Below are positions 1-64,000 of a stretch of 64,000 bases of DNA, in pieces. Position 1 is the stretch's first letter, and every line of letters starts with the position of its first letter. The position numbers and the translations under genes are program-made. The stretch is taken from NCBI GenBank assembly GCA_017405965.1, contig JAFQZK010000001.1, positions 124,001 to 188,000 of the forward strand, written 5' to 3'. Under the pieces are notes generated by a model. That model was not told the DNA's origin, did not search any database, and saw nothing but the letters and a program-made list of their open reading frames with translations. Source of the DNA: Muribaculaceae bacterium (lineage in GTDB: Bacteria; Bacteroidota; Bacteroidia; Bacteroidales; Muribaculaceae).

Positions 1-27
1 CGACCCGCCAAATATCCCGATTCTCAT
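1..27 (-). CDS. nadD: nicotinate-nucleotide adenylyltransferase, first nine codons (partial)
   Basis: Only the start is inside the window. The minus strand reads MRIGIFGGS, which matches the start of NadD, where the GxFxPxHxGH nucleotidyltransferase motif begins. The ATG overlaps the gmk stop in an ATGA arrangement, as expected for translational coupling. NadD converts nicotinate mononucleotide to deamido-NAD. yicC-gmk-nadD is a familiar Bacteroidales gene order, which supports the call. The rest of the gene lies beyond the left edge. Confidence 0.75.
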
Positions 28-608
28 TGCTCAGATGGGTTGGCCACAAAGTCGGCGATGAGGTCGTGGACTTCGTTGACAGCGGTCTCGAGGTCGTCGT
101 TGATGACGGTGTGGTCAAATTGCGGGCCGATGGAGATTTCGAATTCGGCCTTGTCAACACGATTCTGGATGTCCTCCATGCTGTCGGTGCCGCGATTGAT
201 GAGGCGCTGACGCAATACCTCCACGCTGGGTGGCTGGATGAAAATGCTGATGGCGCGATCGCCATACATATTCTTGACGTTCACGCCTCCCAAGACGTCA
301 AGGTCAAGCACAACGTTCATCCCCATGCCGGTGATGCGTTCCACCTCGCTCTTGGGCGTGCCGTAGAATCGTCCTTCGTACACTTCCTGATACTCGACCA
401 ACTCGTCGTTGGCGATCATCTCCTTGAACTCGTCGAGTGTCTTGTAGTAATAGTCCACGCCATGTACTTCCTGACCGCGACGGGGTCGGGTAGTGGCCGA
501 AACCGAGAAAGCAAGCCTCAACGACTCGTCTTGCATGATGCGAGAGATGATTGTCGACTTGCCTGATCCCGACGGCGCCGAGATGATAATGAGTTTACCC
601 TGTTCCAT
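24..608 (-). CDS. gmk: guanylate kinase
   Basis: Cytoplasmic enzyme that phosphorylates GMP to GDP with ATP, needed for GTP and (p)ppGpp pools. The 194-residue length is normal. The P-loop SAPSGSGKST lies at residues 10-19. The GMP-binding region is recognisable in TTRPRRGQEVHGVDYYY (about 40-56) and EYQEVYEGRFYGTP (about 72-85), and the lid arginines in RQRLINRGTD (about 133-142). It is the third gene of the minus-strand yicC operon, and its stop overlaps the nadD start. The call rests on family motifs and is very secure. Confidence 0.97.
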   Translation of the reverse strand: MEQGKLIIISAPSGSGKSTIISRIMQDESLRLAFSVSATTRPRRGQEVHGVDYYYKTLDEFKEMIANDELVEYQEVYEGRFYGTPKSEVERITGMGMNVVLDLDVLGGVNVKNMYGDRAISIFIQPPSVEVLRQRLINRGTDSMEDIQNRVDKAEFEISIGPQFDHTVINDDLETAVNEVHDLIADFVANPSEQ

Positions 609-641
609 GAAACTGCCGATTTAGAACTGATGACCGGAATC

Positions 642-1118
642 TTAGAAGGTGTACTTCAGGCCCAGCACGGTCACCGATTGGTTGAAGTTCTTCATGATCT
701 GGAAACGCTCCTCGGTAAAGAAGTGTAAGCGATCTTTTATGCGGTATTGGGCGCCCATGCCAACATTGGCACCGCAGCGATCAACAGAAGCATCGCCATG
801 GACAAAATCGGTCTTATAATGACCGTAAGAGAAGCCAAGCAGTGGGTAGATGGCAAAGGATTCGCTCGTGCGGATGACGTAATGCAGATTCAAGTTGAGA
901 TTGAGGGCACTCATGCCGTCATTCTCAAAGAAGTAGATGAATTCGGGAGCGAGACGCCAGTTGGCGATGGGCTCAATCTGAACCTGTGCGCCCAGACCGG
1001 CCATTGAATGCTTGGATGCATAGACAAATTCAGCTCCGGCCGAGACGATAGCTTGCTCGGCATGAATGTTGATGGTGGCGGCAATGGCAAGGATTGCCAT
1101 GAGGATGTACTTTTTCAT
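642..1118 (-). CDS. small outer-membrane beta-barrel protein
   Basis: 158 residues, with a clear signal peptide (MKKYILMAILAIAATINIHA, cleavage near residue 20). Alternating hydrophobic/polar strands follow, and the C-terminus ends in an aromatic residue (GLKYTF), typical of a small eight-stranded porin-like barrel of the OmpW/OmpA-barrel type. No enzymatic motif is visible. It sits between yicC and gmk with gaps of about 35-40 bases, so it is probably co-transcribed with them from the promoter ahead of yicC. Its role is unknown. It is unusual as a passenger in an otherwise cytoplasmic housekeeping operon. Confidence 0.75.
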   Translation of the reverse strand: MKKYILMAILAIAATINIHAEQAIVSAGAEFVYASKHSMAGLGAQVQIEPIANWRLAPEFIYFFENDGMSALNLNLNLHYVIRTSESFAIYPLLGFSYGHYKTDFVHGDASVDRCGANVGMGAQYRIKDRLHFFTEERFQIMKNFNQSVTVLGLKYTF

Positions 1119-1159
1119 TTTTTGAGTGTATTGATGATTGATGAATTTCTGTTGGTTGA

Positions 1160-2041
1160 TCAGAGGACGTTGAGCACTTGCTCCTTGATTTGCTCCAGGT
1201 GGTCCTTCATGCGCACCACAAGGTTCTGCAGGTCGGCTTGATTGGCCTTGGAGCCCATGGTGTTCACCTCACGGCCGATTTCCTGGCTGATGAATCCCAG
1301 TTTCTTGCCTTGGCCGGGTTCCTCGCTATGCAGGGTTTCCAAGAAATACTTCAAGTGATTCTGCAGGCGGATTTTTTCCTCGGTGATATCAAGTTTCTCG
1401 ATATAGTAGATGAGCTCTTGCTCAAAGCGGTTCTTGTCATAGTCCACCTCTTTGATTTTACCGAGGGCGTCGAGGATGCGACCTTTAATTTTCTGAGTGC
1501 GCGGCTCTTCATAGCGCGGTACCTCGTTGAGCAGTTCCTGGATTGCGGCGATTTTCTCCTCGAAGAAAGAGGCCAGGCGGGCGCCCTCCTGACGGCGAAA
1601 CGCTATCAATTGATCGGTGGCTTGGGCCACTACCTCTTTCACGACTTTCAGCTCTTCCTCATCGACCTCGGTCGATTTGGACTCTGTTTTCAAGGCATCG
1701 GGCATGCGCAGCAGGGTGGCATACCAGTCCTCGGGCTCAGGCAGATTGAGTTCCTTGGCCATCTCCTCGATTTGAGCCTTATACTGTTTCAACATAGGCA
1801 CATTGATGGTTCCCGAGGTTGCACCCTCGATGGGCTCACAGTAGATAAAAAGGTCTATTTTGCCGCGCATCAACGCTTTGGAAACACTGTTGCGCAGTTC
1901 CATTTCAATCTCGCGGTGGTTTTGAGGTGTGCGTACCCCAAAATCCAGTTGTTTACTGTTCAGTGATTTGACCTCGGCAGTGATTTTCTTGTTGTTATAC
2001 ACCTTGGCTGCCTTGCCAAATCCGGTCATGGATAGTATCAT
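1160..2041 (-). CDS. yicC: YicC family endoribonuclease-like protein
   Basis: 293 residues with the family's conserved N-terminus MILSMTGFGKA and a C-terminal DUF1732-type end (GSKANQADLQNLVVRMKDHLEQIKEQVLNVL region). YicC-family proteins are reported as endoribonucleases acting on RNA in stationary phase. I chose the ATG at 2041 because family members begin at this MIxSMTGFG motif. An upstream in-frame ATG at 2074 would place a start inside the promoter -7 box (2071-2079). First gene of the yicC-OMP-gmk-nadD operon. Confidence 0.92.
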   Translation of the reverse strand: MILSMTGFGKAAKVYNNKKITAEVKSLNSKQLDFGVRTPQNHREIEMELRNSVSKALMRGKIDLFIYCEPIEGATSGTINVPMLKQYKAQIEEMAKELNLPEPEDWYATLLRMPDALKTESKSTEVDEEELKVVKEVVAQATDQLIAFRRQEGARLASFFEEKIAAIQELLNEVPRYEEPRTQKIKGRILDALGKIKEVDYDKNRFEQELIYYIEKLDITEEKIRLQNHLKYFLETLHSEEPGQGKKLGFISQEIGREVNTMGSKANQADLQNLVVRMKDHLEQIKEQVLNVL

Positions 2042-2070
2042 AGTTTTTATCAGATTTTTTACTACAATCT

Positions 2071-2105
2071 GCAAAATTACAAAAAAATGTAGAAGACGAT
2101 AGCAA
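2071..2105 (-). promoter_or_regulatory. Bacteroidota-type promoter for the yicC operon
   Basis: On the minus strand the -7 element TAATTTTGC occupies 2079-2071, with TTTTG (2107-2103) about 23 bp upstream. This fits the TTG-N19-23-TAnnTTTG pattern. Transcription would start about 25 bases before the chosen yicC ATG. Confidence 0.65.
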
Positions 2106-2251
2106 AAGCAGGATTTATTTTGATATTGTATAATCGCTGATACTGATCGAAAATGCGCCTTCTCATTTCTCTTGTGTTCAAAAATGGCTCGTTGGATTGC
2201 TGATTTGCTGGCGGCAGCTGGCGAAAAAAGAGCCTTATTGAGGTGATAGTG

Positions 2252-2283
2252 TTGCGAAGTCCGATTTTTTCTTGTAATTTTGC
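2252..2283 (+). promoter_or_regulatory. Bacteroidota-type promoter for the surface-glycan operon
   Basis: TTG at 2252-2254, a 20-bp spacer, then TAATTTTGC at 2275-2283. This is a near-ideal -33/-7 pair, 36 bases before the GT2 start at 2319. Confidence 0.75.
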
Positions 2284-2318
2284 AGATTGTCCAATTGGAT
2301 TCTCATTGAGTAGAAAAA

Positions 2319-3266
2319 ATGGAACAGACGACTTTAGCGATAGTGGTGCCTTGCTTCAACGAGGAGGAAGTGTTGCCGCAGACCAACGGGCAGTTGCGCG
2401 CGTTGCTCGATGCCATGATGCGCGACCGCCTGATAGGGGAGGAGAGTTATATCCTCTACGTTGACGACGGTTCTCGTGACCGCACTTGGTCGCTCATTGC
2501 CGGCTATGGTGAGGGCGATGTCCATGTGCGCGGCTTAAAACTGTCGGGCAACGTGGGACACCAGAATGCGCTCATGGCGGGACTTGAGACTGCTCGTGCC
2601 GATGCCGACGTGACACTCTCGATTGATGCCGACCTCCAGGACGACACCAATGCCATCCCCGAGATGATGAAGAAATACGATGACGGCTGCGACATCGTTT
2701 ACGGCGTGCGCCGCAAGCGCACTACTGATTCGCTGTTCAAGCGCACCACGGCCCAGATGTTCTACAAGTTCATGACTCGTATGGGTGTGAAATCGGTCTA
2801 TAACCATGCCGACTTCAGATTGATGAGTAAGCGGGCTGTTGATGCTTTGTGTCAGTTCGAGGAACGCAACCTTTTCCTGCGCGGCATTGTGCCCCTACTG
2901 GGTTACAAGAGCGATTCGGTCTATTACGACAGGCTGGAGCGTCGTGCGGGTGTGAGCAAGTATCCCGTGAGCAAAATGCTCTCGTTTGCCGTTGATGGCA
3001 TCACCTCGTTCAGCGTCAAGCCGCTACGATTGATCTTCGCCCTGGGCTCTGTTTTCCTGCTCATCAGCTTAGCGATTCTGATTTATGTCATCGTGGCCTT
3101 GTGCCGTGGTAACGGTGTGCAGGGCTGGGCATCGTTGATGCTCTCTATCTGGTTCGTGGGCGGTTGTGTGTTGATCTGCTTGAGCGTGATTGCCGCATAT
3201 ATCGGTCGCATCTACACCGAGTCGAAGCATCGCCCGAGATATAACATTGAGAAATACCTTAAATGA
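2319..3266 (+). CDS. membrane-anchored family 2 glycosyltransferase (DPM1/GtrB-like)
   Basis: 315 residues. The N-terminal GT-A domain starts IVVPCFNEEEVLP and carries YVDDGSRDRTW and the metal-binding SIDADLQDD (about residues 100-108). Two hydrophobic segments near the C-terminus (about 238-262 and 272-297) are typical of polyprenyl-phosphate glycosyltransferases such as dolichol-phosphate mannosyltransferase, GtrB or ArnC. It probably transfers a sugar from a nucleotide donor to undecaprenyl phosphate at the inner membrane. First gene of the plus-strand glycan operon, and its stop overlaps the next start (ATGA at 3263-3266). The sugar specificity cannot be read from sequence. Confidence 0.9.
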   Translation: MEQTTLAIVVPCFNEEEVLPQTNGQLRALLDAMMRDRLIGEESYILYVDDGSRDRTWSLIAGYGEGDVHVRGLKLSGNVGHQNALMAGLETARADADVTLSIDADLQDDTNAIPEMMKKYDDGCDIVYGVRRKRTTDSLFKRTTAQMFYKFMTRMGVKSVYNHADFRLMSKRAVDALCQFEERNLFLRGIVPLLGYKSDSVYYDRLERRAGVSKYPVSKMLSFAVDGITSFSVKPLRLIFALGSVFLLISLAILIYVIVALCRGNGVQGWASLMLSIWFVGGCVLICLSVIAAYIGRIYTESKHRPRYNIEKYLK

Positions 3267-3805
3267 TGACTGACATGGCCGAGCCTGTAAAAGAAACATT
3301 GATTCCCAGGTCTGACTTGCTGCCCACCCCCGAGGACATCAAGCTGTTCCTGACCGACGTGGACGGAACGCTCACCGACGGCGGCATGTACTATGGCAGC
3401 GACGGTACCGAGTTCAAGAAGTTCAACACCCGCGACGGCATGGGGCTGCAAATGTTGCAGCGCACCGGCGTGAAGGTGGGAATCGTCACCAGCGAGAATA
3501 CGCCCATCAACGTGAACCGTGCCCGCAAACTGGGACTTGACTACCTCAAGCAGAGTGCCCGTGACGGCGGCAAACTTGCTGCCACACGCGAGATCTGCGA
3601 TGAGATGGGCATCACGCTCGATCAAGTGGCCTATGTCGGTGACGATGTGAATTGTTATGACCTGTTGGCGGCAGTGGGCTGGGCTGCATGTCCTGCCGAT
3701 GCCTGTGCCCGGGTGAAAACCATTCCCGGCATCCGCATCCTGACTCGTCGCGGTGGCGATGCCTGTGTGCGGGAGTGGATTGATATGATATTGGCAAAAC
3801 AATGA
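3263..3805 (+). CDS. kdsC: KdsC-like HAD phosphatase (Kdo-8-phosphate phosphatase)
   Basis: 180 residues of the C0-type HAD family, with no cap domain. The catalytic motif I is TDVDGTLTDGG (about residues 29-39), motif II is the IVTSEN serine/threonine region, and motif IV is GDDVNCYDLL (about 118-127). KdsC removes the phosphate from Kdo-8-P to give Kdo for LPS inner core. Related enzymes (NeuA-associated, YrbI group) act on other sialic-acid-like 8- or 9-phosphates, so the exact substrate is inferred. It overlaps its neighbours by ATGA on both sides, indicating tight co-translation with the glycosyltransferase and flippase. Confidence 0.85.
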   Translation: MMTDMAEPVKETLIPRSDLLPTPEDIKLFLTDVDGTLTDGGMYYGSDGTEFKKFNTRDGMGLQMLQRTGVKVGIVTSENTPINVNRARKLGLDYLKQSARDGGKLAATREICDEMGITLDQVAYVGDDVNCYDLLAAVGWAACPADACARVKTIPGIRILTRRGGDACVREWIDMILAKQ

Positions 3806-5277
3806 ACGAGGGGGTCAATAATCAGAATTTGAAGGAGAAAACAGCCCAGGGTTTGTTCTGGTCTTTCCTCAGCAGCGGGGGCATCCAGCTGCTTAATCTG
3901 GTTATCGGCATTTTTCTCGCTCGTTTGCTTTCGCCTGCCGAATACGGCATTGTGGGCGTTCTCGCTATTTTCACGCTCATCGCCGGCAACTTGCAGGAGA
4001 GCGGTTTCGGCGTGGCGCTTGTCAATATCAAGGACATCAAGCACAACGATTACAACGCGGTATTCTGGTTCAACACGGCAATGAGCCTGTTGCTGTACTT
4101 GATTTTGTTCCTGTGCGCACCGCTGATTGCCAGTTTCTATCATCAGCCCGCGTTGGTGCCCTTGTCACGGTATTTGTTCCTGGCGTTCATCTTTGCTGCA
4201 TTGGGTATTTCTCCCAACGCCATGCTGGCAAGGAGCCTGAAGATGAAAGAAAAGGCTTACACCTCGTTGTCGGCCTTGATCATCTCAGGCACTGTGGGTG
4301 TGGTGATGGCTTTCAAGGGCTTTTCCTATTGGAGTCTGGCGACGCAGCAGATTTTATATAATATGGTCATCTGTTTTGGACGTTATTACTACACACGCTG
4401 GTGTCCCACATTCAAGGTGGATTTCACCCCTGTCAAGCAGATGTTCTCATTCAGTTACAAGGTATTGATCACTGCGGTGTTGACCACTATCAATAACAAT
4501 TTGTTGACGGTTGTCTTCGGCCGTTTGTTCCCCGTTCATGCTGTCGGCAATTTCACCCAGGCCAACAAGTGGAACAACATGGCCAATCAGCTGGTAACAA
4601 ACACGGTCGCCCAGGTGGCTCAGCCTGTGCTTACCCGCATCAACGACGACAACGAGCGTCAGCGCCGTGTCTTCGGCAAGATGTTGAGATTCACTGCATT
4701 CCTCGCCTTCCCGGCGATGTTCGGATTGTCCTTGGTGGCACCTCAACTCATCCTCACGACTATCGGCGAAAAGTGGTTGGGTAGCATCCCCTTGTTGCAG
4801 ATTTTGTGTATCAGCGGCGCTTTCATCCCGTTGTACACGGTTTATCAGAATCTGTTCCTGAGCCAGGGCAAATCTGATATCTATATGTGGCTCACAATCG
4901 GTCAGATTGCCATCATGCTGGCTGCGGTAATCGCTTGCCATTCATTTGGCATCACGACCATGGTTATTGCCTTTGCCTGCGTCAATGTTGTGTGGCTGAT
5001 GGCATGGCAGTTGTTCGCATCAAGGCTTATCGGCTACAGTTTCATGAGCATGCTGCGTGATTTGTTGCCGTTCCTGGTCATAGCCTTGTCGGTCATGGGC
5101 GTGACTTGGCTGGTGACGCTTCCCGTCAGCAACATTTACCTGTTGCTTGTGATCCGCATTGTTATCGCAGCGCTGCTCTATGCCTTGACGATGAAGTTGT
5201 TGAAGGCAAAGATCTACCAGGAGTGCATCGACTTCGTGCGTTCACGCAAAAAGAAAAACAACATTAAATCATCATAA
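3802..5277 (+). CDS. Wzx-type oligosaccharide flippase (MOP superfamily)
   Basis: 491 residues, almost entirely hydrophobic with about 12-14 predicted membrane segments. It opens with KTAQGLFWSFLSSGGIQLLNLVIG, typical of the WzxC/polysaccharide biosynthesis export family. It would flip an undecaprenyl-linked oligosaccharide across the inner membrane for O-antigen, capsule or exopolysaccharide assembly. Starts in an ATGA overlap with kdsC and is followed 10 bases later by galE. A basic tail (RSRKKKNNIKSS) is predicted to stay in the cytoplasm. Confidence 0.9.
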   Translation: MNEGVNNQNLKEKTAQGLFWSFLSSGGIQLLNLVIGIFLARLLSPAEYGIVGVLAIFTLIAGNLQESGFGVALVNIKDIKHNDYNAVFWFNTAMSLLLYLILFLCAPLIASFYHQPALVPLSRYLFLAFIFAALGISPNAMLARSLKMKEKAYTSLSALIISGTVGVVMAFKGFSYWSLATQQILYNMVICFGRYYYTRWCPTFKVDFTPVKQMFSFSYKVLITAVLTTINNNLLTVVFGRLFPVHAVGNFTQANKWNNMANQLVTNTVAQVAQPVLTRINDDNERQRRVFGKMLRFTAFLAFPAMFGLSLVAPQLILTTIGEKWLGSIPLLQILCISGAFIPLYTVYQNLFLSQGKSDIYMWLTIGQIAIMLAAVIACHSFGITTMVIAFACVNVVWLMAWQLFASRLIGYSFMSMLRDLLPFLVIALSVMGVTWLVTLPVSNIYLLLVIRIVIAALLYALTMKLLKAKIYQECIDFVRSRKKKNNIKSS

Positions 5278-5287
5278 TTATCAAAAA

Positions 5288-6322
5288 ATGAAAGGTAAGA
5301 TTTTAGTAACCGGAGGTACCGGTTTTATCGGTTCCCACACCACGGTGGAACTGCAGCAGGCAGGCTACGAGGTGGTGATTATTGACAACCTGAGTAACAG
5401 TAATATCGACGTGCTCGACGGCATTGAGCACATCACAGGCGTGCGTCCCTTGTTTGTCGAGGGTGATTGCACCGACCGTGCTGTTGTGCGCAAACTCTTC
5501 GAGGATAATCCCGGTATCAACGGTATCATCAATTTTGCAGCTAGCAAGGCAGTGGGCGAGAGCATTGAGAAGCCCATCATGTATTATCGTAACAACATCA
5601 ACATCCTGCTCAACCTGTTGGAGTTGATGCCTGAGTTCGGAGTCAAGGGCTTTGTATTCTCATCGTCATGCACCGTCTATGGCGAACCCGACCAGAACCC
5701 GATCACCGAGGATGCCCCCACCAAGAAGGCCACCTCGCCCTATGGCGCCACCAAGCAGATTTGTGAAGACATCATCACCGATGTCATCCGCAGCGGCAGT
5801 CCCATCAAGGCCATTCTGCTGAGGTATTTCAACCCCATCGGTGCCCATCCCAGTGCCGAGATCGGCGAGTTGCCCAACGGTGTGCCTCAAAACCTGGTGC
5901 CCTACCTGACGCAGACCGCCATCGGCGTACGCAAGGAATTGAGCATTTTTGGCGACGATTATCCCACGCGTGACGGCTCATGTATCCGTGATTTCATCAA
6001 CGTCGTTGACTTGGCCAAGGCCCATGTCAAGGCCCTGGAGCGCATGCTTGAAGACAAGAGCGACGAGGCATTGGAAATCTTCAACATCGGCACTGGAAAC
6101 GGCGCATCTGTGCTGGAACTGCTTCATTCCTTCGAGCGCGCTACAGGCGTGAAGGTACCTCACAGGATCGCACCCCGCCGCCCCGGCGACATCGTCCAGA
6201 TTTGGGCCGACCCCAAACGCGCCAACGAGGTGCTCGGCTGGCACGCCGAAATCTCCCTCGACGACACCATGCTCAGCGCCTGGAACTGGCAAAAACGCCT
6301 CCGCGAGCGCGGCATCATGTAA
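5288..6322 (+). CDS. galE: UDP-glucose 4-epimerase
   Basis: 344 residues, an extended short-chain dehydrogenase fold. The NAD-binding TGGTGFIGSH is at residues 7-16, the catalytic serine lies in FSSSCTVYGEP, and the YxxxK pair is in SPYGATK (about 150-156). GalE interconverts UDP-glucose and UDP-galactose (and sometimes the GlcNAc/GalNAc forms) and so supplies sugars for the surrounding glycan genes. Ten bases after the flippase stop, clearly the same operon. Codon use is GC-rich, in contrast to the AT-rich DNA that starts inside the next gene. Confidence 0.95.
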   Translation: MKGKILVTGGTGFIGSHTTVELQQAGYEVVIIDNLSNSNIDVLDGIEHITGVRPLFVEGDCTDRAVVRKLFEDNPGINGIINFAASKAVGESIEKPIMYYRNNINILLNLLELMPEFGVKGFVFSSSCTVYGEPDQNPITEDAPTKKATSPYGATKQICEDIITDVIRSGSPIKAILLRYFNPIGAHPSAEIGELPNGVPQNLVPYLTQTAIGVRKELSIFGDDYPTRDGSCIRDFINVVDLAKAHVKALERMLEDKSDEALEIFNIGTGNGASVLELLHSFERATGVKVPHRIAPRRPGDIVQIWADPKRANEVLGWHAEISLDDTMLSAWNWQKRLRERGIM

Positions 6323-6341
6323 CCGTCAAGCTTGATTTGTA

Positions 6342-7154
6342 ATGAGCGACAAGCCAACATTCAATCAAGAAGAACTCAGGGCGAGATTCAACCCCGAGGG
6401 CTCCCCACTGCGCCGCCAACAAATGGTCATGCTCGAAATGGCCAAGGTGTTTGACAGCATCTGCAAGAAACACAACATTCCCTATTTCCTTTATGCTGGT
6501 TCATTGTTGGGTGCTTTCCGTCACAAAGGTTTTATTCCTTGGGACGATGACTTTGATGTGGCTTTGTTGCGCAATGATTATAAGCGTTTGATGAGAATAT
6601 TGCCCGACGAATTGCCGTCAAGTATTGTCTTGCAGAATAATGATACAGATCATAATTACTATTATTTCTATGCAAAGTTACGTGACCGTAATTCATTTCT
6701 TGATGAAGGACTATATGACCATCCGTTTAAGGAACGTGGTATTTTTATTGATATATTTCCATTAGATAGGTTGTGGCCTTGGGTACAGCGTTTACCATTG
6801 CAAAGCTATGCTTTTACACTTCTCAGGGGCGATACGAATTGTGGCGATAAGACAATGCGAAAGATAAGAATGCTAACATGGTTCAACAGACATATCTCTT
6901 TTCCGATTTTGCGTGGTTTTTGCAGAATAACAGGGGCAAAACCTCTCATGTGTGACTTGGGCATTCCTTTCCATCGAGTATATAATTTGAGAGATGTCTT
7001 TCCATTGAGTACACTTTCTTTTGAAGGTACAGAATTCTCTGTACCTTCAAATTGTTCAAGTATGTTGAAAGATATGTATGGCGATTTTATGAAATTGCCA
7101 GAGGATTTAGAAAACGTCTATCATCATGCAGATATATTAGAATTCTATAAATGA
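6342..7154 (+). CDS. licD: LicD family phosphotransferase (phosphocholine-type substituent transfer)
   Basis: 270 residues with the LicD nucleotidyltransferase-fold signature YFLYAGSLLGAFRHKGF followed by IPWDDDFDVAL (about residues 49-77), whose acidic residues bind metal. LicD proteins transfer phosphocholine or related phospho-substituents from a CDP-activated donor to surface glycans. About the first 45-60 codons are GC-rich like galE. From about 6550 on, the gene is distinctly AT-rich, suggesting a recombination junction inside the conserved domain. Last intact gene of the plus operon. Its natural partner is the CTP-using enzyme encoded at 8010-9353. Confidence 0.88.
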   Translation: MSDKPTFNQEELRARFNPEGSPLRRQQMVMLEMAKVFDSICKKHNIPYFLYAGSLLGAFRHKGFIPWDDDFDVALLRNDYKRLMRILPDELPSSIVLQNNDTDHNYYYFYAKLRDRNSFLDEGLYDHPFKERGIFIDIFPLDRLWPWVQRLPLQSYAFTLLRGDTNCGDKTMRKIRMLTWFNRHISFPILRGFCRITGAKPLMCDLGIPFHRVYNLRDVFPLSTLSFEGTEFSVPSNCSSMLKDMYGDFMKLPEDLENVYHHADILEFYK

Positions 7155-7252
7155 AAAAGCGCATATTATTTGCTGTAGATAGTAAGCCATTTTTGCTGAT
7201 GACTATTAATGTGTCTTCAGAAATAACTTGCCAAATTCACAACAATCTTTAA
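7151..7252 (+). pseudogene. truncated start of a lost gene, probably a glycosyltransferase
   Basis: An ATG overlaps the licD stop (ATGA at 7151-7154) and opens a 33-codon frame starting MKKRILFAVDSKPFLL. The hydrophobic beginning with basic leader looks like the first beta-strand of a GT-B glycosyltransferase. After about 22 codons it runs into the 3' end of the convergent acetyltransferase gene (7206) and soon stops at 7250-7252. I read it as the surviving 5' end of the next operon gene, cut off when the minus-strand cassette arrived. It could also be a chance short frame. Confidence 0.45.
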
Positions 7253-7997
7253 AACCAACGCTATGATGAAGGTGAATTGCATTATCCGTGTAGTAAACCG
7301 CATAAATGTCTTTACCCTCTTGATGAAGGTCATGACAAGCTGCTTGATATAACATCTTGGCGTAACCGTGTCCGCGATATTCTTGGTCGGTTATGACATA
7401 GGTAATAATGCAAACGTTGCCGACCTCAGCACCTGTACCAAGATGAGCTACAATTTTGCCATTGTCTTTGATTATGTAGCTTCTGACAAAGCCTTGGCTC
7501 AATCGTTCTCTAAATTGAATCTTCAAGTCCTCAAGCGTATAAGATGCTCCAATGCCTTCATCATGAAACAGTAGAGTAGAAATGTCGTCAACATCATCAA
7601 TAGTTGCCTCTTGAATACAATCGTATTTAATCTGACTAGAATACTCTAATTTACCAACATAACCAAGTTCAATTTCATATCCAAAGATTGAAAGTGAATC
7701 TTTTAGTGCAAGAATTGTAGTTTTTGTTGCGCAGATCTGAGAAGGTCTGAGTTCTTTAATTAAGTTGACGACTTCTTGAACGTTAAAAGAATTTTGGGCG
7801 TAAATGTGCATCGCCGTGTGGTAGGATAGTAATATGCACAAGATTTCACCTGTTTCTTCTTGAATCCAAGTTTTGGTGAAATCGCTTTCTGGTCCGTATT
7901 GGATAAGATCCATGTACAGATAAAGGCAGGCTGCATAGTTCTTTCCAATATATCGTTTGATGCGTTCGGAATCGGCGAGGGTTGATTTTACTATCAT
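7206..7997 (-). CDS. GNAT family N-acetyltransferase
   Basis: 263 residues. The C-terminal half (about 130-260) is a GNAT domain with the acetyl-CoA loop QEYRGHGYAKMLYQ and the late strand IYAVYYTDNAIHLHHSVGFK. The N-terminal half resembles the extra lobe of two-part GNAT enzymes. It would acetylate an amine. AT-rich, last gene of the minus-strand cassette, 12 bases after the fusion gene. Given the aminotransferase in the same cassette, an amino group on the small-molecule product or on the glycan is a plausible target, but this is inference. Confidence 0.8.
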   Translation of the reverse strand: MIVKSTLADSERIKRYIGKNYAACLYLYMDLIQYGPESDFTKTWIQEETGEILCILLSYHTAMHIYAQNSFNVQEVVNLIKELRPSQICATKTTILALKDSLSIFGYEIELGYVGKLEYSSQIKYDCIQEATIDDVDDISTLLFHDEGIGASYTLEDLKIQFRERLSQGFVRSYIIKDNGKIVAHLGTGAEVGNVCIITYVITDQEYRGHGYAKMLYQAACHDLHQEGKDIYAVYYTDNAIHLHHSVGFKDCCEFGKLFLKTH

Positions 7998-8009
7998 AGT
8001 GTTTCAATA

Positions 8010-9353
8010 CTAGATAATTATTAAATTCTTCTTCTTGTAAAAATCTTCGATTAATCTGATGACTGCCTCAGAATAATTCTGGTCAACGTATGAGAAAGAC
8101 TTGTTGCTTGCAATAGACTTCAAAAAGGATACCAACTCATATCTTATACCTTCTCCCTCAAGCTGATAGAAATATCTTTTGTTGTCAGCAGGATTCTCAT
8201 ATCTTAGTTCAAAGTAGTCTGTTTTCCACCAGGGAGCTGGGACGTAGATGTATCCTTTTGTACCGCTAATGATTAGTTCGCCTTCAGACTTAACAGCCTT
8301 TCCTACTTTTACATTGGCTACTGCATGGTCATAAACAAACACTATATTTGTAAATTCATCAAAGTCATCATGGTTTTCCATCATGCGAGAAGCCATGTAC
8401 CTATACTTATAGTTTGTGCCCAATAATTGGAAAACAGGAAGTAATGCAATAGGACCCCATGAGCAAAGACTATTCCATGCTGTGCTCATTTTCTCGTGTT
8501 TGCGTTTGTTGAGGTCTTCCATGCTAGTACAGGTAGCATCAATGGATACTATGTCACCGATTCTTCCACTTTTTACCAAAAGTATCAAGTGATAGTATGC
8601 CAAAGAATATGCCGTTTTTATACCGTCCATTAGGACACAATGCTCTTTGGTGGCAATTTGGGAAAGCGTTTGCCAATCATGGAGGGTGGTTGCAATAGGG
8701 GACTCACACAAGACATGTTTTTTTTGTGATAATGCTTGTTCTATAAGACTGAAATGCTCTCTCGGGTGAGATAAAACATAAATCGCATCAGAATTCTTCA
8801 ATAGCTCATCATAATTGTCAGTAATTAAACTTGAATCTGCCAAAGAATCTGAGAGAAAGAATCTATCGGATATATATATTCCAGAGATAGACAATCCGTT
8901 TACAAATCCGCCTTCATGGATAATCTTATTAACTAGGAAAGATTCACCAACTACACCCAATTTTACATCTCGTTTCTCAGAACGCAGTTCCGAGCTGGAA
9001 ACGCCTTGAGTTCGTTCTAGATAAACGACTTTACAGTACTCTTTCAGATAATCAAATTTGCCAACCCAATCCGAACCGACAGTAAAGATATCAATGTTAT
9101 AGCGTTTAATATCATCTATCTTCTGGCCTTCATACTCTTCAACGATTATCTCATCAGCAATACCTGTCGCTTTGACTGCATCAATACGCTCTATAAGAGA
9201 TTGTTGTACGTTTATCTTGCCGCGGGCCCGGTCAAAATTGTCAGCCGTTACACCGACTATAAGGTAATCCCCCAATGCTTTTGCCCTCTCCAAGAGTCTG
9301 ATATGACCGTAGTGTAGCAGGTCATACGTTCCATAAGTAATTACTTTTACCAT
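8010..9353 (-). CDS. fusion of a TagD-like cytidylyltransferase with a Gfo/Idh/MocA oxidoreductase domain
   Basis: 447 residues. Residues 1-130 form a glycerol-3-phosphate/ethanolamine-phosphate-type cytidylyltransferase: TYGTYDLLHYGH with the HxGH motif (H14-H17) and the family signature RTQGVSSSELR from R114. Residues about 131-447 look like a Gfo/Idh/MocA oxidoreductase, starting KLGVVGESF. The usual EKP motif appears as CESP (216-219), so the conserved lysine is a serine, and the glycine-rich nucleotide loop is poor. The second domain may therefore bind but not oxidise. The enzyme likely makes a CDP-activated alcohol or amino-alcohol phosphate for LicD. AT-rich, between the GNAT and aminotransferase genes. 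Confidence 0.82.
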   Translation of the reverse strand: MVKVITYGTYDLLHYGHIRLLERAKALGDYLIVGVTADNFDRARGKINVQQSLIERIDAVKATGIADEIIVEEYEGQKIDDIKRYNIDIFTVGSDWVGKFDYLKEYCKVVYLERTQGVSSSELRSEKRDVKLGVVGESFLVNKIIHEGGFVNGLSISGIYISDRFFLSDSLADSSLITDNYDELLKNSDAIYVLSHPREHFSLIEQALSQKKHVLCESPIATTLHDWQTLSQIATKEHCVLMDGIKTAYSLAYYHLILLVKSGRIGDIVSIDATCTSMEDLNKRKHEKMSTAWNSLCSWGPIALLPVFQLLGTNYKYRYMASRMMENHDDFDEFTNIVFVYDHAVANVKVGKAVKSEGELIISGTKGYIYVPAPWWKTDYFELRYENPADNKRYFYQLEGEGIRYELVSFLKSIASNKSFSYVDQNYSEAVIRLIEDFYKKKNLIII

Positions 9354-9379
9354 GACATTATAATAGATTGGATGACAGA

Positions 9380-10441
9380 TTACTCAACGTCTAATTCTTT
9401 CAATGCGTCAATAAATTGTTGCATATATTGCTTTTCACCGATAGAAACACGTAAACAAGTTCCATATTCACCAATGTCAGGGTAAGACTTTATTAATATT
9501 CTTTTCTCCTCCTTCATCCGTTTGACGATTAACTTAGCATCCGACTTCGGCTTGATGAAAATGAAGTTGCCAGCTTCCCCGATGTGCATATATCCATTTT
9601 CATCTAGGGTGTGTATAAGGTAGTTACGCCCCTCAATGAATTTATCAATTAATGAATTAAGCATATAAGGGTCAGTTATGACAGCTTCAGCAAACTTCAT
9701 GGCAAATGCGTTAGTATTATGAGGTGTGCATAGCTTTTGTACCATTTTGATTCCCTCGGGCCAACCTACAACATAACCGAGTCGACAACCTGCCAAGGAG
9801 ATCAGTTTTGAGAATGTTCTAGTGACAAATATATGTTCATCACTCAAAGCGTAATTTATAAACGTATTTTTATAATAATAATGGTATGCTTCATCTATGA
9901 GTATTGTAATATGTTTATCTTTTGCTACAGCTAAGATTCTCTTGAATTCTTCTTCACTATATACATTTCCCATGGGATTATTAGGATTGAGTAGAATCAG
10001 GAGTTGAGTGTCGTCGGTCATAGCTTTGATAATGTTGTCAACACTCATTGTCAAATCCTCATTATAGGGGACTTTGACAAAGTTCCGATGATACATCTCT
10101 GAGTAGACTTGAAACATGAAGTATGAAGGAACTACACCAACAATTCTGCCATTCTCAGATGTAAAGGCTTGAATGATATATCGGATTCCTTCGGCTGAGC
10201 CATTTACTAGGCAGATATGTGATATATCAGTATTTAGGAAACTGGCCAGTGTCTCTGAAAAATGAAGTGTCTCGGGATATTGTGATAGGAAATCCGGTGT
10301 GATATCTTTGAGTATCTTATTGACAAACTCCTGAGGGAGACCTCCTGGATTCTCATTTAAATCGAGTCGAAGATATCCTTTTCTCTCATTCTGATCAAAA
10401 ATACGAACAAGACCAACTAGTTGTGGATTAGTATAGTACAT
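9380..10441 (-). CDS. PLP-dependent aminotransferase/decarboxylase, HisC/CobD-like (class I/II fold)
   Basis: 353 residues, fold type I. The substrate-side motif is LDLNENPGG (about 26-34), NPNNPMGNV contains the PLP-stacking Asn, ILIDEAYHYY has the Asp that pairs with the PLP nitrogen (D183), and the Schiff-base lysine is in RTFSKLISLAGCRLGY (K212). The size and motifs resemble histidinol-phosphate aminotransferase and threonine-phosphate decarboxylase. In capsule loci, relatives of this group make serinol phosphate or ethanolamine phosphate. First gene of the minus cassette, 26 bases before the cytidylyltransferase fusion. A role in making its amino-phosphate substrate is inferred. Confidence 0.85.
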   Translation of the reverse strand: MYYTNPQLVGLVRIFDQNERKGYLRLDLNENPGGLPQEFVNKILKDITPDFLSQYPETLHFSETLASFLNTDISHICLVNGSAEGIRYIIQAFTSENGRIVGVVPSYFMFQVYSEMYHRNFVKVPYNEDLTMSVDNIIKAMTDDTQLLILLNPNNPMGNVYSEEEFKRILAVAKDKHITILIDEAYHYYYKNTFINYALSDEHIFVTRTFSKLISLAGCRLGYVVGWPEGIKMVQKLCTPHNTNAFAMKFAEAVITDPYMLNSLIDKFIEGRNYLIHTLDENGYMHIGEAGNFIFIKPKSDAKLIVKRMKEEKRILIKSYPDIGEYGTCLRVSIGEKQYMQQFIDALKELDVE

Positions 10442-10492
10442 AAAACTCTGTATTTAACTTGTAATAGAATAATATCTCTTTGGTTATACCTT

Positions 10493-10501
10493 GCAAAATT
10501 A
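10493..10501 (-). promoter_or_regulatory. candidate -7 element for the aminotransferase cassette
   Basis: TAATTTTGC on the minus strand, about 52 bases before the ATG at 10441. The nearest upstream TTG is about 27 bp away, longer than usual, so the -33 part is weak. Confidence 0.45.
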
Positions 10502-10577
10502 CAAAAAAAACTCCATTTTAGTAATTTACAATTGAAGAAATGTGGTTTCTTTGTGGGAATAAGAGTATAGAATTAAA

Positions 10578-10710
10578 TTATTGCATGATTTTACATGCTG
10601 CTCTAGCAATTCTGAGATTACTTGACCTAATCTTTTCTAGACCACGTTGAACATCACGTCGAAAAACTAGAATTCTACGGTTAACAGGTAAATAATAAAC
10701 TGTGGGCGGT
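10578..10710 (-). pseudogene. possible C-terminal remnant of an unidentified gene
   Basis: In the 319-base gap between the aminotransferase and nfnB, the minus strand holds about 41 open codons without a start, ending YLPVNRRILVFRRDVQRG and then an arginine-rich tail before the stop at 10578-10580. Its composition looks protein-like, but I do not recognise a family. It overlaps the nfnB terminator hairpin, and its first codons lie in that hairpin. It may be the tail of a gene destroyed at the border of the AT-rich island, or chance. Confidence 0.2.
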
Positions 10711-10734
10711 GGTCATTTGGTGACTACCGCCCAC
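10702..10734 (-). terminator. terminator after nfnB
   Basis: Long GC-rich hairpin: GTGGGCGGTGGTCA pairs almost perfectly with TGACTACCGCCCAC around a 5-base loop, 27 bases beyond the nfnB stop. The following sequence on the minus strand is T/A-rich. Confidence 0.75.
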
Positions 10735-10760
10735 GGTATTTGTATTACCCTGTTAGGGGA

Positions 10761-12254
10761 TTACTTGGCTAAGAGGGCCTCGGCCATGTTGAGGGCGGCA
10801 CGGCGGCCGTCGCCCATGGCGAGGATGACGGTAGCGCCGCCACGCACGATGTCACCACCGGCATAGAGGTCGCCAACCGACGACTGCATGGTCTCCTCGT
10901 TGACAACGATGGTGTTGCGCTTGCTGATGTCCAGACCGGGAATGGAGCGGGGCACGAGCTGGTTGGGCGATACACCCACAGCCACGATGACCAGGTCAAC
11001 GGGGATTTCCTCGATGGCACCCTCGATGGGCACGGGGCTGCGACGACCTGAAGCGTCGGGCTCGCCCAGTTCCATCTTCTGCACGCGCATGGCGATTACG
11101 CGACCCTTGTCGTCACCGATGTACTCGATGGGGTTGTGCAAGGTCTTGAACTCGACGCCTTCCTCCTTGGCGTGGCCAACCTCCTCGCGACGGGCGGGCA
11201 TCTCCTCCTCGCTACGGCGATAGATGAGGATGACGCGCTCGGTGCCCATGCGCAAAGCGGTGCGGGTCGAGTCCATTGCGGTGTTACCACCACCGATCAC
11301 AGCGATGGTCTTGCCGCGCAGCACGGGGGTATCACCGCCGCGACCGGCTTCCATCAGGTTGATGCGGGTGAGGTATTCGTTGCTCGACATGATGCCGTTG
11401 AGGTTCTCACCGGGGATGTTCATAAAGCGCGGGAAACCGGCACCGGAGCCGACAAACACGCCCTTGAAGCCCATCTCGTGCAGGTCTTCGTAACTGATGG
11501 TCTTACCCACGAGGCAGTCTTTAACGAACTCAACGCCCATCTTCCTCAGGCCCTCGATCTCATAGTCCACGATGTGGTTGGGCAGACGGAACTCGGGAAT
11601 ACCATACTTCAACACACCGCCAATCTCGTGCAGTGCTTCAAATACGGTAACGCTGAAGCCCTTCTTGGCCATGTCACCGGCAAACGACAGTCCCGAGGGA
11701 CCGCTACCGATAACAGCCACCTTGATGCCGTTGGCGGGAGCCATGGCAGGCACCTCTTGAGGCAGGTTGTCGCGCTGCCAGTCAGCGGCAAAGCGCTCCA
11801 GATAGCCGATAGCCACTGCAGGGTGACCCATCTTGGTGTGGATGCAGCGCGACTCGCACTGCTTCTCCTGCGGGCAAACGCGGCCACACACCGCGGGCAA
11901 TGAACTTGTCTCCTTGAGCGCAGCGGCAGCTTCGCCGAACTCACCACGCTCGATGTTCTTGATGAACTTGGGAATATTGATGTTCACGGGGCAACCGGTC
12001 ACACACTGCGGGTTAGCACAGTCCAGACAACGGCTGGCTTCAACCACGGCCTGCTCGGCACTGATGCCTTGGTTCACCTCCTCGTTGCAGGTGATGCGGT
12101 ATTTGGGGTCAAGCTGCGGCATCTCCACGCGGGGGATAGCGGTACGCTCCTTAGGAGTCTTGGCGTTGCGCAAGTCGATGCGCCACTGTTCGTTACGCGA
12201 TTCCATATTATTCTGTTCCATTTCGGTATAATTCAATACTGTGGTTTTTATCAT
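10761..12254 (-). CDS. nfnB: NfnB / GltD-like flavoprotein subunit (ferredoxin:NADP oxidoreductase or glutamate synthase small-subunit type)
   Basis: 497 residues. The N-terminal iron-sulfur domain has CLDCANPQCVTGCPVNINIP (about 78-97) and CGRVCPQEKQCESRC for two 4Fe-4S clusters. An FAD-binding GSGPSGLSFAGDMA and an NADPH-binding GGGNTAMDSTRTA follow. Such proteins are often annotated as glutamate synthase small subunit, but the gene overlaps nfnA by ATGA and no glutamate synthase large subunit is present. The NfnAB complex, which couples NADH, ferredoxin and NADPH by electron bifurcation, is the better fit. I kept the ATG at 12254 because of that overlap; an in-frame ATG 17 codons later is possible. 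Confidence 0.85.
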   Translation of the reverse strand: MIKTTVLNYTEMEQNNMESRNEQWRIDLRNAKTPKERTAIPRVEMPQLDPKYRITCNEEVNQGISAEQAVVEASRCLDCANPQCVTGCPVNINIPKFIKNIERGEFGEAAAALKETSSLPAVCGRVCPQEKQCESRCIHTKMGHPAVAIGYLERFAADWQRDNLPQEVPAMAPANGIKVAVIGSGPSGLSFAGDMAKKGFSVTVFEALHEIGGVLKYGIPEFRLPNHIVDYEIEGLRKMGVEFVKDCLVGKTISYEDLHEMGFKGVFVGSGAGFPRFMNIPGENLNGIMSSNEYLTRINLMEAGRGGDTPVLRGKTIAVIGGGNTAMDSTRTALRMGTERVILIYRRSEEEMPARREEVGHAKEEGVEFKTLHNPIEYIGDDKGRVIAMRVQKMELGEPDASGRRSPVPIEGAIEEIPVDLVIVAVGVSPNQLVPRSIPGLDISKRNTIVVNEETMQSSVGDLYAGGDIVRGGATVILAMGDGRRAALNMAEALLAK

Positions 12255-13033
12255 TGCGCACCTTTCAGGCGCATCATCAACTCGTCAAAATCAATCTCAT
12301 GGGCATTGAACTCGGGACCCTCGACACAAACAAAGCGTGTCTTGCCGCCCACGGTCACGCGGCAAGCGCCGCACATGCCGGTACCGTCGACCATGATGGC
12401 GTTGAGCGAAGCCTCGGTGGGCACCTCATACTTCTTGGTCAACAGGGCACAGAACTTCATCATGATGGCGGGGCCGATGGTCACGCAGTAGTCCACGTGC
12501 TCACGCTTGAGCACCTCTTCCATACCAACGGTCACAACACCCTGGTTGCCATAGCTGCCGTCATCGGTCATAATGATTACCTCGTCGCTCGATGCACGAA
12601 CCTCGTCCTCCAGGATGATGAGGTCCTTGGTGCGTCCAGCCAGAACGCTGATCACACGGTTACCAGCCTCCTTCATCGCGCGGATGATGGGGAGTAGGGG
12701 AGCGGTACCAACACCGCCACCGGCGCATAGCACGGTGCCATACTTCTCGATGTGAGTGGCCTGGCCCAGAGGACCTACCACGTCATGCAGGAATTCACCC
12801 GGCTCCAGGGCGCAGATCTTGCGGGTGCTGTCACCCACACTCTGGATCACCAGTGTGATGGTGCCGGCCTTGGGGTCGCTGTCGGCGATGGTCAAAGGGA
12901 TGCGTTCGCCTTTTTCGCCGGCGCGAACAATCACGAAGTGGCCAGCGCGGCGTGCCTTGGCGATGAGGGGAGCCTCAACGACAAGCTTGGTTACGTTAGC
13001 AGAAAACTGCTCTTTACTAACGACTTTGTTCAT
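12251..13033 (-). CDS. nfnA: NfnA-like FAD/2Fe-2S subunit (sulfide/dihydroorotate dehydrogenase-like)
   Basis: 260 residues of the ferredoxin-NADP reductase superfamily. The FAD domain (about 1-95) has RIPLTIAD and the NAD domain has CAGGGVGTAPLLPI (about 103-116). A C-terminal iron-sulfur module DGTGMCGACRVTVGG plus a later Cys (RFVCVEGPEF) provides the 2Fe-2S ligands, as in PyrK, SudB and NfnA. With NfnB it would exchange electrons among NADH, NADPH and ferredoxin in the cytoplasm. A pair of palindromes lies 55 bases before its ATG (13088-13118), so expression is probably controlled there, separately from or in addition to read-through from the flavodiiron gene. Confidence 0.85.
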   Translation of the reverse strand: MNKVVSKEQFSANVTKLVVEAPLIAKARRAGHFVIVRAGEKGERIPLTIADSDPKAGTITLVIQSVGDSTRKICALEPGEFLHDVVGPLGQATHIEKYGTVLCAGGGVGTAPLLPIIRAMKEAGNRVISVLAGRTKDLIILEDEVRASSDEVIIMTDDGSYGNQGVVTVGMEEVLKREHVDYCVTIGPAIMMKFCALLTKKYEVPTEASLNAIMVDGTGMCGACRVTVGGKTRFVCVEGPEFNAHEIDFDELMMRLKGAQ

Positions 13034-13087
13034 TTGTTCTTAAATTATTAGTTGATATATTAGTTTTTAGTTGATTGTCATTTTTCC

Positions 13088-13118
13088 TATAGTAACTATA
13101 ATATCTATAGTTACTATA
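13088..13118. promoter_or_regulatory. doubled palindromic operator upstream of nfnA
   Basis: TATAGTAACTATA (13088-13100), five bases ATATC, then TATAGTTACTATA (13106-13118). Each copy is itself a perfect 6-bp palindrome with one central base, and the two copies are also inverse to each other. The centres are 18 bp apart, so dimers would bind on nearly the same helix face. It lies between the flavodiiron gene and nfnA. It could also form a weak AT-rich hairpin at the end of the flavodiiron mRNA, but there is no GC stem or T-run. Confidence 0.6.
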
Positions 13119-13119
13119 A

Positions 13120-14307
13120 TTAGAGTGCAGCAGCAAACTCCTTGCCGAACTCGCGGCACTGGGCCTGAATGTCCTGTTCGGGAACCCACTGGGCACGGAT
13201 GCCGTCGTTCACGGGCTCGATGCCGGCAGCCTTCAGGTGCTCGGTGATGAGCTTGGCGGCCTCACCGCTCCAGCCGTAGCTGCCGAATGCGGCACCTTTC
13301 TTCTTTTTCAGCTTCATGCCCTTGATCATCTCCAGAATGCCGGCGATGGCATAGCTGTAGCCGTTGTTGATGGTGGGCGAGCCCACGAGCACGGCACGAG
13401 AGTGGAACACCTCGGTGAGGATGTCGTTCTTGTCGTTAAGGGCAGCATTGTAGATCTTGACGGTCGTCGTGGGCGACTGCTCGCGAATACCGTCGGCAAT
13501 GGCCTGTGCCATCAAGCGGGTGCTCTGCCACATCGTGTCATAGACGATGGTCACCTGATCCTCCTGATAGGCATCGCTCCATTGCAGGTATTTCTCAATG
13601 ATCAGATTGGGATTATTGCGCCAGATGATGCCGTGACTGGTGCAGATCATCTTCACCGGCAGATTCATACCGAGGATTTCCTTCACCTTGCGGTTAACCA
13701 GCGGACTGAAGGGCGCAAGGATGTTGGCATAGTATTTCTCGGCCTCCTGCAGGACCTCGTCCATGCTCACCTGGTCGTCGTAGAGCGACTCGGTGGCATA
13801 GTGCTGGCCGAATCCGTCGTTGCTGAACAGGATTTCCTCGCCGCTCAGGTAGCAGAACATCGTGTCGGGCCAGTGCAGCATCGTAGCCTCGATAAAGGTC
13901 AGCGTAGTGTCACCCAGTTCCAGCTTGTCACCGGTCTTGACATTCACGAAGTTCCAATCCTGGTGATAGTGGCCGCGGATAATGGCCTCGCCCTTGGCAG
14001 TGCAATAGATGGGCGTGTCGGGGATTTCGCGCATGAGGTCAACGAGAGCGCCGCTGTGGTCGATCTCGTTGTGGCACATCACGATATAGTCGATCTTGTC
14101 CAGGTCGATTTCCTTCTTGAGGTTGGCCACAAACTCACGGCTGTAGGGCAGCCATGCGGTGTCGATCAACACATTCTTCTTGTCACGGATCAAGTAAGAG
14201 TTGTAACTCGAGCCGCGGTGGGTGGACAACTCGTCACCGTGGAAGGTCTTCAATTCCCAGTCCACTTTACCTACCCAAGTCACTCGGTCGGTCAATTTTT
14301 TACCCAT
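13120..14307 (-). CDS. fprA: flavodiiron protein (A-type flavoprotein, oxygen/NO reductase)
   Basis: 395 residues. The N-terminal metallo-beta-lactamase-like diiron domain carries H79-x-E81-x-D83-H84 (HNEIDHSG), H145 (MLHWPDTM), D164 (FSNDGFGQH) and a later His in CTSHGIIW. The C-terminal flavodoxin domain (about 250-395) has the FMN loop IVYDTMWQSTRLMA and GSPTINNGYSYA. All diiron ligands expected for an active enzyme are present. It reduces O2 to water or NO to N2O in the cytoplasm, protecting anaerobic metabolism. No rubredoxin domain is fused, so an external donor is needed. The adjacent nfnAB genes are a plausible source of reducing power. Confidence 0.93.
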   Translation of the reverse strand: MGKKLTDRVTWVGKVDWELKTFHGDELSTHRGSSYNSYLIRDKKNVLIDTAWLPYSREFVANLKKEIDLDKIDYIVMCHNEIDHSGALVDLMREIPDTPIYCTAKGEAIIRGHYHQDWNFVNVKTGDKLELGDTTLTFIEATMLHWPDTMFCYLSGEEILFSNDGFGQHYATESLYDDQVSMDEVLQEAEKYYANILAPFSPLVNRKVKEILGMNLPVKMICTSHGIIWRNNPNLIIEKYLQWSDAYQEDQVTIVYDTMWQSTRLMAQAIADGIREQSPTTTVKIYNAALNDKNDILTEVFHSRAVLVGSPTINNGYSYAIAGILEMIKGMKLKKKKGAAFGSYGWSGEAAKLITEHLKAAGIEPVNDGIRAQWVPEQDIQAQCREFGKEFAAAL

Positions 14308-14353
14308 TTTTTGTCTATTATTAGTCGGTTAACAGTTGTGTTCAAAACAATTT

Positions 14354-14384
14354 GCAAAATTACTGCAAGTCAAGGAGAGAACAA
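14354..14384 (-). promoter_or_regulatory. Bacteroidota-type promoter for the flavodiiron gene
   Basis: Minus strand: TTG at 14384-14382, a 19-bp spacer, TAATTTTGC at 14362-14354. The start codon lies about 45 bases downstream. Confidence 0.72.
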
Positions 14385-14467
14385 AATGAAACAACACTTT
14401 TTTCAATTTTTATTTTGTATTGTTGCCTATAACGCTGATTCTCGTCTTGTGATGTGCACTGCCATAC

Positions 14468-14512
14468 AAAAAAGCACTGGCCCTCAACCCAAGCGGGTCG
14501 GGAGCCAGTGGC
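14468..14512 (-). terminator. terminator after rpsP
   Basis: Stem GCCACTGGC / GCCAGTGC with a large loop, followed on the minus strand by a run of six T (complement of 14468-14473). It is 31 bases past the rpsP stop. Confidence 0.75.
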
Positions 14513-14543
14513 TTGATGAATTGTAAAAAGAACGGGGTTCTTC

Positions 14544-15125
14544 TTATGCCTCAGCGGCGGGAGCCTCTTCAGCGGCAGGAGCTTCCTCGGCGGGAGCCTC
14601 GGCAGCAGCTTCTTCCTGAGCAGCCTTGGCAGCCTCAGCCTCCTCAGCAGCCTTAGCGGCAGCGATCTCAGCTTTCTTCTTGGCTACGGCCTCGGCCTTG
14701 GCCTCGTTCTTCTTGGTCTCCTCGGCGATGGCTTTCTTGCTGGCAGCCTTCTTGTCGTCGCGCTCCTTGTTGCGGATAGCGTCGAGCTTAGCCTGCTTCT
14801 CAGCCTTCCAGGCCTCAAAACGCTTCTGAGCCTCTTCCTCGGTGAAAGCGCCCTTCTTGACGCCGCCCTGGAGGTGCTTCATCAGCATCACGCCCTCGCG
14901 AGAGAGAATGTTGCGTACAGTGTCGGTGGGAATTGCACCTACGTTTACCCAATAGAGTGCACGTTCGAAATTCAAACTGATGGTAGCAGGATTAGTGTTG
15001 GGGTTATAAGAACCAATCCTCTCAATAAATCTACCATCTCGTGGTGCCCTGCTATCGGCAATAACAATGGGATAGAACGCATAGTCCTTGTGACCGTGGC
15101 GCTGCAATCTGATCTTTGTTGCCAT
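14544..15125 (-). CDS. rpsP: 30S ribosomal protein S16 with long charged C-terminal extension
   Basis: 193 residues. The first 85 or so are canonical S16 ([34 protein letters not shown]). The remaining 100 or so are low-complexity Lys/Glu/Ala ([16 protein letters not shown] and similar), predicted to be helical or coiled and ending in an acidic [14 protein letters not shown] tail. Typical bacterial S16 is 80-90 residues, and extended forms occur in Bacteroidota. S16 is an early 30S assembly protein. Here it follows tRNA-Gln and stands without the usual rimM-trmD-rplS partners. The function of the tail is unknown. Confidence 0.95.
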
Positions 15126-15172
15126 AATAAAACAGTTTAAATTTTTAATTATTGTTGTTAAAGTTTTTACAC

Positions 15173-15202
15173 AAAAAGTGACCTTGTTGAAGGGTCACTT
15201 TT
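15173..15202 (-). terminator. terminator after tRNA-Gln
   Basis: AAAAGTGACC and GGTCACTTTT form a 10-bp stem around an eight- or nine-base loop, ending in a T-run on the minus strand. It lies just after the tRNA and before rpsP. Confidence 0.7.
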
Positions 15203-15208
15203 GCTTGT

Positions 15209-15278
15209 TGTCCTGGAAGGATTCGAACCCTCGCAAGCGGAACCAGAATCCGATGTGCTACCATTACACCACAGGACA
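15209..15278 (-). tRNA. tRNA-Gln (anticodon CUG)
   Basis: The minus strand folds as a standard 70-base tRNA without encoded CCA. The acceptor TGTCCTG/CAGGACA is fully paired, the D-arm is GTGT-AATGGTA-GCAC, the anticodon loop is TTCTGGT with CTG at the centre, there is a four-base variable loop TTGC, and the T-arm is GAGGG-TTCGAAT-CCTTC. The first anticodon-stem pair is a U-C mismatch. The anticodon CUG reads CAG codons for glutamine. Confidence 0.92.
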
Positions 15279-15294
15279 ATTCCTAATTGCGACT

Positions 15295-15325
15295 GCAAAG
15301 GTACTGCTTTTTTTGTTACCACCAA
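15295..15325 (-). promoter_or_regulatory. Bacteroidota-type promoter for tRNA-Gln
   Basis: Minus strand: TTG at 15325-15323, a 19-bp spacer, TACCTTTGC at 15303-15295. The tRNA 5' end lies 17 bases downstream. Confidence 0.72.
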
Positions 15326-15417
15326 GAAAAATTCCAACTTTTTTTCAAAAAAATCATCACAATTAAAAAAGGGAAGACAATAAACACAATAAGTACAAGG
15401 GCATCTGCTCTTAAAAT

Positions 15418-15482
15418 AAAGACAACTCAAACAACGGTTTTAGACTATAGATCAAGTTGTTATCCTTGTTTGAGTTGTCTTT
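15418..15482 (-). terminator. terminator after the dihydropyrimidine dehydrogenase gene
   Basis: A perfect 16-bp inverted repeat, AAAGACAACTCAAACA against its complement at 15467-15482, encloses a 33-base loop. On the minus strand it is followed by T/A-rich sequence. The stop of the upstream gene is 84 bases away. The gap 15279-15565 otherwise holds the tRNA promoter and an imperfect TGTATTGAT tandem repeat near 15497-15530. Confidence 0.6.
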
Positions 15483-15565
15483 GATTACTTGCTACAAGCT
15501 GTATTGATTGTATTGATTGTATTTATTGTTTTCTTTTTTATAGTTGCGTTCGGATTGATGGGCGC

Positions 15566-17029
15566 TTAATTGTTTTTGCGTTTGGGAACGCGTTTCGAGA
15601 CGCCAATGGCGCCGGTGGGGCAGACGAGGCGGCACAGGTGGCAGCCCACACACTTGCTGCCCATGAGATGGGGCTTGCGGTCGTCGCCGAAGGTGATGGC
15701 CTGGTGTCCACCATCATTGCAGGATACATAGCATCTGCCGCAACCGATGCACTTCTCGCTGTTGAAGATGGGGAAGACTACAGTATCGCGGTCCAGGTCG
15801 TTGGGCGTAACAAAGCTGGGAAGCCGCTCTCCTACCAGGGTGGCGAGTTTGGTAATGCCTCGGCTCGCCATGTAGTACTGAAGACCCAACTTCAGGTCAT
15901 CGATGATGCGATAACCGTATTGCATCACGGCGGTGCACACCTGCAGGTTGCTGCAGCCCAACTGGATGAACTCAAGTGCATCTCGCCAGGTTTCAATGCC
16001 GCCGATGCCGCTCAATTTCAGGTTGTTCATCACGGGATTCTTGGCCATCTCGAGGATGAAGCGCAGGGCGATGGGCTTGACAGCACGGCCCGAAAGGCCT
16101 GAGACAGTCCACTGACCCGAAACCTCGGCGCGTTCATCCATGGTCACGCTCTTGATGGTGTTGATGGCGCTGATAGCATCGGCGCCGGCAAAGTAGGCGC
16201 CCATGGCGGGATTGCTCATCAAAGTGATATTGGGCGTCATCTTGGGAATCACGGGAATCGAGACGGCATGCTTCACATAGGCGGTGTAGAAGGTTACCAG
16301 CTCGGGGTCCTGGCCCACGTCGCTGCCCATACCTGTTAGTCGCATCTGTGGACATGAGAAATTCAGTTCCACGGCATCCACTCCGGCTGCTTCTGCCATT
16401 TTAGCCAGTTCAATCCATTGCTCCTCGGTAGAGCCCATGATGGAGGCCACCACAATCTTGTTGGGGTAATTCTGCTTGAGGCGGTGCAGGATGTCAAAAT
16501 CGACTTCGGCTGGGTTCTCGCTCAACTGTTCCATGTTGCGCAAAGCGTTGAAGTCGCCCTTGTCACCCTCGCGGTGCAAGACGTCAAATCGGGGTGACAC
16601 CTCATTGATGTCATCCATGCAGATGGTCTTGTAGAAGACGCCCGCCCAACCGGCATCAAAGGCGCGTGCCACCATCTCATAGTTGGTGCATATTGAGGAG
16701 GAGGCCAGGAAGAACGGATTCTCGCAGGGTATTCCGCAAAAATCGATAGCCAGGCTCGGAAGGTCGGCGTGAGCCGCCTCGGGCAATTGGTTCGCCATCT
16801 CGCGGATGCGGATGGGGCGGTCGTAGTGGATGCATGCCTGCTCGGCCTTTTCCAGGTCGCTGTCATCACATCCTGCAAGCCATTGGCGGGCAATGTCCTC
16901 GTTGCCGAAACGCACGGCACGGATGGCTCTGGCCACATCACCCTTGCCGCAGGCACGGCTACAGGGCGCATTCTCACACAGCAGACAACGGGCTGCTTCA
17001 TCTCTCAGATTCATTTGGCTATTTTTCAT
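15566..17029 (-). CDS. preA: PreA-like dihydropyrimidine dehydrogenase with N- and C-terminal iron-sulfur domains
   Basis: 487 residues. The N-terminal about 90 residues resemble the DPD/GltD cluster domain (CLLCENAPCSRACGKGDVAR). The centre (about 92-400) is a dihydroorotate-dehydrogenase-like FMN barrel with ELNFSCPQMR. The C-terminus has a two-cluster ferredoxin (CIGCGRCYVSCNDGG and CVGCHLCRLVCPTGAIG). The family reduces uracil and thymine or oxidises their dihydro forms. Where mammalian DPD has the loop GLACGQD with its active-site Cys, this protein reads GSDVGQD. No PreT flavoprotein subunit is adjacent, so the electron donor is unknown. It follows the permease gene by 63 bases. Confidence 0.85.
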   Translation of the reverse strand: MKNSQMNLRDEAARCLLCENAPCSRACGKGDVARAIRAVRFGNEDIARQWLAGCDDSDLEKAEQACIHYDRPIRIREMANQLPEAAHADLPSLAIDFCGIPCENPFFLASSSICTNYEMVARAFDAGWAGVFYKTICMDDINEVSPRFDVLHREGDKGDFNALRNMEQLSENPAEVDFDILHRLKQNYPNKIVVASIMGSTEEQWIELAKMAEAAGVDAVELNFSCPQMRLTGMGSDVGQDPELVTFYTAYVKHAVSIPVIPKMTPNITLMSNPAMGAYFAGADAISAINTIKSVTMDERAEVSGQWTVSGLSGRAVKPIALRFILEMAKNPVMNNLKLSGIGGIETWRDALEFIQLGCSNLQVCTAVMQYGYRIIDDLKLGLQYYMASRGITKLATLVGERLPSFVTPNDLDRDTVVFPIFNSEKCIGCGRCYVSCNDGGHQAITFGDDRKPHLMGSKCVGCHLCRLVCPTGAIGVSKRVPKRKNN

Positions 17030-17092
17030 ATCATTTGGGTTTTAGTTTGATTATTTAGTCGGTATCAGCATTTATTGGATAAATGACAGTAA

Positions 17093-18346
17093 TTACTCGA
17101 AGCGCATCGTAGCCGAGGGCTTGATGGTCGAGATAATGTGGCTGGCTCCCAGCAGGGTGAGGTAGGAGACGATGATGATGCCGATATTGAGCATAATCAG
17201 TGCCGGCAAACTCAGGTAGATGGGCACATAGGGCATGTAGTAGGAACTCGGATCAAGACGCACGACATGGCCATACTTCTGCAACAGGCACAAGCCGATG
17301 CCGATGATGTTGCCGATGATGAGCGCCTTGAGGATAAGTTTGCCTGTCAGATAAATGAAGATGCGGCGGATGGACCCGTTGGTGGCGCCCATGGCCTTAA
17401 AGTTGCCGATGATGCGGATGCGCTCCAACACGATCATCAGCATGGCCGAGATGAGCGTGAAAGCAGCCACGATCATCATCAGTGTCAAAATGATGACCAC
17501 ATTCATGTCGAGCATCTGCAGCCATGCGAAGAAGGGCAGATTGTTCTGCTCGGTGGTCGTGACAAAGAACAAGTATTTGCTCTCGTGCTGCACGGTGTTC
17601 TCGGCAAGCAGAGAATACAACTGATAGCTGTCGGCTTCCAGATTACGGGTATCCTTCATGTTGATGGCCACCTGGGTGCCTGTGTCACCATGCCATCCGT
17701 TCACACCCTGCACAATGCCGATGCCGCCCACGATATAGGCAGCGTCAAAGGCTTCAAGGTCGGTCTCGAACACACCGGCAATCTCCAGATTCCTCACTTT
17801 GATCTTGTCGTCGATGAAATAGGTCATCACCTTGTCACCGGCATGAAGACGCAATCGGTCGGCCACGGTCTTGGAAATGGCGATCTGGTTTGACGAGGCG
17901 GTGTCGCTCACGTTGGGTTCGGTACCCTCAATCATATTGCTGTGAAGGAAACGCCAGTCGTAGCCATTGTCAACTCCGCGCATGATGATGCCCATGAAAT
18001 CGTCATCGGTCTTGAGGATAGCGCTCTTGTCGGCAATCAGGCTGATGCTCTCAACCAGTGGAGCAAAGGAGTCATCGGCGGCGATGGCCTCGCGCACTTC
18101 GCGCCCGTTGACGGTCGCATAGTTGTCATCGATGCCCAGTGCTGCATTGGTCACCCGCAAGTGCGCGTCAAGATGCATGATTTTCCCTGAAATCTCGCCC
18201 TTGAAACCCATGACGATGGCGATGGAAAGTATCATCACGACCACGGCCAGCACGATGCCCACAAGGGCAACCGTCAAGCTGGGCGAGCCTTTCTGCCGCT
18301 CGCCTTTCAATGTCATGCGCCGTGCTATGTACAATTCGTGATTCAT
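17093..18346 (-). CDS. LolC/LolE-type ABC transporter permease
   Basis: 417 residues from the chosen start. There is an N-terminal membrane segment (LTVALVGIVLAVVVMILSIAIV, about 22-43), a periplasmic MacB-like core domain, and three C-terminal membrane segments (about 265-290, 315-340, 375-400), the FtsX/LolCE topology. It probably extracts lipoproteins from the inner membrane together with a LolD ATPase encoded elsewhere. I chose ATG 18346 (MNHELYIARR, the family's usual opening) over 18358, because 18358 lies inside a -7 promoter box. Confidence 0.85.
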   Translation of the reverse strand: MNHELYIARRMTLKGERQKGSPSLTVALVGIVLAVVVMILSIAIVMGFKGEISGKIMHLDAHLRVTNAALGIDDNYATVNGREVREAIAADDSFAPLVESISLIADKSAILKTDDDFMGIIMRGVDNGYDWRFLHSNMIEGTEPNVSDTASSNQIAISKTVADRLRLHAGDKVMTYFIDDKIKVRNLEIAGVFETDLEAFDAAYIVGGIGIVQGVNGWHGDTGTQVAINMKDTRNLEADSYQLYSLLAENTVQHESKYLFFVTTTEQNNLPFFAWLQMLDMNVVIILTLMMIVAAFTLISAMLMIVLERIRIIGNFKAMGATNGSIRRIFIYLTGKLILKALIIGNIIGIGLCLLQKYGHVVRLDPSSYYMPYVPIYLSLPALIMLNIGIIIVSYLTLLGASHIISTIKPSATMRFE

Positions 18347-18354
18347 TCCTGGGT

Positions 18355-18363
18355 GCAAAAGTA
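18355..18363 (-). promoter_or_regulatory. -7 element directly in front of the permease start
   Basis: TACTTTTGC on the minus strand ends only nine bases before the ATG at 18346, so the mRNA would have almost no leader. No TTG is found at the expected -33 distance. It excludes the longer reading from 18358. Confidence 0.5.
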
Positions 18364-18386
18364 GTAAAAAAGTTGTAAGTTCTCAG

Positions 18387-18417
18387 TTGTCAGTTGCGAG
18401 TTTTTGACCTATCTTTG
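18387..18417 (+). promoter_or_regulatory. Bacteroidota-type promoter for the phosphoesterase gene
   Basis: TTG at 18387-18389, a 20-bp spacer, TATCTTTG at 18410-18417, 26 bases before the ATG. It is divergent from the permease promoter. Confidence 0.72.
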
Positions 18418-18443
18418 TAGTCATTAATTCAAAATCAAGCGAT

Positions 18444-20285
18444 ATGAAACGATTGTTGTTTTTGTTGATGGCAGCGGCGGTGGTCGTGTTTGCCATGCAG
18501 GGTGGGGTGGTCAGGCTGGCCATCCTGAGTGATGTGCACGTGACCCCGGGCAATGCCAACGAGGGCAAACTGCGCGAGGCAGTCGAGGAAATCAACGCTA
18601 CCGATGTGGATGCCGTACTGATGACGGGCGACCTCACCAACGAGGGCAGCGACGAGCAGTTGCTTAATGTCAAGAGCGTGCTTGACGGAATTTCCCACCC
18701 GCTGTATGTCATCCCCGGCAACCACGAGAACAACTGGAGTCAAAGTGCCTGCAAGACCTTCAACGACTTGTGGGGCAGTGACCGCTTTGTCTTCACAGTC
18801 GATAAGTTGGTGGTCGTGGGCATGAATTGCGGCCCGTTCATGAAAATGGGCGACGGACACATCAAGCAGGAAGACCTGCTGTGGCTCGACAGCACCCTGA
18901 ACGTGATGGTCAAGCCGGGCATGCGCGTGCTGAGTGTGAACCATTATCCCATTCTCGACGACCTGGACAATTACCGCGCCTATGTCGACATCCTCAAGAA
19001 ATATCCTGTCATCACCCACCAGTGCGGCCATTACCACAGTTGGCGTCTGTATGAGACCGACGGCATCAACGGCCTGATGGTGCGAGCCCTGGACATGGGC
19101 AACAGCAACTACGGCTACACGTTGATGACCATCGATCTGGACCGCCAATGGATTTATATATATAATAAGGTGTTAGGCAAGGATGCTGAACAGATGTATG
19201 CCTACCACATCAATCTGGACTACTACACGCCCCAATTGCCTGAAAACGATTTCAAGTCGGAATATGAGTATCAGCAGCGCATGAAGTTCAGGATCAAACG
19301 TGTGCTGGCGGACAATGCCTCCATCTTCACCCGCGTTGGTGTTGACGAGAAGAATCTGTATTTCGGCAATTCGCTTGGTTACTGCAAGGCAGTAGACAAG
19401 CAGACGGGCGAACAGCGCTGGCAGTACAAGACCGATGCCATGCTTTTCTCGCGTCCTGCCGTGAGTGGCAAATATGTGATTTTGCCCACCAGCGACAAGC
19501 GCCTTGTATGGATAGATAAGAAGACTGGAAAAGCCAAATGGCAACACAACGCATCTGGACCATACGTCGCCGACGGCGTGGTGAGTGACGGCATCCTCTA
19601 TCAAGGCGGCTACAAGACCTTCCAAGCCTGGGACGTGAAGCGACACAAATTGCTTTGGCAATATGATAACATCAATAACTATTGCCAGGCAGCACCTGTA
19701 GTTGATGGCAAAGATGTGGTCTTCGGGGCTTGGGACACCTACTTGCGCTCCCTTGACCGCCGTACCGGAGCCCTGCAATGGCAGTGGAACAACGGCAGGA
19801 ATGTCAACCTCTATAGTCCCGGCAACGTCGTTCCCGTAGTCACTCCCGAGCGTGTCGTCATCGTAGCCCCCGACCGATTCACAACGGCGGTTGACCGCAA
19901 GAGCGGTGTTGAACTATGGCGCGAAAAGAACGATAACAAGGTGCGTGAGAGTCTGGGACGCAGTGCCGACGGCAAGGTGGCATACGCCAAGACAATGGAT
20001 GGCGAATTGGTTGCCATGAGCACCGGAGGCCAGTACGAACTGCTGTGGAAAGTGGATTTGGGCTTCGGCTACGAACATGCCCCCTGCATCGTGCTGGAGC
20101 ATGACGGCTTCATCTACTGCGGCTCCCGTCGTGGCATGCTTGCCGTTGTCGATGCCAAGACTCATCAGCTGGTCTTCACCTCCAAGTTGGGTAGCAGCGA
20201 GTTCAACGGCTTTGAGGTCGATAACAACGGCGACATCTACTGTTCTCTGATCGAGGGCACCATCTTCCGCATCGAGAAGCTGTAA
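18444..20285 (+). CDS. secreted calcineurin-like phosphoesterase fused to a PQQ-type beta-propeller
   Basis: 613 residues with a signal peptide (about 1-20). The metallophosphoesterase domain (about 23-260) shows the full metal set: D30 and H32 (SDVH), D63 (TGDLTNEG), N93-H94 (GNHEN), H167 (VNHYP), and H196/H198 (CGHYHSW). Residues about 285-613 contain repeated propeller blades such as DKQTGEQRWQYKT, DKKTGKAKWQHNA and DRRTGALQWQWNN. It probably acts on a phosphoester in the periplasm or outside the cell, with the propeller binding a ligand or partner. The substrate is not predictable. Monocistronic. Confidence 0.88.
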   Translation: MKRLLFLLMAAAVVVFAMQGGVVRLAILSDVHVTPGNANEGKLREAVEEINATDVDAVLMTGDLTNEGSDEQLLNVKSVLDGISHPLYVIPGNHENNWSQSACKTFNDLWGSDRFVFTVDKLVVVGMNCGPFMKMGDGHIKQEDLLWLDSTLNVMVKPGMRVLSVNHYPILDDLDNYRAYVDILKKYPVITHQCGHYHSWRLYETDGINGLMVRALDMGNSNYGYTLMTIDLDRQWIYIYNKVLGKDAEQMYAYHINLDYYTPQLPENDFKSEYEYQQRMKFRIKRVLADNASIFTRVGVDEKNLYFGNSLGYCKAVDKQTGEQRWQYKTDAMLFSRPAVSGKYVILPTSDKRLVWIDKKTGKAKWQHNASGPYVADGVVSDGILYQGGYKTFQAWDVKRHKLLWQYDNINNYCQAAPVVDGKDVVFGAWDTYLRSLDRRTGALQWQWNNGRNVNLYSPGNVVPVVTPERVVIVAPDRFTTAVDRKSGVELWREKNDNKVRESLGRSADGKVAYAKTMDGELVAMSTGGQYELLWKVDLGFGYEHAPCIVLEHDGFIYCGSRRGMLAVVDAKTHQLVFTSKLGSSEFNGFEVDNNGDIYCSLIEGTIFRIEKL

Positions 20286-20317
20286 GTGGCCTGCTGTGAA
20301 TAAACCGTATTAAAGAA

Positions 20318-20354
20318 AAACTGTGCCGGGGGCAGATGGCTCTCGGCACAGTTT
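20318..20354 (+). terminator. terminator after the phosphoesterase gene
   Basis: AAACTGTGCCG and CGGCACAGTTT form an 11-bp stem, followed by TTTG-rich sequence. The rest of the 183-base gap to the convergent deiminase gene shows nothing clear. Confidence 0.72.
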
Positions 20355-20468
20355 GTTTTGACGGGTTAATTATTGCTTTTTGATCTTAGCCGATGCTAAT
20401 GAAAAACAATAACAGCCTCTTTCAACAGCATCAAGCATGTGATCGCTTCATCCTGCTAACGGGGATGA

Positions 20469-22097
20469 TTATTCCGTCATCGTCATTACCAAATTAATCA
20501 GGGCAGTGATATCGGTCACGTTGATCTCACCGTTGCCATCCATATCGGCGGCCTCGGTGCTGAACGGCGAAACAGTGGCGCCCATGAGGTAATTAATCAG
20601 CGTAGTCACGTCGGCAACATTTACATGACCATCCTCGTTCACGTCACCCAAGAGGAAGGACATGCTTACAGTGAAGTGATGGGGGTCCAGTTCGCCGAAC
20701 ACAGGCTGCTGGTAGCGATGTCCTGACTCATCGGCACCGAAGACGTAGTAGTCAACCTCTGACGCATTGCGATAACCCTTGATATAGCCCACATATTCAT
20801 CGGGATTGCCCGTGGCAGTCATATGTGCAGCCTGGTAGGGGCCGTTGTCAATGCTGTAGTAAACCAGGAGCGAGTCCTCTTTCAGGGGCTTTCCGCTATA
20901 GGCAATGAATTTGCTTGTGACGGCGATGGAGTCTTTACACTCTTGCGTGCCGTAGAGCACGTTCCTGTGATCGACATACAGCATGTTGAAGTCCATCACT
21001 CCGCGTGTGCGGCAGTGCAGGGCATCGGTATTGAGCCATCCGGTGCTATAGGATGTGTTGGAGACACCCACCACCTCATAGCCGGGCATGGCGTCCCTGT
21101 AGACCTGGAGTGCGCGTGCATTGTAAGTGCTGTTGCTGCCCATCGGTACGTAGACGTGCTTGTTGAGGATGAGGCTGTTGGTATAGGGAGCAACAGTGCT
21201 GCCACCAGGCTCATCTACACGGTACACCTTGTAGGGATAGCCCCAGCAGCAGTTGGTGGTGGCGAAATAGTTGGCCACAGATTCATAGTCCTCATATCTG
21301 CTGTCGGACTGCGGCAGTTTAGCAATCAGGATTTTATCCGGGGCCAGGTATTTTCCCCAGCAGTCGACATGGGCAATGTAGTCGTTCTGCGGATCGATGG
21401 TGATATGGTAGTTGTCAATGCCGAGGTAGTCAAGCATCTTTTTGCGCACATCGGCCTCATCATTGTTGTTCTCGTTAAGGACCAAAACGTCGCTAACGGC
21501 GTGTCCGCGTCCGTCCTGCATCATGTTGCCACCAGTGTGCTTCAGGTTCATGCCATACATGGGGATGTCCCAGAACGTGGCAAAAGTCGAGGGTATCGCA
21601 TCGTCATTCTGCCTGGGACGATTATACACGTTGTCGACGATGGCCGGAGTCTTGCCGGCAAAGATATACCAAGGGCCGTAATCGCGCACCCAGTAGGAAT
21701 CTGAGTTCGCAATCACAAAGGTGACACGATTCATGTTTACCCCCGCGTTGTTGAAACTCGACCGTGCGCTTGACTGTTGGCTTTGCGACACGATGCAATA
21801 GACCTGGCAATTCTCGGCCAACGATTTAACCAAGGAAACCGGTATGCCCAGCGGATAGCGAATCATCACGCCCTGCATGGGCTCAAACTCTGCCACGAAG
21901 CGGGGTGCTTCGGTTGGGGCGGGCGTCTCAGTGAAGTTGCTGGCCCTTACAGGGGTCCGCATTTCTTCTTCGGACAGGTAATGGAGCTTTCTCCAATCGG
22001 GCACTTCACGTGTCTGGCTCTGGGCGTTCATGTAGCCCGTTGTCGACATCATGGAAGCAAAAACAATGAGGGTTAAAAGTGATTTTATTCTTTTCAT
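20469..22097 (-). CDS. secreted Porphyromonas-type peptidylarginine deiminase with dockerin-like tail
   Basis: 542 residues with a signal peptide ending near MNAQS. The guanidino-modifying enzyme domain (about 55-390) retains all expected catalytic residues: D139 (VRDYGPW), H243 and D245 (AHVDCWGK), N307 (YTNSLIL) and C362 (DALHCRTR). The closest named relatives are the P. gingivalis deiminase and agmatine deiminase. The arginine-rich context and signal peptide favour a secreted enzyme acting on peptides or free guanidines. An Ig-like segment follows (about 395-480), then two dockerin-like repeats (GDVNEDGHVNVADVTTLINY and DMDGNGEINVTDITALINL) where PPAD would have a type IX sorting domain. 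Confidence 0.87.
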   Translation of the reverse strand: MKRIKSLLTLIVFASMMSTTGYMNAQSQTREVPDWRKLHYLSEEEMRTPVRASNFTETPAPTEAPRFVAEFEPMQGVMIRYPLGIPVSLVKSLAENCQVYCIVSQSQQSSARSSFNNAGVNMNRVTFVIANSDSYWVRDYGPWYIFAGKTPAIVDNVYNRPRQNDDAIPSTFATFWDIPMYGMNLKHTGGNMMQDGRGHAVSDVLVLNENNNDEADVRKKMLDYLGIDNYHITIDPQNDYIAHVDCWGKYLAPDKILIAKLPQSDSRYEDYESVANYFATTNCCWGYPYKVYRVDEPGGSTVAPYTNSLILNKHVYVPMGSNSTYNARALQVYRDAMPGYEVVGVSNTSYSTGWLNTDALHCRTRGVMDFNMLYVDHRNVLYGTQECKDSIAVTSKFIAYSGKPLKEDSLLVYYSIDNGPYQAAHMTATGNPDEYVGYIKGYRNASEVDYYVFGADESGHRYQQPVFGELDPHHFTVSMSFLLGDVNEDGHVNVADVTTLINYLMGATVSPFSTEAADMDGNGEINVTDITALINLVMTMTE

Positions 22098-22122
22098 AAA
22101 TACATGAGTTAAGTGATATAGT

Positions 22123-22131
22123 GCAAAGGTA
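22123..22131 (-). promoter_or_regulatory. -7 element for the deiminase gene
   Basis: TACCTTTGC on the minus strand, 25 bases before the ATG at 22097. No good TTG is seen at the -33 distance. Confidence 0.5.
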
Positions 22132-22299
22132 CATTATTTTCATGAATTGATGTTTTTTGATTGCATGATTTTGCCTTTGCTGCATGCGAAGATGTAGTTT
22201 GCATGGGTTTGTAGCGACACAAAGTATTGTTTCTCTACATGATTGTCAGTACTTGATGTTGTCGAATTCTCGTTTTTTTAAAATGTCTGTGGGAAAGGT

Positions 22300-22342
22300 A
22301 AGTGCACCTCAAAAGCATTGTTCAAGCTTTTGGAGTGCACTT
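22300..22342 (-). terminator. hairpin after the 476-residue secreted protein gene
   Basis: AAGTGCACCTCAAAAGC and GCTTTTGGAGTGCACTT pair at 15 of 17 positions around a nine-base loop. It lies 28 bases past the stop at 22370, with a T/A-rich stretch further on. The rest of the 272-base gap holds only the deiminase promoter. Confidence 0.65.
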
Positions 22343-22369
22343 CATGCCTTGCCAGCTGATGAGAGCATC

Positions 22370-23800
22370 CTAGTCGTTGGGCTCTTCTGTGCTAAGAGCG
22401 ATATAGTTGATGAGCATGATTACATCAGTGACGTTGATCATGCCGTCCTCATAGAAGTCGGCTGCCTCGGTATTGAAGTTGTCCGACTCGGGGCTGCTCT
22501 CACCCGTGTTAAGGATGATATAGTTGATGAGCATGATCACATCCGATATGTTCACCACCTTGTCATTATTCACATCGCCCATGAGCAAGGTGTTGACAGG
22601 TTCCCACGGGAACACGAGTTCCTTGTCGCCGGTATATTCAATCCATGCCTTATTGGCAGGCATGGCTGTGCCGGTAGCCTTGACGAGCGCCAGTTTACCG
22701 GAGTCGTTGATGGTGCCCAGGACATACTTCTGCGGATCGGTGGGCTTGGTGTAATTGTTGGCATTGAAGTTACCTGTTGCGTTGTTGGGCCTAGTGTAAG
22801 TGATTGTGCCGTCGGTATTGCAGTAGTAGGTGCCTCTCAACAGGTTAGTCTCGTCGGCGACTGCTTGGTTGGCCCTGGGGGCATTGGCTCTGATGGTCAC
22901 GTCAGGTGCAGTGAAAACGGGTCTGCCTTGGGGTATGAGGTGGCATTCCGCAGGATTGTTGGAGGCGCATTCCAGGATAACAGGCGTCTGGGCAGGCACT
23001 GTACCGCCTTCGGCAGCCACTTCCTCGAGTTGCAGGGTGCCGTCATCACCGATTCCTTTCACGGCATAGGCTCTGAGCACCTGTCCGCTGAGCTTGTAGC
23101 TGAAGGGAACAAACATGGTCGTGTAATACTTGCCCTCGAACTCAACCTCAGGCACCACGTTAAAGTGATTGACAGGCTCGATGTACCATTTGGCGTTTTG
23201 GGCCGAACTAGATGAGTTGATCGCGAATGTGCCATTGTTGTCAACCAGGTAACGGACACCCAATGTCGGATAACCGACTAAAAACACATAGGTGTCGGAT
23301 TTCAGCTCAATCTTGGCTGTGTATAATGTGTTAGCACCGCTACCACCGACGGGGTCAATGGTGATGTAACGGTTTTTGAACTCCAGCTCTACGGTTCCTG
23401 GATAGGTTCCTGTCGTTAATGTAAGCAGACTGGTACCCTGGCCAATCAGGTTATAGTCATGATTGGAAGCTTGGGTGCTATACTTCTGAGCGTAAATGAT
23501 AGACCCGACATTGATGATGTCGGCATCATTGACCATGTGGATATCGGTGCTCAGATATTTGCCGGCACATTCCAGCGCACGGGACTGACCAGCGGAACTG
23601 CTGGCGTTGCTTAAGCCACCACAGGCGCTGCCGATGCAAGTCGTGTAATTGAACAGGTCGTTGGTCATCGAGATGTACTCGGTATTGCGATCTGCATTTC
23701 GAAAGCGGTAATAGCCGGTTCCGTTGAGTTGTGCCATAACGGGAACGGCGCAGAGTGATGTCATTGCAATGGCACACAAGATTCGTAAGGTTTTTTTCAT
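22370..23800 (-). CDS. secreted protein of unknown function with dockerin-like tail
   Basis: 476 residues from the start MKKTLRILCAIAMTS, which gives a clean signal peptide (to about ...VMAQ). Upstream in-frame ATGs would add an untypical leader running through a hairpin. The N-terminal part (GTGYYRFRNADRNTEYISMTND) resembles the beta-trefoil-like opening of Bacteroidales surface proteins. A region with YYTTMFVPFSYKL and VPAQTPVILE resembles the same stretch of the 1966-residue neighbour. Two dockerin-like repeats end the protein (GDVNNDKVVNISDVIMLINY and ADFYEDGMINVTDVIMLINY). I do not recognise a catalytic domain. Confidence 0.8.
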   Translation of the reverse strand: MKKTLRILCAIAMTSLCAVPVMAQLNGTGYYRFRNADRNTEYISMTNDLFNYTTCIGSACGGLSNASSSAGQSRALECAGKYLSTDIHMVNDADIINVGSIIYAQKYSTQASNHDYNLIGQGTSLLTLTTGTYPGTVELEFKNRYITIDPVGGSGANTLYTAKIELKSDTYVFLVGYPTLGVRYLVDNNGTFAINSSSSAQNAKWYIEPVNHFNVVPEVEFEGKYYTTMFVPFSYKLSGQVLRAYAVKGIGDDGTLQLEEVAAEGGTVPAQTPVILECASNNPAECHLIPQGRPVFTAPDVTIRANAPRANQAVADETNLLRGTYYCNTDGTITYTRPNNATGNFNANNYTKPTDPQKYVLGTINDSGKLALVKATGTAMPANKAWIEYTGDKELVFPWEPVNTLLMGDVNNDKVVNISDVIMLINYIILNTGESSPESDNFNTEAADFYEDGMINVTDVIMLINYIALSTEEPND

Positions 23801-23835
23801 GATGTGCATATGTTTTAATTGATGAATGAAAAAAA

Positions 23836-23894
23836 TCGTGAGCAATTCACGACTATGATGTTGTGTAACATTCATAACCATCAATTGCTCACGA
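23836..23894 (-). terminator. hairpin with T-run between two secreted-protein genes
   Basis: TCGTGAGCAATT pairs perfectly with AATTGCTCACGA (12 bp) around a 35-base loop and is followed on the minus strand by seven T. It lies 14 bases after the stop of the 1966-residue gene and only 36 bases before the next ATG (23800). No promoter is visible in between, so it may act as an attenuator within a two-gene operon. Confidence 0.65.
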
Positions 23895-23907
23895 GTTCAA
23901 TAGTGTC

Positions 23908-26900
23908 TTATTCGCCATCAGGCTCATCAGGCAATTCGGTATCTACATGCATGAAGATGAGATACTGAATCAGTGACGTAGCATCGGTGACGTCGATTAC
24001 GCCGTTCTGGTAGAAGTCAGCAGCGACATAGTCATAGATGACATGGAAATTCTCGGGCTCCTCAGGCATCTGCATGACAATGTTGATCAATGCCACAACG
24101 TCCGAGATATTCACAAGACCGTCTCGGGTTACATCACCCTTGATAGCCAGCCTGACGGGATCATAGTCCTTGGTAACAAGCAATGCCTGGTTGGTCTTAG
24201 CCTCCCAGTTGTTATAGAAACCGAGGTGCTGATCGCCATCGCTCAGCGTGCGGATGACACAATCAACAGTGCCTTCATCGTTGGTGAAGGTACACTTCTT
24301 GACATCGTCTTCAGTCAGACCCCAGAAGTACTTGTTGTTGACCATACCGGCATACTTGAGCATCAGGTGCTCATACTTCGCAACATAGTTGTTGTAGAAG
24401 GTTTCACCGAACAAGTCTTTAGCCAGATTGAATACCGACTCAACTTGCGGGGTTCTGATCTGGTACTCCTTGATCAGGTAGTCCGGACCAACAAGCAGGT
24501 TGTCGGTCAGGGCAGTACCGTCGTTGGTATCCAGAGTCAAGGCAATGGGACCAGCAACCAGAGACTTGAGCAGCACGGGAGTCTGAGCGGGAACATTGCC
24601 TGTCAGGGCTTCGAGAATAGCTACACCCTGCTCGTTGATTCCAGTCACCTTGTAGGCAGTTACTACGGTATCGGGCACTGCGTATGCAAAGTCGGTATAG
24701 AGCGTAGTGGCATACTCAAGACCAAGCTTGTTGGCTTCGGAGAAGTTCACGGTGAACGTCTCGCGAGGCTGAACATTCCAATAGGTATTGGCAGCATTAT
24801 TGATGATGTCGGCATTGCCCTCACTGATGTAGTCCACCTTGCCATTCTCCTGCACGATGAAATACTTGGTGTCGGGACGGATCTGCTCGAGCTTGTCAAT
24901 GTAGTTGCCGAACTCGCCTAACTTATTCTTCCACGACTCATAGTTCGGGTTATCTTTCACCTTCTCGAGGTAGAAAGTGGCGGTCTGGTAAGCGAAGTCC
25001 CAAACATACTGCTTGTTGGTCAGTACCTGACGATAGAATGCCATGGTCGATGCGTCATCAACAGGCTTAGTCAGGTTGCCGCCCATGCGCTCCCAGATGG
25101 TCTGGATGCTGAAGGGAACAAGAATGCTGCTACCGTGGCCGTTGGTCTTCTCGAGCACCTTGTTGATGGCGTCGTTGATGAAGTCTTCGAGCATCGGCAG
25201 TTTGGCATCCACCTTAGTCTGATTCTCAAGATAGAAGTCAACAACAGGCTGCATGCTCGGCGTCTTGCCATAGATGCGGCAGTTGTCAAGCGAGCCTTCT
25301 ACATACAGGTGATAGTCGAAGCTCTCGTTGAACTTCTCCATGATAGCGTCCAAACCATCCTTACCGAGCAACTCACCGGTACCCTCGGCATGGAGCTTGT
25401 TGGCAACCATTTGTACAACCTCGGGAACATACCTCATGGCACGGTCGGCATAGCCCTGAAGGTCGGCGCCCTGTGAACGCAGCACCTTAACCTGACCGTT
25501 GTTCGCGGTCTGAACACGGATCACGGTACCGGCCTGCTCGTCGATAGCGTTGGTGAAGGTCATGGTCTTGCGGCCCTGTACGTTGGCATACTGGCCACTG
25601 CCGTTGTTCATAATCTTGTAGTAACCATCAGCAATCTGAACGGGATTCAGCGTGTTGATGGTGTAGGTTGCGCTTGCCTGGTTCTCGGCCCAAACGGTCC
25701 TGTTGCCCATGGTGACCTTAGCGGTTACGGTGCAGCTATGGTCAACAACGAACGGACCGGTGTAGGGCTGGAATTCGCCGTCACCAATCTTGTAGGAGAT
25801 CAATGCGCCAGGGGTAGCGCAGGCAATAGCCACTTCCTTAGCCTCGGTGTAATGACCGCTGCCAGGCATGAATGTCGGAGCAGCAATCTGCACGGGCAGG
25901 TCGATGACATACTCGGCCTCGACAACCTCGCTGTTGGTGTAACCGTCCTTAACGGCGATGGCCTTGATGGTCATGTTCTCGCCTACGGCGATGGCTGCGG
26001 TGTACTTCGTGCTCTCGGTAGTGGGAACGGTGCCGTCGGTGGTGTAATAGATGTCAGCACCAGCGGTCTCACAAGCGATGGTCACGTTCTGAACGCTGTT
26101 GTAATAACCAGCGGCAGGCGTGAACGTCGGAGCGGCAACAACGGGCTTGGCCTCAACAGTGATGATGTAGGAAGCGTTGGCGCCGTTGTAGTTGTCGTTG
26201 GCAGCACCGGTAGCGGTAATGGTGGTCTCACCAACACCAACGATGGTCACGTTACCGTTGTTATCAACAGTGGCAACGTTCACATTGCTGCTCTCGTAAG
26301 TTACATCCAGATTAGCCTCGTTGGTCAGGGTAGGAGCGGTGAACGCTTGACCCTCAACGATGGTAACATGATCAGGACTAAAGCTCAGAGTGGCGTCGGC
26401 CTTTGCCACGGTCAAGGTGTAGGTGGCGGTGGCGCCGTTGTAGTTGTCGTTGGCAGCACCGGTAGCGGTAACAGTGGCGGTACCTACACCGACGATCTCC
26501 AATGCACCGGTTTCGGGGTCAATAGTGGCCACGCCTTCAGGATCGATGCTGTAGGTAACGGTCAGGCCAGCCAGGTTGGTCAGTGCGTTGGCCTCAGGCT
26601 CTCCGCCAAAGGTGGCCTCGATGGACGGCTTAGCGAAACTCAAGGTGGCGTCAGCCTTTGCCACAACGAGGGTGTAGCTTACCGAACCGCCATTGTGTGA
26701 TTCGTCACCCTCGGTGGTAGCGGTAACAGTAGCAGTACCGGCGCCCACGATGGTCACGTTACCATTCTCGTCAACGGTGGCCACACTATCGGGCTCGCAG
26801 CTGTAGGTTACAGTCAGACCGGCGGGGTAGGTCAGCGTGGGCTCCTCAACGTTCTGGTCACCAAATGTTGCGTTGACAGACGGCTTGTCGAAGCTCAGAC

Positions 26901-29808
26901 CGGCAGCCTCCTTGGCCTTGATCTCAACGTTATAGGTTGCGGTGCCTGACAGATAATAGTCATTCTCGGCAGTCGTAGCGGTGATGACGGCAGTGCCGAC
27001 ACCGACGATGGCCACAGTGCCCTCGTTGTCAACAGTGACAACGGCGGGATTGCTGCTCGAGTAGCTCTGGACAGTAACACCATCAGGAGCGGTCAACTCG
27101 GGCTCGGGGAAGTCCTGAACACCCTCATAAACCGAAACACTTGCCGGGTCGAACGACAACTCAGGTGCCTGCTTGGCCAGCGTGGCAGCAGTAGGATAGA
27201 ATTCGATAGCGTTGTTGTTTCTGGTTACAACACCCTCGATGTTATAGTGATTGCCATCCTCGAGAGCAACATTAAAGTGATTAACCACCTTGTAGGTGTA
27301 AGTCACTTCATCGCGATTTTGACCTGCATAGGTGATATTGCCGTCATTGTAGGTGACATCGTCAATCTTGACATACTCGTTAACGTTGTCATCAAACTTC
27401 AACTCCATGCCAGTGCGGTCAAACGGAGCGGCAGTAGCGGTCTCATTGCTGGCCTCAACGAACTCAGCCTTTTGGAATTCTTTCCAGTTATTATAAGGCC
27501 TCAGCTGGGCATACCAGCCGCGCTTGAGGACGTTAGTGGCTTGAACATTGGGAACAGTCACATTACTATTGTTGGCGTTATAATAGATAACGCCACCACC
27601 ATTTTCAGCACCCTTGTCACGGATGAAGATATAGTGATAATTGCTGTTGATGGTGCTCTGTCCGGCATAAGTCACAACAGCATCGCCAGTGAACAGGAAG
27701 TAGCTGTTAGCATCTACTGTATTGGCTGCAGCCACAGTAGCCACGGTTTGGGGCAGTGTGTAGGTAGCCTCGGCAACAGCGCTGTTGGCCATGCCGTCCT
27801 TCATGGCGATGGCCTTGATGGTCATCGTCGAATCAACAGCAATGGCCTCGCCGTAAACGGGACTGTCGGCAGTGGGCTCGCTGCCATCAACGGTGTAGTG
27901 GATGGTGGCATCCTCGGTATCACAGTTGATGGTCACGCTCTGGAAGGTCTTGTAGCTTCCAGCTTCGGGATCAAACGTCGGCGTCTCAACGGTCACGACA
28001 TAAGGTTCAATCTTGAACGTGTTGTCGTTGGCATTGATCGTGATGTCGTAGGTGCCGGGTGCCATCCTGACGGGCTGAGCATCAACATGGCCCGTGTTAA
28101 AGTCAAGAGCCTTGAACTGATTGACGGTAGCATCGGTCAACCACCATGCATCGCCGTTCTCGCTGTAAGGAACAAAACGGTAAGGAGCGATATAGTTCCA
28201 TGCGACCCCGTCAGCGTCGTTAGCAACGCGCTTGGTGAACGAAATCCAGGACATGCCTTCATTGCCGGCGTTGGTTGTCACCCTGACGGTGTAGAGACCG
28301 TCAGCGCCCCTGGTCATAGCAACATAGTTGTTGGGTGCCCAACCACCGTTGTTCACAGTACCCAGGATGTAGAGCGGGCCAGCGTAGTTGTATTCCAGGC
28401 TGGCGGTAACATCGGTAGCACCCTCGCTGCTAAAGGTAGCAGTACCCTCGGCATGCAGGGCCAATCCCTGATAGGTCACCGAGCTGGTGGTTGCGCTCCA
28501 GCCATCGGAAGCCGTAGCGTTTACAGTGCCAGCCGGATCAACCGTTGCACTGATCGTACCAGTCTTGTCGTCACCCGTTTCATCAGTAATAGTTACCGAT
28601 GACGGAGTAACAAAAATCTCGGGAGTAACAGGCTCATCACTCACTTTCTTGTACAGAGCAACAGGCTGCTGGGTTCCATTATAATAGCGGAAACGGTTTT
28701 GATTTGACGCTTTATTATATCGTAATACAAAACCACCAGTACCAGCGATAACTGCGTTGCCCTCATCATCAAATGAAATGGTATTTTGAAGAAGTATTGA
28801 TCCGCTCTCAACATCCATTCCACTTGTAGCGGCTGACCTGCCGATTGATATACCGCTAGCACTCTTCAGAGAATATTTGCTGCCTTCAAGTTTTTTTGCA
28901 GTGAAATATGCTTCTTTGTCGGTTTGAATGACTCCATCATTAATCTCAACAGCAAAATTATTGTTTGCGACATCAAGTGAACTCAGGCTACCATCAAAAG
29001 CAACACTCTGATCCTCACAAACAATCAGATAATCACCTGCAGTGAGCTGTGAAGAGCTGGTGATTTTGCGGTATCGCGTAAGAGAACTAGGATTACTGAT
29101 GGTATAAGTTGCCTCTGCAACTTCGCTGTTCGTCATGCCGCTCTTGACGGCGATGGCCTTGATGGTCATCGTCTCATCGACCGTGATAGGAGTGCTGTAA
29201 ACAGCACTATTCTCGTTAGGAGTATCACCATTAGTCGTATAGTGGATTGTAGCCTCCTCGGTCGCACAAGTAATTGTCACACTCTGTGCTGAGTAGAAGG
29301 TTCCCGCTGCAGGTGAGAATGCGGGAGTCTCTACCTTTTGAGGCGTGTCACCACCAGTTACGTAAGTGATTTCAATTTTGACCCAATAAGCAGCATTGGA
29401 ACCTCTTGTGATTTTAAAATACTTATAGCCTTTTCCACTAAAGTCTCCAGTAATTGAACCGGAGCCTGTTGTTACCTGATTCCATTCATTACCATCAGAA
29501 CTACCAAATATGGTGGTAGACCTTGCCGTTCCAGAATGGGTAATTTTAACACTTTGAATGTTACCAGGATAGGCCGTCGTGTTATAAATAACTCCAGTGT
29601 TTGCTTTGGCTTGAATGTTATCACTGTTTTTCATTAAGTCAGTGTACACATAAGTTATACCATCTATCGTTTTTTCCGTATTTGTCGTATAACTTCCTGT
29701 GAGTTCAAGAGTTGATTGAGTTAGAGTCACTGTTTCGGCCCAGGCTGGCGGTATCGCTAGAACCAGGGCCGCTAAGAAGAATAGTAGTTTAAAATTCAGA
29801 TACTTCAT
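23908..29808 (-). CDS. giant secreted repeat protein (chitobiase-C-type and Big2-like domains, dockerin tail)
   Basis: 1966 residues with a signal peptide ending PPAWAE. About four copies of a chitobiase/FN3-like beta domain are recognisable by the pattern PxFxPxAGxY...VTIxCxT...IHYTxDG...TIKAIA (about 158-237, 606-686, 1226-1298, 1308-1381). Between 883 and 1218 there are four Big2-like repeats (LSFDKPSVxATFG...VATVDENGNVTIVGAGTATVTAT). Other parts include an F5/8-like opening and a helical region (about 1440-1650). Two dockerin-like repeats end it (GDVTRDGLVNISDVVALINI; ADFYQNGVIDVTDATSLIQY). No catalytic site is visible. An adhesin or scaffold role is inferred. Confidence 0.83.
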   Translation of the reverse strand: MKYLNFKLLFFLAALVLAIPPAWAETVTLTQSTLELTGSYTTNTEKTIDGITYVYTDLMKNSDNIQAKANTGVIYNTTAYPGNIQSVKITHSGTARSTTIFGSSDGNEWNQVTTGSGSITGDFSGKGYKYFKITRGSNAAYWVKIEITYVTGGDTPQKVETPAFSPAAGTFYSAQSVTITCATEEATIHYTTNGDTPNENSAVYSTPITVDETMTIKAIAVKSGMTNSEVAEATYTISNPSSLTRYRKITSSSQLTAGDYLIVCEDQSVAFDGSLSSLDVANNNFAVEINDGVIQTDKEAYFTAKKLEGSKYSLKSASGISIGRSAATSGMDVESGSILLQNTISFDDEGNAVIAGTGGFVLRYNKASNQNRFRYYNGTQQPVALYKKVSDEPVTPEIFVTPSSVTITDETGDDKTGTISATVDPAGTVNATASDGWSATTSSVTYQGLALHAEGTATFSSEGATDVTASLEYNYAGPLYILGTVNNGGWAPNNYVAMTRGADGLYTVRVTTNAGNEGMSWISFTKRVANDADGVAWNYIAPYRFVPYSENGDAWWLTDATVNQFKALDFNTGHVDAQPVRMAPGTYDITINANDNTFKIEPYVVTVETPTFDPEAGSYKTFQSVTINCDTEDATIHYTVDGSEPTADSPVYGEAIAVDSTMTIKAIAMKDGMANSAVAEATYTLPQTVATVAAANTVDANSYFLFTGDAVVTYAGQSTINSNYHYIFIRDKGAENGGGVIYYNANNSNVTVPNVQATNVLKRGWYAQLRPYNNWKEFQKAEFVEASNETATAAPFDRTGMELKFDDNVNEYVKIDDVTYNDGNITYAGQNRDEVTYTYKVVNHFNVALEDGNHYNIEGVVTRNNNAIEFYPTAATLAKQAPELSFDPASVSVYEGVQDFPEPELTAPDGVTVQSYSSSNPAVVTVDNEGTVAIVGVGTAVITATTAENDYYLSGTATYNVEIKAKEAAGLSFDKPSVNATFGDQNVEEPTLTYPAGLTVTYSCEPDSVATVDENGNVTIVGAGTATVTATTEGDESHNGGSVSYTLVVAKADATLSFAKPSIEATFGGEPEANALTNLAGLTVTYSIDPEGVATIDPETGALEIVGVGTATVTATGAANDNYNGATATYTLTVAKADATLSFSPDHVTIVEGQAFTAPTLTNEANLDVTYESSNVNVATVDNNGNVTIVGVGETTITATGAANDNYNGANASYIITVEAKPVVAAPTFTPAAGYYNSVQNVTIACETAGADIYYTTDGTVPTTESTKYTAAIAVGENMTIKAIAVKDGYTNSEVVEAEYVIDLPVQIAAPTFMPGSGHYTEAKEVAIACATPGALISYKIGDGEFQPYTGPFVVDHSCTVTAKVTMGNRTVWAENQASATYTINTLNPVQIADGYYKIMNNGSGQYANVQGRKTMTFTNAIDEQAGTVIRVQTANNGQVKVLRSQGADLQGYADRAMRYVPEVVQMVANKLHAEGTGELLGKDGLDAIMEKFNESFDYHLYVEGSLDNCRIYGKTPSMQPVVDFYLENQTKVDAKLPMLEDFINDAINKVLEKTNGHGSSILVPFSIQTIWERMGGNLTKPVDDASTMAFYRQVLTNKQYVWDFAYQTATFYLEKVKDNPNYESWKNKLGEFGNYIDKLEQIRPDTKYFIVQENGKVDYISEGNADIINNAANTYWNVQPRETFTVNFSEANKLGLEYATTLYTDFAYAVPDTVVTAYKVTGINEQGVAILEALTGNVPAQTPVLLKSLVAGPIALTLDTNDGTALTDNLLVGPDYLIKEYQIRTPQVESVFNLAKDLFGETFYNNYVAKYEHLMLKYAGMVNNKYFWGLTEDDVKKCTFTNDEGTVDCVIRTLSDGDQHLGFYNNWEAKTNQALLVTKDYDPVRLAIKGDVTRDGLVNISDVVALINIVMQMPEEPENFHVIYDYVAADFYQNGVIDVTDATSLIQYLIFMHVDTELPDEPDGE
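26150..27160. repeat. internal DNA repeats encoding Big2-like domains
   Basis: About 80-codon units recur four times inside the giant gene, with near-identical DNA in places: GCCGTTGTAGTTGTCGTTGG occurs at 26182 and again at 26434, followed in both by the same GCAGCACCGGTAGCGGTAA. Such homology allows copy-number change by recombination or slippage. Confidence 0.8.
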
Positions 29809-29934
29809 AAGCGTAAATTTAATGGTTAATAAAGAGTTAATTAAAAAGAGTATAATTATCTGATTTACAATCGTCTAATCGCACAATATGATACAATAAA
29901 ATGCGAGATTAGAACCCATCAAGTTTATTTTGCC

Positions 29935-29966
29935 GCAAATATACTAAATAATGTGATAAACGGCAA
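29935..29966 (-). promoter_or_regulatory. Bacteroidota-type promoter for the giant secreted protein
   Basis: Minus strand: TTG at 29966-29964, a 20-bp spacer, TATATTTGC at 29943-29935. It leaves an AT-rich leader of about 120 bases. Confidence 0.7.
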
Positions 29967-30029
29967 TTATTTTGAAGAAAATAATATCAAGAATATTCTT
30001 ATCAAAACCCATAAGAGGTGAAAACAAAA

Positions 30030-30054
30030 AACAGCCGCTTTTTGAGCGACTGTT
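30030..30054 (-). terminator. terminator after lptB
   Basis: AACAGCCGC and GCGACTGTT form a short stem (one G-U) around a seven-base loop, followed on the minus strand by a T-run. 43 bases beyond the lptB stop. Confidence 0.7.
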
Positions 30055-30096
30055 CTGTTGTAGTATTGCGAGCTACCAGCTCGTAAAGAAACGAAC

Positions 30097-30951
30097 TCAA
30101 TCGAAGTGCTTGCGGCGGAAGATGAAATTGTGACCCAGGTACTTGTCGCGCACGGTCGGGTTGTCGGCCAGTTCCTCGCTGGTGCCCTGGAACAGGATTT
30201 TGCCCTCGAACAGCAGATAGGCCCTGTCGGTGATGCTCAACGTCTCGGGAGCGTTGTGGTCGGTAATAAGAATGCCGATATTCTTGCTCTTGAGGCTGTA
30301 GACAATGCTCTGGATATCTTCAACGGCAATGGGATCGACACCGGCAAACGGCTCATCGAGCATGATGAAACGCGGGTTGATGGCCAGGCCACGGGCAATC
30401 TCGGTGCGGCGGCGCTCGCCACCCGACAGGCGGTTACCCAGGTTCTTGCGCACCTTCTGCAGGTGGAACTCGCTGATGAGTTGCTCAAGGCGGTCCTTCT
30501 GTTCGGCGGGCGTGAGGTCGGTCATCTCGAGCACCGTGCGAATGTTGTCTTCGACACTCAACGTGCGGAACACCGAGGCCTCCTGCGGCAAGTATCCGAT
30601 ACCCAGCTGAGCGCGGCGATAAACGGGTAGGGTGGTGATGTCCACATCGTTGAGGAAGACACGGCCCTCGTTGGGTGTCACCAGGCCCGTTGTCATGTAG
30701 AAAGTCGTGGTCTTGCCCGCACCGTTAGGCCCCAGCAGTCCCACGATCTCACCCTGATGCACATTGATGGAAACGTGGTTGACCACCGTGCGCTGGCGAT
30801 ATTTCTTCACCAGGTTGTCGGTGCTCAGCACGAGCGTACCGGCTTCACCCGAGGCATTGAGCCTCTCGGCAGTCGCCTTGTCACCGGGTTTGGCCGAAAC
30901 CTTGTTTTCCTCGTTGGATTTGTTGCCGTTGTGTTGCCAGGGCAGTTTCAT
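30097..30951 (-). CDS. lptB: LPS export ABC transporter ATP-binding protein
   Basis: 284 residues. Walker A is [12 protein letters not shown] (about 69-80), the ABC signature is [14 protein letters not shown], and Walker B is [13 protein letters not shown]. Also present are the Q-loop and the switch HNAPE in place of HNVRE. The body matches LptB (about 240 residues), preceded by a polar extension of about 45 residues ([18 protein letters not shown]...). LptB powers extraction of LPS by LptFG. An LptF/G-type permease is encoded at 52274. It overlaps the udk stop by four bases, so translation is coupled. Confidence 0.93.
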
Positions 30952-31571
30952 TTCTTCTTGTTGGTGGTCAGGCGACCCTTGATATAGTCGGTGATGAGGT
31001 TGATGGCCACCTCGTTGTTGCCGCCCTCGGGGATGATGATGTTCGCAAACTTCTTGGTCGGTTCAATGTGCAACTGGTGCATGGGCTTCAAGACGCGCTG
31101 ATAGCGGTCGATGACAGCCTCGGCCGTGCGACCACGTTCGATGCAATCACGGGAAATGACGCGGATCAGGCGATCATCGCCGTCGGCATCGACAAACACC
31201 TTGATGTCCATCATCTTCCTCAGTCGGGCGTCGCTCAGGGCCATAATGCCCTCGATGAGCACCACGTCATGCGGACCCATGGGAACCGTCTCCTTTTGGC
31301 GGGAGCAAGTCAAGTAACTGTAGGTGGGCATCTCGATTGACTCACCACGCTTGAGCATCTTCACGTGCTCGAGCAGCAAGTTCCAGTCGAAGGCTGCCGG
31401 CTCATCAAAGTTGATGTTCTGACGCTCCTCGACAGGCACATGGCTCGAGTCCTTGTAGTAGGAGTCTTGTGAAATAACACCAACCTCGCCCGCGGGCAAG
31501 CGTTCCATAATTTTGCGAACCACAGTGGTTTTACCTGAGCCGGTACCGCCGGCAATACCGATGATAATCAT
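30948..31571 (-). CDS. udk: uridine kinase
   Basis: 207 residues, P-loop kinase with [17 protein letters not shown] (about 5-21) and the family signatures [18 protein letters not shown] and [17 protein letters not shown]. It phosphorylates uridine and cytidine for pyrimidine salvage. Normal length. First gene of a two-gene minus-strand unit with lptB. Confidence 0.95.
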
Positions 31572-31639
31572 AACATTAAGTTCTTTTTAGAGGTCATTGT
31601 AAATGCTGGATTGCGGCCTTAAGTCACAATTCAAACATA

Positions 31640-31647
31640 CAAAGATA
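31640..31647 (-). promoter_or_regulatory. candidate -7 element for udk-lptB
   Basis: TATCTTTG on the minus strand, about 69 bases before the udk ATG. The closest TTTG upstream is only 12 bp away, so the -33 part is uncertain. Confidence 0.45.
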
Positions 31648-31725
31648 GTCAATTTGCGACAAACCGATGAAGTTTTTTGAGAAAACTTGTCAAAACTGTG
31701 TTTTTTTGTTGAATCAAGATGGATT

Positions 31726-31783
31726 TGACATGTCACATTTGCTGACAAAGTGTCACCCCGCTGCTTTTGGCACACGGTTTGCA
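31726..31783 (+). promoter_or_regulatory. sigma-54-type promoter with two upstream palindromes, before dnaK
   Basis: TGGCACACGGTTTGCA at 31768-31783 matches the -24/-12 consensus TGGCACG-N4-TTGCA with exactly ten bases between GG and GC. Just upstream lie two palindromes: TGACATGTCA (31726-31735) and TGACAAAGTGTCA (31743-31755), plausible sites for an enhancer-binding activator or another regulator. The start of transcription would be near 31794, leaving a leader of about 140 bases. No TAnnTTTG promoter or CIRCE element is visible in this gap. Confidence 0.6.
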
Positions 31784-31933
31784 TATTTGTTGGGCGGTAA
31801 CCTGTATCAAATGGTCACCGACGTCAGACTTTAGTCCTCAAGCGTCATCCGTCACGAGGCTAAGGGCTGAAAAACAGAATTTAGAATCAAACAAACATTA
31901 AAAACATAAAAACAAAGAAAGAGAGATTTAATT

Positions 31934-33859
31934 ATGGGTAAGATTATTGGTATCGATTTAGGTACAACGAACTCGTGTGTTTCGGTTCTGGAAGGCTCCA
32001 AGCCTGTTGTTATCCCCAACAGCGAAGGCCGTAATACTACGCCTTCGGTAGTTGCTTTCAAGGATGGTGGCGAGCGCATTGTGGGCGACCCCGCTAAGCG
32101 TCAGGCCATCATGAATCCCACGGGTACCGTATTTTCTATCAAGCGTTTCATGGGCGAGCAGTATGACCACGTCCTGAAAGATGTGGAGCGCATGCCCTAC
32201 AAGGTGGTGAACAACGGCAGCAACCAGCCCCGCGTTGAGATTGCCGGCCGCCAGTACACCCCGCAAGAGATTTCGGCCATGATTCTTCAGAAGATGAAGA
32301 AGACTGCCGAGGATTACCTGGGCACCACCGTTGACGAGGCTGTCATCACCGTGCCTGCCTACTTCAACGATGCTCAGCGCAAGGCCACCAAGGAGGCCGG
32401 TGAGGTTGCCGGTCTGAAGGTGCAGCGCATTGTCAACGAGCCCACCGCAGCCGCTCTGGCCTATGGTCTTGACAAGGACAACAGCGACAAGAAGATTGCC
32501 GTGTTTGACTTGGGTGGCGGTACATTCGATATTTCGATCCTGGAATTGGGCGACGGCGTGTTCGAGGTGAAGGCCACCAACGGTGACACCCACCTGGGCG
32601 GTGACGATTTCGACCAGCGCATCATCACCTGGCTGGCTGATGAGTTCCAACAGGAGAACAACATGGACCTGCGCAAGGATCCCATGGCCCTGCAGCGCCT
32701 GAAAGAGGCTGCCGAGAAGGCCAAGATCGAGCTCTCCAGCTCGACCAGCACCGAGATCAACCTGCCTTACATCACTCAGCTCGATGGCATGCCCAAGCAC
32801 TTGGTAAAGACGCTGACGCGTGCTAAGTTTGAGCAACTGTGCGACGACCTGATTCAGAGCACTATCGAACCCTGCCGCAAGGCGCTTGCCGATGCCGGTC
32901 TGAACACCAGCGACATCAACGAGGTCATCCTCGTGGGCGGTTCGACCCGTATCCCCGCTGTTCAGCAGATCGTGGAGAAGTTCTTCGGCAAGGCTCCGTC
33001 CAAGGGTGTCAACCCCGACGAGGTGGTCGCTGTGGGTGCCGCTATTCAGGGCGGTGTGCTCACCGGTGATGTCAAGGACGTCCTCCTGCTCGATGTAGTG
33101 CCCCTGAGTGTGGGTATCGAGACGCTGGGTGGCGTGATGACCAAGCTGATTGAGGCCAACACCACCATCCCCGCCCGTCGCAGTCAGGTCTTCTCGACCG
33201 CTGCCGACAACCAGCCCGAGGTAGAGATCCACGTCCTGCAGGGCGAGCGTCCCATGGCTAAGGACTGCAAGACCCTGGGTCGTTTCCACCTGGATGGCAT
33301 TGCTCCCGCTCCCCGTGGTATTCCTCAGATCGAGGTAACCTTTGAGGTGGATGCCAACGGTATCATGAACGTGAGCGCCAAGGACAAGGCTACCGGTAAG
33401 GAGCAGAGCATCCGCATCGAGGCTTCGAGCGGCCTGAGCGACGCCGAGATCCAGCGCATGAAGGACGAGGCCGAGGCCAACGCTGCCGCCGATGCTGCCG
33501 AGAAGGAGCGCATCGACAAGATCAACGGCGCTGACGCCCTGATCTTCCAAACCGAGAAAGTGCTCAAGGACAGCGGCGACAAGCTGCCCGCCGACATCAA
33601 GAGCCAGATTGAAGGCGCCTTGAACAAGCTGAAAGATGCTCACAAGAGCCAAGACCTCGCAGCCATCGACACCGCATCGGCCGAACTCAACTCGCTGTTC
33701 GAGAAGATGTATCAGCAGGCAGGTGGCGCACAAGGTCAGCCCGGCGCAGGCTTCGACCCCAATAACATGGGTGGCTTCCAGGGCGGTCCCCAGCAGGGAG
33801 GTTCCCAGAGCCAAGGCGGTGACAACGTCGAGGACACCACCTACGAAGAAGTAAAGTAA
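31934..33859 (+). CDS. dnaK: chaperone DnaK (Hsp70)
   Basis: 641 residues, standard length. The N-terminal ATPase opens [16 protein letters not shown]. Other Hsp70 signatures are [28 protein letters not shown] and the linker [16 protein letters not shown]. The substrate domain and helical lid follow, then a Gly/Gln-rich tail ([13 protein letters not shown]) ending EEVK. It folds and protects proteins with DnaJ and GrpE, neither of which is adjacent. Transcribed alone, with its own promoter and terminator. The strong codon bias typical of an abundant protein also opens a long antisense frame that is not a gene. Confidence 0.98.
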
Positions 33860-33886
33860 ATTTCATAGAAGAGTTAATAATTTGAG

Positions 33887-33922
33887 AAAAAGCGTGTTGT
33901 ACCAGTTACAGCACGCTTTTTT
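33887..33922 (+). terminator. terminator after dnaK
   Basis: AAAAAGCGTGTTGT and ACAGCACGCTTTTT form a 14-bp stem with one mismatch and an eight-base loop, ending in six T. Confidence 0.85.
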
Positions 33923-34065
33923 CTTTTGTCAAACGATTGCATTGTTGGGTATTTAGTTGTGAATCAGGCGATAAGGTTGTTTTGTAGTTGTTTTTAATGG
34001 TGTCCTTATGCTCTTGATTTTTAGCACTTTATGATATATAGATGTATATAGTGGTGCGTTTTTAG

Positions 34066-34095
34066 TTGAAAATTGAGGTTTTTTTTGTACCTTTG
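34066..34095 (+). promoter_or_regulatory. Bacteroidota-type promoter for the glycogen operon
   Basis: TTG at 34066-34068, a 19-bp spacer, TACCTTTG at 34088-34095, 33 bases before the synthase ATG. Confidence 0.72.
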
Positions 34096-34127
34096 TGCCC
34101 AAATTTTCAATGTTTAACTACTGAGTA

Positions 34128-35792
34128 ATGTTGGACTTACTGTTTGAAACCAGTTGGGAGGTCTGTAACAAGGTTGGAGGCATCTATGCGGTGCTGTCGA
34201 CCAAGGCTAAGACCCTTCAAAAACGATATAAAGACAACCTGATCTTTATTGGTCCTGACCTGTGGAGCGAGGATACGCCATCGCCTTATTTCCTCGAGGG
34301 CAAGTCGCCGCTGTCGGCTTGGCTTGCTCAGGCACAGCTGCCCGAGGGCATGCGCGTGAGGGTAGGGCGCTGGGATGTCCCTGGCAAGCCTGTTGCTTTG
34401 CTGGTGACCTATGACACCCTGTACCGATACAAAGACGCACTCTACACCGAGATGTGGAACCGCTATCGCGTGGATTCGCTGCATGCCTACGGCGACTATG
34501 ACGAGTCATGCATGTTCGCTTACGCCTCCGCCCTTGTGATCGAGAGCATTGTCAAGTGGAAAGACAACCCTGAGCTTAAGATCGTAGCCCACTTCGATGA
34601 GTGGACGACCGGCATGGGACTGCTCTACCTCAAGGCTCATCTGCCACAGGTGGCCACAGTGTTCACGACCCATGCCACAAGCATCGGCCGCAGCATCTGC
34701 GGCAACGGCAAACCCTTGTATGACTACATGGAGGGTTACCACGGCGACCAGATGGCCGGCGAACTCAACATGCAATCCAAGCACTCGCTTGAGAAAGCCG
34801 CAGCCCATGCTGCCGATGCTTTCACCACCGTTAGCAATGTCACGGCCCGCGAGTGCCATCAGTTGCTGGAACGTTATCCCTTGGTAACGCCCAACGGCTT
34901 TGAGCAGAACTATGTCCCCAAGGGCAGCAAGTTCACGGCCATGCGGACGGCTGCACGCCAGTGCATGTTGAAGGTGGCTGCTTGTCTCACGGGACAGCAC
35001 TATGCCGACGACACGCTCATTGTCGCCACCTCGGGTCGCCTTGAGGTGCGCAACAAGGGCATCGACATCTATCTGGATGCCGTTGCCTCACTGCGCAAAT
35101 CCCTTGGCTTTGTGTCCAGTAAGCGCAAGGTAATTGCCTTGGTGCTGGTACCCGCGTGGATGAAATCACCCCGTGCCGACCTGATTGAGAATCTCCATGC
35201 CACCAAGCCTCATCTCCTGTTCGATCCGGTAATCACCCATCATCTGCATAATCAGGACTGCGATCCCATCTATAACAGGATTAATATGTTGGGGTTCCAC
35301 AACGATCCCAAGGACAAACTGACCATCATCGATGTGCCTTGCTATCTGAACGGTACCGACGGCATCTTCAACATGTCTTATTATGACCTGTTGCCTGGCC
35401 TTGATGCGGCAGTATTCCCGTCCTATTACGAGCCGTGGGGCTATACGCCGCTCGAGAGTGCAGCCTTTGGAGTTCCCACGATCACTACCGACCTGGCTGG
35501 CTTTGGCCAGTGGGTGCTGGACCGTTTTGGCGACGACTCAGACCGCTACGGTGTGAAGGTGCTTCACCGCACCGACGGCAACTACGAGGAGACCTACAGG
35601 TCGATCGCAATGAGTATGATGAATCTGTATGTGATGAGCGATAAGATGAACCGCGCTATCCGCAATGCCAACCGCACGACCAGCAAGGCTGCCTCTTGGG
35701 ACAACTTCATCGGCTGCTATGACGAGGCCTACAGCTATGCCCTCGACAAGGCCGCCGAACGCAATGAAAAGAATATTAACGAAAACAATTAA
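34128..35792 (+). CDS. glycogen synthase of the eukaryote-like GT3 family
   Basis: 554 residues. The opening ETSWEVCNKVGGIYAVLSTKA matches the GT3 (GYS) donor-site motif WEVxNKVGGIYTV, and the C-terminal half has YYEPWGYTPLESAAFGVPTITT with the conserved glutamates. GT3 enzymes extend glycogen alpha-1,4 chains from UDP-glucose, unlike the ADP-glucose GT5 GlgA. It lacks the regulatory phosphorylation tails of animal enzymes. Followed 24 bases later by the phosphorylase, so synthesis and breakdown are in one operon. UDP-glucose use is inferred from the family. Confidence 0.9.
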   Translation: MLDLLFETSWEVCNKVGGIYAVLSTKAKTLQKRYKDNLIFIGPDLWSEDTPSPYFLEGKSPLSAWLAQAQLPEGMRVRVGRWDVPGKPVALLVTYDTLYRYKDALYTEMWNRYRVDSLHAYGDYDESCMFAYASALVIESIVKWKDNPELKIVAHFDEWTTGMGLLYLKAHLPQVATVFTTHATSIGRSICGNGKPLYDYMEGYHGDQMAGELNMQSKHSLEKAAAHAADAFTTVSNVTARECHQLLERYPLVTPNGFEQNYVPKGSKFTAMRTAARQCMLKVAACLTGQHYADDTLIVATSGRLEVRNKGIDIYLDAVASLRKSLGFVSSKRKVIALVLVPAWMKSPRADLIENLHATKPHLLFDPVITHHLHNQDCDPIYNRINMLGFHNDPKDKLTIIDVPCYLNGTDGIFNMSYYDLLPGLDAAVFPSYYEPWGYTPLESAAFGVPTITTDLAGFGQWVLDRFGDDSDRYGVKVLHRTDGNYEETYRSIAMSMMNLYVMSDKMNRAIRNANRTTSKAASWDNFIGCYDEAYSYALDKAAERNEKNINENN

Positions 35793-35816
35793 AATCATAA
35801 CTACTCAATATTTTTT

Positions 35817-38369
35817 ATGAAATTTCAAGTAAGCAACAGCAATGACCCGCAGTGGAGAAGTATCACTGTGAAGTCTCAGTTACCTGGCAAGCTCCAGAAA
35901 CTGAATGAACTGTCTCGCAACCTGTGGTGGGCATGGAACACCGAGGGCAAGACCCTGTTCCACGACCTGGACCGTGACACTTGGCGTGCCACCAGCGAGA
36001 ATCCCGTGAAGACGCTTGCGCGCCTCACTAATGAGAAGATCAAAGCCATCCAGACCGACTCGGTCATGATGGCTCGCATCGATAGCACCTACGAACTCTA
36101 CAAGGAATACATGAAAAAGCCCCTGCGCAGCGATATCCCCTCGATTGCCTACTTCAGCATGGAGTACGGTCTGTGCAACGCCATCAAGATTTATTCGGGT
36201 GGCTTGGGTATCCTCGCCGGTGACTATGTCAAGGAGGCTAGTGACCGTTGTGTCAACATGACCGCCGTCGGCTTCCTGTATCGTTATGGTTACTTTACCC
36301 AGACGCTCTCGATGGATGGCCAACAGATTGCCAACTACGAGGCACAGAACTTCCATGAGTTGCCTATCGAGCCGGTGCTCGACAAGGACGGCAAACAACT
36401 CGTGCACGAGGTGCCTTATCCCGGCCGCACGATCTATGCCAACGTGTGGAAGGCCAATGTGGGCCGTGTGACGCTTTATCTGCTCGACACCGATGTGGAC
36501 CAGAACAGCGACTACGATCGCGAAATCACCCACAAGCTCTATGGTGGCGACTGGGAGAACCGCATCAAGCAGGAGTATCTGCTGGGCATCGGCGGCGTGC
36601 TGCTGCTCAAGCGCCTGGGCATCAAGGCCGACATCTATCACTGCAACGAGGGCCATGCAGCACTGTTGAACCTGCAGCGTCTGGTGGATTATGTACAGGA
36701 AGAGGGACTGAACATCAACGAGGCACTCGAGGTTGTTCGCGCCACTTCGCTCTATACTGTTCACACCCCCGTGCCTGCCGGCCACGACTACTTTGACGAG
36801 GAACTCTTCGGCAAGTACATGGGTGAATACCCTGAGCGCCTGGGCATCAGCTGGCAGGAACTCATGGACATGGGCCGTGAGAACCCTGGCAGCGACGAGC
36901 GCTTCTGCATGAGCACCTTCGCCTTGAACACCTGTCAGGAGAGTAACGGCGTGAGCTGGTTGCACGGCGAGGTGAGCAAGAAGATGTTCGCCGGCATTTG
37001 GAAAGGCTTTGCACCCGAGGAGTCTCACGTGGGTTACGTCACCAATGGCGTGCACATGCCCACTTGGGCCGCCAGCGAGTGGAAGATCTTCTACAGGCAG
37101 GTGCTGGGTGATGACTTCCTTGAGCATCAGGAGCTTGAATCGTCGTGGGCACCCTTGATGAATGTCCCCGATGAGAAGATTTGGGAGATGCGCATGACAA
37201 TGAAGCAAAAGTTCATCCGCTTCGTCAAGCGCGACTTCAAGGAGAGCTGGCTCAAGAACCAGGGCGATCCCACCCGCATCGCCAATATCGTGGACAAGAT
37301 CAACCCCGATGCACTGCTCATCGGCTTTGCTCGTCGTTTTGCCACCTACAAGCGTGCCCACCTCATCTTTAACGATCTGGACCGCCTCAAGAAGATTGTC
37401 AACGATGAGCGCTATCCCGTTCAGTTCATTTTCGCCGGTAAGGCACATCCCGCCGACGGTGCTGGCCAGGGTCTGATCAAGCGCATCATCGAGATCAGCA
37501 AGATGCCCGAGTTCCTGGGTAAGATCATCTTCCTTGAGAACTACGACATGACGCTTTCCAAGCGCCTCATCACCGGTGTTGACGTGTGGTTGAACACCCC
37601 GACGCGTCCCCTCGAGGCCTCTGGTACATCAGGCGAGAAGGCCGAGATGAACGGTCTGCTCAACTTCTCGGTACTCGACGGCTGGTGGTACGAAGGCTAT
37701 CGTGAGGGTGCTGGCTGGGCTCTTACCAGCAAGCGCACCTACACCGATCAGGCTCAGCAGGATAAGCTCGACTCGGCTACCATCTACTCGATGCTCGAGA
37801 ACGAGATCATCCCCCTGTATTTCGCCAAGAACAGCAAGGGTTATTCTCCCGAGTGGATCCAGTACATCAAGAACTCGATGGTTCACATCGCTCCCAACTA
37901 CACCATGTCCCGCATGATGCGTGACTACTTCGTCAAGTTCTATAAGCCCCAGGCCGAACGCGCCCACAAGCTTATGGCCCACAAGTATGCTCTCGCCAAG
38001 GACATCGTGGCATGGAAAGAGAAAGTCGCTGCAGTTTGGGACAACGTACACCTTGTCGGCGAGATCATGGGCAACCGTGATGCCATTGCCAACGGCATGG
38101 CCGATATCGACGTCACCATGCGCCTCGACACCGCTGGTCTAGGCGATGACGTGAAGCTCGAACTCGTCGTTTACCGTGACGACGACGGGCAGACCAAGTT
38201 CTTCCGATCGGCACCTTTCGAGGTGATTGAGCGCGACGGCGGTATCCTCACCTATAACTGCAAGGTGCCCTTCCACGAGAACGGCCTGTTCCGCTTTGCC
38301 TACCGCGCTTACCCCTGGAACAAGAACCTGCCTCACCGTCAGGACTTCGCCTACCTCAAGTGGTTCTAA
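35817..38369 (+). CDS. glgP: alpha-glucan (glycogen) phosphorylase, GT35
   Basis: 850 residues of the shorter bacterial/archaeal-type alpha-glucan phosphorylase. An N-terminal extension precedes RNLWWAWNTEGKTLF, then comes YFSMEYGLCNAIKIYSGGLG with the glucan-binding region. The PLP site region is TRPLEASGTSGEKAEMNG (about 595-613) and the active-site loop is NYDMTLSKRLITGVDVW. It releases glucose-1-phosphate from glycogen. A C-terminal beta domain of about 100 residues (DVTMRLDTAGL... to the end) resembles the extra domain of this subfamily. Co-transcribed with the synthase. Confidence 0.93.
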   Translation: MKFQVSNSNDPQWRSITVKSQLPGKLQKLNELSRNLWWAWNTEGKTLFHDLDRDTWRATSENPVKTLARLTNEKIKAIQTDSVMMARIDSTYELYKEYMKKPLRSDIPSIAYFSMEYGLCNAIKIYSGGLGILAGDYVKEASDRCVNMTAVGFLYRYGYFTQTLSMDGQQIANYEAQNFHELPIEPVLDKDGKQLVHEVPYPGRTIYANVWKANVGRVTLYLLDTDVDQNSDYDREITHKLYGGDWENRIKQEYLLGIGGVLLLKRLGIKADIYHCNEGHAALLNLQRLVDYVQEEGLNINEALEVVRATSLYTVHTPVPAGHDYFDEELFGKYMGEYPERLGISWQELMDMGRENPGSDERFCMSTFALNTCQESNGVSWLHGEVSKKMFAGIWKGFAPEESHVGYVTNGVHMPTWAASEWKIFYRQVLGDDFLEHQELESSWAPLMNVPDEKIWEMRMTMKQKFIRFVKRDFKESWLKNQGDPTRIANIVDKINPDALLIGFARRFATYKRAHLIFNDLDRLKKIVNDERYPVQFIFAGKAHPADGAGQGLIKRIIEISKMPEFLGKIIFLENYDMTLSKRLITGVDVWLNTPTRPLEASGTSGEKAEMNGLLNFSVLDGWWYEGYREGAGWALTSKRTYTDQAQQDKLDSATIYSMLENEIIPLYFAKNSKGYSPEWIQYIKNSMVHIAPNYTMSRMMRDYFVKFYKPQAERAHKLMAHKYALAKDIVAWKEKVAAVWDNVHLVGEIMGNRDAIANGMADIDVTMRLDTAGLGDDVKLELVVYRDDDGQTKFFRSAPFEVIERDGGILTYNCKVPFHENGLFRFAYRAYPWNKNLPHRQDFAYLKWF

Positions 38370-38374
38370 GACAG

Positions 38375-38415
38375 ATGCTGCTACGCAGCAGTTTAGAGTT
38401 TAGATCTTAGAGTTT
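38375..38415 (+). repeat. short dispersed repeat GCTGCTAnGCAGC-GTTTAG, copy 1
   Basis: TGCTGCTACGCAGCAGTTTAGAG is followed by TTTAGA-rich sequence. A close second copy, TGCTGCTATGCAGCGGTTTAGGG, lies at 38490-38517. The two flank the glgP terminator. The GCTGC/GCAGC part is a small palindrome. They look like copies of a dispersed intergenic element. Confidence 0.5.
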
Positions 38416-38450
38416 AGAGACTCGGCTTCTGAGGTCTGACTGCAAAATTT

Positions 38451-38489
38451 AAACGGGAACGACACGTTAATGCGTCGTTCCCGTTTTTT
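38451..38489 (+). terminator. terminator after glgP
   Basis: ACGGGAACGAC and GTCGTTCCCGT form a strong stem, extended at its base by A/T pairs and followed by six T. 82 bases past the glgP stop. Confidence 0.82.
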
Positions 38490-38569
38490 ATGCTGCTATG
38501 CAGCGGTTTAGGGTTTAGAAGATAGGGGGCTTTTGCTTTTAATCATTTTTTGTCAATGAGTCGATGGCT

Positions 38570-38653
38570 TGTAGAGACGCAAAATTTTGCGTCTCCGACT
38601 GATGGATATTACCGAGATGCAGCCCTTGAGACGCAAAATTTTGCGTCTCTACA
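38570..38653. repeat. REPIN-like palindromic element
   Basis: 84 bp. TGTAGAGACGCAAAA at 38570 continues as TTTTGCGTCTC, and the inverse of this 26-base arm closes the element at 38653. Each arm is itself a palindrome (GACGCAAAATTTTGCGTC). Nested inverted repeats of this form are typical of REP doublets or small MITEs moved in trans by a transposase encoded elsewhere. No gene overlaps it. Confidence 0.7.
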
Positions 38654-38776
38654 GATTGAGGACATAGGGCATCACGGTTTGGGGGCATAGGGTTTCTATG
38701 TTTTGTGTTGTTTCTGTTATTTTGTAGTTTTCATGATTTTGGAGGTTATGATTTTTTATTAAAAATCATTGGATTT

Positions 38777-38809
38777 TTGTTTGTTGTTTACAATTGTTTT
38801 GTAACTTTG
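38777..38809 (+). promoter_or_regulatory. Bacteroidota-type promoter for tamB-tamL
   Basis: TAACTTTG at 38802-38809 with TTG at 38777-38779 (22-bp spacer) or 38781-38783 (18 bp). The ATG follows 41 bases later. A small palindrome, ACCCTTAAGGGT, lies in the leader. Confidence 0.65.
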
Positions 38810-38850
38810 CTAGATTAAAATGGCTAGTTATACCCTTAAGGGTAAGCTAA

Positions 38851-41800
38851 ATGTTTGGCAAAAAGGGAAATATGTTCTCCAAGCTGGCTGGCTGGTTATC
38901 GGCCGGTGTACTTGGCCTGGTGGCGGCACTACCGTTCGCTGCCTATATCCCGTGGGTACAGAACAAAGCTGCTGACGTGGCTGCCGAGTATGCCAGCAAG
39001 AAGACAGGCAAGGATATCAGCGTGGGCGACGTGAGGGTTCGTTTCCCCCTGGACGTATCGGCTACCGACGTGCAGGTCATCGACGAGAACGGTGACACGC
39101 TGTTCAAGGCCGACGAGGTGAAGGCCAACGTCAAACCCGGCCCGCTGCTGGACAAGAAAATCGATGCCGATAACGTCTCGCTCAAGGGCGCCAAGAGCCA
39201 AATCAAGACCGAGGACGGCTCGACAGATCTTGACGTTGATGTGGATGAGGCCACGGTCGATAAAGCCCAGGTGGATCTGAACAACAACAAGGTGGACGTG
39301 GGCAACGCAGCCCTCAAGGGCGGCAAAGCCAAGATGAGCTACAAGCCAGAGAAGAAGAAGCCCGAACCCGACAAGGAACCCTCTAAACCTTGGAAGGTGA
39401 ATGCCGACAAGGTAACGGCTGATGACGTCGACTTCAAGATGGACATGAAACCCACCATCGACAACCTGGATGCCAAGGTGGGCCATGCCGAAGCTAAGGA
39501 TGTGAAAGTCGATACCGGCGAACAGACCGTCGATGTTGGTGAACTCGACATCGACAAGGCTGATGTGAAATACGAGCATCCCAGCGAGAAGGACGCCAAG
39601 CAATACAGCAAAGACCATCCCATGCCTGAGACTCCCAAGAAAGACAAGGCAGATGACAAGCCCTGGAAAGTCAAGGCCGGTAAGGTGCGCGTCAAGGACA
39701 GTAAGGGAAAATACGGCCAGACCGGGAAAAAGCCCAATAAGCCTGGCACAACGCTCGACCCTGACAATATTGAGGTCGAGGACGTGAATGCCGCCATCGA
39801 TGACTTTGAGTATGACGGCGAAAACCTCAAGGTGCCCGTCAAGAGCTTGAGCGGTAAGGAGCGTAGCGGTCTGCAAGTCAAGGATGCCAGCGGCACGGTC
39901 AACAAGAACAAGAACGGTCTTGACCTCAATGACGTGAAGCTGAAGACCAAGGGCAGCGACATCAAGATGAATGCCCATGTCGATCAGGATATGCTCGATG
40001 GCAAACCCAACGGGAAAGCATCTATCGATACCGACAGCAAAATCGACCTCAACGAGGTGGAGAAGCTCGTGCCCGATGCCCGCAAGGCATTGAAAGATCT
40101 GCCACACAACAAACCCGTCAAGATAAAGGCCAAAGCCCGTGGCAACGATAAGCGCGTTGACATCCACTCGCTGGATGCCGATGTTCCCGGACTGGGTCGC
40201 GTGCGCGGCAAGGGCACCATCTATAATCCCACCGATATGGACCGAATGAAGGCCGACCTCGACACCGAGGTGGACCTCAAGGACCCCAGAATGCTGAACA
40301 AGATGCTGGGCCTTAAAGACGTGAAACTGCCACCCATGAAGATGAGCGGCAAAATCAACAAGGAAGGCTGCAAGTGGGTGGCTCGCAACCTGCGCATCTC
40401 GACCGGCGGCGGCTCGATGCGTGGCGACGGTTACTATGACGTGTGCAACGAGAACTACGATGTAGATGCCTCTTTCAACAACTTCCCCGTCAACTCGTTC
40501 TTGCCCGATTATGACGTCAAGAACCTCACGGGTAGTGTCAATGCCCGTGGACACGGCTTTGACTTCACCGACTGCGGCTCCACATGGACCGATGCTACAG
40601 TGAATCTGGCCAGCGTGCGCTATAACGGCAACCATTATGGCAACCTCAAGGCCCGCGGCAAGCTGCGCGGCGGCTATGCCGACGTGTATGCCTCGAGCGC
40701 CAATAAGGGGGCAGACCTGGACGTCAATGCCCACGGCACCATCTGTAACGATCACTACGTGTTCACGGCCAATGGCGACGTGCGTGACCTGGACTTGAAC
40801 CGCCTGGGCATGTACGACGGCATCTGCAACGGCAAGACCAAACTGCATGCCAAGGGTGACATCAACCTGCGCACCCAGGAGTGGGATGCCGACCTCACGC
40901 TCCTTGATATCGACTGGCAGTTGGACAGCAGCCTGCTCGTGACCGATGAGGCTCACGCCACATTACACAGCACACCGTGGCTCACCTGTATCATGGTTGA
41001 GAACGAGGATACCTACGCTCACCTGAACTCACCGATGGGTATGATGGAGTTGGCCAAGAAATTCGGCAATACAGCCGACGAGTTCAAGCGTCAGTACAAC
41101 GAGCGATGGCTCGATGTGGAGCGCTTGAAAGAGCCGATGCCTTATTTTGACTTTGACATGCACATGGGTACCGATGGTCTGGTGCAGCGTTATCTGCAGC
41201 AAAAGGAGATTGACTTCCGTGACATCAGTTGCGAGATGAGCCGCGACACCAGCATCTATATCGATGGCCGTGCTCACGGCATCAGCATCGGAGAGACCAA
41301 TATCGACACCATCACCATCCACGCCAACGAATTGCAGAACGAATACCTCGCCTTCAACGCCCACATGGGCAACCGTCCGGGTACTTGGGACGAGTTTGCC
41401 TCGGTTGACATTGAGGGAGGCTTAAAGGGACCCGCCGTAGACTTCTTGCTGCACCAGCATAACATCAAGCATGAAACCGGTTACCACTTGGGCTGCAATG
41501 CACGTTTGACCGATGACGAGGTGCGCATGCGGCTGTTCGGCAAGGACAATATGGTTATCGGATATCGCGACTGGACCGTCAATGAGGACAACTATGTGAA
41601 TGTGGATTACCGTACCCGCATGCTTGATGCCAACCTGAAGCTGCAGAGTGACAGCAGCAGTGTGGAGTTGTTGACCACGCGCCTGCCTGGAGAGTTAACC
41701 GAGAATATCCAGCTTAACATCGACAACCTGCTGCTTGAGGAGTGGACCCGTATCGTACCCATGCTTGACAAGACCAGTGGCACGCTCAATGCCAACGTCG

Positions 41801-43770
41801 ATGTCAACTGGGACGGTGCCAATGCTGACGGCGACGGTGTCATCGACATCAAGGACTTTGTCTATAACGGCAAGCCTGAGGGCGACGTGACGCTCAACGC
41901 CGACTTTGATTTCGACCCCGCGACTGCCGCCACGACACTTACAGCCGACCTCATTCTTGACGGCAAGCGCTCAGTCACCTTGCGCGGCTCGCTCAACGAT
42001 GCCACAGCCGACACGCCGCTTAATCTGGAAGCCAGCTTCGAACGCTTCCCGCTGATACGTGCCAATGCATTCATTCCCGGTGACTACATTTGGCTTGACG
42101 GCTACGCCTTGGGCACGATGGCAGTGTCCGGCACGATGGATAATCCTCATGTACACGGCTATTTCACTGCCGACTCGGCAACGGTCAATCTGCCGCGCTA
42201 TGGCAGTTCGCTGAAGTTCACTCCTGACCGCATTCCCATTGACGATAATGTCATCACCTTCAAAGACTACAAGCTCATCGGTTCTAACTTCAGTCCTGTG
42301 ACGATCAACGGCACAGTGGACCTGCGAGACCTGAACAATATGGTGATTGATCTCAAAGCCGATGGTCGTGAGGTGCAGTTCATGGACAGTAAGCAGGATG
42401 ATGTGACGCAAATCTTCGGCAAGGGTCTTGCCGACATCAGCGCCACCGTCAAAGGCCACGGTGACATCATGAGTGTGCGCGCCGATGCCACGCTGCTGAC
42501 AGGCTCCAATATCACCTATGTGATGAAGAACGACATCTCTCAGCTCTCCAAGACGGTTGACGAGAACATGGTAACATTTACCGACTTCAACCATCCTGCC
42601 TCCACTGCTATCCTTGTCACCGGAAAGGGCAGCAGTGCAACCAATATCCTGGCTAATATTACTGTACAACAGGGCGCCATAATTAATGCATTCTTGTCGG
42701 AGGACGGCCAGAACCGTGCGACAATCGATGGTAGTGGTCGCCTGAAATACACCCTTGATTTTGCAGGAAAAGACAATCTGACGGGCACCTACACAATTTC
42801 CAGCGGCAATCTGCGCTACACGCCTCCGATGATTTCACAGAAAAACTTTAATATCACTCCTGGCAGCTCAATTACCTGGACTGGAGAGATGCTCAACCCC
42901 CAGCTTAACCTCAAGGGAACAGAGCACGTCAGGGCCAGTGTGCAAGGCCAACAGAATCTTGTTGATTTCATCATTTATGCCAATGTGGCCGGCACGCTCA
43001 ACGGCATCGACTTGAAATTTGACTTGAGTTGCGAGAACAACCCCTATGTGCAGGATGAACTGCAGACCTTAGGCGAGAACAAGCGTTCAGAGGAAGCCAT
43101 CAGTCTGCTGCTGTATAACACTTACAAGGGTACAAGTGCAGGTGGAAATAACTTCTTGGAGACATCGGCCACAACGGCCCTCTTCTCATTCCTGCAGTCC
43201 AAGCTTAATGCTTGGGCAGCACAGACCCTGCCTGGTATCGACCTGTCCTTCGGTATTAATCAGTATGTGGGAGGCCAAGGCTCCGGCACCGAAACCAGCT
43301 ATAGCTACCGTCTGGCCAAGTCACTGTTCAACGACCGCTTCAAGATCGTCGTTGGCGGTGAGTATAACACCGCCGCTGCCCAGGAAGAGAATATCGCCAG
43401 CAATCTCTTTAACGAAGTGTCGCTGGAATACTACCTTAACGATGTCGGCAGCCGTTACCTCAAGCTCTTCCGCCACATGAGCTACAAAAATGTGTTGGAA
43501 GACAGGGTGGCCGAGACCGGTGTCGCCTATGTACTCAAGCGCAAACTCACCAACCTGAAGAACCTCTTCACCTTCAAGCACTCTCGCGAATATCTGTTGC
43601 GTGACTCGCTCGAGAAGGCCCGTAAGGCCGAGTTGAAGCTGCTGGAGAATGCCATCAACGCCATATCCGAATCTAAGGAAGAGGAGCGCAATTTCACTGT
43701 GCCCCTTGACAGCGAGGATATCAATAAACCCGTTGTAACACGAAAGAAAGATGATGAGAACAATGAATAG
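38851..43770 (+). CDS. tamB: TamB-like translocation/assembly module protein
   Basis: 1639 residues. A single N-terminal membrane anchor (LAGWLSAGVLGLVAALPFAAY, about 13-33) is followed by a very long periplasmic beta-rich body and a C-terminal DUF490/TamB domain (about 1270-1600, including NPYVQDELQTLGENKRSEEAISLLLYN and LPGIDLSFGINQYVG). TamB bridges the envelope and helps insert outer-membrane proteins or move phospholipids. Residues about 95-420 are unusually rich in Lys and Asp (for example KPEKKKPEPDKEPSKPWKV), unlike the rest. The gene overlaps tamL, its usual partner. Confidence 0.9.
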   Translation: MFGKKGNMFSKLAGWLSAGVLGLVAALPFAAYIPWVQNKAADVAAEYASKKTGKDISVGDVRVRFPLDVSATDVQVIDENGDTLFKADEVKANVKPGPLLDKKIDADNVSLKGAKSQIKTEDGSTDLDVDVDEATVDKAQVDLNNNKVDVGNAALKGGKAKMSYKPEKKKPEPDKEPSKPWKVNADKVTADDVDFKMDMKPTIDNLDAKVGHAEAKDVKVDTGEQTVDVGELDIDKADVKYEHPSEKDAKQYSKDHPMPETPKKDKADDKPWKVKAGKVRVKDSKGKYGQTGKKPNKPGTTLDPDNIEVEDVNAAIDDFEYDGENLKVPVKSLSGKERSGLQVKDASGTVNKNKNGLDLNDVKLKTKGSDIKMNAHVDQDMLDGKPNGKASIDTDSKIDLNEVEKLVPDARKALKDLPHNKPVKIKAKARGNDKRVDIHSLDADVPGLGRVRGKGTIYNPTDMDRMKADLDTEVDLKDPRMLNKMLGLKDVKLPPMKMSGKINKEGCKWVARNLRISTGGGSMRGDGYYDVCNENYDVDASFNNFPVNSFLPDYDVKNLTGSVNARGHGFDFTDCGSTWTDATVNLASVRYNGNHYGNLKARGKLRGGYADVYASSANKGADLDVNAHGTICNDHYVFTANGDVRDLDLNRLGMYDGICNGKTKLHAKGDINLRTQEWDADLTLLDIDWQLDSSLLVTDEAHATLHSTPWLTCIMVENEDTYAHLNSPMGMMELAKKFGNTADEFKRQYNERWLDVERLKEPMPYFDFDMHMGTDGLVQRYLQQKEIDFRDISCEMSRDTSIYIDGRAHGISIGETNIDTITIHANELQNEYLAFNAHMGNRPGTWDEFASVDIEGGLKGPAVDFLLHQHNIKHETGYHLGCNARLTDDEVRMRLFGKDNMVIGYRDWTVNEDNYVNVDYRTRMLDANLKLQSDSSSVELLTTRLPGELTENIQLNIDNLLLEEWTRIVPMLDKTSGTLNANVDVNWDGANADGDGVIDIKDFVYNGKPEGDVTLNADFDFDPATAATTLTADLILDGKRSVTLRGSLNDATADTPLNLEASFERFPLIRANAFIPGDYIWLDGYALGTMAVSGTMDNPHVHGYFTADSATVNLPRYGSSLKFTPDRIPIDDNVITFKDYKLIGSNFSPVTINGTVDLRDLNNMVIDLKADGREVQFMDSKQDDVTQIFGKGLADISATVKGHGDIMSVRADATLLTGSNITYVMKNDISQLSKTVDENMVTFTDFNHPASTAILVTGKGSSATNILANITVQQGAIINAFLSEDGQNRATIDGSGRLKYTLDFAGKDNLTGTYTISSGNLRYTPPMISQKNFNITPGSSITWTGEMLNPQLNLKGTEHVRASVQGQQNLVDFIIYANVAGTLNGIDLKFDLSCENNPYVQDELQTLGENKRSEEAISLLLYNTYKGTSAGGNNFLETSATTALFSFLQSKLNAWAAQTLPGIDLSFGINQYVGGQGSGTETSYSYRLAKSLFNDRFKIVVGGEYNTAAAQEENIASNLFNEVSLEYYLNDVGSRYLKLFRHMSYKNVLEDRVAETGVAYVLKRKLTNLKNLFTFKHSREYLLRDSLEKARKAELKLLENAINAISESKEEERNFTVPLDSEDINKPVVTRKKDDENNE

Positions 43771-46075
43771 GACATACCTGATGATGAGCCTTGTGCTAGC
43801 TGCGGTGTTCGCATTGTTGGCGACGTCTTGCTCAACGACCAAGAAACTGGGCGAGGGCGATGTGCTCTACACGGGAGTGAAGCACCTCAAGTATCACGAG
43901 GACAGTGTCAAGATTGATGAGGGCGTGAAGGCCGACATCTTCACGACCATCAACGTCCGTCCCAACAATCCGCTCTACTCGCCCTATTACCGCACGCCGT
44001 TCCCCTTCGGACTGATGATCTACAACAACATCGACGAGGATGCGAAGGGCTTCAAGGGATGGTTGTACAAGCACTTTGCCGCGAAGCCGGTGCTCATCAA
44101 GCGGGTGAATCCACAGGCTCGTGTCGATATGATCAACACCATCCTGCGCAACAACGGCTATTTCACATCCTCAGCATCCTACACGCTTCATCCTGCCAGC
44201 AACCCCAAGAAGGCCAAGATATCCTACGATGTCGACGTTCATGCGCCTTACACTATCGGCAACATAGAATATATCGGTGGCAAGGAGCCCTTAATCCAGA
44301 TGATCGACTCGCTGGCACGAACCAACCAGTATCTGCAGACGGGCAATCGCTATTGCTTGGACTCGCTGAGTGCCGTGCGCATCGATATCACCAACTTCGT
44401 GCGCAACCGTGGTTATTACTTCTTCAGGCCCGAATATATCCAGTATCTTGCCGACAGCGTTCAAGACCAAGGCATCATCCACATGCGCCTGATTGAGGCC
44501 AACGACATCCCCAATATCGCCATGATGCGCTACCGGACCAATGATATTGTGGCTACGGTGGTCAATGACGATGGGGTGGGTGAGCCCGATACCATCGAAT
44601 CCCCGCGCTGCACCCTCATCAAGTATGAGCCGGTCTATATCAAGGACAATGTCATCCCGTCATGTATTCGAGCCCGCAAGGGTAGTCTGTTCCGCATCAA
44701 CAGCATCGACCGTACACAAGTGGCCTTGTCTCGATTGGGCATTTTCAGCACAGTTGACATTCAGGTCACGCCGCTGGACAGCGTCACACCCGAGGGGGAT
44801 GGTCTGCTCGATCTGGCCATCAACTGCCAGTTGGACAAGCCGTGGGAGGTGACCTTCGAGATGCGTGGCACTTCCACCAACAGCCACATCGGCCCGGGTG
44901 TCGAGATCGGAGCAAGTCACAAGAACGCCTTTGGGGCAGGCGAGAAGTTTTCGGTTGACCTGTATGGTGACTATGAGTGGCAGACTGGAGGCTCAAGCGG
45001 TCTAAAGGGATCTGAATTCAACTCTTATGAATTCGGTATTGAGTCCAAATTGGATTTCCCCCGATTGTTGGCACCCAAATTCCTGTATCCTTCGCGCCGT
45101 TACACCAACTGGACCCGTTTTTCGTTGAGTGCCAACCTGATGAATCGCCCGCACTGGTTCAAGATGTCGCAGCTATCTGTAGCCGCCACATGGGAATGGC
45201 ATGCTAATCGTTATTCCAGTCACATGCTAACGCCGTTCAAGCTCACCTACAACCGCATGTTGAGCACCAGCGAGAGGTTTGACTCTATCATGAACGACTC
45301 GACTAACGTGGCACTGTACCAGAGTTTCTCGAATGTGTTTATCCCCAAGATTGAATACACCTATACCTATGACCGTGACATCACGCCACGCGACCACATT
45401 AATTTCACTGCAAGTTTTGCCGAGGCAGGCAATATCGCTTCCGGCATCTGGTCCTTGTGTGGAGTCAAGGGAACCAAGAAGTTGTTGGGAACGCCGTTTT
45501 CCCAATTCGTAAAGGTGCAGGGACAATTGATCTGGACGCGTCACTTCAGCTATGAGTCAGCCCTGGCGACAAGAGTCTTCTTGGGGGCCGCCCATGCCTA
45601 TGGCAACATGGATGAGTTGCCCTACAGGGAGCAGTTCTATGTCGGTGGCTCAAATTCGGTGAGGGCATTCAATGTGCGTTCTTTGGGACCTGGCAGTTAT
45701 CACCACGCCGAAGACAGTGTGAGCATCCCGTTCTATGATCAGACCGGTACCTTCAAGTTTGAGGCCAATGCCGAATACCGTTTCCCCATTATCGGCTACT
45801 TCAAGGGTGCAGTATTCCTGGATGCCGGCAATATATGGTTGCTGAAAAATGATGTGAATCGCCCTGGCGCTAAGTTGAAGATGAAGAATTTCTTTAACGA
45901 ACTGGCACTGGGTACTGGTGTAGGTCTGCGTTTCGACATGTCGATGCTCGTCGTGCGAGCCGACTTGGGTATTGCCATCCATGCCCCGTATGACACGGGC
46001 AAGAGCGGCTATTTCAACATCCCCAGTTTCAAGAAAGGCTACGCCTTCCACCTCGCCATCGGCTACCCGTTCTAG
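43763..46075 (+). CDS. tamL: TamL: lipoprotein-type TamA/Omp85 outer-membrane protein
   Basis: 770 residues from the chosen start MNRTYLMM. The lipoprotein signal ends LLATSC with the modified Cys at residue 23, as in the lipidated TamA variant of Bacteroidota. POTRA-like domains (about 40-400) are followed by a 16-strand Omp85 barrel with the conserved VGGSNSVRAFNVRSLGPG (compare VRGF/YRGY) and a final strand ending LAIGYPF. The start lies inside the last codons of tamB (overlap 43763-43770). Two in-frame ATGs at 43751 and 43754 would only lengthen the leader. Works with TamB in outer-membrane assembly. Confidence 0.9.
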   Translation: MNRTYLMMSLVLAAVFALLATSCSTTKKLGEGDVLYTGVKHLKYHEDSVKIDEGVKADIFTTINVRPNNPLYSPYYRTPFPFGLMIYNNIDEDAKGFKGWLYKHFAAKPVLIKRVNPQARVDMINTILRNNGYFTSSASYTLHPASNPKKAKISYDVDVHAPYTIGNIEYIGGKEPLIQMIDSLARTNQYLQTGNRYCLDSLSAVRIDITNFVRNRGYYFFRPEYIQYLADSVQDQGIIHMRLIEANDIPNIAMMRYRTNDIVATVVNDDGVGEPDTIESPRCTLIKYEPVYIKDNVIPSCIRARKGSLFRINSIDRTQVALSRLGIFSTVDIQVTPLDSVTPEGDGLLDLAINCQLDKPWEVTFEMRGTSTNSHIGPGVEIGASHKNAFGAGEKFSVDLYGDYEWQTGGSSGLKGSEFNSYEFGIESKLDFPRLLAPKFLYPSRRYTNWTRFSLSANLMNRPHWFKMSQLSVAATWEWHANRYSSHMLTPFKLTYNRMLSTSERFDSIMNDSTNVALYQSFSNVFIPKIEYTYTYDRDITPRDHINFTASFAEAGNIASGIWSLCGVKGTKKLLGTPFSQFVKVQGQLIWTRHFSYESALATRVFLGAAHAYGNMDELPYREQFYVGGSNSVRAFNVRSLGPGSYHHAEDSVSIPFYDQTGTFKFEANAEYRFPIIGYFKGAVFLDAGNIWLLKNDVNRPGAKLKMKNFFNELALGTGVGLRFDMSMLVVRADLGIAIHAPYDTGKSGYFNIPSFKKGYAFHLAIGYPF

Positions 46076-46086
46076 CCAACTATAAT

Positions 46087-46114
46087 AAAAAATCACCCGC
46101 ACGGGTGATTTTTT
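46087..46114. terminator. bidirectional terminator between tamL and clpC
   Basis: AAAAAATCACCCG and CGGGTGATTTTTT form a perfect 13-bp stem around CA. A and T runs on either side let it serve both convergent genes. Confidence 0.9.
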
Positions 46115-46147
46115 ATTTTCAGTATTGATTGTGGAGCCATGACTCCA

Positions 46148-48358
46148 TCAATTCTCTGTTATGTCCGTTTTCTCCTCCTTTTCCGCGGTTCGGCTAGACC
46201 TTGCTTTCTTGATGCGGGTGGCAATTTTGCCGTCCTTGGCATCGATGACGATGGTGTCGCCGGTCTTGGCCTCCTCGCGCAGCAGCATTTCGCTCAAGGG
46301 GTCCTCGATTTCGCTCTGGATGGCGCGCTTCAGGGGACGGGCACCATACTGGATGTCAAAGCCGTGGTCGGCTACCAGATTCTTGGCGGCCTCGGTGATT
46401 TCCAACTTCAGGCCGTTTTCCTCGACGCGCTTATAGAACGTTGCCAGCTCGATGTCAACGATCTTGACGATGTTGTCGTGATTCAGCGACCCGAAGGTAA
46501 CGATGTCATCCACGCGGTTCAGGAATTCGGGTGAGAACTGGCGGTTCAATGCCTTGCGGATGACCGAATCGCTGCGCTCCTTGGTCAGTTCGCCGGTGTT
46601 GAAGCCGACACCCGTGCCAAAGTCCTTGAGTTCCCTGGTGCCGATGTTGCTGGTCATGATGATGATGGTGTTCTTGAAGTCCACCTTGCGTCCCAGTCCG
46701 TCGGTCAAGTTGCCCTCGTCGAGCACTTGCAGCAGCATGTTGAACACGTCGGGGTGAGCCTTCTCGATCTCGTCGAGCAGCACCACACTATAGGGGTGAC
46801 GGCGCACTTTCTCGGTGAGCTGTCCGCCCTCCTCATAGCCCACGTAGCCCGGAGGCGCACCTACGAGTCGCGACACGTTGAATTTCTCCATGTATTCGCT
46901 CATATCGACGCGAATCAGGGCCTCGTCGCTGTTGAACAGGAATTGGGCGAGTTTCTTGGCCAGCAAGGTCTTACCCACACCCGTCGGTCCCAGGAACATG
47001 AACGAGCCGATGGGGCGCTTGGGATCACGCAGGCCGGCACGATTGCGACGGATGCTGCGGGCAATCTTGTCGATGGCCTCGTCCTGACCGATGACCTGCT
47101 TTTTCAGTTCGTCGGTCATACCCAGCAGGCGCAGGCCCTCACTCTGGGCAATGCGTTGCGTGGGCACGCCGGTCATCATGGCGACCACCTCGGCGATGTG
47201 TCCCTCGTTCACGGTCACGCGGCGGCTGTCGAGTTCAGCTTCCCAACGCTCCTTGGCCAACTGCAGTTCCTCTTTAAGTTTCTCCTGCTGGTCACGGTAG
47301 CCCGCTGCACTCTCAAAGTTCTGGGCTTGAACGGCCTTGAATTTGTTTTCTTGGGCCTCGGCGATGCGTTGCTCCAGCTCCTCGATCTCCTTGGGTGTAT
47401 CTACCTTAGTGATATGCACGCGCGATCCAGCCTCGTCCATTGCATCGATGGCCTTGTCGGGGAAGAAGCGGTCACTGATGTAACGCTCGGTCAGGGTTAC
47501 ACAAGCCCTGAGGGCCTCGTCGGTATAGCTCACGCCGTGATGTTTCTCATACATCGGCTTGATGTTGTGCAGGATTTCAAGCGTCTGCTCGGGAGTGGTG
47601 GGCTCGACAAGCACTTTCTGGAAACGACGTTCCAGGGCACCGTCTTTCTCGATGCTCTTGCGGTACTCGTCGAGAGTGGTGGCGCCGATGCACTGGAACT
47701 CGCCCCTTGCCAGGGCGGGTTTCAACAGGTTGGCGGCGTCCATAGATCCGCTGGCGTTGCCTGCACCCACGATGTTGTGGATCTCGTCGATGAACATGAT
47801 GATGTTCTTGTTCTGGCTCACCTCATCGATGACCGCCTTGAGGCGTTCCTCAAACTGGCCGCGGTATTTGGTGCCGGCCACGATGGCGGCCATGTCGAGC
47901 GAGATGATGCGTTTGTCGAGCAGTGTGCGTGCCACCTTGCGCTCGACGATGCGACGCGCCAGCCCCTCGATGATCGCACTCTTGCCCACACCGGGCTCAC
48001 CGATCATCACGGGGTTGTTCTTCTTGCGGCGGCTCAGAATCTGGGCCAGACGTTCGATTTCGCTCTCGCGGCCCACGACGGGGTCAAGGCGACCCTCGGC
48101 GGCCTCACGCGTAATATCCTTGCCATACTTATCGATGACGGGAGTGGCCGAATTGTCACCCCGACTGACATTTCGTCGCTGTCGTGTCTCACGGTAGGAC
48201 GACGGATTGTCGCCCTCACTATCGCCAGGATGGTTGCTGCCGCCGGGCAATTCGTCATCCTCATCGTCGTCCTCGTCAGGGAAATCGGCGCCTGCACGCG
48301 GGGCGATAACGTCCTGTCTCCAGTACTGTTGTTGCAGTTCGTGCTGGTTGTGTATCAT
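46148..48358 (-). CDS. clpC: ClpC-type AAA+ unfoldase lacking the N-terminal Clp_N domain
   Basis: 736 residues. Two AAA+ modules are complete: Walker [10 protein letters not shown] with Walker [14 protein letters not shown] in the first, and [15 protein letters not shown] with [13 protein letters not shown] in the second. A UVR-like middle region ([36 protein letters not shown]) marks it as ClpC rather than ClpB. ClpC of this group is normally about 820-850 residues with a 150-residue Clp_N repeat domain. Here that is replaced by about 75 polar, acidic residues ([16 protein letters not shown]). No Clp_N coding sequence occurs upstream up to the next gene. It probably works with ClpP, encoded elsewhere. 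Confidence 0.9.
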
Positions 48359-48448
48359 TTCAATATATGTTTCGTTCTGTTATAATCAAAAATTAGCTTG
48401 TCATGTCAACATTCAGCAAACACCGTGCCACTCACATGACATCAAGAC

Positions 48449-48488
48449 AAAAAACTTGGGGGCAATCACATCTAGTGTTGCCCCCAAG
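48449..48488 (-). terminator. terminator after the endonuclease gene
   Basis: CTTGGGGGCAA and TTGCCCCCAAG form an 11-bp GC-rich stem, followed on the minus strand by TTTTTTG. It separates the endonuclease gene from clpC. Confidence 0.85.
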
Positions 48489-48516
48489 CCATGATAACGT
48501 TATTAACAATGCTGCA

Positions 48517-50328
48517 TCACAATGAAATAATCAAGCTGATGAGGGCGGTGACATCGCTGATGTTGACCTCGCCGTCATGGTTGATATCGGCCTGATCCAT
48601 ATCGATGTAGTTGCCGCCGCTATTGGTCAAGATATAGTTGATCATGGCGGTCACGTCACCGATGTTGACCTCGCCGTCGCCGTTCACGTCGCCGATAAGC
48701 AGGTCATCACCCTCTCCGGTGAGCGAAACAAATCGGATGTTGGACCATACGCTCTCGGTACCGTCGAGATAGACAGCCTTGACCATATACTTGTAGAGTC
48801 CTTCGCCCAAAGCCTGCACGGTGTATTGCTCGGTCGGGATACCGCTCACGGTGCGCCAGGTGGAGTCGCCCTCCTCGACAACGGCACGCAGCATCGGCGC
48901 TGCAGTGAGGTCACCGTTGTAAATCTCTACATTAGAGATATAGAAGCGGCTCTTGGCTCCTGTTCCCGCAATCTTGATGCTGCTGTCGCTGCATCCGGTC
49001 AGCACGACGGTATAATCGGCTGCATCATCGGTCAGAGCGATAGTCTGCTTGATGTCTCCGCAAGATACAATCACCGAACTCTTATCGCTCACACCGTTCT
49101 TGTTCTTCCAACTCCTGGCATTGAATTTCACACTGATTGAGCTTGAAAGGTCCAGTTCAGGGCTGATGAGTGTGCCAGCCACTTCGGCTGTGCCCCCCTT
49201 GAGGCTATGCCCGGCAGCGGTATAAAGTTTTGAGCCGGTCCAGCCAGGATTGTCGGTGTATTCATCGAGCGAACCGCTGATGTCGGTATAGCCATCGGAG
49301 TAAGCCACCACGTTGCCAAAGGTTTCGGTCAACAGCAGGGTAACCTGCGGCTCCTCGGTGCGGTTGACCTTGAGGGTGTAGCTCGAGACGTCGCCGCCGC
49401 TGGTCCAGTCGGCACGGAACGATGTGCCTGTCACCGTCGTCGTGTCAACGGGGAGCATGACGGGAACCTCCTTGTTGATGGGATTGTCAGGCGTGCCCTC
49501 GCCGTTCCAGCTGACGTGCTGCTTGGTGCCCCAGATGTGCTCGGCCAGCACGGGACAATCCACAAAGGGGTTGCGGTTGCCCTGGAATTCATAGACCGCT
49601 TCGTTGCGTTGTATCTCCTTGGGGCTCACGGGATCGGCACGGTGCCACTCCATGAGCATCTGCATCGACCAGGTGGAGAACGCCTTGTAGCCGTTGTTCT
49701 TGTCCAACTGGCCGCTGCCAGGCCAATGATCCACCGAATCCTTGTAGCAGGTGACCATATAGAAATAGATGCGGGCAAAGTCGCCCTTGTATTCGTCGTC
49801 GGGCTCAAACACGGTGGCTGTGTAGCCGTCGTAGGTACTTGCACCCAATTTGCCGCGCATCGACACGCCCAGCTCGTCGTTGGTATAGGTGATACCATTG
49901 GCACACACGCCGTAGGGGTTGTTACTGCGGCGCTGGTTCACATAGGCATCGGTGGGAATAATCATGGTCAGGTCGGTGAACATGGGATACACCTCCCCAC
50001 CAAACCAGCTCTTGGGGAACGAGTGCTCACGGTTCAGGCCCTGGCCCACATAGGAGGCCGTGCTGGGGTGGGGCGAATCGTGATTGTACTTGCAAGTGGA
50101 ATACATGTCGATGTAGTAGCCGTCGCTGCCGCCATCGGTCGTGGGATAGTAGTCCCACAAGGGGTTGTATCCTAGCAAGCTGTGGTTGAAGATGATGCCC
50201 TCGAGGGCGGTCATCAACGCTTCGTCTTTCATGCCGATGGCATTGGTGTAGTAGCCGTTAGGAATGTCGGCCAGGGCTGTTGATGCCATCAGTGTGCACA
50301 ATAATAAAAAAGAGGTAATTCTTTTCAT
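48517..50328 (-). CDS. secreted endonuclease I family protein with dockerin-like tail
   Basis: 603 residues with a signal peptide (to about ALADIPNGYY). The endonuclease I domain (about 22-290) has the catalytic GLNREHSFPKSWFGG and a C-terminal NRNPFVDCPVLAEHIWG. The second motif, usually DLHNLxPSDGYVNxxRSNxPFG, reads DLTMIIPTDAYVNQRRSNNP, so the His is missing. An FN3-like unit, a lectin-like beta domain and a second FN3 follow, then two dockerin-like repeats (GDVNGDGEVNIGDVTAMINY; DINHDGEVNISDVTALISL). Probably a secreted nuclease for DNA/RNA scavenging. It starts 12 bases after the HD gene. Confidence 0.85.
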   Translation of the reverse strand: MKRITSFLLLCTLMASTALADIPNGYYTNAIGMKDEALMTALEGIIFNHSLLGYNPLWDYYPTTDGGSDGYYIDMYSTCKYNHDSPHPSTASYVGQGLNREHSFPKSWFGGEVYPMFTDLTMIIPTDAYVNQRRSNNPYGVCANGITYTNDELGVSMRGKLGASTYDGYTATVFEPDDEYKGDFARIYFYMVTCYKDSVDHWPGSGQLDKNNGYKAFSTWSMQMLMEWHRADPVSPKEIQRNEAVYEFQGNRNPFVDCPVLAEHIWGTKQHVSWNGEGTPDNPINKEVPVMLPVDTTTVTGTSFRADWTSGGDVSSYTLKVNRTEEPQVTLLLTETFGNVVAYSDGYTDISGSLDEYTDNPGWTGSKLYTAAGHSLKGGTAEVAGTLISPELDLSSSISVKFNARSWKNKNGVSDKSSVIVSCGDIKQTIALTDDAADYTVVLTGCSDSSIKIAGTGAKSRFYISNVEIYNGDLTAAPMLRAVVEEGDSTWRTVSGIPTEQYTVQALGEGLYKYMVKAVYLDGTESVWSNIRFVSLTGEGDDLLIGDVNGDGEVNIGDVTAMINYILTNSGGNYIDMDQADINHDGEVNISDVTALISLIISL

Positions 50329-50340
50329 CGTTTATCTGGT

Positions 50341-50970
50341 TTATTGGTTAATTGAATCATAAATGGTGTCAAACAGGTTGCGAAAGGCCACGGGGTCGGC
50401 GAGAACCTGACGGAATTCCTCCAGTCGGCGCGCATTCTCGCCATGAGGAATCCATAGTTTGAGGTAACCGCCGTAGTCATATTTCTCGCGCATGTGCTCC
50501 ATCAGGCGGCGATACTGTCCCTCGCGATCCAGACCCGGCTCATGTTTCATGCCGTACAGCAAGGCTCGGCGCACAATAGTCTCACCGTCGATGATGCGGT
50601 CGGCCTCGGCCACGATGCGGCCATAGATGGTGCGCGGCTCATGGTCACTCGAGGCTCGGTGGTCCTCAGCAGCATCGGCAATCGTGTTGATTTCGGCCTC
50701 GTCAAACCATTGCCTCAATCGCTCGTCCTCGCGCACGATGAGGGCGCTATCAGTGTGATGGTGCTCACGGCCGTTGATCAGGCCCAGGTCGTGGTAGGCC
50801 GCTGCCGTAAGTAGCAGGCTTTGGTCAACCTCGGGGTAGTATTGAGCCAGACTCAAGGCTTGAGCCATCACTGTCAGGACATGATCGCGGCCATGTCCCG
50901 CATCAAAGTCATCGTAACGGGGAACTATCTCCCGCTCGATAAAACTCCGTATCTCCTCAATCTCCCTCAT
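50341..50970 (-). CDS. HD-domain metal-dependent phosphohydrolase
   Basis: 209 residues. The HD signature is complete: His in DAGHGRDHVLTVM (about residue 25-30), HD in AAAYHDLGLINGREHHHTD (about 57-58) and the later EDHRASSDHEPRT and EADRIIDG Asp. Such small HD proteins hydrolyse nucleotides or other phosphomonoesters in the cytoplasm, and the substrate cannot be told. In line with ribBA (39-base gap) and the endonuclease gene (12-base gap), so probably in the same transcript. Confidence 0.85.
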   Translation of the reverse strand: MREIEEIRSFIEREIVPRYDDFDAGHGRDHVLTVMAQALSLAQYYPEVDQSLLLTAAAYHDLGLINGREHHHTDSALIVREDERLRQWFDEAEINTIADAAEDHRASSDHEPRTIYGRIVAEADRIIDGETIVRRALLYGMKHEPGLDREGQYRRLMEHMREKYDYGGYLKLWIPHGENARRLEEFRQVLADPVAFRNLFDTIYDSINQ

Positions 50971-51009
50971 TAATCATATGAATCATTATCCAGCGGGCAA
51001 ACGCCTGCT

Positions 51010-52224
51010 TTAATCAACCTTGTGCAGATCGTGGCCCATGCGTGACTTCTTGGTGTGCATGTAGAACTCGTTGTAGCGGTTGGGCGTCACCTCGATGGGA
51101 ACATTCTCTACCACCTCGAGTCCATAGCTTTCCAAGCCAACTCGCTTAACGGGATTGTTGGTCATCAGCCTCATTTTGGTGATGCCCAGGATGCGCAGGA
51201 TGTTGGCTCCCACGCCGTAGTCGCGCTCATCGGGCTTGAAACCCAGGTGCACATTGGCATCCACGGTGTCGTAGCCGTGCTCCTGCAGCTTGTAAGCCTT
51301 GATTTTATTCATCAGGCCTATGCCGCGTCCCTCCTGGTTCATGTAAACGAGCACACCCTTGCCTTCCTGCTCAATCATCTGCATCGCCAAGTGCAGTTGC
51401 TCGCCGCACTCGCAGCGCATCGACCCGAAGATGTCGCCCGTGGCGCACGACGAATGCACGCGCACCAGGACGGGTTCATCGGCTCTCCATTCGCCCTTGA
51501 TCAGGGCAATGTGCTCCAGCCCGTTGTTGATCTGGCGGAAAGGAATGAGCTTGAAATGGCCGTATTGTGTGGGCAAATCGACTTCGTCGCCCACCTCGAC
51601 AACCTTCTCGGTGCGCAGGCGATAGGCAATCAGATCCTTGATGGTGATGATGGGCATATCGAATTTCTTGGCCACCTCGACCAACTGCGGCAAGCGGGCC
51701 ATGGTGCCGTCGGGATTGATAATCTCGATCAGGGCGGCAGCAGGGTAGAGACCGGCGATGCGCATCAGGTCGATGGAGGCCTCGGTGTGGCCAGCACGCT
51801 TGAGCACTCCCTTATCAACGGCGCGCAGGGGATTGATGTGACCCGGGCGCCCGAAGTCCTGAGGCTTGCTGTGGGGATTGGCCAGTGCTCGGATGGTCAT
51901 TGCGCGATCGTGCATCGAAACGCCGGTGGTGCAACCGTCCAGCAAATCGATGGTTACCGTGAACGGAGTGCCCAGCATCGATGTGTTATCATCGACCTGC
52001 ATGTTCAGTTCCAGTTCATGGCAGCGCTCGGCAGTAATTGGGGCGCAGAGCACGCCACGTCCTTCACGCAGCATAAAATTAACCTTTTCCTCGGTGATTT
52101 TCTCGGCAGCGATGATAAAATCGCCCTCATTTTCACGATCCTCGTCATCGACTACGATGACAAACTCGCCGCGGCGCAATTGCTCAACGGCCTCGTCAAT
52201 AGTATTCAGTTTGATTTCTTCCAT
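51010..52224 (-). CDS. ribBA: bifunctional DHBP synthase / GTP cyclohydrolase II
   Basis: 404 residues from [13 protein letters not shown]. The RibB half carries [11 protein letters not shown] (metal and substrate acids) and the RibA half carries [21 protein letters not shown] (zinc cysteines) and [12 protein letters not shown] (GTP site). It makes both precursors of riboflavin, one from ribulose-5-phosphate and one from GTP. The longer reading from 52359 would add 45 non-homologous residues and overlap the permease gene, so I used 52224. Follows the permease with a 49-base gap. Confidence 0.95.
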
Positions 52225-52273
52225 TTTTTCTTTCGTTACTTGATTGCAAAGCGATGACAGGCCCATGTCAAGT

Positions 52274-54211
52274 CTATTTATACTCCATCTCACGGCTGTA
52301 CTCGCCGTTGAGGATGGCCATGAGCTGATCGCTGGTCTTGATGGTGAGCTGGATATCACGCTTCAGGTTACGCTGATGCCTCAATCCGATGAGCCATACC
52401 GGCAAACCGATTGGGAACAAGGCAGCCAGCACAGTGCCGATCGTCTTGTTGCCCACCGGGCCGTAGGTGAGCAGTTGGCGAATGACGGGATAGTCCATGG
52501 CCTTGTTGAGCACCATCTGGTCGCGCGAGTTTGACAGATAGTCCACCACGCCGTCAACCTGCTCGGCCAGCGCCTTGATGGCTGCTCTGTCATATCCTTG
52601 TTGCCAATAGTCGATATAGCGTTGACGGCCAGGGTAGCGGTCCAGGAAGGCCTGGGCTGCAGCCTTGAGCTCAGTGGCCATAGTGATGGCCTGGGCCTCG
52701 TCAACCTCGTTGATGATGACCTCTTTGGCCTCGAGTTTACGCGTCTGGTGCAATCCGGTGAAGCGGCGCAGGAAGTTGAGCCAGGCATCGGGGTTGAACA
52801 CCGCCGAGTCGTTGACAGCCTTCTTGGTCAGGAACACGCCCAGCGGCAACAATACCGCTGAACTGAGCCACATGCCCTGCCACACTTCCCAGCGACCGTC
52901 ACGGGCCAGCTTATAGCCCATGTTGTCGATGATGTAATAAACAATGAACAGCAACACGCTCACCACGATGGGCATTCCCAAGCCGCCCTTGCGAATGATG
53001 GCACCCAGCGGGGCACCGATGAAAAAGAAGATCAGGCAGGCCAGCGACAGGGTGAATTTCTTCATCAACTCGATCTGGTGGCGACGGATGACAAAGTTGT
53101 TATCGTTGACGGGATAGCCCTGGAACTGGACATCCTGCATGGCCGTGGTGGCGCGCATCAGCGCCTGGTTGACAAGCATCTGCTGCTCGGTCTCGGGCAT
53201 GGCCTTGATCAGGTCATTGACATCGATGGTGCGGTCCAGTTTCACTTCCTTTACCGGCTCGGTGACGGTTTTACCGTCCTTGTGAACGGTGCGCTGCAGC
53301 GGCACGCCGCACTCGGGTTGGGACCGCATTTTAGCGACAATCAGGTTGGCCGCCGAATCCACTTTCAGTCGCACCGAGTCGATGGTCTGCTGCAGTTCGG
53401 CGATATTCTTGCCCACATATTGCGATTTCATCGTTTCATCGTCCATGCGGGTGAAATTGGCGTCATAGGGGATCAAGATTTCCTTGTCATGGAAAGTCTC
53501 GCGACGGTACAGTTCGCCGCTCATGCCGTTCACGCCGCCACCGCCTTTCATCTCCTCATACCACGCGCCCTTGTACAGCGTAAGCACCAGGTGCCGCTTG
53601 TCCTCAGTCATGCTCAGGCGACCTGAGTCGGCAGCGACGATTCGCGGGAACATCGTTCCCACCGACACGTCATAGATGAGCACGTTATACAGCATGTCAC
53701 GCTCCTTGTCCTTGCGCTTGACATAGATGTTATAACCAGGAATCTGGCTATAGACGGTGCCTTCGGGGATGTCGAGTGTGGGCGACGTCTGTCGCATCGA
53801 GAACAGCAGGGTCCACATCTTGACCTGTGACCGTGGCAACGCGTTATTCATGAAGAAAAAGGCTCCGATAGCCACCAACACGATGAGCGCGGCGATGGGC
53901 TTCATGATGGTTGTCAGTGAAATACCCGACGACTTCAGTGCCGTCAATTCAATGTGTTCGCCCAAGTCGCCGAATGTCATCAGCGCCGCCAGCAGAATAC
54001 TCAACGGCAACGCCAACGGCAACAACGACAGGGCGGCATGGAAGAACAGTTCGCCGATCAGGCCGATACTCAGTCCCTTGCCCACCAACTCGTCGATGTA
54101 GCGCCACAGGAACTGCATGATCACGATAAACAAGCAGATGCAAAAAGTCATCAGGAACCGGGGTAGGAACCTGGACAACATGAACGTATAGAGCCGTTTA
54201 ATCTTAAACAT
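52274..54211 (-). CDS. LptF/LptG family permease
   Basis: 645 residues of the YjgP/YjgQ family. Three N-terminal membrane segments (about 10-35, 55-80, 100-120) precede a periplasmic jellyroll of about 220 residues, then three C-terminal segments (about 385-480). A soluble C-terminal extension (about 500-645) with two further hydrophobic stretches is larger than in E. coli LptF or LptG (about 360). It would form the channel with LptB for LPS extraction. Only one such gene is here, so a partner is elsewhere. First gene of a likely operon with ribBA, HD and endonuclease genes. Confidence 0.9.
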
Positions 54212-54236
54212 CGCTATGCATCGTCTTTTAACGGCT

Positions 54237-54267
54237 GCAAAAATACTATTTTTTTAGCAATTAGCAA
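54237..54267 (-). promoter_or_regulatory. Bacteroidota-type promoter for the LptF/G operon
   Basis: Minus strand: TTG at 54267-54265, a 19-bp spacer, TATTTTTGC at 54245-54237. The start codon is about 25 bases downstream. Confidence 0.7.
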
Positions 54268-54309
54268 TCAGCTTTCAGCAATTAGCCGAATACAGACTCC
54301 AGCCAACTG

Positions 54310-54362
54310 TCAACTATTCACTGTTCACTGTTAACTGTTCACTGTTAACTGTTCACTGTTAA
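54310..54362. repeat. short tandem repeat GTTCACTGTTAACT
   Basis: About three and a half copies of a 14-base unit (TTCACTGTTAACTG) run through the 3' end of the CYTH gene, so the stop codon and the last residues of that protein lie in the repeat. Confidence 0.8.
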
Positions 54363-54804
54363 TTCCCAACTGCGAATTATAGTACCGCGGGTCGCCGGTG
54401 ACCTCTTGGCCCACAAAAGCGGGTTTCGAGAACTCGTAGTCCTCGGTCGGGACCTCGAGTTCGGCGATGACCAGGCCTTCCAGATCACCGTGGAACTCGT
54501 CCACTTCCCACTGGTTGCCCTCATGGTTGACGATGTAGCGCGTCTTCACGATGACAGGCGGTTCGCACAGGGCGAGCATTTGCTCGGCGTCGCTTGCCGG
54601 AATTTCATACTCGAACTCGGGGTGCGCGGCCCCGTCACCTTTTCCCTTGACAGTGATGAATCCCTTGCCGTCGCGAAGCCTCACGCGCACGGTCCGCAAG
54701 GGATCGCGTGACAGGAAGCCCTGCATGATTTCGCTCGTCTTGCAAGCGTCCTGCCTATAACTGTCGCCTGTTACCAGGAATTTGCGTTCAATCTCGGTTG
54801 CCAT
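54331..54804 (-). CDS. CYTH-domain protein (triphosphate tunnel metalloenzyme family)
   Basis: 157 residues from MATEIERKFLVTGDSYR, which contains the defining ExExK motif (EIERK). Paired basic and acidic strands follow (TVRVRLRDGKGFITVKG, EFEYEIPASDAEQML, WEVDEFHGDLEGLVIAELEVP). Bacterial CYTH proteins of this short type hydrolyse inorganic triphosphate or similar compounds; some are class IV adenylate cyclases. I used the ATG at 54804 because the motif must be near the N-terminus. The last dozen residues (INSEQLTVNS) come from a short tandem DNA repeat and are not part of the domain. Confidence 0.9.
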   Translation of the reverse strand: MATEIERKFLVTGDSYRQDACKTSEIMQGFLSRDPLRTVRVRLRDGKGFITVKGKGDGAAHPEFEYEIPASDAEQMLALCEPPVIVKTRYIVNHEGNQWEVDEFHGDLEGLVIAELEVPTEDYEFSKPAFVGQEVTGDPRYYNSQLGINSEQLTVNS

Positions 54805-54929
54805 ATATAAATAACGTGACACGGCGCTCTTTATTGTTTGGTCAAACACCACACTTCCTGCCGGGTGCTAAGAAGTAACAAAAACCAAGAAACTGTGGGC
54901 TGTGGGCTGCTTCCTAACGAAAAAAAACG

Positions 54930-54938
54930 TAATTTTGC
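54930..54938 (+). promoter_or_regulatory. -7 element directly before the DUF5686 gene
   Basis: TAATTTTGC ends nine bases before the ATG at 54947, which rules out a start at 54902. No clear -33 TTG. The leader would be only a few bases. Confidence 0.5.
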
Positions 54939-54946
54939 ACCTCGTG

Positions 54947-57490
54947 ATGAAAAACGCAGTGCGACATAGCTTGCTCCTGTTGCTCGTGATGCTGTCACTG
55001 GCATTGGCTGCAACAGGACAGACCGGACCGGTGACTCAGATTACGGGTCTGGTACGCGACTCGCTGTCCCACGAGGGCATCTCGCATGCCTCAATCACGC
55101 TGGTCGGCACCAGCGAGGGCACCCTGGCGGGCGAATCGGGCGGCTTCACCATCAACAGCCGCGCCTCGTTCTCGCGACTGCGCGTCACAGCGCTGGGCTA
55201 CCGCCCCAAGGAGGTCGCTGTGCGAACGGGGCAGGGGAGTGTCGTGCTTATCGACCTTGTGGCCACAGGCGTGGAGTTGGAAGAGGTAGTGGTGCACCGT
55301 GGCAAAGAAAAGTACTCCAAGAAGAACAACCCTGCCGTTGAGATGATCAAGCGGCTGCGCGCCCGCCGCGACGACGGCGATCCTCGACGATTCCCGCACT
55401 ATAGCTATTCACAGTATGAGCGTATGATGGTAGGCCTGGGCGACCTCGACAACTTGGTGACCAAGCCCGAAGAGCAGCAGTGGATCAGCGAGTATGCCGA
55501 CACCTCGTTGCTCACGGGAAAGCGCGTGTTGCCCGTTTCGATCAAGGAAACCGTGGCCCGCGACTACTACAGCCATGACCCCGATGTCCACCGACAAGTC
55601 ATCCTGGGCATGAAGAATGCCGGCATCGACGAGCATATCGACCAGGAAAACATCAGGAAAGTGCTAGAGGACTTCATGGGCGAGGTGGACATCTTCCAGA
55701 ACGACGTGACGCTGCTCACCAACCGCTTTGTGAGTCCGCTGTCGCGCATCGCCGTGGACTTCTACAAGTATTACCTCAACGACACCGTGATGGTTGACGG
55801 CGAACGCTGCGCCGTGTTGAGCTTCGTGCCCTTCACGCCACAGACCTTTGGGTTCCTGGGCCGCCTGTATGTTTCGCTCGAGGACAGCACTATGTTCATC
55901 AAGCGCGTGTCGATGGGAGTGCCCCATGACATCAACCTCAACTATGTGGAGCGCATGAGCATCGAGCAGGTATTTGAACGCGCGCCCAATGGGGCCAGGC
56001 TCAAGACCAAAGACTATGTCGAAGTGAGCCTCAAACTCATGCCTGGCCTGCCCGTGATGTTCGCCCGTCGTGAGACCACCTATCGCGACCACAATTTCCT
56101 GCGTCCCGAAGCGGGCGTGTTCAGCGCCAAAGCCGAGCAAACCGTCGAGAGCAGCGCCGCCTTCATGCCCGACGAGTTCTGGCGTGAATACCGGCCTGCC
56201 AACGTGCGTACCACAACGACGACAATGAAGAATCTGATGCAGCGCTTGAGAGGCTCCAAGTGGTTTTATTGGGCCGAGCAGGTCGTTGTCGTCCTGGTCA
56301 ACGGCTATATTCCGACAGCCAAAGAGAGCAAGTTTGATCTTGGACCGCTCAACACCACAATCAGCGGCAACTCGTTCGAGGGCCTGAGGTTGCGTTTGGG
56401 TGGCATGACGACGGTGAACCTCAGTCGCCATTGGTTTGCAAGGGCCTATGTGGCCTACGGTACGCGTGACCGCCGATTCAAGTACATGGGCTCGCTCGAG
56501 TACTCGTTCACGCCCAAGAAGACCTTGGATCAGGAATTCCCCATCCACAGCCTACGCCTCACCCACAAATACGACGTGGACCGTCTCGCCCAACACTACC
56601 TTTACACCAATGCCGACAACGTCTTCCTCACCCTCAGGCGACACAAGGACGTGAGGATGCAATACCTGCGCACTACGCGCCTCGAGTACCGCCACGAGTG
56701 GTATAACCATTTCTCGGTGGAGCTGGGCTTTGTGCACCACATCCACGAGGCCACGCAATATGTCCCATTCCAGTATGCCGACGGCAGCGACCGCGCCCGC
56801 TATACCCAGGCCGGCTTCACCGCCCGGCTGCGCTTCGCCCCCGGTGAGACCTTCTATCAGGCGCGCTCCATTCGCATTCCCATCAACATGGATGCCCCGA
56901 TCATCACGCTCTCCCATACCTATATGCCTAAGGGCTTCCTGGGCAGTCTGCACGAGGTCAACAAGACTGAGCTGGGGTTGCAAAAGCGCTTCTGGTTCTC
57001 GGCCTTCGGCTACGCTGATGTCATACTCAAGGGTGAGAAGGTGTGGAGTCAGGTGGCTTACCCCGACCTGCTCCTGCCCAACGTGAACCTGTCATACACC
57101 GTTCAGCCCGAAAGTTTTGCCCTGATGAAACCCATGGAGTTTGTCAACGACCAGGCACTATCGTGGGATCTCACCTATTGGGGAAACGGCATCCTGATGA
57201 ACCGTTTGCCGCTCATCAAGCGGCTGCGCCTGCGCGAGGTGATTACCCTGCGTGGCATCTGGGGCAATCTGAGCGACAAGAACAATCCCGCCAAGGACAC
57301 GCGCGTGTTCCTTTTCCCAACCGATGCGCCCTGTCAGCCCATGGGCGACAAGCCCTATATCGAGGCAGGTGTGGGCCTTGACAACATCCTCACCATTCTG
57401 CGCGTGGACTACGTCTGGCGCCTTACCTACCGCGACCATGCCGGCACCGACCGCCATGGCATCCGCGTCCAACTCCACTTCAACTTCTAA
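54947..57490 (+). CDS. DUF5686 outer-membrane protein with carboxypeptidase-like regulatory domain
   Basis: 847 residues from MKNAVRHSLLLLLVMLSL, a good signal peptide ending AATGQT. An N-terminal carboxypeptidase-regulatory-like (TonB-plug-adjacent) beta domain (about 30-100: GLVRDSLSHEGISHASITLVGT) is followed by a DUF5686 region with a long C-terminal barrel ending in GIRVQLHFNF, an aromatic terminal residue. These proteins are Bacteroidota-specific outer-membrane proteins of poorly known function. Divergent from the CYTH gene and convergent with the LecA-like pair. Start chosen because of the promoter position. Confidence 0.88.
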   Translation: MKNAVRHSLLLLLVMLSLALAATGQTGPVTQITGLVRDSLSHEGISHASITLVGTSEGTLAGESGGFTINSRASFSRLRVTALGYRPKEVAVRTGQGSVVLIDLVATGVELEEVVVHRGKEKYSKKNNPAVEMIKRLRARRDDGDPRRFPHYSYSQYERMMVGLGDLDNLVTKPEEQQWISEYADTSLLTGKRVLPVSIKETVARDYYSHDPDVHRQVILGMKNAGIDEHIDQENIRKVLEDFMGEVDIFQNDVTLLTNRFVSPLSRIAVDFYKYYLNDTVMVDGERCAVLSFVPFTPQTFGFLGRLYVSLEDSTMFIKRVSMGVPHDINLNYVERMSIEQVFERAPNGARLKTKDYVEVSLKLMPGLPVMFARRETTYRDHNFLRPEAGVFSAKAEQTVESSAAFMPDEFWREYRPANVRTTTTTMKNLMQRLRGSKWFYWAEQVVVVLVNGYIPTAKESKFDLGPLNTTISGNSFEGLRLRLGGMTTVNLSRHWFARAYVAYGTRDRRFKYMGSLEYSFTPKKTLDQEFPIHSLRLTHKYDVDRLAQHYLYTNADNVFLTLRRHKDVRMQYLRTTRLEYRHEWYNHFSVELGFVHHIHEATQYVPFQYADGSDRARYTQAGFTARLRFAPGETFYQARSIRIPINMDAPIITLSHTYMPKGFLGSLHEVNKTELGLQKRFWFSAFGYADVILKGEKVWSQVAYPDLLLPNVNLSYTVQPESFALMKPMEFVNDQALSWDLTYWGNGILMNRLPLIKRLRLREVITLRGIWGNLSDKNNPAKDTRVFLFPTDAPCQPMGDKPYIEAGVGLDNILTILRVDYVWRLTYRDHAGTDRHGIRVQLHFNF

Positions 57491-57561
57491 ACAATCCCCC
57501 AAAATACCTAATGCGACCTCATTAAAAAATAGCCCATCACAAGATTGATAAGGCACATGCC

Positions 57562-59061
57562 CTATGTATCATTGGGTTCTTCGATGAGCTTGTGGTGTTT
57601 TTTCTTACATCTGGCATTGAAATATCCAAGACTCCAGTCCAAAACAAACCAAAGTGCAACTAGAGATAAGAGTTTAAGAAGAATCCAAATCTCGTTTTCC
57701 CAAAAACTCGGAGATAGAAAAAACTCTTCAAGTCGTCGGTAAGATTTTGTTAAAATGCTGGGTGCAAATACACTTCCATGAACAGCCCTGTTAATCTTTA
57801 CATTGATCAAGACATCTCCTACATTATCATTATACCACATGGTGGCCAAATCCTCGTCCCAATCGCCCCAAGCAGTAAGAGTATCAATATCATCTTTAGT
57901 CCATCCTATTAATTCTTGATACTTCTTATCGCTTTTGATAATGTCAAAACATGTTTTAGAAATGAACGCCTCTTTTCCAGTTTTGTAATTGTATAGAACT
58001 ATGGTGCTGTCATTCTGTGGATTATTATGCTTAATAGCGCTATCAAGTTTATTATAAACTTTTATTGGTAATTTAGCGAAATTATAGATTCCTAAAGAAT
58101 CCCGTAATTTTGAGTCGTACTTGATACGATTAAACCATGATTCAGTGATATATTCATCATTGACAGCAAAGTGAAGATAACCGGATTCCTTTACGTTGAA
58201 ATGCAATGCGCTGAGAGTTGTATCGGATTCGTCTTGGGTGATTATATTGTCAAGGTAGGGTGGTGTGCTTAGGGAAGGATACCTGATTAGGACTAGAAGG
58301 AGACCGAATCTGTTGTTAGTTTTCCTGTTCTGACTTTTGTTGAGATTGGTCATTAGCAATTCTGCATCTTTGGTACTGTCTGGTGTCTCTTTCCAGTTCC
58401 TATCAAAGGAGACATATGTTCTATTATAATTGGGCACATTGTTATTGAGAGCTGCGGCGCACATTCTATCAATATCACTGAAGAATGAGCCTGACACAGT
58501 AATGTTCACTTCGTCGCCTTCTAATACTTTTATGCCTGAATTCTCCCAACAACGAGCTGTATTGAGCAGATACATATAGCTTTCACGTTCACATGATTGA
58601 GGCATTGTTATAGCACCATATTCATTAACTTGGAGATCGGGGGGAGAAAACAGTACACTCTTAATGAAAAAAACAAGTACTGCAACAATCAACATGACGA
58701 AGAGCATGAAGGATGAAAAGAAAATGATGAAATTGAATCGTGGTGATTGACTCAAATCACATTTCTTTCCAGTGATAACTCTTTTGATGAAAGAAGCAAT
58801 CCAATAAAATGCAAAAATCAATAGTTTAGCTACATAAACAACCATTGAATACAAGAAGTAGGTGACAGGGAATCTATGATTTCCTGTTTTGGCTGCCCTG
58901 AACCTCGCTTTGATGTGGTCGCCTATATGAAACTGTTCACCATTGTGTCGCCCGTCCTTGAGCAAATCCAAAAGACGGGTCTCTTCAATGAGTTCGATAT
59001 TGCCCTTGGTACCAATAATACTATTGCCCAAGATTTTTTCTATGATTGAATTGATATTCAT
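57562..59061 (-). CDS. membrane-anchored protein with a LecA-like beta domain, paralogue A
   Basis: 499 residues, not a family I can name. The cytoplasmic N-terminus (about 1-65) precedes two membrane segments (about 70-92 and 112-136). An outside domain (about 140-430) starts LLNTARCWENSGIKVLEGD and has GSFFSDIDR, GYLHFAVNDEYI and near its end WYNDNVGDVLINVKI. A last membrane segment (about 465-485) and a basic tail follow. The motifs W-x-NSGI-V--GD--I--SG, LHFAVND and W-x-DN-G---I parallel the PA-IL/LecA lectin pattern, where the Asp of YND and the Asn of NNSG bind calcium. AT-rich, six bases after its paralogue. Confidence 0.6.
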   Translation of the reverse strand: MNINSIIEKILGNSIIGTKGNIELIEETRLLDLLKDGRHNGEQFHIGDHIKARFRAAKTGNHRFPVTYFLYSMVVYVAKLLIFAFYWIASFIKRVITGKKCDLSQSPRFNFIIFFSSFMLFVMLIVAVLVFFIKSVLFSPPDLQVNEYGAITMPQSCERESYMYLLNTARCWENSGIKVLEGDEVNITVSGSFFSDIDRMCAAALNNNVPNYNRTYVSFDRNWKETPDSTKDAELLMTNLNKSQNRKTNNRFGLLLVLIRYPSLSTPPYLDNIITQDESDTTLSALHFNVKESGYLHFAVNDEYITESWFNRIKYDSKLRDSLGIYNFAKLPIKVYNKLDSAIKHNNPQNDSTIVLYNYKTGKEAFISKTCFDIIKSDKKYQELIGWTKDDIDTLTAWGDWDEDLATMWYNDNVGDVLINVKINRAVHGSVFAPSILTKSYRRLEEFFLSPSFWENEIWILLKLLSLVALWFVLDWSLGYFNARCKKKHHKLIEEPNDT

Positions 59062-59067
59062 TGCCTA

Positions 59068-60153
59068 TCACTTTCTTTTTCGTTCAATGACAATGAGGAA
59101 TGACCCGAGATTGTCCACATACCAAGCATCTTTAAACTTCTTTTGCTTATAGTATACAAGCTCATTAACTAGGGGATATGCACTTTCGTAATCCAAGCTA
59201 TCGGTTTTAGGAAATCTCCCTGGTGCAATTCCTGTTTTTTCGGCTTTTAATTTAGATAATGAGTCTGGTATAAGACTATTATTCTTCACAAGAAAACCAA
59301 TCAAGTCGGTAGTGGGTATGCTTTGTTCTTTCTGATTAATTTTTTTGAAAGAGTTAATGATTGTATCTCTTTGTTCAGCCAGACCGTTCGAAATGTTTTT
59401 ATCAACAGAAATAGAATATATATAATCATGATACATCAAGTCCAATATAGAGTCAGTCAGAACAATATCATTGACTGCAAAATGGAGTATTCCAGACTTG
59501 CTGATGTACAGAGTGCGTTCTTTACCAATCACTTCTATGTCTTGGTATAGAAGTTCATCGCCCCAATCAGAAAAGGATTGTTGAGCGTTTTTATGATCGA
59601 TGATTTTCATTAAGAGGATTCCCTCGGGTGCTTCATGGCACAACCTATACTTTGACCTAGCCAAGTCTCGAGGGTTATCTTTATCTTTAGGTTGCCCTTC
59701 AGTACCAACCCATTTGTCTTGAGGTATTCTATTCTTTTCTGAAGCATCAACAAGGTGATGAATTGCAGTAAACGAGCTGCCTGAGGCCCTAATAGTCAAG
59801 ATGTCGCCTTCTTGTACTTCAATGCCAGAATTAGCCCAAAGGTCCGCTGTATTGAATAGCCAATAGATGACATCTTTGTCTTCGTTTTTTACTATTGTCG
59901 CTCCTTGAACGTTAGTTTCAATGATGTTATATGGGTAGAACTTCTTAATGGATATAACCACAAAAGCAAGACCTATAAACAGGATGATAATCAATAAGAA
60001 TAATGAAACCAGTACACGCCACATTTTCGCCGGTTCGTTAAGCAGGTCGAAAAGTTGCTTGTGCCGTTTAACCGTAATTTCAATTTTCGGCTGGTTCATT
60101 GGGTCTTGATTCGAGGGATTTTCTTTGTCTAAGATTTGGTTGTCCATATCCAT
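59068..60153 (-). CDS. membrane-anchored protein with a LecA-like beta domain, paralogue B
   Basis: 361 residues. A polar N-terminus is followed by one membrane segment (about 46-68), then an outside domain to the C-terminus. It shares with its neighbour LFNTADLWANSGIEVQEGD, GSSFTAIHH, GILHFAVNDIVL and WYVDNLGSFLIVIE. It additionally has EGILLMKIIDH, very like LVMKIG in the LecA lectin. About 100 residues are inserted between the AVND and DNLG strands relative to LecA. It lacks the C-terminal membrane segment of paralogue A. AT-rich. Function is unknown; sugar or calcium binding is inferred from motif parallels only. Confidence 0.6.
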   Translation of the reverse strand: MDMDNQILDKENPSNQDPMNQPKIEITVKRHKQLFDLLNEPAKMWRVLVSLFLLIIILFIGLAFVVISIKKFYPYNIIETNVQGATIVKNEDKDVIYWLFNTADLWANSGIEVQEGDILTIRASGSSFTAIHHLVDASEKNRIPQDKWVGTEGQPKDKDNPRDLARSKYRLCHEAPEGILLMKIIDHKNAQQSFSDWGDELLYQDIEVIGKERTLYISKSGILHFAVNDIVLTDSILDLMYHDYIYSISVDKNISNGLAEQRDTIINSFKKINQKEQSIPTTDLIGFLVKNNSLIPDSLSKLKAEKTGIAPGRFPKTDSLDYESAYPLVNELVYYKQKKFKDAWYVDNLGSFLIVIERKRK

Positions 60154-60175
60154 AAGATTCAGTTTTTGAGTTTTT

Positions 60176-60184
60176 GCAAAAATA
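60176..60184 (-). promoter_or_regulatory. candidate -7 element for the LecA-like pair
   Basis: TATTTTTGC on the minus strand, 23 bases before the ATG at 60153. TTG occurs upstream at a short 16-bp spacing. The 204-base gap to dnaE is otherwise AT-rich without other features. Confidence 0.45.
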
Positions 60185-60290
60185 ATATAAAAAATTCAAA
60201 CAAGACGGTTTTATTTTCAAATAATAGGCACTATTTGGGATTTTTGAGACGAAGAGATCAATGATATGATTTGTTGTTAATAACTTTATT

Positions 60291-60320
60291 TTGGTGATTG
60301 CAAAAAATGGTGTAATTTTA
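60291..60320 (+). promoter_or_regulatory. promoter for dnaE
   Basis: TTG at 60291-60293, a 19-bp spacer, TAATTTTA at 60313-60320 (last base differs from TAnnTTTG). The ATG lies 37 bases further on. Confidence 0.55.
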
Positions 60321-60357
60321 CATTCCCTATCTGAATTAAAAAAACGGACATCAAACT

Positions 60358-63300
60358 ATGATACCATTTGTACATCTGCACGTACACTCACAATATTCCA
60401 TCCTTGACGGCATGGCGCCTGTTAAAGCGCTGGTTGACAAGGCCATGGCCGACGGCATGCGCGGCATGGCGTTGACCGACCATGGCAACATGTATGGCAT
60501 TAAGGAACTGCACGACTACGTCGCCAAGCTGAACAAAAAGCGCAGTGATGACGAGAAATTCAAGCCCATCTTCGGCTGCGAGGTATATGTCGCCAACCAC
60601 GACCGTCACGACCGCAACGACAAGAATGACAAGGGCAACCACCTGATCCTGCTGGCCAAGAATCTGCAAGGCTACAAGAACCTGATCAAAATCGTGTCTC
60701 ACGGCTGGACCGAGGGCATGTATTACCATCCGCGCACCGACCACAGCGAGCTGGAGAAATACCACGAGGGCATCATCTGCTGCTCAGCCTGCCTGGGCGG
60801 CGAGGTACCGCAGCACATCATGAACGGCCGTCTGAACCAGGCGCGCGAGACGGTGCAGTGGTTCAAGAGCGTATTCGGCGACGACTACTACCTGGAGTTG
60901 CAGCGCCACAAAGCCACCGTCGCCAATGCCAACCACGAGACCTATGAGCGGCAGTGCGAGGTGAACGCGGTGCTCATGCAGCTGGCTCGTGAGCTGGACG
61001 TGAAGCTGGTGTGCACCAACGACTCCCACTTTGTCAACGAGGATGACGCTGATGCCCACGAGCGCTTGATTTGCGTCTCGACAGGCCGCACCCTTAAGGA
61101 CGAAACCTCGATGCACTACAGCAAGCAGGAGTGGTTCAAGACCACCGAGGAGATGAACCAGGTGTTTGCCGACGTCCCCGAGGCCCTGCAGAACACTAAT
61201 GAAATCCTCGACAAGGTAGAAATCTACAGCATCGACCATAAGCCCATCCTGCCCGATTTCCCCTTGCCCGAAGGTTTCAAGGACGAGGACGAATACCTGC
61301 GTTATCTGGTCTATGAGGGTGCTAAGGAACGTTGGCCCGACCTCGATGACGAGCACCGCGAGCGCATCGACTTTGAGTTGGAGACCATCAAGAACATGGG
61401 TTTCCCCGGCTACTTCCTCATCGTGCAAGATTACATCAGGATGGCGCCCAAATTGGGCTGCTCGGTGGGCCCCGGCCGAGGATCGGCCGCAGGTTCGGCA
61501 GTAGCCTATTGTCTGGGCATCACCAAGATCGACCCGATGAAATATGACCTGCTGTTCGAGCGTTTCTTGAACCCCGACCGCATCTCATTACCCGATATCG
61601 ACACCGACTTCGACGATGACGGTCGTGCCGCCGTGCTCAATTATGTTACCGAGAAATACGGTGCCGAGAAGGTGGCCCACATCGTGACCTACGGCACGAT
61701 GGCCGCCAAGAGCGCCATCAAGGACGTTGCCCGCGTCGAGGATTTGCCTCTGGCCGAGAGCAACCGTCTGGCCAAATTCATCCCCTCGTCGCCCAACGAG
61801 ATGCCAGAGGACGAGAACGGCAAGAAATACAAGATCACGGTGAAGAACTGCCTGGAATGTTTTAACGACTTCAAGGCCGAACTCGAGAACGAGGATCCGC
61901 GCGTGGTCGAGACCATCAAGTTCGCCGAGAAGCTTGAGGGCAGCATCCGCAGCACCGGCGTCCACGCCTGCGGCGTGATCATCGGACGCGATGACATCAC
62001 CGACTGGGTGCCCGTGAGCACCGCCAACGACAGCGACGGCGAGCGCATCATCGTCACCCAATATGAGGGCGGCGTAATTGAAAGCACCGGCCTGATCAAG
62101 ATGGACTTCCTGGGACTGAAGAACCTTTCCATCATCAAGGAGGCACTGGCCAACATCAAGCTCAACCACGGCATCGACATCGATATCGAGAAAATCCCCA
62201 TCGATGATCCCAAGACCTACGAGCTGTATTGCAAAGGCCAGACGTCGGCCACATTCCAGTTCGAGTCGGCGGGTATGCAGAAGCATCTGATTGACCTGCA
62301 TCCCACTTGCTTCGAGGACCTGATTGCCATGAATGCTCTTTATCGCCCGGGCCCCATGGACTACATCCCGTCGTTCATCAAGCGCAAGCATGGCGATGAG
62401 CCCATCGAGTACGATATCCCCTGCATGGAGCAATACCTCAAGGAGACCTACGGCATCACCGTCTATCAGGAGCAGGTCATGCTGCTGTCACGACAGCTGG
62501 CGGGCTTCACACGAGGCCAGAGCGACACCTTGCGTAAGGCGATGGGCAAGAAGCAGATCGACAAGATGAACGAGCTCGAGGCTCTGTTCTATGAGGGAGG
62601 CGAGAAGAACGGACACGACAAGAAGGTGCTCAACAAGATCTGGGAAGACTGGAAGAAATTCGCTTCCTACGCCTTCAACAAGTCGCACGCCACATGCTAC
62701 AGCTGGGTGGCCTATCAGACCGCTTACCTCAAGGCCAATTACCCCAGCGAGTATATGGCTGCCGTGCTGAGCAGCAACCTCAACGACGTGGATAAATTGT
62801 CCAAATACATGGACGAGTGTCGCTCGATGGGCATCGAGGTGCTGGGACCCAACATCAACGAGAGCTACAAGAGCTTCAGCGCCACCCGCGACGGCCGCAT
62901 CCGCTTCGGCCTGGCTGGCATCAAGGGTGTGGGCGTGAGCTGCGTTGATGCCATCGTCGCCGAGCGTGACAAGAACGGCAACTACAAGGACATCTTTGAC
63001 TTTGTGCAGCGCGTCAACCAGGGCGCCTGCAACCGCAAGGCCCTGGAGTCGATGGCTCTGGCCGGTGCCTTCGATGACTTCAAGGAAATCAAGCGTGAGG
63101 ACTTCTTCGAGGTAAATCCTCGTGGCGAGGTCTTCAGCGACACGCTCATGAAATTCGGAGCGCGTTACCAGGCCAGCCAGCAGGAGATGCAGAATTCTCT
63201 GTTCGGAGCCTTTGGAGCCATCGAGGTGGCCACTCCTGAGATTCCGAAAGCCGAGCCGTGGTCACAGCTTGAGCGTCTGAACCGCGAGCGCGACCTGGTG

Positions 63301-63903
63301 GGCATGTATCTGTCGGCCCATCCGCTAGACCCTTATTTCATCGAAGTGAATTATGGCTGCGACACGCCGCTGGCCGAGGTGAACAAGCGTTCCGATGAGT
63401 TGGACAAGGAACTCACCATGGGTGGCATCGTGGTCGATTTCCAGACACGCATGGGCAAGAAGGGCGGACAATTCGGCATCCTCAAGATCGAGGACTACAC
63501 AGGCTCGTTCGAGTTCATGCTGTTCGGCAACAAATTTGTGGATTACCAGAAATTCGGCGTTCCCGGACTCTCGATTGTCGTGCGTGGCGCCTATGAGAAG
63601 GGCTATGGCGATAAAGTGCGGTTCAATGTGCGCAATATCGACCTGCTGGAGAACCTCAAGGGCAAGATGGTGAGGAATCTGCTCATCAATTTGCCCGACG
63701 AGGATCTGGGTAACGTGAATTTCTTGAAGCAGAACCTGGGTGTCAAGGGTGACAATTGCTGTGAGCTCTACTTCAGGATGCGGGACCATGTTAACGGCAA
63801 TTATGTCATGTTGCGCTCCAAACGGCTGATTTCGCTTGATAAACACCTGCTGGAGGCCATGAACGAAGCAGGCATCCAGTTCAAAATCAATGCAAGGATT
63901 TAG
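60358..63903 (+). CDS. dnaE: DNA polymerase III alpha subunit
   Basis: 1181 residues, normal DnaE1 length. The N-terminal PHP domain starts FVHLHVHSQYSILDG. The palm has GPGRGSAAGSAVAYCLGI and the catalytic PDIDTDFDDDGR, followed by the FQFESAGMQKHL and ALYRPGPMDYIPSF fingers signatures. A C-terminal OB fold (about 1010-1100, GGIVVDFQTRMGKKGGQFG) is present. It is the replicative polymerase. Monocistronic as far as the window shows; the 97 bases after it contain no gene and probably lead to the next one past the right edge. Confidence 0.97.
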   Translation: MIPFVHLHVHSQYSILDGMAPVKALVDKAMADGMRGMALTDHGNMYGIKELHDYVAKLNKKRSDDEKFKPIFGCEVYVANHDRHDRNDKNDKGNHLILLAKNLQGYKNLIKIVSHGWTEGMYYHPRTDHSELEKYHEGIICCSACLGGEVPQHIMNGRLNQARETVQWFKSVFGDDYYLELQRHKATVANANHETYERQCEVNAVLMQLARELDVKLVCTNDSHFVNEDDADAHERLICVSTGRTLKDETSMHYSKQEWFKTTEEMNQVFADVPEALQNTNEILDKVEIYSIDHKPILPDFPLPEGFKDEDEYLRYLVYEGAKERWPDLDDEHRERIDFELETIKNMGFPGYFLIVQDYIRMAPKLGCSVGPGRGSAAGSAVAYCLGITKIDPMKYDLLFERFLNPDRISLPDIDTDFDDDGRAAVLNYVTEKYGAEKVAHIVTYGTMAAKSAIKDVARVEDLPLAESNRLAKFIPSSPNEMPEDENGKKYKITVKNCLECFNDFKAELENEDPRVVETIKFAEKLEGSIRSTGVHACGVIIGRDDITDWVPVSTANDSDGERIIVTQYEGGVIESTGLIKMDFLGLKNLSIIKEALANIKLNHGIDIDIEKIPIDDPKTYELYCKGQTSATFQFESAGMQKHLIDLHPTCFEDLIAMNALYRPGPMDYIPSFIKRKHGDEPIEYDIPCMEQYLKETYGITVYQEQVMLLSRQLAGFTRGQSDTLRKAMGKKQIDKMNELEALFYEGGEKNGHDKKVLNKIWEDWKKFASYAFNKSHATCYSWVAYQTAYLKANYPSEYMAAVLSSNLNDVDKLSKYMDECRSMGIEVLGPNINESYKSFSATRDGRIRFGLAGIKGVGVSCVDAIVAERDKNGNYKDIFDFVQRVNQGACNRKALESMALAGAFDDFKEIKREDFFEVNPRGEVFSDTLMKFGARYQASQQEMQNSLFGAFGAIEVATPEIPKAEPWSQLERLNRERDLVGMYLSAHPLDPYFIEVNYGCDTPLAEVNKRSDELDKELTMGGIVVDFQTRMGKKGGQFGILKIEDYTGSFEFMLFGNKFVDYQKFGVPGLSIVVRGAYEKGYGDKVRFNVRNIDLLENLKGKMVRNLLINLPDEDLGNVNFLKQNLGVKGDNCCELYFRMRDHVNGNYVMLRSKRLISLDKHLLEAMNEAGIQFKINARI

Positions 63904-64000
63904 TCATGGCTTGAAACCAACTTGGTTGGCATCATTTTTGCTGAAAAAACTGACTGTGACTTCAACAACAACAATACTATATATTATTAACCAAAAAAAA

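Follow-up and report, generated by a model that had tools for sequence, protein, structure and literature searches.

A predicted LecA-type fold in a membrane-anchored pair of paralogous proteins from Bacteroidia

Judged by predicted models, two adjacent genes, here called A and B, in a 64,000-nucleotide stretch (the window) of the genome of a gut-type Bacteroidales bacterium, a member of the Muribaculaceae, encode a new variant of the LecA fold that is membrane-bound, paired and lid-bearing. LecA-type domains are known as soluble lectins, and a search of the open-access literature returned no paper on such a membrane-anchored LecA-fold pair among the matches listed. Our overall reading is that A and B form an inner-membrane complex that recognizes its ligand through a bridging calcium ion; to this reading as a whole we assign a probability of about 0.5. 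LecA-fold paralogues that sit in the membrane as a conserved pair, bear a lid in the sugar loop and occur in another phylum would widen the range of this fold, and they offer a concrete test of whether the LecA calcium site was co-opted for sensing or defence.

A pair of paralogous membrane proteins

The tandem pair of open reading frames (ORFs) that an earlier note had placed at 57562..60153 proved exact: both genes lie on the minus strand, with 6 bases between the ORFs (Table 1). A and B are paralogues. BLASTP finds 53 of 178 positions identical (30%) at E 5e-14, and their likeness is therefore not due to chance; moreover, the motifs W-x-NSGI-x-V-x-EGD-x-x-x-I-x-x-SG, LHFAVND and WY-x-DN-x-G, described in the note as shared, are present in both. 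The note had also expected an insert of 100-250 residues between motifs as well as membrane anchors. Indeed, the stretch from ND to DN is 117 residues long in A, 109 residues long in B, and hydropathy reveals one membrane segment in A and three in B. By the same measure, all 17 A and all 16 B proteins analysed have a membrane segment (16/16 for the A proteins of relatives). The first hydrophobic helix of B is missing from the B proteins of loci L014, L015, L016 and L020, as judged by alignment, and from that of L017, as judged by hydropathy.

Table 1. Coordinates of the gene pair, its parts and its insertion site in the window
Feature	Position	Strand	Remark
Gene A	59068..60153	-	361 aa: short N-terminus, one membrane segment, predicted LecA-fold ectodomain
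A membrane segment, residues 40-75	59929..60036	-	hydropathy
A conserved beta core before insert, residues 80-229	59467..59916	-	ends at putative calcium ligand D229
A inserted lid, mostly helical, residues 230-346	59116..59466	-	predicted model and conservation
A last beta strand	59071..59115	-	begins with putative calcium ligands D347-N348 (DN-x-GSFL)
Gene B	57562..59061	-	499 aa: paralogous to A, with extra hydrophobic segments
B first hydrophobic helix, residues 64-93	58783..58872	-	hydropathy
B membrane segment, residues 107-143	58633..58743	-	hydropathy
B beta core before insert, residues 144-302	58156..58632	-	ends at putative calcium ligand D302
B insert, residues 303-411	57829..58155	-	
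B last strand of the domain	57787..57828	-	with D412-N413
B C-terminal membrane segment, residues 456-479	57625..57696	-	hydropathy; followed by a basic tail
Maximal inserted block (A, B, spacers)	57491..60273	.	missing between DUF5686 and dnaE in L039 and L040
23-base block before dnaE	60274..60296	+	shared by the window and the two empty sites; right edge of the insertion

Neither protein has a match above any cut-off in Pfam, NCBIfam or PADLOC, and a PHROGs search with both gave no match below E 0.07. The best Pfam row for A, NaeI (E 0.0023; 5 of 18 members), falls below the cut-off of that family and was treated as chance.

Predicted fold, putative calcium site and lid

A fold search with the predicted models of A and B ranks LecA, PllA and the N-terminal domain of EclA (EclA-N) first for both, so that the LecA-like fold proposed in the earlier note, for which an unrelated fold had been named as the refutation, stands unrefuted. 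Both models are jelly-roll beta-sandwiches of the LecA type. The B model is poor (pLDDT 61, pTM 0.50), and its LecA margin over unrelated folds is small (6.8 versus 6.1). Taken together, the models make a LecA fold for A and B highly probable, and the structural claim of the note, made from sequence alone, holds up well against them.

At the level of sequence, A and B do not qualify as members of the LecA family PF07828. This family gave no row against either protein of the window at E up to 10. With the threshold at E up to 1, it is not among the 15 families found for 18 A members or the 24 found for 16 B members. Alignment by hhalign to a PF07828 protein is weak (E 0.0024 at a probability of 12%; E 0.0095 at 4%). 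PF07828 has no match in the genome that carries the pair, but as it had none in any of 14 control genomes either, this negative is uninformative. Searches of the PDB by phmmer and by profile with whole A or B returned only rows taken as chance; the core profile placed EclA-N second (E 0.57), and the short-loop B of L020 yielded neither a PDB nor a PF07828 row. Among 296 genomes of the phylum, PF07828 had one match (L065), compared with one of 14 among controls, below the cut-off. This lipoprotein-like Bacteroidota protein (L065:1282-1869) exceeds the PF07828 cut-off (23.2 versus 22.5 bits) and has the short turn VND-NFFG-DN(VGS), the same as in the short-turn B of L020; it is a possible bridge between LecA and the A/B family.

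The closest structural counterparts differ from A and B in several ways. LecA (PA-IL) of Pseudomonas aeruginosa (PDB 2vxj, 1l7l, 4cp9) is a soluble homotetramer (PMC10243309). A and B, unlike LecA, are membrane-anchored paralogues with 109-117 residues inserted in the ligand loop and no PF07828 score; at 361 and 499 aa and with membrane segments, they are not the small soluble proteins of ~120 aa typical of the LecA family. PllA of Photorhabdus luminescens (PDB 5ofz, 5odu) is a homotetramer of about 120 residues and hence without a lid of the A/B type. The N-terminal LecA domain of Enterobacter cloacae EclA (PDB 6ygq) is joined to a second domain that binds fucose, and it assembles into homodimers; in the available portion of that paper EclA, unlike A and B, is not described as membrane-bound, and its moved loop (residues 70-82) differs from the loop that bears the lid in A and B (PMC11875179). 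Outside Bacteroidia, a gene on a plasmid of Fischerella sp. NIES-4106 (AP018301.1, L028:9674-10724) belongs by sequence to the same family (tblastn E 4e-4; core profile E 6e-18, computed over the ORFs of that locus only); this cyanobacterial relative of A has the membrane segment, the core and the DN tail. Unlike the pair, it is single, with no second copy in the surrounding 20 kb, and consists of two overlapping ORFs in different frames, which may reflect a degraded gene or a sequencing error.

The Asp and Asn of the calcium/sugar site, which the earlier note had recognized, fall at calcium-ligand positions where Asp/Asp/Asn is near-invariant in both proteins. The residues thus agree with the LecA-family ligand pattern Asp...[Asp/Asn]-Asn. 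In A, the putative ligands D229, D347 and N348 are conserved in 17/18, 17/17 and 17/17 rows; in B, D302, D412 and N413 are conserved in 16/16, 15/16 and 16/16. These positions follow the motif register and were paired with those of LecA and EclA by motif rather than by residue-level structural alignment. From a model alignment that extends to LecA residue 121 and spans 117 of the 120 residues, we infer that they cluster in space. The calcium of EclA is coordinated by three side chains (Asp114, Asp121, Asn122) and two backbone positions (Asn54, Gln118) (PMC11875179), and galactose in LecA is contacted by Asp100 and Asn107, plus His50, Pro51 and Gln53 (PMC10243309). The insertion that the note had placed between the LecA motifs lies in the ligand loop of both predicted models. 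Since the lid takes the place of the stretch that supplies the backbone ligand Gln118 in EclA, the calcium site may be altered. Calcium at the A/B site is likely. The LecA domain of EclA binds calcium, and no ligand is reported to have been found for it despite intense efforts (PMC11875179); a conserved calcium site is thus no proof of a lectin.

The lid is the most variable part of both proteins. Its length ranges across relatives from 48 to 205 residues in A (16 of 17 measured; the script value of 16 for L014 was a false early match and was left out, the length by eye being about 63) and from 4 to 152 in B (16/16). The four-residue insert, between the first and second putative ligands of L020 B, suggests that a short LecA-like turn was elaborated into the lid. 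Sequence diverges more rapidly in the lid than in the core, with mean pairwise identities of 21% versus 53% in A (15 rows, without L006, L019 and L021) and 16% versus 34% in B (14 rows, without L006 and L019; 78 pairs with enough lid). In A, it is modelled with lower confidence and is little conserved save for a few residues such as E331, Y335 and W344. Outside the triad, E91, H132, H133, R166, R170, E331 and Y335 of A are near-invariant; in a joint core alignment, E91, H132, H133, R166 and R170 are not conserved across 14 B rows, and R170 and E331 have identical counterparts in the alignment with the B of the window itself.

Distribution, co-inheritance and acquisition

A scan of 84,980 species genomes identified 17 loci with relatives, all labelled Bacteroidia; the names of 16 belong to lineages that we take to be Bacteroidales. 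In 16 of the 17, B directly follows A on the same strand, and in the remaining one (L021) the contig ends inside A. The junction varies from a 29-base overlap to a 6-base gap, with start codons assigned mechanically. Apart from a sister at 93% (A) and 95% (B), relatives share 31-53% identity with the window's A and 22-32% with its B. Pairwise distances of A and B correlate over 16 genomes (r = 0.82), and with near-duplicates removed r is 0.75 (14 genomes) or 0.69 (13), each value being reached by none of 5000 permutations. The B of L017 was left out of alignment A3 and of the mirror test, and in alignment A2 the window's A starts after its first Met. The correlation points to co-inheritance and fits a partnership. 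Thus, of the suggestion in the note that the two proteins work as a pair, the part concerning a conserved unit holds. In L017, B runs without a stop into phosphoglucomutase-like sequence (L017:1531-4449; 973 aa in total, likeness judged by eye), which may be a true fusion or may stem from an error in assembly or sequencing.

The pair is rare, being present in 2/200 relatives (single-protein query) and in 3/397, 5/393 and 1/395 genomes drawn from the family, order and phylum; the genome of origin is included each time, and the draws overlap. Among phages searched there was no match to the pair, and the 42 pattern matches in viral contigs included no relative. After its sister, which is labelled Prevotellaceae, the window's A is nearest to that of Barnesiella (53%), with Prevotella P5-108 more distant (41%). 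Such a distribution favours something dispensable and transferred.

Two same-genus genomes reveal what the site looks like when empty: DUF5686 is followed by dnaE after 198 bp in G006 (L039) and after 113 bp in G018 (L040). In the window the gap is 2867 bp, with A and B as its only substantial genes. Because the 23-base block next to dnaE occurs at the two empty sites as well as in the window, the insertion can extend no further than the block given in Table 1. Of the 27 loci compared, one being the window's own, dnaE adjoins DUF5686 only in L039 and L040; elsewhere dnaE does not lie within the flank of about 1.5 kb, and those loci are silent on an empty site either way. The inserted block has no further ORF of integrase size, and the longest tract common to its edges is 5 bases, so that no target duplication is seen. 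The earlier note had deduced transfer from low GC. Acquisition is upheld by the empty sites and the sporadic occurrence, and GC is the weaker ground: AT-richness is clear in the window (0.376 for the pair versus 0.523 for the rest) and is not general among loci, the pair being below its flanks in 11 of 14 and above in 3 (L014, L017 and L021 were not in this comparison). The pair looks like a small travelling module.

Flanking genes of the 17 loci are mostly not common to them, except in the near-identical L018 and L019 and in a few isolated pairs. Neighbour scans covered 76 of 164 neighbour ORFs, none from L019, and the best 25 of 90 Pfam and 25 of 39 PADLOC families. These Pfam families are mostly housekeeping (HSP70, seryl-tRNA synthetase, ribosomal L2 and L4, DNA polymerase III), and no partner with a known signalling output was recognized among the matches listed. 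Each of these 25 PADLOC families has a single member; the 76 neighbours include strong matches to Cas1 and Cas2 (type II) and candidates PDC-S01, S04 and S13, one member each.

A conserved third gene did not emerge. A gene of 107-109 aa adjoins B at 3 of the 17 loci, of which two are near-identical (L018:10598-10918, L019:10547-10873, L022:11031-11351); it is convergent in two and co-directional in one, with a weak TerB likeness under the Pfam cut-off in L022 and none in L018. An Exo_endo_phos gene with a lipoprotein-like N-terminus is found directly 3' of the pair in 2 of 17 (L014:2339-3190, L022:11351-12235), after the 107-aa gene in L022; it is a possible accessory gene. Neither gene occurs in the window, and they were not counted as parts.

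Proposed role and alternatives

We propose that A and B are two subunits of a small inner-membrane complex, each contributing a single periplasmic beta-sandwich of the LecA type; the N-terminus of A would be inside. Of the 'surface or periplasmic' location put forward in the earlier note, the surface is unlikely, and the N-terminal membrane anchors suggest the periplasm. The domain of A would be periplasmic since A has only one membrane segment, at its N-terminus, and no lipobox is visible by eye; B would cross the membrane before and after its domain. The complex would have kept the LecA calcium site, whereas the sugar loop would have grown into a variable, mostly helical lid that sets specificity. 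A calcium ion would link the Asp/Asp/Asn triad to a ligand in the periplasm, for which a glycan is the likeliest candidate. The conserved arginines hint at an acidic glycan, a kind of ligand also suggested for the arginine patch of EclA. A is probably the ligand-binding subunit because of its extra near-invariant polar set, and B, whose domain is flanked on either side by membrane segments, probably serves as anchor or relay. The two-gene operon would move and be inherited as one piece, carrying no mobility genes. By analogy with the homotetramers of LecA and PllA, the adjacent, co-inherited paralogous domains make an A-B heteromer quite likely. The pair probably recognizes something outside the inner membrane; a glycan as that ligand is a tentative choice at somewhat less than even odds, and a signalling role is doubtful.

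The same features can be read in other ways. The LecA domains might be structural only, with calcium stabilizing the fold, lids and beta-faces forming the A-B interface and no sugar involved, the pair then being an envelope assembly or anchoring factor. B keeps the calcium triad yet is without most of A's extra polar set, EclA-N keeps calcium with no ligand known for it (PMC11875179), and the lid arises from the very loop that binds galactose in LecA. However, H132, H133, R166, R170, E331 and Y335 of A, if near the site, exceed the needs of a fold, and we regard this explanation as rather unlikely. A generic jelly-roll similarity to LecA, without common descent or a common site, is already disfavoured and highly improbable.

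Alternatively, the pair could be an anti-phage, anti-bacteriocin or exclusion module, its lids recognizing an invader component in the periplasm and its membrane segments acting as effector. Sporadic presence of a two-gene operon at unrelated sites, inserted without recognized mobility genes, would suit such a function, as would a fast-changing lid above a conserved core and the single Cas1, Cas2 and PDC matches nearby. On the other hand, A and B match none of the PADLOC-DB 2.0.0 families at E up to 10, the neighbour families within the stated scope are mostly housekeeping or, for PADLOC, represented once, and viral contigs and phages contain no relatives; a defence role is therefore unlikely. 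A further reading is a new kind of mobile recognition module: a membrane-bound LecA-fold heterodimer with A as receptor and B as relay or effector, whose fast-changing lid picks a phage or bacteriocin component, or an acidic glycan of a rival or host. We consider it quite unlikely.

Elsewhere in the window, a second AT-rich stretch (6342-10441, GC 0.37-0.39) encodes a LicD-family protein, an acetyltransferase, a cytidylyltransferase-like and GFO_IDH_MocA fusion and a class I/II aminotransferase. It adjoins a polysaccharide-flippase-like gene and an epimerase, and is probably a surface-glycan decoration cluster. Positions 23908-29808 encode a 1966-aa protein with CHB_HEX_C_1, Fn3_assoc and Big_2 matches and a C-terminal dockerin type I match.
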